NCBI GenBank assembly: GCA_905478335.1
Contig: CAJQIC010000068.1
Location: forward strand, 1-37,585
Length of the DNA stretch: 37,585 nt
Source of the DNA: an uncultured Bacteroidia bacterium
Lineage (GTDB): Bacteria; Bacteroidota; Bacteroidia; NS11-12g; UBA9320
Direction of reading: 5' to 3'
This document shows positions 1-37,585 of this stretch, piece by piece. The position numbers and the translations under genes are program-made. The notes under the pieces are model-generated. The model was not told where the DNA came from and ran no database searches. It saw only the letters and a program-made list of their open reading frames with translations. Within the stretch, counting starts at the first letter, position 1. Every line of letters starts with the position of its first letter.

Positions 1-69
1 AGGAAAAAGACCAAAATCAGGACACTTAAGGCTCGTAAAAAACAGTATCAGAAATTTAAACTAAATTAG
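1..69 (+). CDS. C-terminal tail of an unknown basic protein (partial)
   Basis: An open frame runs from the window edge to a TAG stop at 67-69 and encodes 22 residues. The tail is extremely basic (9 Lys and 3 Arg) and ends in QKFKLN. It has the look of a nucleic-acid-binding or ribosome-associated protein tail, but nothing allows a family call. The start lies outside the window. It converges with the small minus-strand ORF at 104-208. Confidence 0.45.
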   Translation, partial: RKKTKIRTLKARKKQYQKFKLN

Positions 70-103
70 CATGAACTCTCTCTTAGTTTTTCACTCAAAA
101 AGT

Positions 104-208
104 TCAACTTTCGCTGAAGACGTACAGCCCTCTTTTAATTAAAGTCTTGTCATCATAAACTTCGATAGTTCCTTGAATAGCTTTTTCTCTATACTTTAAT
201 GAACTCAT
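104..208 (-). CDS. Small hypothetical ORF (34 aa)
   Basis: ATG at 206-208 and TGA at 104-106 give a 34-residue product beginning MSSLKYREKA and ending LYVFSES. I do not recognise it. It has no signal peptide or membrane segment and its composition is mixed charged and beta-like. Two things favour a real gene: a perfect Bacteroidota -7 box (TATCTTTG) on the same strand, ending 23 nt upstream of the ATG, and a pair of direct repeats just upstream of that box. Against it are its length and the lack of a recognisable family. It could be a decayed fragment of a longer gene. Confidence 0.35.
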   Translation of the reverse strand: MSSLKYREKAIQGTIEVYDDKTLIKRGLYVFSES

Positions 209-231
209 ACGTTGTGTGATTGATTATAATC

Positions 232-239
232 CAAAGATA
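232..239 (-). promoter_or_regulatory. -7 promoter box for the small ORF
   Basis: On the minus strand these bases read TATCTTTG, a perfect match to the Bacteroidota -7 consensus TAnnTTTG, and 23 nt separate it from the ATG at 208. No clear -33 TTG lies at the usual 18-20 nt spacing. Confidence 0.4.
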
Positions 240-263
240 CATCAAAAGCATAACTAAAAAAAA

Positions 264-284
264 CCGTATACAGAGCCGTATACA
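264..284. repeat. Direct repeat pair containing GTATAC palindromes (possible operator)
   Basis: The 9-mer CCGTATACA occurs at 264-272 and again at 276-284, so the copies are 12 bp apart, close to one helical turn. Each contains the palindrome GTATAC. The pair sits just upstream of the -7 box at 232-239, where an activator or repressor site would be expected. The operator role is inference. Confidence 0.35.
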
Positions 285-291
285 ATTGACA

Positions 292-323
292 TAAAAAAAG
301 CCTAACTCGTTAATAGTTAGGCT
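292..323 (-). terminator. Intrinsic terminator after tRNA-Lys
   Basis: On the minus strand a 9-bp perfect stem (arms 299-307 and 315-323, 7-nt loop) is followed directly by seven T residues (298 down to 292). It lies 7 nt past the tRNA 3' end, so it should end the tRNA transcript. Confidence 0.8.
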
Positions 324-330
324 TAAGTTG

Positions 331-403
331 TGATCCAGCTGGGACTCGAACCCAGGACCACCTCCTTAAAAGGGAGATGCTCTACCAACTGAGCTACTGA
401 ATC
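331..403 (-). tRNA. tRNA-Lys (anticodon UUU)
   Basis: The minus strand folds into a full 73-nt cloverleaf. The acceptor arms are GATTCAG and CTGGATC, the discriminator base is A, and the D arm is GCTC/GAGC. The anticodon stem is TCTCC/GGAGG with loop CTTTTAA, giving anticodon TTT. The T stem is CTGGG/CCCAG with loop TTCGAGT. CCA is not encoded; the next bases are CAAC. Its promoter (451-480) and terminator (292-323) are both visible, so it appears to be a single-gene transcript. Confidence 0.95.
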
Positions 404-450
404 ATCCAATCAACAGTTATGGGCGAAACCAATTCCGTTTTTTGAGGGTG

Positions 451-480
451 CAAAAATAGATTTTTTAACAATCAAAACAA
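451..480 (-). promoter_or_regulatory. Promoter of tRNA-Lys
   Basis: On the minus strand the -7 box TATTTTTG (451-458) matches TAnnTTTG perfectly. A TTG (478-480) lies 19 nt upstream, as expected for the -33 element. The predicted start leaves a roughly 43-nt 5' leader before the tRNA. Confidence 0.65.
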
Positions 481-496
481 CATACCTTAAGATTTT

Positions 497-1582
497 TTAA
501 ATCTTTTTTTGATATGTGATGTGCGCTTTGATTTCTGCTGCCCCGATAGAGGCCAATAGTTGTAACATTCTTGGGTTAAAATCTCCAATCCAAGCCAATT
601 CACTTGTTTGTAAATGTGGGTCTGTTTTTATCAACTTAAAGACCTTCATCATCATTCCAGATGTTATGCCTAAGCCTTGATGGCTGGGGATTACACCGAA
701 TACTAAGCCTCTTATTTTTGTGACCGGTACGCGTGACTTGAAATACAAGAATTTTAATTTACCAAACCAATTCAGATTGCCATTGAGGTATTTAAAGATC
801 TCGTTTACTTCGATTATACTGACGTAAAATGCTACCGGTTTGTCTTTGTCATAGGTGAACCAGATTAAATCTTCTCGCATCACCGGTTTCATCGACTTCA
901 TTAGTTTTAAAACCTTTTCTTTTGACAATGGCACAAAGTGTTCGTGCTGTTTCCAAGCTGCATTATAAATAGCAGCAAAGTCAGCAGCGTATTTGCGTAA
1001 GTTTTGTTTATCAATATGCTTGATGATTAAGTCGGGATTATTGTCAACCTTTTTAGCCAGCGCGGATATTTTCTTTTCATTAAACCGGTCTGGTGAAATC
1101 TCTTGAGTCGACTGACGTATCATGATTTCGAAACCGAATGACTTAAAAAATTCTTCGTAATACGCCGGATTGTAGTTCTCTTGATAGCTCGGTTTTTGGA
1201 AACCTTTGACCATCAACCCCCAAAACTTGTCGCGTTCACCATAATTGACCGGTGCCTCAACAATCGATAAGCGGTTAGATTGTAACCAAGTTATACCCGT
1301 TTTGAATAGTAAGTGGGCGGCAGTTTGGTCATTAATGCATTCAAAAAAGCCAAGTCCACCTTTGTCCCCTTTGTTAACAAACGCGGCAATCCTACCAATA
1401 GCTTCATTGTTGTTCAACAACAACCATATCCCAACTTCATTTGGTGCTTTGTTGTCCCACAATATCTTTTTAATTTCCTGTCGAATATGTGGAATGTATT
1501 CTGGGTCATTCTTATAGATGCGCTTAGGGACATCTAAGAATGCGCGAAACAGTTTGCTGCTATCTACTTTTACAATTTGCAT
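497..1582 (-). CDS. GNAT-like acyltransferase domain protein
   Basis: A 361-residue cytoplasmic protein. The C-terminal third carries a GNAT-like acyl-CoA loop (GVIPSHQGLG, about residues 296-305) followed by a WIGDFNP segment and a final ITYQ strand, as in the N-acetyltransferase fold. The N-terminal half (VPKRIYKNDPEYIP, then APVNYGERDKFWGL near residue 115) matches a set of large two-domain GNAT proteins common in Bacteroidota, usually annotated only as GNAT family or YghO-like. The substrate is unknown. Its start overlaps the stop of the upstream nucleoside phosphorylase gene by 13 nt, so the two are very likely cotranscribed and translationally coupled. It ends next to the tRNA-Lys unit. 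Confidence 0.75.
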   Translation of the reverse strand: MQIVKVDSSKLFRAFLDVPKRIYKNDPEYIPHIRQEIKKILWDNKAPNEVGIWLLLNNNEAIGRIAAFVNKGDKGGLGFFECINDQTAAHLLFKTGITWLQSNRLSIVEAPVNYGERDKFWGLMVKGFQKPSYQENYNPAYYEEFFKSFGFEIMIRQSTQEISPDRFNEKKISALAKKVDNNPDLIIKHIDKQNLRKYAADFAAIYNAAWKQHEHFVPLSKEKVLKLMKSMKPVMREDLIWFTYDKDKPVAFYVSIIEVNEIFKYLNGNLNWFGKLKFLYFKSRVPVTKIRGLVFGVIPSHQGLGITSGMMMKVFKLIKTDPHLQTSELAWIGDFNPRMLQLLASIGAAEIKAHITYQKKI

Positions 1583-2424
1583 AAAATGTCTAACGTTTTT
1601 TGAATCGTTGACGACATGATTTGCTCTGGATTAGATGCAAATTCTCCCGAAAGACGATTTGCCATAATAGCATTAATAGATATGGACTTGTGTCCTAAAA
1701 GTTTACACAGTCCGTAAATACCTGCCGTCTCCATTTCGATGTTGGTAATACACCGACCGTTTATATGCAGGTCGCCTAATTCTGCGATAACATCAGTTGA
1801 AGGAGAGAGTCTAAGCTTCCTGTTTTGTGGAGAGTAGAACCCCCCAGTGGTTAATGTTACTCCCGAAGTAAATGTATTTGAAAATCTATCAACTAATGAG
1901 GCATCTGCTTCAAATACGTAAGGCTTGATCGGTAATTCTGTAAAAGCCAATTTATTTAACCAAGCGGCTTCTTTTGGTGTTGAGTCTGGGAGCTTATACC
2001 AAGCAAATAGGGATTCTAGCCCAATGGCAACTTCTGTGGCAATTACAGTGCCTATTGGTACGTCATTATTCATACTGCCAGAGGTGCCAATCCGGACTAT
2101 GGTCAACGATGTATGTTCTGTCTTTACTGTTCTTGACTTTAAATCGATATTGAAAAGTGCATCAAGTTCGTTGAGTACAATGTCAATATTGTCTGTCCCC
2201 ATTCCGGTGCTCAAACAGGTTATTGCCTTTCCTTTGTATGTGCCCGAATGAATTACGAATTCTCGATTTGATTTGATGATCTCGACATCATCAAAATATT
2301 GACTGACTATCTTAACACGGTTTGGATCGCCAACGGTAATGATGGTTTTAGCGATGTCCTCTGGCAACACTGCCAAATGGTACACCGAACCGTCAGGGTT
2401 AAGTATTAATTCAGATTCTTGCAA
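1570..2424 (-). CDS. Nucleoside phosphorylase (uridine/purine type)
   Basis: A 284-residue member of the PNP/UDP phosphorylase family, which splits nucleosides with phosphate into base plus ribose-1-phosphate for salvage. The N-terminal strand LILNPDGSVYHL, the phosphate-binding GDPNRV (about residues 32-37), the STGMGTDN loop (about 72-79), the RIGTSGS motif and the EMETAGIYGL segment near residue 230 are all characteristic. I cannot separate uridine from purine specificity. The start codon is TTG: no ATG or GTG occurs before the conserved N-terminal strand. A -7-like box ends 5 nt before this TTG, predicting a leaderless message. The gene is divergent from the usp gene at 2473 and overlaps the downstream GNAT gene. 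Confidence 0.88.
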   Translation of the reverse strand: MQESELILNPDGSVYHLAVLPEDIAKTIITVGDPNRVKIVSQYFDDVEIIKSNREFVIHSGTYKGKAITCLSTGMGTDNIDIVLNELDALFNIDLKSRTVKTEHTSLTIVRIGTSGSMNNDVPIGTVIATEVAIGLESLFAWYKLPDSTPKEAAWLNKLAFTELPIKPYVFEADASLVDRFSNTFTSGVTLTTGGFYSPQNRKLRLSPSTDVIAELGDLHINGRCITNIEMETAGIYGLCKLLGHKSISINAIMANRLSGEFASNPEQIMSSTIQKTLDILCKL

Positions 2425-2429
2425 TTCTT

Positions 2430-2459
2430 AAAATGTAATAGTACTACTTTTGCGGCAAA
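2430..2459 (-). promoter_or_regulatory. Promoter of the nucleoside phosphorylase gene (leaderless type)
   Basis: On the minus strand TACATTTT (2430-2437) matches TAnnTTTG except for the last base. TTTG (2456-2459) lies 18 nt upstream, where -33 should be. The box ends 5 nt before the TTG start at 2424. Confidence 0.5.
2445..2452 (+). promoter_or_regulatory. -7 box of the usp gene
   Basis: TACTTTTG is a perfect TAnnTTTG match and ends 20 nt before the ATG at 2473. The upstream TTG at 2419-2421 is 23 nt away, a little long for -33. Because this promoter lies downstream of 2419, it supports the 2473 start rather than a longer frame. It interleaves with the divergent promoter at 2430-2459. Confidence 0.55.
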
Positions 2460-2472
2460 TAAACACGATTCG

Positions 2473-3372
2473 ATGAACTCAATAAAAACGCCAAAGGAGA
2501 ACATTATTTTAGTCCCAACCGATTTATCTACTGCGTCAGCACATGCAATGGACCATGCAGTAGGGATTGCTGAACTGTTCGACAACCAAATAACACTGTT
2601 GTATGTTGTTGAAGAAAGCTTTTTTAAATCTATTTTTAGTGGAGGGATGGAAAAGGCTGTGTTGATAGATACAATCAATGCAAAATTGTTGGAAAAAGCT
2701 GAAGCGATTAAAGCGAGTCACCCAAACCTGACTATCAATACGTTGGTGCGTGAAGGAAAAGTATACAAACAAATTATAGACGTATCTCAAACCTTTGCAT
2801 GTGATAGCATTGTAATGGGATTTAGCGGTGCAAGTGGAATGGAAAGGTTTATGGGAAGTACAACGACCCGTGTACTGAAAAGTTCTGAAGTGCCAGTTGT
2901 TATTGTAAAAGACGTTCGTTCGAACATCAAATATGAAAAAATTGTACTCCCCATTGACTTGACAAAAGAATCACGTCAAAAAGTAGATTGGGCGATACAT
3001 GTGGCTAAGCAATACAACTCTGAAATCCATGTAATTATGGAAATTGAGAAAGATGAATTTTTAGCGAAAAGGTTGAAGGCAAGCTTAAAGCAGGTTGAAA
3101 AGATTTTAGCGAAAAACGGAGTTAACTATACATCTAAAATACTTGATGATACAGACTATCCGGACCATTTCGGCAAAGATGTTGTGCAGTATTCAGACGA
3201 AATATCGGCGGATTTGATCATGATTATGACTCAAAAAGAGGCAGGTGTCCAAGATTATTTAAGAATTGGTTCGTTTGCACGTCATATCATACATGAATCG
3301 AAAAACACACCAGTAATGGCCATCAAGCCTAAACAAACAGTTACCTATTGGGCAACTGAGTCATTCGCTTAA
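2473..3372 (+). CDS. Universal stress protein, tandem UspA domains
   Basis: A 299-residue cytoplasmic protein with two UspA folds in tandem. Domain 1 starts at ENIILVPTDLS and carries a GFSGASGMERFMGST segment near residue 120, resembling the G-x2-G-x9-G(S/T) nucleotide loop of ATP-binding Usp proteins. Domain 2 starts near residue 155 (YEKIVLPIDLT) and its equivalent loop is degenerate (TQKEAGVQDYLRIGS). The frame is open further upstream, but the promoter at 2445-2452 and the family N-terminus point to the ATG at 2473. A second tandem Usp gene lies at 11803-12621. Usp proteins are generally linked to stress or stationary-phase survival; the exact role here is unknown. Confidence 0.88.
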   Translation: MNSIKTPKENIILVPTDLSTASAHAMDHAVGIAELFDNQITLLYVVEESFFKSIFSGGMEKAVLIDTINAKLLEKAEAIKASHPNLTINTLVREGKVYKQIIDVSQTFACDSIVMGFSGASGMERFMGSTTTRVLKSSEVPVVIVKDVRSNIKYEKIVLPIDLTKESRQKVDWAIHVAKQYNSEIHVIMEIEKDEFLAKRLKASLKQVEKILAKNGVNYTSKILDDTDYPDHFGKDVVQYSDEISADLIMIMTQKEAGVQDYLRIGSFARHIIHESKNTPVMAIKPKQTVTYWATESFA

Positions 3373-3414
3373 TAGATTATAGATTCTGATTGGTCGACAT
3401 TCGAGGGTAAATAC

Positions 3415-3444
3415 TTGAAAGTAAAATAAATGCCAACAGATTTG
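3415..3444 (+). promoter_or_regulatory. Probable promoter of the efflux adaptor gene
   Basis: TTG at 3415-3417, a 19-nt spacer, then CAGATTTG (3437-3444), which misses TAnnTTTG at one base. It ends 12 nt before the ATG at 3457. Confidence 0.45.
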
Positions 3445-3456
3445 CAGGATTGAAAC

Positions 3457-4599
3457 ATGAAGAGATTCTTTAAAATTTTTCTGATTATCGTTTTCGCTGG
3501 GTTGTTCCTGCTAACCTTCTATTATTTGTTTAATAAAGGGAAATCAGTCCCTGTTGAGTATACTACAGAACAAGCATTTGTTTCGTCTATCGTCAAAAAG
3601 ACGGTGGCAACGGGCTCTGTTGTTCCACGCAACGAGATTGAGATAAAGCCGCAGCTAAGTGGTATTATCTCAGAACTGTATGTCGAAGCAGGCAAAGAGA
3701 TTAATTACGGAGACTTAATTGCCAAGATTAAGGTAATTCCGAACATGTCTAATCTTAACAATGCGGAAAATCGAGTGAATCGGGCAAAAATATCTTTGGA
3801 TAACGCAGTTAAGGATTACAATCGAAATAAACCATTATTCGACGAAGGGGTAATCTCTCAGCAAGAATTTCAACGGTTCAATTTAGCTTTAAACAACGCC
3901 AAAGAAGAGGTTTCTGCGGCTACAGACAATCTGCGCATTGTCAGAGATGGAGTGTCTTCAAAATCTGGTAAAGCGTCGAACACCTTAGTGCGTTCGACCA
4001 TTGCGGGAACCATACTTGATGTACCGGTTGAAGTAGGTAACTCAGTAATTGAGGCCAACAACTTTAATGCAGGTACGACCATCGCTTTCGTAGCGGATAT
4101 GGATAAAATGGTTTTCGAAGGAAAAGTAGATGAATCTGAGGTAGGTAAGCTTAAACTAGGGATGGACTTGATTTTAACCCTTGGTGCTATCGAAGATCAA
4201 AAGATACCGGCAAAACTGGAGTACATCTCACCAAAAGGGGTTGACGAACAAGGCGCAATTCAGTTTGAGATTAAGGCGGCTATCATCAATAACGACAATG
4301 TGTTCATAAGAGCGGGTTACAGTGCGAATGCCGACATAGTGCTAGAAAGTAAAGACAGCATATTGGTTATTTCGGAATCCCTCCTGCAATTTGATAAAGC
4401 AAAAAAGCCTTTTATTGAGGTTGAAACTGGAAAGCAGCAATTCGAGAAACAAGATGTTACCTTGGGCATATCTGACGGACTTTTTGTTGAAGTCTTGGGC
4501 GGCGTAACAGCAGAGGATAAAATCAAGTCCAAGCCAAAAGAAACAGCAAAATCAGCTGATCAAGCACCAAGCAAAAAAGGCAGACGCGGGAAACGCTAG
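3457..4599 (+). CDS. Periplasmic adaptor subunit of an efflux/export system (HlyD/MacA type)
   Basis: A 380-residue membrane-fusion protein. One N-terminal transmembrane anchor (about 5-27) is followed by the first lipoyl half (VVPRNEIEIKPQLSGII, with LYVEAGKEINYGDLIAKI after it), a coiled-coil hairpin (about 95-165), the second lipoyl half (TIAGTILDVPVEVGNSV), a beta-barrel domain (about 210-290) and a membrane-proximal domain. This order is typical of adaptors that link an inner-membrane ABC or RND pump to an outer-membrane channel. The C-terminus is a Lys/Arg-rich tail. MacA-type genes are normally followed by the permease and ATPase genes; here the next gene is convergent, so the adaptor is an orphan in this window. 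Its stop overlaps the opposing stop by 4 nt (CTAG). Confidence 0.87.
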   Translation: MKRFFKIFLIIVFAGLFLLTFYYLFNKGKSVPVEYTTEQAFVSSIVKKTVATGSVVPRNEIEIKPQLSGIISELYVEAGKEINYGDLIAKIKVIPNMSNLNNAENRVNRAKISLDNAVKDYNRNKPLFDEGVISQQEFQRFNLALNNAKEEVSAATDNLRIVRDGVSSKSGKASNTLVRSTIAGTILDVPVEVGNSVIEANNFNAGTTIAFVADMDKMVFEGKVDESEVGKLKLGMDLILTLGAIEDQKIPAKLEYISPKGVDEQGAIQFEIKAAIINNDNVFIRAGYSANADIVLESKDSILVISESLLQFDKAKKPFIEVETGKQQFEKQDVTLGISDGLFVEVLGGVTAEDKIKSKPKETAKSADQAPSKKGRRGKR

Positions 4600-5546
4600 T
4601 TTGGTTCCTCTCTACCTAAAAACTTCCCATTAATAGGAAAACTATCTTTTATCGGTTCAAGCGTGTTTGAGGTGAGCAGGTCTAAGTCTGGCTGCCCAGC
4701 ATCTACCCAAGCGGTGTACCATAAAGAACCTACGCATAGAACACTTGAACGCATGCGTCGCTCTACCATATTATTTAACCCATTGTGGTATGCACTGCTG
4801 TACTTTTTCGATTGCGTGCGCACTGTTTGCCGGCCGCGTTGCTCAAAAGTATATAAGTGATCATCGCGTATAGCGTCTTGTGATAACTTGTCCAGATACA
4901 ATACTGAATCTACGGCAGAATAGGATTCTTCAAACTTCGACCAGATGGTATTTTCGATATTAAATATATACACCGCTTTGCCCGTAAAGAGGTCATAGGT
5001 GTCACAAAACAACTCAGGTAACCGGGATTCCCAGAACCCATGAATGCCACGCTGGCCTGTGTATTGCCCATTGTAGTTATGCGAGGTATGCAGCGGTACA
5101 TGCAAATCCCCAACATAATGACCAAGGTCTGCACTTAGCTTTATAATACTTGTAAAATCTCTTTCGATAAATGCTTTTGTTAACCACCATTTGACACGCA
5201 TGACGTGCCATGGAACGATGCCATGTGCCATTAGTGTATCTGTGCCGTACCATGCTATTGCGCTATCGTAATTTCGCGGAATAGTGTCTAAGGGTATAAC
5301 GGATTCGTAATAGTCAGCATCAAGATAATGCCTAGGAGCTTCGTCCTTCAGTAAATATCTGCGTTTGTCGGCCTGAACCGCCAACTCAGTAATGCTTGCA
5401 ATGTTTGCCTTATAAAACCCAAACATCTCTGTAGGAAGCGTGTAAACGGCTGCATGATTAATGGTTTTATGGGCAAAGAAACCCCAGCTATTGGCAGATA
5501 TTGGATACGTGAATAGTCCAACTAAAAGAATGATAAACCGCGACAT
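4596..5546 (-). CDS. Secreted zinc-dependent phospholipase C / S1-P1 nuclease-like hydrolase
   Basis: A 316-residue secreted protein. A signal peptide of about 20 residues ends so that Trp21 would be the mature N-terminus, as in P1 nuclease and bacterial PLC, where that Trp is a zinc ligand. Further candidate ligands are His26 (WGFFAHKTINH), His73 and Asp76/78 (PRHYLDADYY), His114, and the helix LGHYVGDLHVPLHT (His143, Asp147, His149, His153), then HGFWE (His169, Glu173). Together these form a trinuclear-zinc site cutting phosphodiester bonds in the periplasm or outside the cell. Whether the substrate is lipid or nucleic acid cannot be decided from sequence. A -7-like box ends 4 nt before the ATG, predicting a leaderless transcript. 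Confidence 0.82.
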   Translation of the reverse strand: MSRFIILLVGLFTYPISANSWGFFAHKTINHAAVYTLPTEMFGFYKANIASITELAVQADKRRYLLKDEAPRHYLDADYYESVIPLDTIPRNYDSAIAWYGTDTLMAHGIVPWHVMRVKWWLTKAFIERDFTSIIKLSADLGHYVGDLHVPLHTSHNYNGQYTGQRGIHGFWESRLPELFCDTYDLFTGKAVYIFNIENTIWSKFEESYSAVDSVLYLDKLSQDAIRDDHLYTFEQRGRQTVRTQSKKYSSAYHNGLNNMVERRMRSSVLCVGSLWYTAWVDAGQPDLDLLTSNTLEPIKDSFPINGKFLGREEPN

Positions 5547-5550
5547 GGTA

Positions 5551-5558
5551 TAAACCTA
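5551..5558 (-). promoter_or_regulatory. -7-like box 4 nt before the PLC/nuclease start
   Basis: The minus strand reads TAGGTTTA, one mismatch (last base) from TAnnTTTG. It is followed by TACC and then the ATG at 5546. No clear -33 TTG is visible at the expected distance. Confidence 0.35.
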
Positions 5559-5624
5559 GCCATATTGTTGTTTTACCTGCGTGATGATTCATTGTGTGAT
5601 GAAGATAGGCAACCGAACGTTGCT

Positions 5625-6353
5625 TTATTTGTCTTCTTGGTCTTTTGGTTTGAACGTAAATGTAACCGTAGGATGTTGCTGACGTTGCATCTCTTCAAGC
5701 GCCCTTTTTTCATTTTCCATGTCAATCCACCATTGAGGCATTTCGTCTTCTTCTTCAAAAGGATCAGGGTCATCCTGCGGGCCAATTTTTCGATACATAA
5801 AGGCTATGCCAATTCCAGATAAGGCCCCAAATAAATGCCCTTCCCATGAAATATTCATGTCTTTTACCCAGCTGTATTGCGGAAATAAACCCCAGATCAT
5901 GCTGCCGTACATAAACACCAAGATAAATGCGACTGCCGTTAAATGTTTGTTTTTGCGGACAAAGCCTGACGTCATTAAAAATGCCACCATACCATAAACC
6001 AACCCACTAGCGCCGATATGAACGGTGCGCTCCTGTCCGAGCAACCAAATTCCTAAACCGCTGATTAACCATATTCCAATAAAAATGCGCCAGCTCTTGC
6101 TTTTGAAGAAGTGGAAAATGAATGAAGCAGAAACGAGAAAAGGAATGGTATTGGAAAATAAGTGGGTGAAGTCACCATGTAAGAATGGCATGGCTACAAT
6201 TCCTATTAGTCCTGATATTTCGCCGGGGCGAACACCTAAATTGTTCAGGTTTAATAAATATGCTTCGTTGGTAAAGAAAACCAACCAAAAGAAAACCACA
6301 AATACAGATGGCCACAAGATGTCGTCAACGATTTGGGTAATGAATTTAAGCAT
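5625..6353 (-). CDS. Rhomboid-family intramembrane serine protease
   Basis: A 242-residue polytopic inner-membrane protease. The catalytic Ser116 is in GASG (HIGASGLVYG) and the partner His173 is in WEGHLFGALSG. HGDFTHLFSN (about 59-68) supplies the conserved oxyanion-region His and Asn. About six membrane segments end near residue 188, followed by an acidic then Gln-rich cytoplasmic tail (about 190-242). Rhomboids cleave transmembrane substrates within the bilayer; no substrate is suggested here. It starts 4 nt after the DUF6438 lipoprotein gene stop and so probably shares its transcript. A 78-nt gap separates it from the PLC gene downstream. Confidence 0.92.
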   Translation of the reverse strand: MLKFITQIVDDILWPSVFVVFFWLVFFTNEAYLLNLNNLGVRPGEISGLIGIVAMPFLHGDFTHLFSNTIPFLVSASFIFHFFKSKSWRIFIGIWLISGLGIWLLGQERTVHIGASGLVYGMVAFLMTSGFVRKNKHLTAVAFILVFMYGSMIWGLFPQYSWVKDMNISWEGHLFGALSGIGIAFMYRKIGPQDDPDPFEEEDEMPQWWIDMENEKRALEEMQRQQHPTVTFTFKPKDQEDK

Positions 6354-6357
6354 TTAG

Positions 6358-6816
6358 TTATTTTGAATTCGAGCTAGTCCAGCCATCACTTTCAGCAATG
6401 TTGGATAGCATATTGTTAATAACGTCTAGCGTTGAAGGATGTTCACCACGCACGGATACTTTCTTTTTGACGTCTTTGTAATTGAATTGAAAAATGACAC
6501 TTGGAAGGTCGGTAACCTGAGTAGGGTAGGTGTCTTCAAAACTGTTCCAGTCGTAAGTGGCCAGTTGCTTGAAAAGCACTTTGGTTTCTTCCGCTGTCAA
6601 TTGTTTTGTGAAGCTTCCAATTTTGTCTGTGAAACGCTCTCCGTCAAATGTGGCCAAACCATTTCCGGTGATAGTCATTTGGTAAATGGGGCAAGTGCCA
6701 AAGCACGCCGTTTTAGTCAATTGGATGCTGGCAGATTCGGGTACTTGGTTGCGTTTTTTGCAGGCGGAACCTGTGAGCAATACAAGCCCCAACAATAATG
6801 TGCTGAGGCGTATCAT
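6358..6816 (-). CDS. DUF6438-type lipoprotein
   Basis: A 152-residue protein with a lipoprotein signal: hydrophobic residues 3-17 and a lipobox ending at Cys19 (LTGSAC), followed by KKR. The mature part contains ACFGTCPIYQMTI, the signature Cys-x3-Cys-Pro-x-Tyr of the DUF6438 family. The molecular function of that family is unknown; the two cysteines may form a disulfide in the periplasm. It starts 2 nt after the lolA stop and ends 4 nt before the rhomboid start, giving a tight lolA, DUF6438, rhomboid order in one operon. Confidence 0.75.
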   Translation of the reverse strand: MIRLSTLLLGLVLLTGSACKKRNQVPESASIQLTKTACFGTCPIYQMTITGNGLATFDGERFTDKIGSFTKQLTAEETKVLFKQLATYDWNSFEDTYPTQVTDLPSVIFQFNYKDVKKKVSVRGEHPSTLDVINNMLSNIAESDGWTSSNSK

Positions 6817-6818
6817 AT

Positions 6819-7478
6819 CTAGCTTTTGGTTAAGTCAATGACAACAACACCTGGTTTGCTTTTTGTGTCAAACTTAAAGAAGGTGTCGTTCATGGTTAAA
6901 TTCGCTTGAAAGCTTTTGATACTGTAAGTTGCGTTAACGCCGTTTTTGTTCAAAACAGACATATTGACAACCTTATGAGACGCTTTATCGATGTCTAATT
7001 TGACCTTAAAGTAAGGTTTTGATTTATTCGTTGGGGTTAATTCGATTTTCTGAATCTTTTTACCTCCAACCAAGGTTTCTCCAACATATTTTGAGTTAAA
7101 TCCTTTCTTGTAGATGGTGAAGATTTCTGACGGGTTAATGTCTTGCGCATTGGCGTCAAATTTGGTAATCTGTACTTCGTTTTCTTCTTTGAAGTACGTC
7201 CACATCGTTTTGCCATCACAGTAAATCTCCTGATCTGATAAAGTAATCTTGAATTTCTTTCCTTTCAAATACAGGGTGCCATTCTGCTTAATTTTTGACT
7301 TCGTTTGGGTATTGTTAATTGTAATAGAAAAACCAGCTTTAATGGTTTTGTAAGTTTGGTAGGTCGTACTTACTTTTCCAAGAATCCGATTAGCGGTAGC
7401 GTCTTGAGCTGTCAAGTGCTGGGACCCAACAATAAAAAGTGCAATCAACGAAAGTGTTATGGTGATGTTTTTTCTCAT
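6819..7478 (-). CDS. lolA: Outer-membrane lipoprotein carrier LolA
   Basis: A 219-residue periplasmic chaperone that carries lipoproteins from the inner to the outer membrane. A Sec signal peptide (about 1-25, ending LTAQ) precedes an 11-strand LolA-type half-barrel with segments such as GTLYLKGKKFKI, YCDGKTMWTYFKEENEV and the C-terminal FKFDTKSKPGVVVIDL. The ATG at 7478 is chosen because it opens the signal peptide (MRKNITITL); the frame is open 14 codons further upstream but those codons would spoil it. It lies 63 nt downstream of ftsK, a pairing seen widely in Bacteroidota. Bacteroidota usually lack LolB, so LolA probably hands over cargo differently. Confidence 0.87.
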   Translation of the reverse strand: MRKNITITLSLIALFIVGSQHLTAQDATANRILGKVSTTYQTYKTIKAGFSITINNTQTKSKIKQNGTLYLKGKKFKITLSDQEIYCDGKTMWTYFKEENEVQITKFDANAQDINPSEIFTIYKKGFNSKYVGETLVGGKKIQKIELTPTNKSKPYFKVKLDIDKASHKVVNMSVLNKNGVNATYSIKSFQANLTMNDTFFKFDTKSKPGVVVIDLTKS

Positions 7479-7541
7479 TTCAATTCTTTTGTGCCAATTT
7501 GTAAAGGTGGTTGTTACCATTCCAAATTTACAGGTGCAAAG

Positions 7542-9959
7542 TTAAGCTTCGTTGTTCAAATACTGTTCCAAAGCGTACTCATCTGGCAAAAGAACTTGTC
7601 GGGCTTTACTTCCTTCGAATGGTCCAACGATATTGGCACGTTCCAATTGGTCGATAATTCTCCCTGCTCTGTTGTATCCGATCTTAAGCCTGCGCTGCAG
7701 TAGCGACGTGCTTCCTTGCTGATGCTGTACTACAATACGCGCCGCATCCTCAAACAAAGCATCTTTGTCATCATCCTCTAACGCCTCTGCATTACCTGAC
7801 GAATCTTCCTGAACTTCTGGCAGCATATACGCAGAAGCATATCCGCGTTGTTCGCCAATAAACGATGTAATAATCTCTACTTCAGGTGTATCTACAAATG
7901 GACATTGTAGTCTAATAATGTCGCTACCATTGGAGTAAAGCATATCTCCTTTACCAATGAGTTGATCAGCACCATTGCCATCCAAAATCGTTCTTGAATC
8001 GATTTTGGAGGTCACCCTAAAAGCAATACGGGCTGGGAAATTGGCTTTGATTGTTCCTGTAATAATATTAACCGATGGCCGCTGTGTGGCCAACACCAAG
8101 TGAATGCCTATCGCTCGTGCCAGTTGTGCTAAGCGCGCAATCGGGTGTTCAACCTCTTTGCCCGATGTCATGATTAAATCTGCCACTTCGTCAACAACTA
8201 CGACGATGTAAGGTAAAAATCGATGACCTTCATTCGGGTTAAGTTTACGCTTCTGAAACTTGGTGTTATACTCTTTAATGTTACGCACCATGGCATCTTG
8301 CAAAAGCGCATACCTATTGTCCATCTCAATACAAAGGCTATTGAGTGTTTGAACAACCAACTTGTTGTCGGTAATAATGGCGTCTCCTTCGCCAGGTATC
8401 TTAGCTAGATAGTGTCTTTCTATTCTTTGGTATAAGGTAAGCTCCACTTTTTTCGGATCAACCAAAACAAATTTTAATTCGGCTGGATGCTTTTTGTACA
8501 TCAGTGAAACCAGAAGTGCATTTAAACCAACAGACTTTCCTTGACCTGTTGCACCCGCCATTAACAAGTGAGGCATTTTAGCTAAATCCGCAATGTATAC
8601 TTCGTTGCTAATGGTTTTACCCAGGCAGACGGGAAGATCATGTTTTGATTCCTGAAAGCGCTTACTGGCAATACCCGAGCGCATTGATACGATTTCTGGA
8701 GATTGGTTTGGTACCTCAATTCCAATGGTGCCTTTACCTGGGATTGGAGCTATTATTCGAATGCCGAGTGCTGCTAAGCTTAAGGCAATATCGTCTTCTA
8801 GATTTTTGATTTTAGAAATTTTAACACCAGGGGCAGGTACAATTTCAAAAAGTGTAACCGTAGGTCCGATTGTCGCTTTGATTTGTGAGATTTCAATTTT
8901 GTAGTTCCTTAAAGTTTCTACAATCAGATCTTTACTTCTTTTAAGATCACTCTCACTAACTTCTACCTTGCGGTCGGCATATTCGTTTAAGAATGTAATG
9001 TTAGGGAATTTGTAGCCCGACAAATCTAACGTTGGGTCGTATTCCGTATCGATGCCTTGACGGCCAATCTCTTTGGCACTTAATTCTTCCTCTTCTTTGG
9101 TCTCTTCGATTGTTAAATCAAGATCTGGGTCTTCCTTTTTTACAGTTTCCTTTGGAGGTTTTACTATTTCAAAATCATCTTTTATTTGATCATCAGGTCT
9201 GGACGTTTCCTCCTCTGGGCCAGGTTCAATGTCCAAATCGATGTTGTCTTTGGTGAAAAGCGTTTCGGTAGGAGCGCTGTATTCGATATCTGTGTCGTCA
9301 TTGGCGCCAATTGTTTTTGATGCCATGCGTTTGTCTTTAACGGTTTTAATCTTATCTCCAAACCAGCCGTACAAGTCGATATCGAAATTCCAAATCAAAA
9401 CACTAGCTAAATACGCCAGGAGGATTAATATCACGCCAAATGCACCAACCATAGAAGATAACCACTGGTATAAACCATAGCCAAACCCACCCGCTAAACT
9501 TGGATAGAGTTGATGGAATATTAAGCCGATAAACAAACTGAAGAAGGTGATTATTAAAACGGTATACTTCAGGGCAAGGTAAATGTTGAAAGACCTGGAG
9601 TTTGTGTAAATCCTGAGCCCTACGATGGCAACCAAGTAAGGTAAAGTGAAAGCAGTTAAACCAAAACCTGAATGCATTAGGTGGTATGCCAGTTTTGCCC
9701 CTACAAAACGCATCCAATTTTTCGTTGCGCCATGATTGTTTCTAAAATATTCTGCGCTTCCTGATACCGCACTATCATCTACTTTCCATGTGAATAGAAA
9801 GGATAAGAAGGATAGAAACATGAAAATCGCAAATAGGCAAATTACGCCACCAACTATTTTTCTAGTTCGTGGATCACGCAAAAGCAAGTGGTCTGAAAGC
9901 GATACGCCAGACTTCGTCTTTTTGCTTTTACGTTTTTTTGTAACTTGTTTTTTAGCCAT
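7542..9959 (-). CDS. ftsK: DNA translocase FtsK
   Basis: An 805-residue septal DNA pump that resolves chromosome dimers and clears DNA from the closing septum. A basic N-terminus is followed by four membrane segments (about 37-58, 97-118, 130-150, 168-192), a short acidic linker (about 220-300), the motor domain with Walker A GATGQGKS (about 469-476) and Walker B VVVVDEVADLIM, and a C-terminal winged-helix gamma domain (about 735-800, STSLLQRRLKIGYNRAGRII) that reads KOPS-like sites. The ATG at 9957-9959 is preferred over an in-frame TTG three codons earlier. A perfect -7 box with -33 lies upstream. Followed by lolA. Confidence 0.95.
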   Translation of the reverse strand: MAKKQVTKKRKSKKTKSGVSLSDHLLLRDPRTRKIVGGVICLFAIFMFLSFLSFLFTWKVDDSAVSGSAEYFRNNHGATKNWMRFVGAKLAYHLMHSGFGLTAFTLPYLVAIVGLRIYTNSRSFNIYLALKYTVLIITFFSLFIGLIFHQLYPSLAGGFGYGLYQWLSSMVGAFGVILILLAYLASVLIWNFDIDLYGWFGDKIKTVKDKRMASKTIGANDDTDIEYSAPTETLFTKDNIDLDIEPGPEEETSRPDDQIKDDFEIVKPPKETVKKEDPDLDLTIEETKEEEELSAKEIGRQGIDTEYDPTLDLSGYKFPNITFLNEYADRKVEVSESDLKRSKDLIVETLRNYKIEISQIKATIGPTVTLFEIVPAPGVKISKIKNLEDDIALSLAALGIRIIAPIPGKGTIGIEVPNQSPEIVSMRSGIASKRFQESKHDLPVCLGKTISNEVYIADLAKMPHLLMAGATGQGKSVGLNALLVSLMYKKHPAELKFVLVDPKKVELTLYQRIERHYLAKIPGEGDAIITDNKLVVQTLNSLCIEMDNRYALLQDAMVRNIKEYNTKFQKRKLNPNEGHRFLPYIVVVVDEVADLIMTSGKEVEHPIARLAQLARAIGIHLVLATQRPSVNIITGTIKANFPARIAFRVTSKIDSRTILDGNGADQLIGKGDMLYSNGSDIIRLQCPFVDTPEVEIITSFIGEQRGYASAYMLPEVQEDSSGNAEALEDDDKDALFEDAARIVVQHQQGSTSLLQRRLKIGYNRAGRIIDQLERANIVGPFEGSKARQVLLPDEYALEQYLNNEA

Positions 9960-9982
9960 TCGCCTCAATTATCCGTAACACA

Positions 9983-10011
9983 CAAAAATAAACGGCGATT
10001 GTGCCAATCAA
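9983..10011 (-). promoter_or_regulatory. Promoter of ftsK
   Basis: On the minus strand TATTTTTG (9983-9990) is a perfect -7 box, with TTG (10009-10011) 18 nt upstream as -33. The box ends 23 nt before the ATG at 9959, so ftsK has a normal short leader. Confidence 0.65.
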
Positions 10012-10042
10012 TTGTGGTGTACCTGCATTAAGGTGTGGAAAA

Positions 10043-10954
10043 TCAATATATACGGTAGGTTTCGCCCTCTTCGGCGATCAGTGTTTCAGGAAATTGAGCC
10101 TGTGATTCTTTAAGATGATCGTCTGTGTTGTGGTAGCGAGACGAAAAATGCCCAATAAGTAGCTGATTTACAGATGCTTTTTGTGCGAACAGGCCTGCCT
10201 GTTCGGCGGTGCTATGTTTCGTTTTAATCGCTCTGTCTATTAAATTATGCAAGTAGGTTGCTTCGTGGTAAACTGTGTGACAATGGGCAAATGCTTCAGC
10301 AAGGTCTGGTCGGTAAATCGTATCCGTTATGTAACCATAGGTAATGGGCTTAGAGGCAGGATCGGTCAACACCTCATTATTAATTCGATTGCCTGATTTG
10401 TCTATGTAGTCATGGCCGTCTTGTAATGCTGCAAATGCATGATTAGGAACGTTGTGTTCGTTGCAAGACTCAACATTGATATGTCTTTTGGTAACAACTT
10501 GTTGGACGATATATGCAAAACAGCTGACTCGGTGTGACACTGGTATATGGGTTATGTGTAAACGTGGTGTTTCAACTGTTCCTGTTGATTCGTCTTCCAA
10601 TTCAATAATGTCAATATCGAATGTTTGATGCGCGGCGCTTGTTTCTAAGTACACGTCATAAAACCGTTTTAAGCCTTTAGGCGCAACGATAGTGAGCTTT
10701 GACCTGCGCCCGTTAAGTGCCATGGTATTTAACAAACCCATTAACCCCAAAAAATGATCGCCGTGCAAATGAGAAATGAGTATGTAGCTGATCTTTTGGT
10801 AGTTTATCCGATTGGTAATTAGGCGCTTTTGCGTTCCTTCTCCGCAATCAAATAGTAATTGATCTTGGTCCAATTTAAAATGCTGCCCACTTTGATTTCT
10901 TGTTTTAGTTGGAGCAGCAGAATTATTACCCAGAATTGTAAGTTCGGCGAACAT
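10043..10954 (-). CDS. rnz: Ribonuclease Z (tRNA 3'-endonuclease)
   Basis: A 303-residue metallo-beta-lactamase-fold nuclease that trims tRNA 3' trailers. The metal site is complete: SHLHGDHFLGL gives His62, His64, Asp66 and His67, and further ligands are His141 (VSHRV), Asp211 (ITDT) and His269 (IGHFSSRY). His247 lies in the KHSTAEQA motif. Length is typical. This enzyme is expected to be needed here because tRNA-Lys in this window has no encoded CCA. The promoter-like box ends 4 nt before the ATG, predicting a leaderless mRNA. Divergent from the SDR gene at 11039; 88 nt separate its stop from the ftsK promoter box side of the gap. Confidence 0.94.
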   Translation of the reverse strand: MFAELTILGNNSAAPTKTRNQSGQHFKLDQDQLLFDCGEGTQKRLITNRINYQKISYILISHLHGDHFLGLMGLLNTMALNGRRSKLTIVAPKGLKRFYDVYLETSAAHQTFDIDIIELEDESTGTVETPRLHITHIPVSHRVSCFAYIVQQVVTKRHINVESCNEHNVPNHAFAALQDGHDYIDKSGNRINNEVLTDPASKPITYGYITDTIYRPDLAEAFAHCHTVYHEATYLHNLIDRAIKTKHSTAEQAGLFAQKASVNQLLIGHFSSRYHNTDDHLKESQAQFPETLIAEEGETYRIY

Positions 10955-10958
10955 GGCA

Positions 10959-10989
10959 CAAGGTTACAAGAATTGATGAGTTTAGGCAA
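10959..10989 (-). promoter_or_regulatory. Promoter of rnz (leaderless type)
   Basis: The minus strand has TTG at 10987-10989, a 20-nt spacer, then TAACCTTG (10959-10966), one mismatch from TAnnTTTG. Four bases later comes the ATG at 10954. Confidence 0.5.
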
Positions 10990-11024
10990 TTTCAAAAAAA
11001 TATTTCTAAATAAAGGAATTATTC

Positions 11025-11032
11025 AATATTTG
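11025..11032 (+). promoter_or_regulatory. -7-like box 6 nt before the SDR start
   Basis: AATATTTG differs from TAnnTTTG at the first base only and ends 6 nt before the ATG at 11039. No -33 TTG is seen at the usual distance. Confidence 0.35.
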
Positions 11033-11038
11033 TAGTCT

Positions 11039-11806
11039 ATGGGTAAAACAGCATTAATTACAGGAGCTACATCAGGAATTGGAAAAGCTACTGCACGATT
11101 GTTCGCAGAACATAAATTTGATTTAATCATTACGGGTCGCAGAGAAGACCGGTTAAACGCTCTAGCGTCAGAAATAGAGTCTCAATATGCAGTCAAGGTT
11201 CAATCGTTGTGTTTCGACGTCAGAGAATATGAAGCCGTGACTCAAAGCATTGATGCACTTAAGTCTCAAAATCAACCAATCGATGTTTTGGTAAATAATG
11301 CAGGTTTAGCAAGTGGTTTAGATAAGCTACAAGATGGAGATGTTGAAGATTGGAATAAAATGATTGACACCAATGTGAAAGGTCTTTTGTATATGAGTAG
11401 GCAAGTAATTCCTATAATGATTGAGCAGGGACATGGTCACATTGTGAACATTGGATCTATAGCTGGGAAAGAAGTTTATCCAAATGGCAATGTGTACTGT
11501 GGTACGAAACATATGGTTGACGCGCTGAACAAGAGTATGCGTAGAGAGTTAGCAGAGCATGGCATAAAAGTGTCTGCAGTTAACCCAGGTGCAGTGGAAA
11601 CAGAATTCAGTTTAGTCCGTTTGCACGGCAATGAAGACAAGGCTAAAAAAGTGTATGACGGGTTTAAAAACTTAGTTGCCTATGATATAGCAGACGCAGT
11701 GCTGTACATTGTTACACGACCAGAACACGTCAATATCAACGATTTGATTATTATGCCTAAGGCGCAGCCCGCAGCGGGCACGATCATAAGAAATAAAGGG
11801 TATTAG
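11039..11806 (+). CDS. Short-chain dehydrogenase/reductase (YdfG-like)
   Basis: A 255-residue NAD(P)-dependent oxidoreductase of the classical SDR family. The cofactor loop is TGATSGIG (8-15), a basic GRREDR after strand 2 suggests NADP, NNAG is at 86-89, and the catalytic Ser140, Tyr153 and Lys157 are all present (GSIAG, then VYCGTKHMV). Closest in style to YdfG-type 3-hydroxy acid / serine dehydrogenases, but the substrate is not determinable. The region after the active site (NPGAVETEF) is typical. It is transcribed divergently from rnz, and its stop overlaps the convergent usp stop by 3 nt within TTAG. Confidence 0.9.
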   Translation: MGKTALITGATSGIGKATARLFAEHKFDLIITGRREDRLNALASEIESQYAVKVQSLCFDVREYEAVTQSIDALKSQNQPIDVLVNNAGLASGLDKLQDGDVEDWNKMIDTNVKGLLYMSRQVIPIMIEQGHGHIVNIGSIAGKEVYPNGNVYCGTKHMVDALNKSMRRELAEHGIKVSAVNPGAVETEFSLVRLHGNEDKAKKVYDGFKNLVAYDIADAVLYIVTRPEHVNINDLIIMPKAQPAAGTIIRNKGY

Positions 11807-12621
11807 TAACCAACGGCACCGGTAAGCGCAAGGTCACGACTGTGCATTACCATTACAGGAGCCTTGCTGTTGTTTACAATGTCTTGGGAATAAGATCCCA
11901 TGATGAAACTTTTGCTTTCTGTATCGGCCATGATCATCACCAACCCTGCACGCACCTTTTTAGAATATTCTAAAATGTTTTTCGTGACGTCTCCGCCAAA
12001 CTGCGTTTCGTAGGTTGTTCGGATACCACGTTCATGCAAGTATTTTTCAGTTTGCCTTCCGTATGCATTTAGTTTAGACTGTACCGATTTATCCGTTCCT
12101 TTAGTTACGGAATATATGTGCACCGTTGCATCGAATGCTTGAGCCATCATTGCGGCGTAAGGCACTTTTTGGCGTGTTGTTTCGTCGTTATCTAAGGGAA
12201 GTAAAATGTCTGTTAAAGGATCTTCTTTAGTTGTTTCTAGTATGGTAATTACCGGACAGTTCGCAGCACTCGCCACTCTAAAGGCATTACTCCCAATCCA
12301 AAATGGTTGCCACCCACTGCTACCATGCGTTCCTATAATGACCATGTCGGCTCCAAGCTCCCGCTCACTAATAGAAATTTCGTTGTAAACCTTTCCGGTT
12401 CTCATCACGAATTCAATATCAATGTCCAATCTATTTCCTACTTCTAAAACAGCTTGTTGAATTTCGGTAGGGTCAGCTTTACCTTCCTGAAATACATACA
12501 ACGCATGTAATTTTGCGTCAAACCGTTTGGCTGTATCTGCTGCTTTTTCTAAGGCGATTTTTGCCGATTTTGAGTTGTCGAACCCGACTAGAATGTTGTT
12601 AATCTGAAAATCCATATGCAC
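11803..12621 (-). CDS. Universal stress protein, tandem UspA domains
   Basis: A 272-residue protein with two UspA domains. Domain 1 (NNILVGFDNS) has an intact nucleotide-binding loop, GTHGSSGWQPFWIGS (G-x2-G-x9-GS, about residues 97-111), so ATP binding is likely. Domain 2 starts near residue 138 (DILLPLDND) and its loop is degenerate (MADTESKSFIMGSYSQ), the same asymmetry as in the usp at 2473. The ATG at 12621 is followed by a second ATG two codons on, and either could be used. It is convergent with the SDR gene. The weak box TATATTCG lies about 20 nt upstream of the start. Confidence 0.88.
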   Translation of the reverse strand: MHMDFQINNILVGFDNSKSAKIALEKAADTAKRFDAKLHALYVFQEGKADPTEIQQAVLEVGNRLDIDIEFVMRTGKVYNEISISERELGADMVIIGTHGSSGWQPFWIGSNAFRVASAANCPVITILETTKEDPLTDILLPLDNDETTRQKVPYAAMMAQAFDATVHIYSVTKGTDKSVQSKLNAYGRQTEKYLHERGIRTTYETQFGGDVTKNILEYSKKVRAGLVMIMADTESKSFIMGSYSQDIVNNSKAPVMVMHSRDLALTGAVGY

Positions 12622-12747
12622 TATAACTACTTGGTAACGAATATACTAAACAGCGTCTAATAAAACAATCCAATTTTTAAAGTAACCGTACTTTTTTACA
12701 AGCAAGTTTGCACTTGCTCTTTATTGATAGACAGTTAGTTAGCGCGA

Positions 12748-13890
12748 TTAAGTTTCTGTGTAAGAACCATATACGCTGCTTACAAACGGTCCATTTAAAA
12801 AGGCTTCTTTGTCGATATCTGTTTGATATATCACCCCAGATTTTTGTTGAGATAAAAGGTAATATGCCATTTCGCATAGCGCCGAAGCGGTTGTGGATTG
12901 GATTGCCCGCAATGTCTGGTTACCAATTTTCATTGGAAGAATTTTTAACGACTTTTCGTAACTACGCAAAAATCCTTGGTTGTCTTTTCCCATAACCGAA
13001 GCGTAAATTATTACCACGTCTTCATCAACAATAGGAATTTTGTCAAGCATGATTTGCGTGAGTTTGTCAATCCTGTTTTCTGATATCGGAAGCTTGCTTA
13101 GTGTTTTTTCAACCCACTTGTAATGCCCTGGGTATCGCAACGTTTTGTAATGAATGTTTGTGATTTTGTCTTCCAAAGCAGAAGGCAAGTTCGCGGCACC
13201 TCCAGACGTGAAATTATCTTCATACACAATCCCATCGATGGTAATCAAGTTTCTACCAGAAAGTGCTGGTACCAGTATGCGTTTATTGTTGCGCACGATG
13301 ATTGCGTCTTTAACGTATTCCGTAGCTACACCAATCGGGCTCCATGTAAATGCGTAGTGATGCGGGGCAAGTGCATTTTTTGATAATGCGCCTACCTTCA
13401 TTTGCATTTTTTTAACCTGATTGCCACCAAAGTCTCTTACAAAGTTGTCATACAGTTTTAAGGCTAGAATGTTGATGTATCCAGGTGCTAAACCAGTTTG
13501 TAATACAAACCCTGTACGTGCATCTTTTGCCAGCGCTGCGATCTCTTCTGTTTCTTTAACGTATTCCGTTAAGTTGGCGTAATGCGCATTTCGTTCAAGG
13601 GCTAAACGCGCCATTTTAGGAGCGAAACTACCAGGTAAGCAGTCTAGCAGTACGTCGCACTGTGTTAAAACTTCTTTGAGTTTGTCGTCGGAAGACGTAG
13701 ACATTTCAAAGGTTTCCACTTGTGTTGTCGGATTTCCTTTCTTAATCCAATCCAGACTGTCTACAAGCTGCTCATTGTGTATATCCCCGATAATTATTCG
13801 GGCATTTAAAGATTTATTGGTCTCCAATAATAAAGCTGCTGCTCGACCAATTCCCCCCGCTCCCGCAATAAATATTGTACCGTCAATCAT
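12748..13890 (-). CDS. Saccharopine dehydrogenase-like NAD(P)-dependent oxidoreductase
   Basis: A 380-residue protein with an N-terminal Rossmann fold (IFIAGAGGIGRAAALLLE, about residues 5-22) and a C-terminal catalytic domain of the saccharopine dehydrogenase family (LQTGLAPGYINILALKL near 140; RYPGHYKWV near 270). Members reduce or form imines in lysine or related amino-acid metabolism; some are lysine 6-dehydrogenases. The exact substrate is not clear. The ATG at 13888-13890 is used because it puts the dinucleotide loop at the usual distance from the N-terminus; the 24 extra upstream codons look non-native. It is the only gene on this strand between the usp gene and the divergent reductase at 14087, so probably monocistronic. 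Confidence 0.82.
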   Translation of the reverse strand: MIDGTIFIAGAGGIGRAAALLLETNKSLNARIIIGDIHNEQLVDSLDWIKKGNPTTQVETFEMSTSSDDKLKEVLTQCDVLLDCLPGSFAPKMARLALERNAHYANLTEYVKETEEIAALAKDARTGFVLQTGLAPGYINILALKLYDNFVRDFGGNQVKKMQMKVGALSKNALAPHHYAFTWSPIGVATEYVKDAIIVRNNKRILVPALSGRNLITIDGIVYEDNFTSGGAANLPSALEDKITNIHYKTLRYPGHYKWVEKTLSKLPISENRIDKLTQIMLDKIPIVDEDVVIIYASVMGKDNQGFLRSYEKSLKILPMKIGNQTLRAIQSTTASALCEMAYYLLSQQKSGVIYQTDIDKEAFLNGPFVSSVYGSYTET

Positions 13891-14086
13891 GTTATGTGTT
13901 ATGTGCTTTTGTAACGACCAAGGTATTGGTTTTCTCCTATATACTATAGGGATTTTTTGCAACTTTTAAAGGATTTATGCACAACAGGCGGCACGTGAGT
14001 CTGCCTATTCATTTTTATTACTGAGCCTCCGTATCATTTTCACATGCAACAAGTATCTTCGCCCCGCCAAAAAAGAAAGAAGAAAT

Positions 14087-15070
14087 ATGAAAATATTTGT
14101 TACAGGAGCAGACGGTTTGTTGGGAAACAATATGGTCAGGCTGCTTCTAGATAAAGGATATTCCGTTAAGGTGTTTATCCAATCAGGAAAAGATTTAGGA
14201 TACCTCAAAGGGCTAAATATAGAAGTAAGTCATGGTGATTTGCTAAATTATGAAGAACTAGTTGAGGCCATGACGGGTGCCGACGTTGTAATCAATGCTG
14301 CAGCTGTTACAGATACTTGGCCCAATAAAGGGCCTCTTTACTGGAAGGTAAATGTCGATGGTGTTCGTAATGTGGTAAACGCTGTCAAATCTTTACAAAT
14401 TAAAAGACTGGTACACGTAGGTACGGCTAATTCATTTGGCCCTGGCGATGCGAGCACTCCAGGAACTGAGCTAAATCCATTTGACGGAGAAAAATATGGG
14501 TTGGATTATATCACATCCAAATACAAAGCCCAAGAAATGATTTTGAAGGAATGTCGCGAAAACGATTTGCCTGCTTTAATCGTAAACCCAACGTTTATGA
14601 TTGGGCCTTACGACGTAAAGCCAAGTTCCGGAAAAATGATCATTTCTGTCATTCAAGGTAAAGTGCCGGGTTATTCGCCTGGAGGTAGAAACTTCGTTTA
14701 TGTCAAAGACGTTGCCCAAGCCATTGTTAATTCAGTAGAAAAAGGCAGAATTGGGGAGTGTTATTTGGCAGCCGGTGTAAACTTGACCTACAAAGAGATG
14801 TTTGCCAAAATTGCAAACATCTTTGAAGTGAAGCCGCCAACCTTGGGCATACCTGGTTTTGCGGTTTTGGTGTATGGTGGTGTTCTGTCGTTGATTGGGA
14901 AAATCACTAAGAAAGAGCAAGTCATCAGTTACCCGCTTGCATTAATATCAAACGAATTTCATTACTACAGCAATGCGAAAGCCGTTGAAGAGTTAGAAAT
15001 GCCAAAAACGGATATCGAATTTGCGATTAAGGAAGCCGTTGCATGGTTCAAAGAAGAAAAATATCTATAG
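14087..15070 (+). CDS. NAD-dependent epimerase/dehydratase-type reductase
   Basis: A 327-residue extended-SDR protein. The cofactor loop is VTGADGLLGNN (5-15), the 3-beta-HSD/dihydroflavonol-reductase-like segment NVDGVRNVV is near residue 89, and the catalytic Tyr141-x3-Lys145 lies in LDYITSKYKAQE. A hydrophobic stretch near residues 258-272 (FAVLVYGGVLSLIG) suggests membrane association, as seen in HpnA-like and sterol-type reductases. The ATG is preceded by an A-rich purine tract. The next gene starts 7 nt after its stop and is also an SDR, so the two probably act on the same, perhaps lipid, substrate pathway. Confidence 0.85.
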   Translation: MKIFVTGADGLLGNNMVRLLLDKGYSVKVFIQSGKDLGYLKGLNIEVSHGDLLNYEELVEAMTGADVVINAAAVTDTWPNKGPLYWKVNVDGVRNVVNAVKSLQIKRLVHVGTANSFGPGDASTPGTELNPFDGEKYGLDYITSKYKAQEMILKECRENDLPALIVNPTFMIGPYDVKPSSGKMIISVIQGKVPGYSPGGRNFVYVKDVAQAIVNSVEKGRIGECYLAAGVNLTYKEMFAKIANIFEVKPPTLGIPGFAVLVYGGVLSLIGKITKKEQVISYPLALISNEFHYYSNAKAVEELEMPKTDIEFAIKEAVAWFKEEKYL

Positions 15071-15077
15071 TAACAGT

Positions 15078-15890
15078 ATGAAAGACTTCTTTAAAGACAA
15101 GGTTGTATGCATAACAGGGTCTAGTCAAGGGATTGGAAAGGCTACGGCATTACTTTTAGGGAACCTCGGGGCCAAAGTGGTTATTAATGGAAGAAATCCA
15201 CAAAAACTTCAGGCCGCTTACGATGAGTTGAAAGGTAGCGGGGTTGATTGCTTTCAAGTGGTGGCAGATGTTTCGTTGCCAGAAGATTGTGAAGCACTGG
15301 TAAACAAGATAAATGAACAGTTTGGTCGATTGGATGCGTTGATTAATAACGCAGGAATTGCCAGTCATGGGAAGATTGAAGAATCCACCCCTGAAAACTG
15401 GGCTCGTGTTGTTGACATTAACACCATGGGAACGATTAACACCACTTATTACGCACTACCGTTACTAAAGCAATCAAAAGGAAGTGTCATCATCATAAGC
15501 AGTATGGCTGCCAAAGTGGGTGTTCCTGGTCACGCAGGCTATTCTGTTTCTAAGATGGCACTAACGGCTTACGCGAAAGCACTGCAAGTAGAGCTAGAAA
15601 ATCAAATACATTGCGGGTTAATCTACGTTGGTTTTACGGCCAATGAGACGGAAAAAACAATATTGAAACCGGATGGTTCTTACGAAAAACTGAAAGAGCG
15701 TCAAGGTTTGAAACTTGCAAGTAGAGAAGATGTCGCGCAAAAAATCGCTTCGGTGATTTATCGCCGTAAGAAGGAGGTTACCCTAACCTTTTTAGGTAAA
15801 CTACAGCATGTAATGCTCAAATTTGCTCCAGGAATAGTTTATATGCTTTTGAAAAAAAGTTTTAAAGACTACGACGACATGTATGCATAA
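15078..15890 (+). CDS. Short-chain dehydrogenase, ketosphinganine-reductase-like
   Basis: A 270-residue classical SDR: TGSSQGIG at 13-20, NNAG at 90-93, catalytic Ser142, Tyr155 and Lys159 (VIIISSMAAK, then GYSVSKMAL). After the active site it reads YVGFTANE, and the C-terminus has a hydrophobic, basic segment (about 238-262) that could sit on the membrane. This layout resembles 3-ketodihydrosphingosine reductases and related lipid reductases; Bacteroidota often make sphingolipids, so that role is plausible but inferred. The ATG at 15078 is used; an in-frame start at 15021 would lie inside the previous gene. Seven nt separate it from the upstream reductase. Confidence 0.82.
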   Translation: MKDFFKDKVVCITGSSQGIGKATALLLGNLGAKVVINGRNPQKLQAAYDELKGSGVDCFQVVADVSLPEDCEALVNKINEQFGRLDALINNAGIASHGKIEESTPENWARVVDINTMGTINTTYYALPLLKQSKGSVIIISSMAAKVGVPGHAGYSVSKMALTAYAKALQVELENQIHCGLIYVGFTANETEKTILKPDGSYEKLKERQGLKLASREDVAQKIASVIYRRKKEVTLTFLGKLQHVMLKFAPGIVYMLLKKSFKDYDDMYA

Positions 15891-15914
15891 CATGCTCGGA
15901 TAGAAAAAACGAAT

Positions 15915-15922
15915 TAATTTTA
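15915..15922 (+). promoter_or_regulatory. -7-like box 4 nt before the exonuclease GTG
   Basis: TAATTTTA differs from TAnnTTTG only at the last base, is followed by TACC and then GTG at 15927. The same TACC spacer occurs before the PLC gene at 5546. No -33 TTG is evident. Confidence 0.3.
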
Positions 15923-15926
15923 TACC

Positions 15927-16646
15927 GTGTTAGAAAACTTGAAGCTTGAAAATATTTTAGTTCTAGATATCGAGACGGTACCTGCTTCGCCTGACTATAA
16001 TTCCCTTGACGATCGCTGGAAGTCGCTTTGGGATAGAAAGGCAAAATTTTTGGTTAAAGAAGATCAGACCCCAGATGAAGTGTACGATCGAGCGGGTATT
16101 TATGCTGAGTTTGGTCGCGTTATTTGTATTTCTGTAGGTGTGTTTTACCAACAAGATGAAGCGTTGCATTTCAAGATAAAAAGTTTCTATGGTCACGACG
16201 AGGCAGCGTTGTTGACCGAGTTTTGTAACTTACTTAATACTAATTTTACTTCACCACAAAAGGCATTATGTGGTCATAATGGGAAAGAATTTGACTTTCC
16301 ATTTTTAGCCAGACGTATTTTAACAAATGGGTTGAAACTACCTTACTTGTTGAATACCGCCGGCAAAAAACCATGGGAAGTGAATCATGTCGACACCATG
16401 CAGCTTTGGAAGTTTGGTGATTTTAAAAGTTATACGTCTTTAGACTTATTGGCAGCATTGTTTGATATTCCAACGCCTAAAGATGACATTGACGGCAACA
16501 TGGTCTATGGGGTTTATTATCAAGACAATGATCTAGAACGCATTCGCGTATATTGTCAAAAAGACATCGTAACCTTAGCAAACGTAGTCCTCAAGTTCAA
16601 AGGAATGAGTTTGCTCGAAGAAACCAATATTCATATTTCAAACTAA
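15927..16646 (+). CDS. Predicted 3'-5' exonuclease related to the PolB proofreading domain
   Basis: A 239-residue DEDDy exonuclease (DNA_pol_B_exo2 type). ExoI is LDIET (Asp14, Glu16), ExoII is GHNGKEFDFPFLARR (Asp123), and ExoIII is YCQKD (Tyr209, Asp213). All four acidic residues and the Tyr are intact, so it should be an active nuclease on single-stranded or mismatched nucleic acid ends. No polymerase domain is attached. The start is GTG: the catalytic LDIET begins at residue 13, so no later start is possible, and no ATG is available upstream. Four nt after its stop comes the methyltransferase gene, suggesting cotranscription and possibly a shared RNA-related role. Confidence 0.85.
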   Translation: MLENLKLENILVLDIETVPASPDYNSLDDRWKSLWDRKAKFLVKEDQTPDEVYDRAGIYAEFGRVICISVGVFYQQDEALHFKIKSFYGHDEAALLTEFCNLLNTNFTSPQKALCGHNGKEFDFPFLARRILTNGLKLPYLLNTAGKKPWEVNHVDTMQLWKFGDFKSYTSLDLLAALFDIPTPKDDIDGNMVYGVYYQDNDLERIRVYCQKDIVTLANVVLKFKGMSLLEETNIHISN

Positions 16647-16650
16647 ACAA

Positions 16651-17532
16651 ATGGCAAAAGGGAAACCTCAAACAAAACCACAATGGAGCGATTACAGTTT
16701 GATCGATTGTGGCGATGGAAGAAAACTAGAAAGATTTGGTTCAGTTGTTTTAATCAGACCAGAGCCTGCAGCCATTTGGAGTCCGAAATTGGATAAAAAG
16801 GAATGGGAAAAAAAAGCGCACGCCGAGTGTATTCAATTGACCAATAACAAGGCAGACTGGAAATTTTCAAAAGAGTTTAAAAAAACGTGGAATGTGAATT
16901 ATGGTTTACGCGGAAAGGTAATCAGTTTTAATTTGCAACTTACACGTTTTAAGCATGTTGGGTTGTTTCCTGAGCACTTTATGAACTGGAATTATATTTA
17001 CGACAGCGTAAAGAAAATTGGTCCGTCGGCTAAGGTGCTTAACCTGTTTGCGTATACCGGTGGAGCATCTTTAGCTGCGAAAGCGGCTGGTGCTGATGTT
17101 GTACATGTCGATAGTATAAAGCAGGTAATATCATGGGCAAAGTCAAACATGGTTTCGTCCAACTTAAAAGATATACGTTGGGTTGTGGAGGATGCGTTAA
17201 AATTTGTTGCTCGCGAAAACAAGCGCGGCAACACATATCAAGGGGTAATACTAGATCCACCGGCCTATGGTCTTGGGGCAAAAGGAGAAAGATGGAAGCT
17301 TGAAGATTCCATTAATGAATTGATGCAAATGGTCAACGGTGTATTAGATAAACGCAACCATTTTGTTGTCTTGAACACCTATTCTCCCGGATTCACACCT
17401 TTGGTCGTTGAAAACGTCATGAAATCTACTTTGCACAAATCAAAGCATCACTCTTCAAAAGAGTTGTTTTTGCTCAGTGAAACCGGTTATAAAATGCCTA
17501 CAGGGGTAACAGGAATCGCTACATCGGCCTAA
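16651..17532 (+). CDS. Class I SAM-dependent methyltransferase (RlmI/RlmK-like)
   Basis: A 293-residue Rossmann methyltransferase. Motif I is LNLFAYTGGASLAA (about 130-143), the acidic ribose-binding Asp follows in VVHVDS (about 150-155), and motif IV is LDPPAYG (201-207). The FPEHFMNW segment before motif I matches the 23S rRNA methyltransferase (Methyltrans_SAM) group. The C-terminal half contains no cysteine: the motif VI region reads VVLNTYSPGF where m5C enzymes have their Cys, so cytosine C5 chemistry is unlikely and the target base is open. It starts 4 nt after the exonuclease gene. Confidence 0.85.
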   Translation: MAKGKPQTKPQWSDYSLIDCGDGRKLERFGSVVLIRPEPAAIWSPKLDKKEWEKKAHAECIQLTNNKADWKFSKEFKKTWNVNYGLRGKVISFNLQLTRFKHVGLFPEHFMNWNYIYDSVKKIGPSAKVLNLFAYTGGASLAAKAAGADVVHVDSIKQVISWAKSNMVSSNLKDIRWVVEDALKFVARENKRGNTYQGVILDPPAYGLGAKGERWKLEDSINELMQMVNGVLDKRNHFVVLNTYSPGFTPLVVENVMKSTLHKSKHHSSKELFLLSETGYKMPTGVTGIATSA

Positions 17533-17575
17533 TTAAATTTAACACTTGTAAGACGTTAAAATGACCTTTTACGTT

Positions 17576-17583
17576 TATCTTTG
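17576..17583 (+). promoter_or_regulatory. -7 box 6 nt before the CHU_C gene
   Basis: TATCTTTG is a perfect TAnnTTTG match. It covers the first possible start codon (TTG at 17581), so translation must begin at the GTG at 17590, giving at most a few nt of leader. A TTA at 17556-17558 stands where -33 would be. Confidence 0.55.
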
Positions 17584-17589
17584 TTCGTT

Positions 17590-19749
17590 GTGACAAAAAA
17601 GACTTTTCTACTTCTTTTTCTCGCTGTATGCAGCTTAACTTTAAAGGCACAGCCTCCTAGTGTTCATGCTAGTGGTGTCACCGCAAGTGATATTTATTGT
17701 AATGTGGCGACTATTTCTTGGAGTGCTGGAAATGGCGACAATCGAGTTGTTTTTGTCAAGGAAGGCAGTGCAGTAGATACGTTTCCAACTGATAATCAAT
17801 CATATACCGCAATGACTACGTTTGGTTCAGGGACCAAATTGAAAGACTGTTATACGGTGTTTAGTGGAAGCGGGACATCTGTTACTGTTTCTGGATTGAA
17901 GAAATCAACCACATATCATGTGGCTATTTTTGAGTTTAACGACAACTCTGGCAATTACGAATACTATACAAGTGCTGGATATGGTGTGGAGGATTTTAAA
18001 ACAGAGACTATTACAGCCAATTTTACCATAGATGACAAATATCAATGTTTAAGCGGCAACAGTTTTACGTTCACCAACGCTTCAAGTAACAGCCTTGGGG
18101 TTAATCCTGCAAGTATGACCTATACGTGGGATTATGGCGATAAATCTTCAACTACTTCGGGTCAAAATGCAAGTTACTCTTATACAACGGGGGGCATTTT
18201 CCAAGTTATTTTAAGCGCCGAAACAGTTGGGTGTAAAACCGATACGGCAATATCTGATACGGTGGTTGTGCCTTGGGTAATAGACTTTAATTTAGATACA
18301 ACCATTACAGGGAATGACAGCATTCAATGTTTTGGCAATAATTATTTCGAATTTAAAAACAACTCACTTCCTCCCGATAAGCCTATTTATGGCTTATATG
18401 ATAGAACAAGAAGCTTTTGGACTACGTCGTACGGAGGAACAGGTTCTGCATTCGATTACGAATTTGGAACTTCAACACCAGGAAGCATAACGGTTAAATT
18501 GGTTATGGGACGACAAGTTCGTGCTGGCCGAGAATACTGTTTCGATAGTTTCGAAAAGGTTTATGTTGTCCTACCTCCTGTCATTGATCATTCCAAAGTA
18601 AATATTAGCGATTCAATCCTATGTCTAAGTGAAAATGAATTCACTTATAGCCATACAGGTGCTAATGTAGCAACCACCAAATGGTATTTTGGAGATGGAG
18701 ACAGTTCGAGCAGCAATCCAGCTACGCATTCCTATTTGGCATCAGGAAGCTATGAGGTGATTTGTGAAGTTGTAGACGTTAATGGCTGTACAGGTCGAAT
18801 TGTAGATTCTGTGGGGATTGTTGAAACCCCAGATAATTATTTTACTGGATTAAAGGCGACCTATTGTGAGGGCGACCCCGTGGTAAATCTAAAACCGAAT
18901 TTAACGGGTGGAGAGTTTAAAGGAGGTAATGTGAGCGCAACTGATTCTACCTTTACACCGGGTGCTCCAGGCACCTACACCGTAGGGTATATTTTTAGTG
19001 TAGGGAGTTGTAAAGATACTTTTACGCAAGTGACTGAAGTACTAGAGAATCCATTCTTTAGCATTGGTGTTGATACTATAATTTGTCCAAATACAACCAT
19101 CGATTTACGCGTCGATTCTGCAGGTTTGAATTATCAATGGGATGATGGATCAGGTATGCAAAATAGAGTCGTAAGTCAACCAGGTACCTATTGGGTGATT
19201 GGAGAGCGCAACACATGTACGTTTGCCGATACAATCGATATCCGAGGTGTCACGTTGCCTAATCTGGAATTAGGAAACGATACATCAATCTGCGGTGGTG
19301 AGTTTCTTACTTACGACATCAGGGCAGACGCAGGAACGATTGTTTGGAGCGATGGGAGTACAGAAGGATTTAGTCGTACCATCACGCAATCAGGGTTTTA
19401 TAAGGCGACGATTACCCACCCATGTGGCGTAATTAGCGACTCCATAAACGTCGATATTCTACCTACGGCTTGTGCGATTTTTATACCCAATGCCATTTCT
19501 CCGAATTCAGATAACCTCAACGAAGTGTTTTACCCATCTGGGTTATTCCAATTTATTAGCATGCAAATCTGGAATGAATATGGAGAGCAACTTTTCGAAT
19601 CCTATGAGGAGGGAAAAGGATGGGACGGCACCGTTAACGGGGTAGTTTCGCCTGGAGGCACGTATTACTTTTTAATACGTTATCAATTGCCCGAAAACGG
19701 AAGTTACGTCAACAAGTCGGCCAAAGGGCCTTTGTTTCTAATACGGTAA
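17590..19749 (+). CDS. Secreted multidomain PKD protein with T9SS type-B (CHU_C) sorting domain
   Basis: A 719-residue secreted protein. A Sec signal peptide (about 1-20, ending LKAQ) precedes an FN3-like domain (about 25-130, ending HVAIFEFND), a PKD domain with WDYGDKSST (about 145-215), a second PKD domain with WYFGDGDSSSSNP (about 335-405), further Cys-containing Ig-like repeats (LELGNDTSICGG is typical), and a final gliding-motility-associated C-terminal domain (about 635-719, FIPNAISPNSDNLNEVF to GPLFLIR) that directs export and surface attachment by the type IX system. No enzymatic domain is visible, so adhesion is the likely role. GTG start, because the promoter overlaps the earlier TTG. 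The stop abuts the opposing stop with no gap. Confidence 0.9.
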   Translation: MTKKTFLLLFLAVCSLTLKAQPPSVHASGVTASDIYCNVATISWSAGNGDNRVVFVKEGSAVDTFPTDNQSYTAMTTFGSGTKLKDCYTVFSGSGTSVTVSGLKKSTTYHVAIFEFNDNSGNYEYYTSAGYGVEDFKTETITANFTIDDKYQCLSGNSFTFTNASSNSLGVNPASMTYTWDYGDKSSTTSGQNASYSYTTGGIFQVILSAETVGCKTDTAISDTVVVPWVIDFNLDTTITGNDSIQCFGNNYFEFKNNSLPPDKPIYGLYDRTRSFWTTSYGGTGSAFDYEFGTSTPGSITVKLVMGRQVRAGREYCFDSFEKVYVVLPPVIDHSKVNISDSILCLSENEFTYSHTGANVATTKWYFGDGDSSSSNPATHSYLASGSYEVICEVVDVNGCTGRIVDSVGIVETPDNYFTGLKATYCEGDPVVNLKPNLTGGEFKGGNVSATDSTFTPGAPGTYTVGYIFSVGSCKDTFTQVTEVLENPFFSIGVDTIICPNTTIDLRVDSAGLNYQWDDGSGMQNRVVSQPGTYWVIGERNTCTFADTIDIRGVTLPNLELGNDTSICGGEFLTYDIRADAGTIVWSDGSTEGFSRTITQSGFYKATITHPCGVISDSINVDILPTACAIFIPNAISPNSDNLNEVFYPSGLFQFISMQIWNEYGEQLFESYEEGKGWDGTVNGVVSPGGTYYFLIRYQLPENGSYVNKSAKGPLFLIR

Positions 19750-20493
19750 CTACAACAAATAATTTACGCCTACCGATACTCCGAATTGATACATTCGGTA
19801 TTGCACAAAATCATCTTTTGCTGTAACCAGTAAGGGGTAGTTAAATGCAGGTTGTACCGAAAAAACAGAATGCTCGTCTAGTTTGTATTCAAATCGAGCA
19901 CCTAAGTTTAAGGCTAGATTGGCTTTAACAGATTCGTAATCGCTTGAGATAACAAAGCGATCATTACCATCAACCGACCAACCATTCAAAGACACCGCCA
20001 TATCGTCACGAAGCATAAAGTCAAAGTCTAAGCCACCGGCAAAATAGAATTGCATCTTATTGTTAAACACTTTTTTAGTGAAGGCTTTTTGGTAAATAAC
20101 GGGTACAGAGATGTATCGATATTTATGGAAGAACTGCGCATCTTTGGATAAGACAGATTGAGACAGATCTTCTATTCGACCAATTTTGGGATGTACGGTA
20201 TCATGGAACTGGTAATCTGTTTGGGTTCGTGTAAAACTCACACCTTTAAAGTTAACACCAAACTGGATGGCCGAATATTTATCTAGTCCAACAATTAACT
20301 TGACGCCACCTGACCAATTCTGTCGTGGCCCGTCAATTTCTTTTAAAGAGTCAAGAAAGTCTTGAGTGCCTGAAGCTCCAACGGTCATATGTCTGTACCC
20401 AATGGCAGGGGTGACAAATCCTTCAATATGAACTTGAGAAAAGGCCGTTTGACCAAAACAAATAAGAATTAAAATGAAATACGATTTTTTCAC
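19750..20493 (-). CDS. Outer-membrane beta-barrel protein
   Basis: A 247-residue protein with a signal peptide (MKKSYFILILICFGQTAFSQ) and a predicted outer-membrane barrel: alternating beta strands such as VKLIVGLDKYSAIQFGVNF, YRYISVPVIYQ and a C-terminal VQYRMYQFGVSVGVNYLL. It resembles the Bacteroidota PorT-like/OmpW-like small barrels of unknown function. The start is GTG and shares one base with the TAG stop of the MATE gene, so translation is probably coupled. Convergent with the CHU_C protein gene; a functional link to surface export is possible but not shown. Confidence 0.72.
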   Translation of the reverse strand: MKKSYFILILICFGQTAFSQVHIEGFVTPAIGYRHMTVGASGTQDFLDSLKEIDGPRQNWSGGVKLIVGLDKYSAIQFGVNFKGVSFTRTQTDYQFHDTVHPKIGRIEDLSQSVLSKDAQFFHKYRYISVPVIYQKAFTKKVFNNKMQFYFAGGLDFDFMLRDDMAVSLNGWSVDGNDRFVISSDYESVKANLALNLGARFEYKLDEHSVFSVQPAFNYPLLVTAKDDFVQYRMYQFGVSVGVNYLL

Positions 20494-21833
20494 TATTGCA
20501 ATTTACTTTTAGTAATGTTTATAAACCTAATATATAAAGATACAGACGCGAGTATTAAGGCAACCGTTAACGCCACCCAAACACCAGTCATACCCAACGA
20601 TGTATGTATACCCAACCAATAAGCTAGAGGTAACGCTATGGCCCAATACACCACTAACGTAATGTATGACGGAACTTTTGTGTCGTTCATCCCTCTTAAT
20701 AGTCCAAGACTAACTGCCTGAACGCCGTCGAAAAACTGGAACAAGGCGGCAATAATCATTAGCTCGCTGGCTATACGTATAACTTCAGCATTTTCTGCAA
20801 ACATCCGAACCATTGGAACCCTAAAGATAACAAACATGACAGCAGATATCGCCATGAAAACCGAAACCAAGAAGAATGTGTTCCTTCCAATGTCAAGCGT
20901 CTTTTTATACTTTTTTTGCTCCCATGTTTCACCTGTTTTAATCATCCCGGCGATACTTATTCCACTGGCGAACATATACGTAAATGCCGCTAACTGTATG
21001 GCTACAGTATGGGCAGCCAATTCGTGCTCTCCAATCCAACCAGCAATAATCGCGGCACCAGCAAAAGCCGACACTTCAAAGAAGAATTGACCTCCGCTTG
21101 GGATACCCAAGGCCAACAAATTCTTGATGTGTTTCTGGTATATCTTGGTTCTAAAGGTTTTCCAATAAAAGACAATTTTATGGTGGTACACACAATAGAG
21201 CAACATGAAAATGGCCATAAAACTCCTACTGGTTAGTGTTGCATAACCCGCTCCTAGGAGTCCGTATTTTGGTGAACCCAGATTACCAAAAATTAATACC
21301 CAGTTAAGAAAGACGTTTAACAACAGCGCCAATAACGTAGCGTACATCGCCGCTTTGGTTAGGTTGTGACCGTCTGATACAGATTTAAAGGTTAGGTATA
21401 AAAACAAGGGCCAAGAGCTGTACATCAATAACTTGAGATAGGGGAGGGCCGCTTCAGAAACAGTTTCTGTTTGGTCAAAAATCCAGAAGTTTTTATATAC
21501 GAGCAATAGGATTATAAAAGTAAAAATAGAAACCAGTACGTTTATCAATAAAGACGCACCGATAAGGTTTTCTGTCTCAGGTTTTTTTTTCGTTTGCTCA
21601 GCGGCAATATTCGCAGAGAAAACCATCAGAACACCGATGCCAAAAATGGTGACGATAAAAAATACCGTGTTGGATATACCTGCCGCGGCTAAAGGAACAT
21701 AGCCCAAGCTGCCAACCATGGCGTTGTCTATCAAACCCATAAGCACGAGGCCCACATTGCCGGCCACAACAGGAGCACCTAGTTTTAAAAGCGAGGCAAT
21801 AATTTTTGGATTGTAATAGCTATTAATTGGCAC
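20493..21833 (-). CDS. MATE-family multidrug/metabolite exporter
   Basis: A 446-residue inner-membrane antiporter with about 12 membrane segments in two homologous halves. The N-terminal half has GAPVVAGNVGLVLMGLIDNAMVG, the family hallmark, and the second half begins near LGIPSGGQFFFEVSAFAGAAIIAGWIG. Such proteins export cationic drugs or metabolites against Na+ or H+. The start is GTG at 21831-21833, since the first helix begins about residue 12 and no other start is in range. A perfect -7 box ends 4 nt upstream, predicting a leaderless transcript. It is followed in the same operon by the barrel gene and is divergent from the sirtuin gene. Confidence 0.93.
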   Translation of the reverse strand: MPINSYYNPKIIASLLKLGAPVVAGNVGLVLMGLIDNAMVGSLGYVPLAAAGISNTVFFIVTIFGIGVLMVFSANIAAEQTKKKPETENLIGASLLINVLVSIFTFIILLLVYKNFWIFDQTETVSEAALPYLKLLMYSSWPLFLYLTFKSVSDGHNLTKAAMYATLLALLLNVFLNWVLIFGNLGSPKYGLLGAGYATLTSRSFMAIFMLLYCVYHHKIVFYWKTFRTKIYQKHIKNLLALGIPSGGQFFFEVSAFAGAAIIAGWIGEHELAAHTVAIQLAAFTYMFASGISIAGMIKTGETWEQKKYKKTLDIGRNTFFLVSVFMAISAVMFVIFRVPMVRMFAENAEVIRIASELMIIAALFQFFDGVQAVSLGLLRGMNDTKVPSYITLVVYWAIALPLAYWLGIHTSLGMTGVWVALTVALILASVSLYIRFINITKSKLQ

Positions 21834-21837
21834 GGCG

Positions 21838-21851
21838 CAAAAGTATATTTG
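21838..21851. promoter_or_regulatory. Overlapping divergent -7 boxes for the MATE and sirtuin genes
   Basis: The minus-strand box TACTTTTG (21838-21845) and plus-strand box TATATTTG (21844-21851) are both perfect TAnnTTTG matches and share 2 bp. Each ends exactly 4 nt before a GTG start (21833 on minus, 21856 on plus). Two polymerases cannot occupy both boxes at once. No -33 TTG stands at standard spacing on either strand. Confidence 0.6.
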
Positions 21852-21855
21852 TTTG

Positions 21856-22536
21856 GTGAAGAAACTGGTAGTTTTAACCGGCGCGGGGATAAGTGCTGAA
21901 AGTGGTATAAAAACCTTTCGTGGTTCTGGAGGATTGTGGGAAGGTTATGATGTCATGGAGGTGGCTAGCCCTGAAGGTTGGCAGAAAAACCCTGAACTGG
22001 TTTTGGACTTTTACAATCAAAGACGTCGAAACGTTTTGGACAGCCAACCTAACGGAGCACATTACGACTTAGCAAATTTAGAGACTAGGTACAACGTTCA
22101 GATTATAACGCAAAATATTGACGACTTGCACGAGCGCGCAGGGAGCAAAAACATTATTCACTTGCACGGAGAAATTCTTAAGTCACGCAGCACTGTTGAC
22201 GAGAAGATGGTTTTTGAAATGACTTCTGATCGTATAGAGGTGGGTGATTTGTGTCCGCAAGGAAGTCAATTACGCCCCCATATTGTTTGGTTTGGAGAGT
22301 CTGTACCACTCATTGAAAAGGCGGCATTACATGTTGCAGAGGCAGACCTTTTGCTGGTGGTTGGTACAAGTATGGAAGTGTATCCCGCAGCGGGCTTGTC
22401 GCAAATGGCTCCGCAAAATTGTCCAGTGTTTTTGATAGACCCTAATCCGAGTCATACGGCTGGTAGTTTGTTTACACAAATAGTAGATGTGGCTAGTAGT
22501 GGTTTAAAAACGTGGATAAAGGATTATGAAATCTAA
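21856..22536 (+). CDS. Sir2-type NAD-dependent protein deacylase (no zinc cysteines)
   Basis: A 226-residue sirtuin that removes acyl groups from lysine using NAD. The NAD loop GAGISAESGIKTFRG (9-23), TQNIDDLHERAG with the NAD-site Asn/Asp, and the catalytic His in HLHGEI are intact. FYNQRR has the YxxR pair that in CobB/SIRT5 binds negatively charged acyl-lysines, so desuccinylase or demalonylase activity is possible. The segment between HGEI and HIVWFGE, which normally holds four zinc-binding cysteines, has only one Cys (GDLCPQGSQLRP). The start is GTG at 21856; the earlier TTG at 21853 would lie even closer to the -7 box, and GAGIS begins too near the N-terminus for a later start. Confidence 0.92.
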   Translation: MKKLVVLTGAGISAESGIKTFRGSGGLWEGYDVMEVASPEGWQKNPELVLDFYNQRRRNVLDSQPNGAHYDLANLETRYNVQIITQNIDDLHERAGSKNIIHLHGEILKSRSTVDEKMVFEMTSDRIEVGDLCPQGSQLRPHIVWFGESVPLIEKAALHVAEADLLLVVGTSMEVYPAAGLSQMAPQNCPVFLIDPNPSHTAGSLFTQIVDVASSGLKTWIKDYEI

Positions 22537-22571
22537 ATGAGTAATAGCCGTAAATCTTTTTAACCTTCTGA

Positions 22572-22579
22572 TATATTTG
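22572..22579 (+). promoter_or_regulatory. -7 box of the mscS-like gene
   Basis: TATATTTG is a perfect TAnnTTTG match ending 18 nt before the ATG at 22598. It overlaps the earlier in-frame TTG at 22577, which excludes that codon as the start. Confidence 0.5.
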
Positions 22580-22597
22580 TGCTTCAATACAAGTAAA

Positions 22598-23404
22598 ATG
22601 GAAGAGTACGTAGATAAAATAAAGTCGGTTGTTGTTGATTTCAGTCCAAAGGTGTTAGCTGCTTTGGCGATATTAATTTTTGGTTGGATTGCCATCAGCT
22701 TTATAACAGGATTAGTAAGACGCATTTTTAACAAACGTAAACTAGACGAATCCTTGTCAAAGTTTTTAAGTAGCCTGATCAGTTGGGCATTAAAGGTTTT
22801 GCTCATCGTTACCGTTGCTTCCAAACTGGGTATTGAAACCACATCGTTTGCGGCCATAATTGGTGCAGCTGGTTTGGCCATTGGCTTGGCATTGCAAGGT
22901 GCCCTAAGCAACTTTGCCGGAGGCGCATTAATCATCTTGTTCAAACCCTTCAAAATTGACGACCTCATAGAAGCGCAAGGCCATTTGGGCGTAGTGAAAG
23001 ACATTCAGATCTTTACGACTATAATAAATACACCGACAAATCAGAAAGTCATTATTCCAAATGGTGCATTGTCGAACGGGTCAATAACAAATTATACGGC
23101 TGAAGGTAAATTACGCGTTGATTTGACCGTTGGTGTAGGGTATGATGAAGACATCAAAAAGACAAAGGAAGTGTTAATGGCCGCAATTCTTTCAACCGAT
23201 AAGGTGTTAAAAGATCCAGCACCGACCGTTAATGTTTCTGAGTTGGCGGATAGCTCTGTGAATTTTGCGGTTCGACCATGGGCCACGCCTCAAGACTATT
23301 GGGACGTGTACTTTAAAACACTAGAGAATTGTAAACTTGCCTTGGATGCTGCAGGTATCGAAATTCCTTACCCACATCAAGTGGAGATTCACAAAGAGGG
23401 TTAG
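22598..23404 (+). CDS. Small-conductance mechanosensitive channel (MscS family)
   Basis: A 268-residue inner-membrane channel that opens under membrane tension to release solutes after osmotic downshock. It has three N-terminal membrane segments; the pore-lining helix is AAIIGAAGLAIGLALQGALSNFAGG (from about residue 86), with the Gly/Ala packing pattern of MscS. The cytoplasmic beta domain (FKPFKIDDLIEAQGHLGVVKDI) and the ferredoxin-like C-terminal domain (VGVGYDEDIKK) follow. Length is close to E. coli MscS. It has its own promoter and shares a bidirectional terminator with convergent dnaK. Confidence 0.93.
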   Translation: MEEYVDKIKSVVVDFSPKVLAALAILIFGWIAISFITGLVRRIFNKRKLDESLSKFLSSLISWALKVLLIVTVASKLGIETTSFAAIIGAAGLAIGLALQGALSNFAGGALIILFKPFKIDDLIEAQGHLGVVKDIQIFTTIINTPTNQKVIIPNGALSNGSITNYTAEGKLRVDLTVGVGYDEDIKKTKEVLMAAILSTDKVLKDPAPTVNVSELADSSVNFAVRPWATPQDYWDVYFKTLENCKLALDAAGIEIPYPHQVEIHKEG

Positions 23405-23444
23405 AAAACTTCTGTTTTAGACAATAAATTTAAATTACAGGCAC

Positions 23445-23475
23445 AAAAAAAGCGGGACCATTTGGTCCCGCTTTT
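23445..23475. terminator. Bidirectional intrinsic terminator between mscS-like gene and dnaK
   Basis: A 10-bp perfect stem (23451-23460 with 23463-23472, tiny loop) is flanked by seven A residues on the left and four T residues on the right. Read on the minus strand it ends in seven T, so it is strongest for dnaK; on the plus strand it ends the mscS message more weakly. Confidence 0.85.
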
Positions 23476-23494
23476 ATGTAGTGTGTTATCGTTG

Positions 23495-25417
23495 TTACTT
23501 GACTTCTTCGAAGTCAACGTCTTCAACGTTGTCAGCTTCTGCACCAGCATCCGTGCTTCCGTTGTCGCCAGGGTTTGGTTGGTCACCACCCGCTGCGCCG
23601 CCTTCTGCTTGCTGTGCGTTGTATAGGTCTTGTGATGCAGCTTCCCAAGCTTTATTCAAGCTCTCCATGTTCGATTCAATTCCAGCGTCATCTTTGTCTG
23701 CTACCGCTTTTTTCAAAGCTTCTTTTGCTTCTTCGATTGCTGTCTTTTTGTCTTCAGGGATTTTGTCACCGTATTCTTTCAACTGCTTCTCAGTGGTAAA
23801 TACCAATGTGTCGGCTTGATTGAATTTTTCAACGGCTTCTTTCGCTGCCTTATCAGCTTCAGCATTTGCTTCAGCTTCTTTCTTCATTCTTTCGATTTCG
23901 TCATCACTCAATCCACTTGACGCTTCAATACGAATTTTTTGTTCTTTACCAGTGCCTTGGTCTTTTGCACTTACGTTCAAAATACCATTGGCATCTATAT
24001 CAAAAGTTACTTCAATTTTAGGCACTCCACGCTGAGCTGGTGGCAAATCAGATAAATGGAATCGTCCAATCGTCTTATTGTCTTTAGCCATCGAACGCTC
24101 ACCTTGAAGAACGTGAATTTCTACAGATGGTTGATTGTCTGACGCTGTTGAGAATACTTCTGATTTCTTTGTAGGAATCGTCGTATTCGCATCAATTAAC
24201 TTGGTCATTACATTACCCATGGTTTCAATACCTAGTGACAATGGCGTTACGTCTAACAATAAAACGTCTTTCACTTCACCAGTTAATACACCACCCTGAA
24301 TCGCAGCTCCAATGGCAACAACCTCATCTGGGTTAACCCCTTTTGAAGGTTTCTTGCCGAAGAATTTTTCAACTTCTTCTTGGATACGAGGGATACGTGT
24401 AGATCCTCCAACCAAAATTACTTCATCGATTTCGCTTGCGCTTAATCCAGAATCTTTAATGGCTGCTTTACATGGCTCTAAGCTTCGACGAATTAAGTCG
24501 TCAGATATTTGCTCAAATTTTGAGCGAGACAATTTACGAACCAAGTGCTTTGGCACACCATCAACTGGCATAATATATGGCAAGTTGATTTCAGTTTCAG
24601 TGCTACTCGATAATTCGATTTTAGCCTTTTCTGCAGCTTCTTTTAAACGTTGTAATGCCATTGGGTCTTTTCTAAGATCAATGTTTTCGTCGTTTAAGAA
24701 CTCTTCAGCCAACCAGTCGATGATTACTTCATCAAAGTCGTCACCACCTAGGCGTGTATCACCGTTGGTAGATTTTACTTCAAAAACACCATCTCCCAAT
24801 TCTAAGATTGAAATATCAAATGTTCCACCTCCAAGGTCATACACCGCTATGGTCATGTCCTTGTCGCGTTTGTCTAATCCATAAGCCAAGGCTGCTGCTG
24901 TTGGCTCGTTAACAATTCGTTCAACTTTTAATCCAGCAATTTCGCCGGCTTCTTTAGTTGCTTGACGTTGTGAGTCGTTAAAATATGCAGGTACAGTAAT
25001 TACTGCACGCGATACTTCACTACCCAAATAGTCTTCTGCTGTTTTCTTCATTTTCTGAAGCACAATGGCAGATATTTCTTGTGGTGTATATTTACGATCA
25101 CCAATCTCTACACGCGGTGTATCGTTGTCTCCTTTAACTACTTTGTAAGATACTTTAGATAATGCATCCTCGATCTCAGAATACTTAGAGCCCATAAATC
25201 GCTTTATAGACATCACGGTATTTTCTGGATTGGTAATGGCTTGGCGTTTTGCAGGATCTCCTACTTTTCTTTCTCCATTTCCATTGTCTAAAAATCCAAC
25301 AATCGACGGCGTTGTTCTTCGCCCTTCACTGTTAGGAATAACAACAGGTTCGTTACCTTCCATCACTGCTACGCACGAGTTGGTGGTTCCTAAATCTATT
25401 CCTATTACTTTACTCAT
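23495..25417 (-). CDS. dnaK: Chaperone DnaK (Hsp70)
   Basis: A 640-residue Hsp70. The ATPase domain (1-385) begins [16 protein letters not shown], contains [14 protein letters not shown] and [14 protein letters not shown], and ends at the linker [13 protein letters not shown], where the substrate-binding domain starts. The lid is followed by an Ala/Gly/Gln-rich tail ending in DVDFEEVK, close to the usual EEVD-like end of bacterial DnaK. Refolds and disaggregates proteins with DnaJ and GrpE, neither of which is adjacent here. The gene stands alone between the DUF4249 gene and the shared terminator. The leader is long (possible start near 25520), with an imperfect inverted repeat there. Confidence 0.98.
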
Positions 25418-25517
25418 ATTTTAGGTTTTTATTTCAATGTTTGCAATTGAAGTGCCAATTGTTGATTCTGGGAAAATTAGAAGTACATATTTTAAGATAA
25501 ACGAATAGTAGACAGCT

Positions 25518-25538
25518 AACGCGCTCAAAATAAGCGTT
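25518..25538 (-). promoter_or_regulatory. Possible dnaK promoter within an inverted repeat
   Basis: Arms AACGC (25518-25522) and GCGTT (25534-25538) flank the minus-strand sequence TTATTTTG (25526-25533), which misses TAnnTTTG at one base. It lies about 110 nt upstream of the dnaK start. It is not a CIRCE element. Whether it mediates heat control is speculative. Confidence 0.25.
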
Positions 25539-25568
25539 TTAGTTAAAGTTGAGTCTGTTTGTCGAAAT

Positions 25569-25583
25569 GTGACAAATAGTCAC
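25569..25583. repeat. Short inverted repeat GTGAC-N5-GTCAC
   Basis: A perfect 5-bp inverted repeat with 5-nt centre that abuts the DUF4249 stop codon. It could be a weak hairpin ending that message (no T-run follows) or a CRP/FNR-like site upstream of dnaK; the spacing is one base off the CRP-type arrangement. Confidence 0.25.
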
Positions 25584-26635
25584 TAAGGTCTGACAAAGTT
25601 GAGACCAGCTGTCCGGTCAGACGAAATCAGGCGGTTCATCATGGGATCATCTATCTTGATATTTGGCAAAGATTTGATGTTCAATGACGAGAAAATGCCA
25701 AGTCCATCAGAGATATTGGTGAATTCGGGTTTTTTCTGAACGATGCCAATACTTGGTTGATTTACTTCAACATAGGTGTACATGTCTTCACCTGCTGCAT
25801 ATAAATAGAATCCCATGCTAAGAGGGACGCGCTCAACATCTGGATTGGTTTCAAGAGCGGAATTTAGAAAGTCGTAAAAAAGATAACTGCGAATATTGGT
25901 TTGCTGCTCTTCATATCCTCTTAAACGTATGGTTTCTTTTCGTTTGAAAACTTGCCAATCAACGCTGTCTGTTCTAACCTGGCTTGGGTCTGCTTTGTCG
26001 TATTCTTGGTATCGGAATCGAATAACACAGTCGTACATCTTAGCTTGAGGCGCTTCTCGGTATATAATGTATATATAGCGGTTAGTGTCGTCGTCAATGT
26101 TAAATCTAGGATCTTGTTCTCTAAGTGGTGACAAAATTTCAGAATTGCCAACCATGTTTGCTTTTGACCGATATATCTTGTTGCTTTTGTTGTTTACTAC
26201 AACCAATTCATAACTGTACAAATTGGCAAAGTCAGTCGCCTTAATGTTGTAGTTGGTGCGGTATAAAATGTTTGGTGTTTGGGCAAATACACCGGGCTCT
26301 TTTTCTAAACCTAAGGTGTCGCCATTTACTTTGACAAAATTGATAGTGTTTCCTTCAATGCCATTTCTTGTTTCAACTAAACTAACGGTTAAATCTTCGA
26401 AATAGATACTATCTGCAACACCTCCATAACTTATTGCATCACCCTCTTGGTTCAAATAGGCGCGATTGATTCGAATATAATTTTCTGGAGCTGATGGATT
26501 TAAAAGGCCATAAATTACAGGTATTTCTTTCCAGTCGGCGGTAACATCTAACGAGTTATCGCAGCCGTTGAACAGAATGACCAATAAACCAATAATACCA
26601 AGTTTACTTAAACGTTTTGTTGTGTATAGAACCAT
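25583..26635 (-). CDS. DUF4249-type lipoprotein
   Basis: A 350-residue lipoprotein: after a basic start, hydrophobic residues about 12-22 end in FNGC (lipobox Cys near residue 25). The mature region begins with DWKEIPVIYGLLNPSAPENYIRINRAYL, the hallmark of the DUF4249 family of Bacteroidota, then beta-rich segments typical of an extracellular or periplasmic binding protein. DUF4249 genes are often next to TonB-dependent receptor genes, but none is seen here. No TAnnTTTG box is evident upstream of the ATG. It is divergent from the coiled-coil protein gene at 26678. Confidence 0.78.
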   Translation of the reverse strand: MVLYTTKRLSKLGIIGLLVILFNGCDNSLDVTADWKEIPVIYGLLNPSAPENYIRINRAYLNQEGDAISYGGVADSIYFEDLTVSLVETRNGIEGNTINFVKVNGDTLGLEKEPGVFAQTPNILYRTNYNIKATDFANLYSYELVVVNNKSNKIYRSKANMVGNSEILSPLREQDPRFNIDDDTNRYIYIIYREAPQAKMYDCVIRFRYQEYDKADPSQVRTDSVDWQVFKRKETIRLRGYEEQQTNIRSYLFYDFLNSALETNPDVERVPLSMGFYLYAAGEDMYTYVEVNQPSIGIVQKKPEFTNISDGLGIFSSLNIKSLPNIKIDDPMMNRLISSDRTAGLNFVRP

Positions 26636-26649
26636 TAAATCAATTCAAT

Positions 26650-26657
26650 TAGCTTTG
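26650..26657 (+). promoter_or_regulatory. -7 box of the secreted coiled-coil gene / panB operon
   Basis: TAGCTTTG is a perfect TAnnTTTG match ending 20 nt before the ATG at 26678. No -33 TTG is visible at normal spacing. Confidence 0.5.
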
Positions 26658-26677
26658 CACCAAAGCCGACGGCAAAT

Positions 26678-27769
26678 ATGAAATATTTAAGCCTTATAAT
26701 ACTGTTATTCTTGTCAAAATTTACGAACGGACAAAACAGTCCTCGGGTGTACACGACGTTCGAAAATGTTGCCGTTTTCGACGATTTCAGTTACGTGGAT
26801 TCGCGTTGGGATCAGAAAAATTCAAGTGCTGAACGGCTGATCATTTCAGATAACAAATACAGAGTGGAGCGCATCAAAGCCTCCTACTTCACAGTTTCTT
26901 TGGCTAAAGACGTGCCTGCTCTTTCGGACTTTGAAATTATTACCTCGATTGAGTTAGAAAAAAATAAAGCCAATAAAATGGCTAGTGGCGGGTTGATACT
27001 TAAAGCGCAACAATCTGGTAATGGGGCCATCATCTTAGAAATAAACGCAAAGAGACAATACCGGTTTCGGGTGATGAAAAACGGTGTCTTAAACTCTCTT
27101 TTTACAGATAAGAACGACGGCTGGATTAAGTCTATAAACTTGAGAAAGAAGGGCGTAAATGAAATACGAATATCCACCAAAGGAAATGAGTACGATTTAT
27201 ACATTAATAATGTTTTTGAAAGGTCGCTCATCGAAACAGCCTTTAAAGCCGGTCGGGTTGGTTTTTACGCAGATGGACAGAGTACCATTACCGCGCATGT
27301 GTTTATACTTAAAATTAACGGAAAGCTGGAAGCGGTTAAAGTAGATAAGAAAGAGGATAAGCCAATCGAAAGTGACACGAAAGATGATACCTATACGCAA
27401 CTGGTGAAAGTGTTTAAAGATAAAATTGACAAACAACAGGCGCAAATTGCCCGTTTGAACGAGGACCTAAACGTGTGTAAGGCAAACTTGACCTTGGATA
27501 CCAGTTCGGCTAGCACAGTAAAAGTCCTTACCAAAGAAAATAAGAAACAGGTAGACCGGATTGAAATGCTTGAGCGTGAAAAGGAAGAAATGCAAAAGCG
27601 GTTATCTTATCTTGAATCAATGAAAGAAGACATTGAAAGTCAAACTAACGGCGATATTATACTACATTTAACTAAGTTGTTGTCTGATCAAAAGGAGGAG
27701 AACAACATATTGAAAAAAGAAAAACTTGAGCTTCAAAAAGAAGTGAGTGAATTAAGAAGACGCAATTAA
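26678..27769 (+). CDS. Secreted jelly-roll (LamG/DUF1080-like) protein with C-terminal coiled coil
   Basis: A 363-residue exported protein that I cannot name. A Sec signal peptide (about 1-18, ending TNGQ) is followed by a beta-sandwich of about 200 residues with the strand pattern of LamG/DUF1080-like folds (VFDDFSYVDSRW; GGLILKAQQSGNGAIILEI; GNEYDLYINNVF; AGRVGFYADGQSTITAHVF). From about residue 235 it is almost entirely charged helix, with heptad-like stretches (VFKDKIDKQQAQIARLNEDL, RIEMLEREKEEMQKRL and EENNILKKEKLELQKEV), suggesting an oligomeric stalk. No membrane anchor or T9SS tail is seen. The panB start is only 6 nt past its stop. Confidence 0.65.
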   Translation: MKYLSLIILLFLSKFTNGQNSPRVYTTFENVAVFDDFSYVDSRWDQKNSSAERLIISDNKYRVERIKASYFTVSLAKDVPALSDFEIITSIELEKNKANKMASGGLILKAQQSGNGAIILEINAKRQYRFRVMKNGVLNSLFTDKNDGWIKSINLRKKGVNEIRISTKGNEYDLYINNVFERSLIETAFKAGRVGFYADGQSTITAHVFILKINGKLEAVKVDKKEDKPIESDTKDDTYTQLVKVFKDKIDKQQAQIARLNEDLNVCKANLTLDTSSASTVKVLTKENKKQVDRIEMLEREKEEMQKRLSYLESMKEDIESQTNGDIILHLTKLLSDQKEENNILKKEKLELQKEVSELRRRN

Positions 27770-27775
27770 AATTAA

Positions 27776-28588
27776 ATGGCTTCAAACAATTACAAAAAAG
27801 TAACTACGCACGCGTTGTTGGAAATGAAACAACGTGGAGAAAAGATAAGTATGTTAACGGCATACGATTATTCATTTGCAAAAATCATTGACGACGCAAA
27901 TATCGACGTCATACTTGTGGGAGATTCTGCGAGTAATGTGATGGCCGGACACATTTCTACCCTGCCAATAACCTTAGATCAAATGATTTATCATGCACAG
28001 TCGGTGATCCGTGCTATTGACCGTGCCTTGGTGGTTGTTGATTTGCCTTTTGGTTCTTATCAAGGGAATAGTAAGGAGGCATTAAATAGTGCGATTCGGA
28101 TTATGAAAGAATCTGGTGCACATGCAGTTAAGTTAGAGGGGGGAGAAGAGGTATTAGAATCTGTGACCCGGATTTTGTCTGCAGGTATTCCGGTAATGGG
28201 CCATTTAGGTTTAACACCACAAAGCATATTTAAATTTGGTACCTACACGGTTCGTGCAAAAGAAGAAGCGGAAGCGGCCAAGTTGAGAAAAGACGCTAAG
28301 CTACTTGAAGATGCGGGTTGTTTTGGTCTTGTATTAGAAAAGATTCCAGCCAAATTAGCGAAGGAAGTAACCGACTCTGTTGACATACCTGTTATTGGCA
28401 TTGGTGCAGGTGCAGGTGTTGATGGTCAAGTGCTTGTCCTGCACGACTTAATTGGATTAACAAAGGAATTCAATCCACGTTTTTTAAGACGCTATTTAAA
28501 TCTATACGACGATGTAAAAGGTGCCGTTCAGAATTATATAGCCGACGTAAAAAGTAAAGACTTTCCGAACGAAGAAGAACAGTATTGA
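27776..28588 (+). CDS. panB: 3-methyl-2-oxobutanoate hydroxymethyltransferase
   Basis: A 270-residue TIM-barrel enzyme that adds a hydroxymethyl group from methylene-THF to 2-oxoisovalerate, giving ketopantoate, the first step to pantothenate and CoA. Signatures are [26 protein letters not shown] (metal-binding Asp), [32 protein letters not shown] and [19 protein letters not shown]. Length is typical. It starts 6 nt after the secreted coiled-coil protein, an unusual partner, and is followed by gene-free repeat DNA. Confidence 0.97.
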
Positions 28589-28651
28589 TAATTTTAAATG
28601 TTGAATGTTCATTGAGGATTTAGGTAAAAGATATTTTAGCTATTAGTCATT

Positions 28652-28686
28652 AGCCAACAGCCAACAGCCAATAGCCAATAGCCAAT
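28652..28686 (+). repeat. 7-bp tandem repeat, 5 copies
   Basis: Five head-to-tail units of AGCCAAY: the first two are AGCCAAC and the last three AGCCAAT. It is preceded by CATT and followed by AGGGATG. Confidence 0.8.
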
Positions 28687-28785
28687 AGGGATGTTGATTC
28701 TCAATTCTGAGCTCTAACCACCTTAAGCGTTAGTCACAGCGTAGTGAAGAATTCAATTAAAAATTAAAAATTAAGAATTAAGCAT

Positions 28786-28808
28786 TCGGATTTGCGCAGC
28801 AAATCCGA
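28786..28808. repeat. Perfect hairpin with GCA loop
   Basis: Arms TCGGATTTGC (28786-28795) and GCAAATCCGA (28799-28808) pair perfectly over 10 bp around a GCA loop. No T-run follows on either strand, so it is not a normal terminator. The small hairpin at 28992-29006 has the same outer TCGG and the same GCA loop. Confidence 0.75.
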
Positions 28809-28909
28809 CAGCAATTGTCTTTTGAGTTTACTATCAGTTTCGACGGTATGATTCTTCGGGTTTCTCGTCGTCAACCACTCTGAATGATGGTCAGGCTTAT
28901 TTAGGTTAT

Positions 28910-28941
28910 TCAATCCCTCAATCCTTTAATCCATCAATCCT
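28910..28941 (+). repeat. 8-bp tandem repeat, 4 copies
   Basis: Four units of TCAATCCN (28910-28917, 28918-28925, 28926-28933, 28934-28941); the third reads TTAATCCA. A partial fifth unit follows. Confidence 0.7.
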
Positions 28942-28991
28942 TCAAAATTATCAGCCAGAAATTCTACATTCAAAATTTTACATTTTTCATT

Positions 28992-29006
28992 TCGGCCGCA
29001 GGCCGA
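28992..29006. repeat. Small GCA-loop hairpin adjoining the TPM gene stop
   Basis: TCGGCC (28992-28997), loop GCA, GGCCGA (29001-29006). It touches the TAG stop of the TPM gene (29007-29009) but has no T-run, so termination is doubtful. Confidence 0.6.
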
Positions 29007-29750
29007 CTACCAACTTCCGCCAGCGCCACCGCCACCAAAGCTACCGCCACCGAATCCGCCGAATCCACCTCCACCGCCAGTAAATCCACCTCCGCCACCT
29101 CCGATGTAACCTCCGGCTCCTGGTCCCATAATCCAACCACCTGAGCGGTTGCGATAGGTTTTACCGTTGTTACTCCCGAAAGAGGAGAAAATGATAATAA
29201 GTATGATGACTAAAACGATGATCAGCCACGTTGGAAACCCGTTGTCTGGTCCTGTGCCTCCTTTATATTCGCCCGCTGCAAACAAGATTAATTGATCCAC
29301 GGCTTTGTCTACACCTTCATAAAAACCGACGTTTCTAAAATTAGGTTTCAGAATGTAATCTACGACCCGGCCAGCATATGCGTCGGTCACTCTATGTTCC
29401 AAACCTCTGCCGACTTGAATAAACATCTTGCGGTCTTTAACCGCTACGTAAATAAGAATGCCATTGTTGTTGTCGCTCCCACCAACACCCCATGCTTTAG
29501 CCATTTTGTTGGAATACGTGAATACGTCTTCACCTTCTAAACTCTCGTCAAGGCAAATGGCAATCTGATTGCTGGTAGAGTCATCGTAGTTACGCAGTTT
29601 TTCGCACAGACGATTTTCTTGCTCATCAGATAATACTTTGGCAAAATCTTGTACAAATACGCATTGCCCTGTATTGGGCTTAGGTACATCTTTCGCCACA
29701 GCGAAAAGTGCAACGAGGCTAAGCAGCAGGGTAAGAACCTTACGCACCAT
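29007..29750 (-). CDS. TPM-domain (YgcG-like) protein with Gly-rich tail
   Basis: A 247-residue secreted or membrane protein. A signal peptide (about 1-18) precedes the TPM domain (VFVQDFAKVLSDEQENRLCEKL, then NGILIYVAVKDRKMFIQVGRGLEHRVTD), a single membrane helix (about 178-195, LIIVLVIILIIIF) and a tail of Gly repeats (about 215-245, GGGGG and GGFGG clusters ending GGSW). TPM proteins have been linked to photosystem II repair in plants and appear with LemA in bacteria, but their bacterial role is unclear. The ATG at 29750 is chosen over one 4 codons earlier because it opens the signal peptide at MVRK. Its start overlaps the stop of the second TPM gene by 11 nt. Confidence 0.85.
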   Translation of the reverse strand: MVRKVLTLLLSLVALFAVAKDVPKPNTGQCVFVQDFAKVLSDEQENRLCEKLRNYDDSTSNQIAICLDESLEGEDVFTYSNKMAKAWGVGGSDNNNGILIYVAVKDRKMFIQVGRGLEHRVTDAYAGRVVDYILKPNFRNVGFYEGVDKAVDQLILFAAGEYKGGTGPDNGFPTWLIIVLVIILIIIFSSFGSNNGKTYRNRSGGWIMGPGAGGYIGGGGGGFTGGGGGFGGFGGGSFGGGGAGGSW

Positions 29751-30174
29751 AACTGATATCATTGGTCAATTCGTTTCCTTTAGAATCATCGGCAGGGAAA
29801 TAAGTTTGCAACTGTTCTCCTGCATTTTGAATGCCTGCTATAATGCCTGATGTAATGTCATTCTGCTTGAAATACGTCGTCATTTTTTCTTTGGTTGTTT
29901 CCCAAAAATCATCTGGAACTTTTTCGTCAATTCCAGAGTCCCCTATAATGCTAAAGCAATGATCTTTGAGTGCAACATATATCAATACGCCGTTGCGCAA
30001 TGCTGTAGCATCCATCTCTAAATGAAAGAACAAATTTTGGGCTTTAAACACGGGGTCTCCTTTGCAGTATTCGTCAATATGCACACGAATCTCTCCTGAA
30101 CACATTTCTTCAGCTTCTGCGATGGCAGCCAATATTTGTTTCTCTTTTTTGGTTGAGAACGGTCTCCAGGCCAT
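29740..30174 (-). CDS. TPM-domain protein without signal peptide
   Basis: A 144-residue TPM-domain protein: an N-terminal helix (STKKEKQILAAIAEAEEMCSGEIRVHI), the core NGVLIYVALKDHCFSIIGDSGIDEKVPDDFW, and a long C-terminal helix (ITSGIIAGIQNAGEQL). It lacks signal peptide, membrane helix and Gly tail, so it should be cytosolic, unlike its neighbour at 29007. It sits between lemA (4 nt) and the longer TPM gene (11-nt overlap), a lemA-TPM-TPM order repeatedly seen in Bacteroidota. Biochemical role unknown. Confidence 0.85.
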   Translation of the reverse strand: MAWRPFSTKKEKQILAAIAEAEEMCSGEIRVHIDEYCKGDPVFKAQNLFFHLEMDATALRNGVLIYVALKDHCFSIIGDSGIDEKVPDDFWETTKEKMTTYFKQNDITSGIIAGIQNAGEQLQTYFPADDSKGNELTNDISYGA

Positions 30175-30178
30175 TAGG

Positions 30179-30775
30179 CTATTTTGAGCGATTTAAAGCA
30201 TCGTCCATATCAGGGGCATTTTCACTTCCTGGATTAGACTTGAACAATGGTTTTTCGTCGAAACCTAACATTCCGCTATACAAACCATTAGGTAGGCGCT
30301 TGATTTTAATGTTGTAATTGGTTGCAGCTTCGTTGTAGTCAACACGTGCTGAAGCAATTCGATTTTCAATTCCTTCATATTGGTGTTGGAAATCACGATA
30401 AGCCTGCACGGCTTGAAGCTCTGGGTATCGTTCAACGACCAACATCAATTTACTTAATGAACCTTTCAATTGTGCTTGAGCTTGTTCGAACTGGGCTAGG
30501 TTTTCGGCAGTTAAATTATCTGCTGAAATGTTAATTCCAGTAGCTTTAGCTCGGGCTTCAATTACTGCAGTCAACGTTTCCTGCTCAAAATCTGCGGCAT
30601 TCTTAACAATCGACGCAAGACCTTGAACCTTATCAGCACGCGCTTGATAAGCAGTTTCAACGTCAGCCCATTTTTGGTCAACCTTTTTTCCAGAGCTTAA
30701 CATGCCATTATAGCTCATTGCAATCCAAATCACCGCAGCTATGGCGATGATGATCCACATCTTATTTTTACCCAT
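30179..30775 (-). CDS. lemA: LemA-family membrane protein
   Basis: A 198-residue protein with one N-terminal membrane anchor (about 5-22, MWIIIAIAAVIWIAMSYNG) and an elongated helical bundle. Signature segments: VDQKWADVETAYQARADKVQGLASIVKNAADFEQETL, RYPELQAVQAYRDFQ and the C-terminal RLPNGLYSGMLGFDEKPLF. LemA proteins have been suggested to modulate envelope function in several bacteria; no catalytic site is known. First gene of the lemA-TPM-TPM operon. A weak box TATACTTG lies about 21 nt upstream of the ATG. Confidence 0.94.
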   Translation of the reverse strand: MGKNKMWIIIAIAAVIWIAMSYNGMLSSGKKVDQKWADVETAYQARADKVQGLASIVKNAADFEQETLTAVIEARAKATGINISADNLTAENLAQFEQAQAQLKGSLSKLMLVVERYPELQAVQAYRDFQHQYEGIENRIASARVDYNEAATNYNIKIKRLPNGLYSGMLGFDEKPLFKSNPGSENAPDMDDALNRSK

Positions 30776-30820
30776 TTATTTAGTTATTAGTTAATACAAG
30801 TATACAATTTATGACTTGAA

Positions 30821-31774
30821 TTAGTCTTCAAGCGTTATGCCAAACGACTCTTGAATCTGGTATCTGTTGCGTTCCCGAGCAGATCGACTAATCAATTCGC
30901 CTAAGAAACCTGCAACAAATAATTGTACACCGATAATCATGGCGAGTATGCCAAGATAAAACAAAGGACGCTCAGTCATCTCATATTCCTTCCAAACTAG
31001 CCTAGCAATCGACAAATACGATGCAATGGCAAATCCGCCTAAGAAACTCAAGCCACCCAAGCTTCCAAAAAGATGCATTGGCCGTTTACCAAACTTGCCA
31101 ACAAACATGATGGACAATAAATCCAATGGGCCGTATATAAATCGACTCAGGCCAAATTTTGTTGTACCGAATTTTCGTGCTTGGTGTTGAACTACTTTTT
31201 CACCAATGTTGCCAAACCCGGCCCATTTTGCAATAACCGGAATGTAGCGGTGCATTTCGCCATACACTTCAATATTTTTTACCACTTCAACATTGTAGGC
31301 TTTCAAGCCACAATTCATGTCGTGCAGTTTTACACCAGACATCTTGCTGGTTACGTAGTTATATAACTTCGTTGGAATCGTTTTGGTAATGGGGTCGAAT
31401 CGCTTCTTTTTCCAGCCCGAAACGATGTCGTATCCACCTTCAACAATCATCTTATATAATTCAGGAATCTCTTCTGGAGAATCTTGTAAGTCGGCATCCA
31501 TGGTGATTACAACATTGCCTTCGGCGTATTTAAATCCTTCGTTGAGCGCCGCAGACTTGCCGTAGTTTCTTCTAAACTTGATGGCTTTAATGTTGCTATT
31601 GGATTCCATTAAATTTTTAACGACACTCCATGAGGTATCAGAACTTCCGTCGTCGATAAAAAGAATTTCGTAACTATAATTATTCTCATCCATTACACGA
31701 GAGATCCAAGCTGCTAATTCAGGCAGCGACTCTTCCTCATTAAATAATGGTATAACAATAGAAACGTTGTTCAT
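30821..31774 (-). CDS. Family 2 glycosyltransferase (polyprenyl-phosphate sugar transferase type)
   Basis: A 317-residue inverting GT-A glycosyltransferase. NNVSIVIPLFNEEESLPEL, the nucleotide-binding DDGSSDTSW (about 41-49) and the metal-binding MDADLQDSPEEI (about 92-103) match the DPM1/GtrB-like group, which transfers sugar from UDP- or GDP-donors to a polyprenyl phosphate. Two C-terminal membrane helices (about 235-255 and 270-295) anchor it. The acceptor is probably undecaprenyl phosphate for glycan or glycolipid modification. It starts 10 nt after the dihydroorotase-like gene and is the last of the BatA, dihydroorotase-like, GT2 run. Confidence 0.92.
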   Translation of the reverse strand: MNNVSIVIPLFNEEESLPELAAWISRVMDENNYSYEILFIDDGSSDTSWSVVKNLMESNSNIKAIKFRRNYGKSAALNEGFKYAEGNVVITMDADLQDSPEEIPELYKMIVEGGYDIVSGWKKKRFDPITKTIPTKLYNYVTSKMSGVKLHDMNCGLKAYNVEVVKNIEVYGEMHRYIPVIAKWAGFGNIGEKVVQHQARKFGTTKFGLSRFIYGPLDLLSIMFVGKFGKRPMHLFGSLGGLSFLGGFAIASYLSIARLVWKEYEMTERPLFYLGILAMIIGVQLFVAGFLGELISRSARERNRYQIQESFGITLED

Positions 31775-31784
31775 AAATCGTGTA

Positions 31785-33071
31785 TTAGTAACTTATTTGG
31801 TGTGCTCCATTAATGGTAAGGACACATTTTCCAGTGAGTTCGGTGTTGAATAATGGGTTGTTTTCAGACTTCGACAAGTTTGATGCCTTGTTGTAAGACC
31901 ACTTAGCAGATGGATTGGCAACCCATAAGTTTGCCTTATTCCCTTTCGCAATTGAGTTATGGTTTAAACCCAATAGTCTTCTTGGCGTATGTGCTGTTCG
32001 CGTTACAAATGTTTCTAAATCAATTGTATCGGCCAATGCCTCGTTATACAACGCGTAGAAACTTTGGAGTCCGTTTATGCCAAACCGCGCATAGTCAAAC
32101 TCTACTTGCTTGTTTTCTATGTTTTGTGGATTGTGATCTGAAACTATGGCATCAATAGTGCCATCAATGATTCCTTTTAATAAAGCTTTTCGGTCTTTCT
32201 CACCTCTGAAAGGAGGAGTTACTTTAAAATTAGTGTCGTAAGACAGAATGGCATTGTCTGTATAAACAAGATGCCAGATACTCACATCGCACGTAATTTT
32301 TATTCCCGCTTTTTTTGCTTTCCGGATTAAATCTACCGATTTAGCTGATGAGATATGACTAAAGTGCATAGAAGCATCGGCGTATGCAGCAATGTCAATT
32401 TCTTTTTTTATTTGGCTCGTTTCTGCCAAGTCTGGTTGTTGTTTTAACCCTGTATGAATGGTTACAGCACTTTCGTTAACCGATGCGCCAACAGACAAGT
32501 CTGCATCAAGCGCATGACTCATGATTAATCCGCCTACTTGTTTGCCGTACAGTAATGCTCTAGTCAAAGTGCCAGAAGATTGGTAGCCATTGTCGCCATT
32601 GCTAAACCCAACGGCTCCGGCCTGCCTCATGTCATACATTTCGGTAATGTCTTGACCAGCCATGTCTATTGTGGTAGCACCAATTGGCAACAAGTCAGGA
32701 AGCACTTGTTCACCGATTTGCTTGATATATTCTATCTGTGATTTGTTTTGAATCACAGGGTCTGTGGCGGGTTGTATGGTTAAAGATGTAAAGCCACTGG
32801 CTGCAGCTGCAGCAGCACCAGACCGAATGTCTTCTTTGTGTTCGTACCCTGGATCTTTTAGCTGACAGCGCAAATCACACATGCCTGGCAATACATAACT
32901 TCCTTTTGCATCAAATACTGTTTCCGAATTGGAACGTATAGGTTTTTTGGAAATTTGTGTAATGACACCTTTTTCGATTAAAATGTCTACGGTTTGGCGA
33001 TTGAGATCACTGGAAGGGTCAACTAATGTGCCCCGAGTAATGAGTATAGTGTTGTCAGACAATTGTCCCAT
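31785..33071 (-). CDS. Dihydroorotase homologue lacking the HxH metal ligands
   Basis: A 428-residue amidohydrolase-fold protein closest to dihydroorotase (pyrimidine synthesis). The entry motif, normally DxHxHxRxPG, reads DLRCQLKDPGYEHKED, so both histidines and the substrate Arg are gone. MHFSHISSAKS is retained, but PHHL becomes IWHL and the DHAPH-like loop is DHNPQ. The protein is probably catalytically dead, like PyrC' subunits that stabilise aspartate carbamoyltransferase in some bacteria, or has another role. Similar His-less forms are known in Bacteroidota. The ATG at 33071 lies 2 nt after the BatA stop; a start 9 codons earlier would overlap that gene. Confidence 0.8.
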   Translation of the reverse strand: MGQLSDNTILITRGTLVDPSSDLNRQTVDILIEKGVITQISKKPIRSNSETVFDAKGSYVLPGMCDLRCQLKDPGYEHKEDIRSGAAAAAASGFTSLTIQPATDPVIQNKSQIEYIKQIGEQVLPDLLPIGATTIDMAGQDITEMYDMRQAGAVGFSNGDNGYQSSGTLTRALLYGKQVGGLIMSHALDADLSVGASVNESAVTIHTGLKQQPDLAETSQIKKEIDIAAYADASMHFSHISSAKSVDLIRKAKKAGIKITCDVSIWHLVYTDNAILSYDTNFKVTPPFRGEKDRKALLKGIIDGTIDAIVSDHNPQNIENKQVEFDYARFGINGLQSFYALYNEALADTIDLETFVTRTAHTPRRLLGLNHNSIAKGNKANLWVANPSAKWSYNKASNLSKSENNPLFNTELTGKCVLTINGAHQISY

Positions 33072-33073
33072 TT

Positions 33074-35107
33074 TTATTGTTTGACCGTGGTCGACCAAAA
33101 TCTCAACAAAAGTATCTCAATTGCCAAGAAAATCAATGCAAGAATGATACATGCTTTCCAAAATTGTTTTCCAAATCGATATTGTGAAACCGTTTCGGTT
33201 ACATAAGTGGTTGGGTTATCCATCACATCCACGGTCGAATTTGGGAAAATTGCGGCGATATCACTAGTGGACAGAAAGGTGTTTTTAGACTCAGATCTAT
33301 CGTAATTGAACGCAATAACTTGCAACAAAGTGTCAGCCGTTTGCAGTGCAATGTTGCCTGCACGTAATTGGTCGAAACCCGCATCAATAAAGGGAGAAGC
33401 GCCAACTGTATTGACGACTGGCATCCATTCTGCATCCCCGTCAATTAAATTTAATTCTCCTTGTAGGCGGCGAGATTCAGGTACGGCTTTAAAAATATTC
33501 CTATTGCTTATGGTGTTTGACAATGGATAGTCTACCGAACGGTTCATGGCCATCTTAATTACCGTTGGAACAAATAGTCCATGTTTTGGGAAATTACTCC
33601 ATGTATCGTTCAATGGGCAAGCCAAAACATATGCGTGCCCGGTGCCTATTTTACTTTCAGATAAAAATACATCACGATTTTCTAAGGTCATTAAAGCATA
33701 ATGAGCGACGCTTTCAACATTAAGTCGGTAATATTTTTTTATAGAAGGGTAGTTTGGATTGTCCGGTATCTTTTTAAACACTTGGTCAAAAAGTGGGTTT
33801 TGTAAGTCTAACATCCCAACTTTCGTGTTGAGTTCAGTTGTTTGCTCAATTTTAGGCAGGCCTAAAATCTTACTCAAATCACCCAGTTGATTTTGAGAAG
33901 GAATAGACGATGGAACAACCAAGATGCTACCACCTGAACTCACATAGTCAGATATTGCAGCAACCATACCAGAGCTAAGGCTGGTCACTTCATTTAGAAT
34001 CACCAAGTCTGTTGTTTCCAATTCAGACAAGTCAATGTTACCTGCAATTTGATTTGACAATGCGTAATAGGTGTCTGGCCCGAACAGTCTGTTTATGTAA
34101 ACGTTTGGCTGACTTCCGTTCACAGCCATTATATTCAGGCTTGCTTTAACATTAAAGCTCAGGTAATAGGTGTCGTCAAATATGATTGGATTGTCTTCGA
34201 TGCTTGCTTTAATTCGTTGCCAACCTGAGGTTTTTACGGTAAAGCCAACCAATACCGATGTCTTGCTATTCCCTTCAACATCAAATCCAGTTACAGACTT
34301 TTTTTCTCCGTTTATCACCAAGGCCAAACTTCCACCATTAAGGGCATCGTCTCCATGATTGGAAATTTGAATGACAAGATTAATTGGGGCGTTAAGTTGA
34401 ACCACCGGAGACTCGATCCAAGCCGAATCAATACTGATGTTGTTATTTTTTATTGGCTGTGTAGGTGATAAGGTTACCAATAAATTGCTGTCTGTTGTTT
34501 CGCTTGAGGCCGGAGCGCTACTACCCTGAAAATCTGAAAAGAGATACAGGTGTTTTTTGTTTGAACCGCTACTTGTTAAACTTTGATTTAAACCATCTAC
34601 GACGTCTACTAAAGGCTTGGTCGTTTTGTCTATGTCTATATTGTCGACAAACGAAATCGCATCTTTTTGATTGACCGGCAATTGTCCCATTGTTGTATTG
34701 CTATTCACAATAAATCGGTCTGTAGGTAAATATGATTTTATTAATTCTCGTGCTTTAGACTTTGCTTCCTCAATTAGTGGGCCTTGCTTTCCGTCGTTGT
34801 CCATGCTAAAGGAGTTGTCTATATAGATTCCGACGATTTCATCATTTTGACTGACTGTTTGATTGTCGACAGGAATATATGGCTGCGCAAAGGCAAAGAC
34901 CAGGAATGCGAGGGCCAACAATCGTGCCAGCAAAACAAGAAAGTTTCGAAGCTTCTTAATCGATTGCGTCTGTTTTTGAACGTTTTTTAGGAAGCGGACA
35001 TTTGGGAACAAGACTTTTTTGTATCTCCTAAAATGGAACAGATGAACGATGATGGGCACCGCAAGAAGCAATAATGCCCACAAAAAATTAGGATAAACAA
35101 AACTCAT
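33074..35107 (-). CDS. BatA-domain / von Willebrand factor A membrane protein
   Basis: A 677-residue protein. The N-terminal double-membrane BatA region (helices about 6-23 and 57-77, YPNFLWALLLLAVPIIVHLFHFRRYKK with RRYK as cytoplasmic loop) precedes a VWA domain with MIDAS motif DNSFS (about residues 97-101), Ig-like domains, and a GATase-like or Fn3-like C-terminal part (ILVVPSSIPSQNQ near 395), ending in a last membrane helix (about 652-670). These proteins occur in aerotolerance-related or envelope operons in Bacteroidota. It heads the operon with the dihydroorotase homologue and GT2. A perfect -7 box lies upstream. Confidence 0.85.
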   Translation of the reverse strand: MSFVYPNFLWALLLLAVPIIVHLFHFRRYKKVLFPNVRFLKNVQKQTQSIKKLRNFLVLLARLLALAFLVFAFAQPYIPVDNQTVSQNDEIVGIYIDNSFSMDNDGKQGPLIEEAKSKARELIKSYLPTDRFIVNSNTTMGQLPVNQKDAISFVDNIDIDKTTKPLVDVVDGLNQSLTSSGSNKKHLYLFSDFQGSSAPASSETTDSNLLVTLSPTQPIKNNNISIDSAWIESPVVQLNAPINLVIQISNHGDDALNGGSLALVINGEKKSVTGFDVEGNSKTSVLVGFTVKTSGWQRIKASIEDNPIIFDDTYYLSFNVKASLNIMAVNGSQPNVYINRLFGPDTYYALSNQIAGNIDLSELETTDLVILNEVTSLSSGMVAAISDYVSSGGSILVVPSSIPSQNQLGDLSKILGLPKIEQTTELNTKVGMLDLQNPLFDQVFKKIPDNPNYPSIKKYYRLNVESVAHYALMTLENRDVFLSESKIGTGHAYVLACPLNDTWSNFPKHGLFVPTVIKMAMNRSVDYPLSNTISNRNIFKAVPESRRLQGELNLIDGDAEWMPVVNTVGASPFIDAGFDQLRAGNIALQTADTLLQVIAFNYDRSESKNTFLSTSDIAAIFPNSTVDVMDNPTTYVTETVSQYRFGKQFWKACIILALIFLAIEILLLRFWSTTVKQ

Positions 35108-35143
35108 ATTAAGGTATACGCTGTGACTGGGTTTTTATTTTCG

Positions 35144-35151
35144 CAAATGTA
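35144..35151 (-). promoter_or_regulatory. -7 box of the BatA/dihydroorotase-like/GT2 operon
   Basis: The minus strand reads TACATTTG, a perfect TAnnTTTG match. It ends 36 nt before the ATG at 35107, leaving a leader of about 33 nt. No clear -33 element. Confidence 0.5.
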
Positions 35152-35348
35152 TACTCTTATGGATATTTATGAATTGAGAATTGGAAATAGAAATTAGATA
35201 TATATGGTGGCCACTTCAATTAGTAGCGTTGTCAAAAGAATCAGCGTTCATTTGTAATAATTTACTCACACTGTATGTCGTGTAAAACATAGGTGAACTA
35301 ATCATGATGTAACCGCGTTATAGGAATATTCAAATACGAAAAACACCA

Positions 35349-36350
35349 TTGAATAAAATAACATTTTTCATAGTAGGTCTTGCCTTAATCACAGTTAGTG
35401 CCTGCACGGATAACGATTTTGATAACAATGGCGTTGAGATTCCGAACTTTAATTTTTCAAAAACAATTGTTTTTGAAGACAGTCTTTCCACGTACAACAT
35501 ATTTACTGGCAAGATGTCTGAGTTAAATCCTTCTGAAGGTTTTGAAGAATTGGCATTAAGTTCAGTGTTGTTTACAGATTTTGCGGAAAAACAGAGGCTC
35601 GTTAAAATTCCACCAGGTAAGAAGATGATAAAGTCACCTGACGGGTCCATCCAGTTTCCTGACGGGACGGTCTTAACCAAAACTTTCTTCTACGCCGACG
35701 ATGAACGAGACCCGAGTTTAGGAAGAAGAATAATTGAAACCAGGTTACTTATAAAAGAAAGTTCAACGTGGAACGTTGCGACATATGTTTGGAATCAAGA
35801 ACAAACGGCAGCGACTTTAGAATTAAATGGAATTACCACACAAGTGTCTTGGATAAACGAGGCAGGTGCCAACAAAACTATAAGCTATAAAGTGCCCACA
35901 GAAAACCAATGTATGACGTGTCACCAATCAAATGGAACGATGTCTCATTTGGGCCCAACCCTCACTAACTTAAACCGAGAAGTAGAAAAAGATAGTCAAC
36001 AGGTAAATCAAATCAGCCATTTACAACGCATAGGTTTTATGGAGGATTTTGACTTGGCAGAGGTGCCGAGCATGGTAAATTATAAAGACGGACAAGCTTC
36101 GTTATCAGACAGAGGACGAGCGTATTTGGCCATGAACTGTGCACATTGTCACAACCCTAAGGCTTGGGATACGCCAGCCGGTAAGGATTTAGATTTTCGT
36201 TACAATACTGCATTTGGGCAGACAGGTATTTCTGATGCCAAAGACAGAATAATCAGAAATGTAATGGACGGGGATATGCCCTTTATTGGCACAACGGTAA
36301 TGGACCACACGGGTGTTGCCTTGATTGTTGAATACATTGAAAGTTTGTAA
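35349..36350 (+). CDS. Diheme c-type cytochrome lipoprotein (SO2930-like)
   Basis: A 333-residue lipoprotein with signal residues 1-18 and lipobox Cys19 (LITVSAC). Two heme c motifs, CMTCH (188-192) and CAHCH (264-268), bind two hemes covalently. The upstream region (KIPPGKKMIKSPDGSIQFPDGTVLTKTFFY) and HLGPTLTNLNR between the hemes match the SO2930-type diheme family, normally periplasmic or surface-attached. The start is TTG: the frame closes upstream at 35310 and no ATG or GTG occurs before the signal peptide. Electron-transfer partners are not in the window; the family's usual beta-helix partner is absent from both flanks. Confidence 0.82.
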   Translation: MNKITFFIVGLALITVSACTDNDFDNNGVEIPNFNFSKTIVFEDSLSTYNIFTGKMSELNPSEGFEELALSSVLFTDFAEKQRLVKIPPGKKMIKSPDGSIQFPDGTVLTKTFFYADDERDPSLGRRIIETRLLIKESSTWNVATYVWNQEQTAATLELNGITTQVSWINEAGANKTISYKVPTENQCMTCHQSNGTMSHLGPTLTNLNREVEKDSQQVNQISHLQRIGFMEDFDLAEVPSMVNYKDGQASLSDRGRAYLAMNCAHCHNPKAWDTPAGKDLDFRYNTAFGQTGISDAKDRIIRNVMDGDMPFIGTTVMDHTGVALIVEYIESL

Positions 36351-36372
36351 TATCTAAATTAAGTCCAATGTC

Positions 36373-36380
36373 TTAATTTG
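36373..36380 (+). promoter_or_regulatory. -7-like box 5 nt before the NdpA-like start
   Basis: TTAATTTG misses TAnnTTTG at the second base only and ends 5 nt before the ATG at 36386. No -33 TTG at usual spacing. Confidence 0.35.
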
Positions 36381-36385
36381 CGACC

Positions 36386-37426
36386 ATGATATACGCAGAA
36401 GACGTAACGATAGAATCAGTCTTTTTACATCACGTCGGTAATAAGAGTTTAGAAGAAGGGTGCAAGTTTTCTGAAGAACCATTGATGATGGACGATAAGG
36501 TTGAAGAAGCTTTAAAGACCTATTTCTTTGAGTCATTTAGCGATAAAGAACTATATCATCTAGATCACGACGTTGATATTAAACTTAACGAAGTATACAG
36601 TTACGTCAGTCAAATTTTTAACAATGAAAGCACCTTAAAAGAGCAGGCGAATAACATTGCTCGACATTTATACCGCTGCAGTGATCATCCCAATATTAAA
36701 CCAGGCGAATTGTGCATTGCTTTAATAAAAGATTGTCAAATTGAAGGTCAGGTGCTTGACGCGGTAGGGATATTTAAAGCAGAAAACAAAGACACTTTTT
36801 TAAAGGTTATTGCGCGCAAAAATCAGTACGAAGTAGAAAGTGACGAAGGCATAAACGTAGGCAAGCTCGACAAAGGCTGTTTAATTTTTAATACCGACGT
36901 TGAAGAAGGATTTTTGGTGACCGTGGTTGATCAAACCAACAAAGGTGTTGAAGCACGTTTTTGGTCGGATGAGTTTTTGCATCTCAAACATCGACGCGAT
37001 ATGTATTTCAACACCAATAACGTGTTGGAGGCCTGCAAATCATTTGTATCGGAGGCCTTGCCAGAGGAATACACAATGGAAAAGGCTGACCAAATCGATT
37101 TATTAAACAAATCGATTGGCTACTTTAAGGATAACGAACGCTTTGTTCAGGAGGAGTTTGAAGGAGCGGTCTTTAAAGATCCCGATGTAATCCAATCGTT
37201 TCAAGACTTTAATACGCAGTTTGCCGATGAACGCGATATGGACATGCCTCAGTCTTTTGAAATATCAAAAGAAGCGGTGAAAAAGAAATCACGCGTGTTT
37301 AAAAGCGTCATTAAGCTGGATAAGAATTTCCATATTTATGTGCATGGCAATCGTGATTATATTGAGCGTGGTACCGATCCGGATGGGAGGAAGTTTTATA
37401 AGCTCTATTATGATACGGAGCAGTAG
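36386..37426 (+). CDS. Nucleoid-associated protein (NdpA/YejK family)
   Basis: A 346-residue cytoplasmic protein of the 37-kDa nucleoid-associated family. Family-like segments include the N-terminal AEDVTIESVFLHHVGNKS, the charged helix IFNNESTLKEQANNIARHLY, VLDAVGIFKAENKDTFLKV, and the C-terminal VFKSVIKLDKNFHIYVHGNR ending in GRKFYKLYYDTEQ. Length matches. E. coli YejK is associated with the nucleoid and interacts with topoisomerase IV; the role in Bacteroidota is not established. Transcribed from what looks like a leaderless promoter, 35 nt after the cytochrome stop. Confidence 0.9.
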   Translation: MIYAEDVTIESVFLHHVGNKSLEEGCKFSEEPLMMDDKVEEALKTYFFESFSDKELYHLDHDVDIKLNEVYSYVSQIFNNESTLKEQANNIARHLYRCSDHPNIKPGELCIALIKDCQIEGQVLDAVGIFKAENKDTFLKVIARKNQYEVESDEGINVGKLDKGCLIFNTDVEEGFLVTVVDQTNKGVEARFWSDEFLHLKHRRDMYFNTNNVLEACKSFVSEALPEEYTMEKADQIDLLNKSIGYFKDNERFVQEEFEGAVFKDPDVIQSFQDFNTQFADERDMDMPQSFEISKEAVKKKSRVFKSVIKLDKNFHIYVHGNRDYIERGTDPDGRKFYKLYYDTEQ

Positions 37427-37585
37427 TTTGAGAGGTATTTTTATCTAATAGCAATTTTACATTCTTCGATTAGGGCTTAGCAGCCTTCAGTTCTTCCATT
37501 AGGCTTTTCAGCCATTGACTCGTCGTCCATTAGGCTTATCAAGTCCGCCAGTAGTCGGACAAGCTCTATAACCGATTTTCATTTT
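37427..37585. repeat. Intergenic repeat-like tail of the window
   Basis: No gene is visible. A 12-bp direct repeat, TCCATTAGGCTT, lies at 37495-37506 and 37526-37537, with related CATTAG/GGCTTAGCAG words around it. A short inverted repeat GTCCG-N8-CGGAC lies at 37543-37560. The words echo the CATTAGCC filler at 28648-28686. Confidence 0.55.

Follow-up and report, generated by a model that had tools for sequence, protein, structure and literature searches.

The window analysed here is a stretch of 37,585 nt from an uncultured Bacteroidia bacterium (genome G000), in which panB (3-methyl-2-oxobutanoate hydroxymethyltransferase) and a TPM-domain gene on the opposite strand are separated by a gap of 418 bp. 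This gap raises the question of what its short repeats are, where else they occur and how they are placed relative to genes. The original prediction of a gene-free stretch between the two genes was accurate to the base, the open reading frames (ORFs) placing the borders exactly at 28589-29006. We find the gap, which lies downstream of the TPM-domain gene, to combine arrays of 7- and 8-nt words with copies of small hairpin elements from at least two dispersed families (Table 1). Comparisons within the genus were made with G001 (Bacteroidetes bacterium isolate bin.63, L081; mean amino-acid identity of 92% over 17 matched genes), G004 (uncultured Bacteroidia AE_MB266, L082; 80% over 17 genes) and the other members G002 and G003.

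Table 1 Features of the gap and its bordering genes (positions in the window).
Feature	Position	Strand	Remarks
panB	27776..28588	+	Left border; ORF, DNA matches to annotated panB, relatives
3' flank of panB itself, C-poor, degenerate 7-nt words (TAATTTT AAATGTT GAATGTT)	28589..28641	+	G 10, C 2
TTGGCTA/TTGGCTG heptamer array (AGCCAAY on plus strand)	28651..28688	-	Tandem Repeats Finder: TAGCCAA, period 7, 5.4 copies, 93%
TTAATTC/TTAATTT heptamer array	28755..28781	-	Tandem Repeats Finder: AATTAAA, period 7, 3.9 copies, 95%
Perfect 10-bp hairpin with 3-nt loop, TCGGATTTGC-GCA-GCAAATCCGA	28786..28808	-	RNA fold -17.5 kcal/mol, z -5.5
Copy of dispersed element, TCATTCAGAG-stem-GACG..-stem-CGAAGAATC	28850..28887	-	Nearest copy in L008 (C50)
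GGATTGAA octamer array (TTCAATCC on plus strand)	28909..28945	-	Tandem Repeats Finder: period 8, 4.6 copies, 79%
AATGTAA-type words	28960..28984	-	Also adjoin the dispersed short hairpin at other loci
Short hairpin TCGGCC-GCA-GGCCGA, 6 bp perfect	28992..29006	-	Directly after the TPM stop codon
TPM-domain gene	29007..29762	-	Right border; ORF, orthologs in both G001 and G004, TPM-domain annotation in one matching record

Tandem words and hairpins in the gap

Relative to the TPM-domain gene, the named arrays of the gap point outward from the stop codon, i.e. they are read on the minus strand. In this reading, the stop codon is followed by the 6-bp hairpin, AATGTAA-type words, a degenerate GGATTGAA array, the copy of the dispersed element, the perfect 10-bp hairpin, the TTAATTC/TTAATTT array and the TTGGCTA/TTGGCTG array. 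In G001 (orthologous locus L032/L081), the 53-base flank of panB has the same start and then passes into a TTAATTY array; the rest of the gap contains 59 G and 80 C on the plus strand.

It had been claimed that 7-mers and 8-mers are repeated several times within the gap. Indeed, Tandem Repeats Finder (TRF) detected three arrays with a score ≥ 45 in the real gap, compared with 10 arrays in 1000 first-order Markov shuffles. The raw counts of exact words, however, are ordinary, with 3 copies of the commonest 7-mer, a number often equalled in shuffles, and a proposed CATTAGCC array could not be recovered, the word being present once in the gap and without tandem array. From this we conclude that the signal of the gap is its tandem order, which is far from chance, and not its raw word counts. 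The same kind of order is found in the unbiased sample of G000 described below, where 15 rows of period 6-9 occurred in 10 of 119 intergenic segments as against 0-1 rows in each of five Markov shuffles. Periods of 7, 14 or 28 account for 18 of 30 intergenic arrays in the G000 sample, and periods of 9 or 12 for 19 of 36 coding arrays.

Both hairpins that had been described for the gap, including the one perfect over 10 bp, are present. A perfect hairpin as long as 10 bp arose in 5 of 1000 shuffles of the gap, and hairpins of the size of the 6-bp one are common by chance (107 of 300 shuffles). The 10-bp hairpin is located 4 nt before the TTAATTY array in the minus-strand reading, and no second hairpin of the same sequence was found. 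The view that neither looks like an ordinary terminator agrees with the intrinsic-terminator scan (GC-rich hairpin, then T-tract), which reported neither hairpin and whose one terminator-like site in the gap (mean of 0.6 in shuffles) lies elsewhere, at 28636-28664.

The assumption that the two hairpins, by their TCGG..GCA..CCGA design, represent one GCA-loop family is not supported. This pattern showed no excess over the backwards control in G000 (9 + 10 matches vs 15 + 12, i.e. 19 vs 27), G001 (14 vs 15) and G002 (14 vs 16), and lay above it in G003 (58 vs 36) and G004 (20 vs 5). A stem check of the matches, which covered G000 and G004, revealed for TCGG-N3..9-GCA-N3..9-CCGA an outer stem ≥ 6 bp at only 2 of 16 distinct places in G000, namely the 10-bp hairpin of the window and C35:10148-10166 (7 bp, 5-nt loop), and at 1 of 19 places in G004 (6 bp, 13-nt loop); the excess in G004 is therefore not one of hairpins. 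Only the short TCGGCC-NNN-GGCCGA hairpin is dispersed, often followed by AAATGTAAAATGT, and the wider design forms no family in G000. Among the loci examined, copies of the short hairpin are located on contigs C68, C11, C23 and C31 (three copies) of G000, C47 of G001, and C1 (two), C4 and C5 (three) of G004.

Unrelated hairpins precede 7 of 35 TTAATN arrays, more often than the 7 found in 166 control flanks (Fisher p 0.004), and none of 29 GGATTGAA arrays. A general rule of a hairpin before each array was therefore rejected, hairpins being at most an occasional partner. Three further arrangements were observed. At G000:C31:2164-2700 (L016), three tandem units of ~180 bp combine TTAGCCA words with the TCGGCC-NNN-GGCCGA hairpin, and at G004:C5:760500-763000 (L090), two nearly identical hairpin-array copies, spaced by ~1.5 kb, might flank an insertion sequence. 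At G000:C29:13423 and G004:C5:566489, a GGGTGCACA end, which may belong to a tRNA gene, is followed by a terminator-like hairpin (AAAAAAGGGTTGC) whose T-tract merges into a TTAATTY array.

Dispersal and turnover of the words

Searched with blastn against its own genome, the gap gave 65 matches at E ≤ 1, a count that includes the gap itself. Its parts recur elsewhere, usually one at a time, namely the octamer, TTGGCTA and TTAATT parts and the AATGTAA words with their hairpin. Further copies of the TTGGCTA array are present in contigs C39, C9, C23 and C31. The GGATTGAA-type pattern gave 59 matches in G000 (backwards control: 0), 6 in G001 and 0 in G004, and in the G000 blocks examined its matches combine to 27 arrays, spread over about 20 other gaps. 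The TTAATTC/T word family is common to G000, G001 and G004, all three of which contain TTAATKN arrays.

Searching 58 genomes, G000 included, with the whole gap identified three with a match at E ≤ 1e-4, all of this genus; since at most 11 candidates were scored per genome, counts for relatives are lower bounds, and G002 and G003 gave no whole-gap match at this threshold. TTAATTY arrays occur in 12 of 247 sampled Bacteroidota, G000 included. For these and for the TTAATKN arrays above, the backwards control is invalid, because TTAATTY reversed is a rotation of itself; such a control is usable for the TCGG..GCA..CCGA, GGATTGAA and dispersed-element patterns. Among plasmids from other phyla, the TTGGCTA word was found in Mycetohabitans, Thiothrix, Nostoc, Pseudonocardia and Streptomyces and the TTAATTT-type word in Kovacikia and Nostoc, the match lying under an annotated gene in 2 of 8 records (Thiothrix, Pseudonocardia). 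The Mycetohabitans megaplasmid (NZ_CP062169.1:124322-124358, L225) is identical to the AGCCAAC/AGCCAAT order of the window at 37 of 37 positions, between convergent genes. The phage collection yielded no match; in viral contigs, the TTGGCTA pattern was present in three stretches and the TTCAATCC pattern in one.

The gap also includes a copy of a dispersed GTCATTC..GAAGAATC element, whose family has the form GTCATTCAGAG-stem-CGACGNNAGGAG-stem-CGAAGAATC, plus a short form. Its pattern matched 10 times in G000, 2 in G001, 25 in G004, 1 in G002 and 0 in G003 (backwards control: 0 in all), the window copy falling outside these counts because it begins with A. Apart from this copy, we located the element at L071, L074, L207, L235, L236, L243-L246, L248-L251 and L008. 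Its stem halves differ between copies, yet mostly pair. When the halves of 13 of the 15 longer copies were parsed by hand (L235 and L244 left out), they formed 56 pairs, compared with a mean of 42 for re-dealt partners and none of 5000 shuffles as good; without near-duplicates (n = 10), the values were 44 and 34, with 1 of 5000 shuffles as good. A looser GTCATTC..CGAAGAATC pattern matched at least 120 stretches in IMG/VR contigs. Among 80 of these stretches, 38 longer copies had an outer stem of 2-6 pairs in 14 cases and none in 24, with a mean of 1.4 vs 0.4 for re-dealt halves, many of the copies being near-identical. The element had no match in plasmids, its short exact form none in viral contigs, and the window copy none in Rfam at threshold.

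Related words had also been announced for the end of the window. Positions 37466-37585 are mostly another dispersed repeat, and what is left of this claim are a few AT words before it. The segment is 86% identical over 120 nt to C50:595-709. The repeat occurs in L008 (C50, 307-709) and L074 (13613-13835) and carries GGCTGATAAGCC hairpins and 'TATAGAGCTTGTCCGACTACTGGCGGACTGATAAGCCTAA', and the contig of the window ends inside it.

The panB/TPM gene pair is kept in G001 and G004, and the length of the orthologous gap is 418 bp in G000, 275 bp in G001 and 83 bp in G004, while six other gaps > 20 bp compared in all three genomes differ from G000 by 0-6 bp (G001) and 1-27 bp (G004). The words differ as well: G001 has TTCAGACA/TTCAATCC octamers and TTAATTY words on both sides, G004 has an AATCTAA array, and the middle of the gap is conserved in neither. 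At another locus, five full TTGGCTA copies in G000 correspond to eight at the same place in G001, the loci being 85% identical over 447 bp. A third locus lies at the C-terminal end of the same protein, which reads RLAGG* in G000, RLAG* in G001 and RIAEGILNA* in G004; the words beside the stop codon are AATGTAA, TTAATTC and TTAATGC, respectively, and in G004 the final residues and the stop codon lie in the array itself (stop-codon capture, seen once). Thus, the suggestion that copies may vary between strains or come from a small dispersed repeat family, which words confined to this gap and constant copy numbers in relatives would have contradicted, is in agreement with the 65 matches in the own genome and the 59 GGATTGAA-type matches and, as regards variation between congeneric genomes, with the gap lengths and with the five and eight TTGGCTA copies at one shared place.

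Orientation of the arrays relative to genes

We determined the placement of arrays relative to genes in 64 blocks of G000 (521,419 bases of 2.78 Mb), which were partly picked by matches to the gap's own words, a choice that is independent of orientation, as well as in unbiased stretches of G000 contained in this block sample (387,461 bases including the window) and in nineteen unbiased 20-kb stretches of G004. Genes were called by a custom script based on ORFs and codon scores; several G004 stretches are < 70% coding, so that some distances there are rough. None of 91 word arrays in the 521 kb of G000 lies inside a called gene (the word sets overlap), and one TTAATTG match does so in G004.

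For a test that is blind to the words, we took all TRF arrays that approach a stop codon to within 30 nt and whose period is a multiple of 6, 7 or 8. On the sense strand of the respective gene, G exceeds C at 41 stop-side arrays of the G000 blocks and C exceeds G at 3 (4 ties; binomial p 1.6e-9). The unbiased samples gave 8:1 for G000 (2 ties, p 0.04) and 9:1 for G004 (p 0.02), or 17 of 19 arrays when pooled (p 0.0007), and the G001 loci gave 4:1 (3 ties). Flanks after stop codons without arrays show no skew (197 flanks, 1436 G and 1381 C). On the start side, a tendency to the opposite sign is visible in the G000 blocks, where C exceeds G in the sense strand at 9 arrays and G exceeds C at 2 (1 tie, p 0.07), and in G001 (3:1), but it is absent from the small unbiased samples (2:2 and 0:1). 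When each gap is represented by its most gene-proximal array, the end nearer to the gene is the 5' end of the C-poor strand in 49 of the 56 gaps from the G000 blocks and in 12 of 16 and 12 of 18 gaps of the unbiased samples, neither of which is significant alone. Arrays that adjoin a stop codon thus run in the sense of that gene with their C-poor strand, an observation that is new for these words: in the literature searched, mostly outside subscription journals, we found no such polarity for words without G-tracts, and neither the dispersed element by its sequence.

Several causes of this polarity were considered. Replication direction is unlikely for G004, since arrays flip together with the gene within single 20-kb stretches (C5:450001-470000, C5:700001-720000). 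An artefact of gene calling, with arrays lacking stop codons being swallowed by ORFs, is unlikely as well, because most stop-side arrays begin outside the stop codon. A universal polarity of the word itself was rejected: TTAATTY abuts the stop codon in the reverse sense at 5 of 9 loci of other Bacteroidota (L212-L216), where the sense strand is still free of C. The rule, if general, therefore concerns strand composition and not one word.

Explanations and known repeat systems

Dispersal, avoidance of called genes, fast turnover between fixed neighbours and a C-poor sense strand at stop codons are established in the data. They are probably best explained by tandem heptamer and octamer arrays of the STRR (short tandemly repeated repetitive sequence) type, which grow through slippage, reach new places through ectopic copying and are excluded from genes by selection. 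Units would be gained and lost through replication slippage, and ectopic copying, by template switching or gene conversion, would bring a word to new loci; slippage alone is insufficient, since one word occurs in about 20 gaps. No copying enzyme or intermediate for this spread was seen. Arrays entering genes would be removed by selection, the survivors sitting at gene ends, where they might swallow a stop codon and provide a new one. Directional growth from the gene edge together with selection would explain the polarity, but it predicts an age gradient along the arrays, and its absence counts against such growth: the two array halves are 0.897 and 0.891 identical to the consensus (p 0.61, 106 arrays).

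A function at the gene boundary would account for the polarity too if the arrays acted as 3'-boundary elements together with Rho, the gene's own transcript seeing a C-poor array and an inward transcript a rut-like, C-rich and G-poor array with YC dinucleotides every 7-8 nt, at which it would be stopped, so that genes would be shielded from convergent or read-through transcription. For rut sites, a C-rich and G-poor composition is reported, the spacing at which YC dimers are counted being 9-13 nt (PMC9160355). The 41:3 ratio at stop codons beside 197 array-free flanks without skew is in line with this model, as are plus-strand 78-nt windows within 28861-29006 with 20 C and 5-10 G, the Rho RNA-binding domain found in all three genomes, and the strict hairpins with T-tract, which lie within 80 nt of only 4 of 459 called genes. 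In the G004 sample, convergent gaps hold 23 of 39 arrays but make up 26 of 132 gaps, an enrichment that is weak in the unbiased sample of G000 (6 of 24 arrays; 21 of 141 gaps). Against the model, the words are not conserved, and TTAATTY and AATGTAA have no YC on the antisense strand. Judged from sequence, a Rho-linked boundary function is possible, although we regard it as unlikely to be the main explanation. Still less likely, in our estimation, are arrays that are passengers or footprints of a mobile hairpin family resembling REP or MITE elements. REP elements with RAYT transposases are short intergenic hairpins in several copies, and two hairpin elements of the gap are indeed dispersed (TCGGCC-NNN-GGCCGA and GTCATTC..GAAGAATC), one unit is triplicated in C31 and L090 has two copies. 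Most of the gap, however, consists of tandem words, the generic TCGG..GCA..CCGA design is not enriched in G000, G001 and G002, arrays are mostly without a hairpin upstream (29 of 29 GGATTGAA, 28 of 35 TTAATN), and the Y1 (RAYT) transposase (PF01797) was not found in G000 and G001, with two each in G002 and G004.

Cassettes providing stops in every frame after a gene, by words with TAA or TGA and a period not divisible by 3, are very improbable. TTAATTY, GGATTGAA, TTGATAG and AATGTAA do have a sense stop triplet, and, read by eye, TTAATTY words at L173, L185, L187 and L188 share the phase of the stop codon; but TTGGCTA has no sense stop, the TTGAAG hexamers of G004 stop one frame only, and arrays also lie near start codons. 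We give hardly any credence to a small-RNA gene in the gap: a TTGGCTA stretch of 71 nt is more stably folded than its shuffles (z -3.7), but the near-complementarity of repeat arrays itself gives such folding, Rfam has no family over threshold within 28400-29200 (one sub-threshold miRNA match), neither G001 nor G004 conserves the middle of the gap, and promoter-like sites are at background (1 vs 1.6 in shuffles).

Among known systems, the arrays of the STRR type thus preferred here have their namesake in the STRR sequences of cyanobacteria, which are degenerate heptamer tandem repeats. Despite the different phylum, the arrays of G000 resemble them in having tandem units of ~7 nt (periods of 7, 7 and 8 in the gap; 7, 14 or 28 in 18 of 30 intergenic arrays), in lying between genes at many loci (65 matches; 0 of 91 arrays in called genes) and in varying in length between close relatives (418/275/83 bp; 5 vs 8 copies), and Nostoc plasmids match the TTGGCTA and TTAATTT-type words of the gap. 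Another likeness is to the TAACTGA direct repeats that are reported (MacGregor 2015, PMC4679880) for Beggiatoaceae, Cyanobacteria and five Bacteroidetes: they are also intergenic heptamers with a patchy spread over distant phyla, their indels between two Cyanothece strains are mostly 7-nt steps, they are mixed with other heptamers in some Bacteroidetes, and no mechanism is given for them. In contrast to the one word that lies mostly just upstream of starts in the main genome studied there, we find several words, mostly after stop codons. Heptamer repeats have thus been described in several phyla without a mechanism, and three congeners that keep their gene order but swap words make the turnover measurable.

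The placement itself is closest to that of the GGGNATC heptamers of Xanthomonas and Nostoc, for which Rehm et al. 2015 (PMC4692102) describe the same stop-side position, arrays nearer to the 5' ORF whatever its direction, and an antisense orientation upstream of starts. GGGNATC units contain a G-tract; in vitro they fold into quadruplexes, with a preference for four units, and quadruplexes are considered by these authors. As in that family, the sense strand near stop codons is richer in G than in C in our samples; unlike it, many words of 7 and 8 nt (6 nt in G004) are involved, most of them without GG. None of the consensus words has the GGG of three-tetrad G-tracts; the gap itself contains runs of three at three positions, 28688, 28858 and 28915. 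A GG is present in GGATTGAA and TTGGCTA, and GGG in some of their variant units at other places, which may allow weak two-tetrad forms for these words. The consensus has no GG at all in TTAATTY, AATGTAA, TTGATAG and the TTGAAG and TGTCTGAA arrays of G004, so that quadruplexes cannot cause the placement of these words. The polarity of words without G-tracts argues against quadruplexes as the general reason for the placement, and the rule needs another cause. It is conceivable, albeit doubtful, that many unrelated words follow one rule, with the C-poor strand starting at the gene edge and running outward, and that bacterial heptamer repeats have a common, word-independent cause, either strand-directed writing or expansion or a shared boundary function against inward transcription. 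If true, heptamer repeats throughout the bacteria would go back to one cause, writing from gene edges or boundary function. That the arrays are more than neutral filler, a point against the reading by slippage, copying and selection, is suggested by their polarity at stop codons, which agrees with that of an unrelated published family. We conclude that the repeats of the gap are of a known kind, the heptamer and octamer repeats, with a stop-side polarity that deserves a systematic survey.
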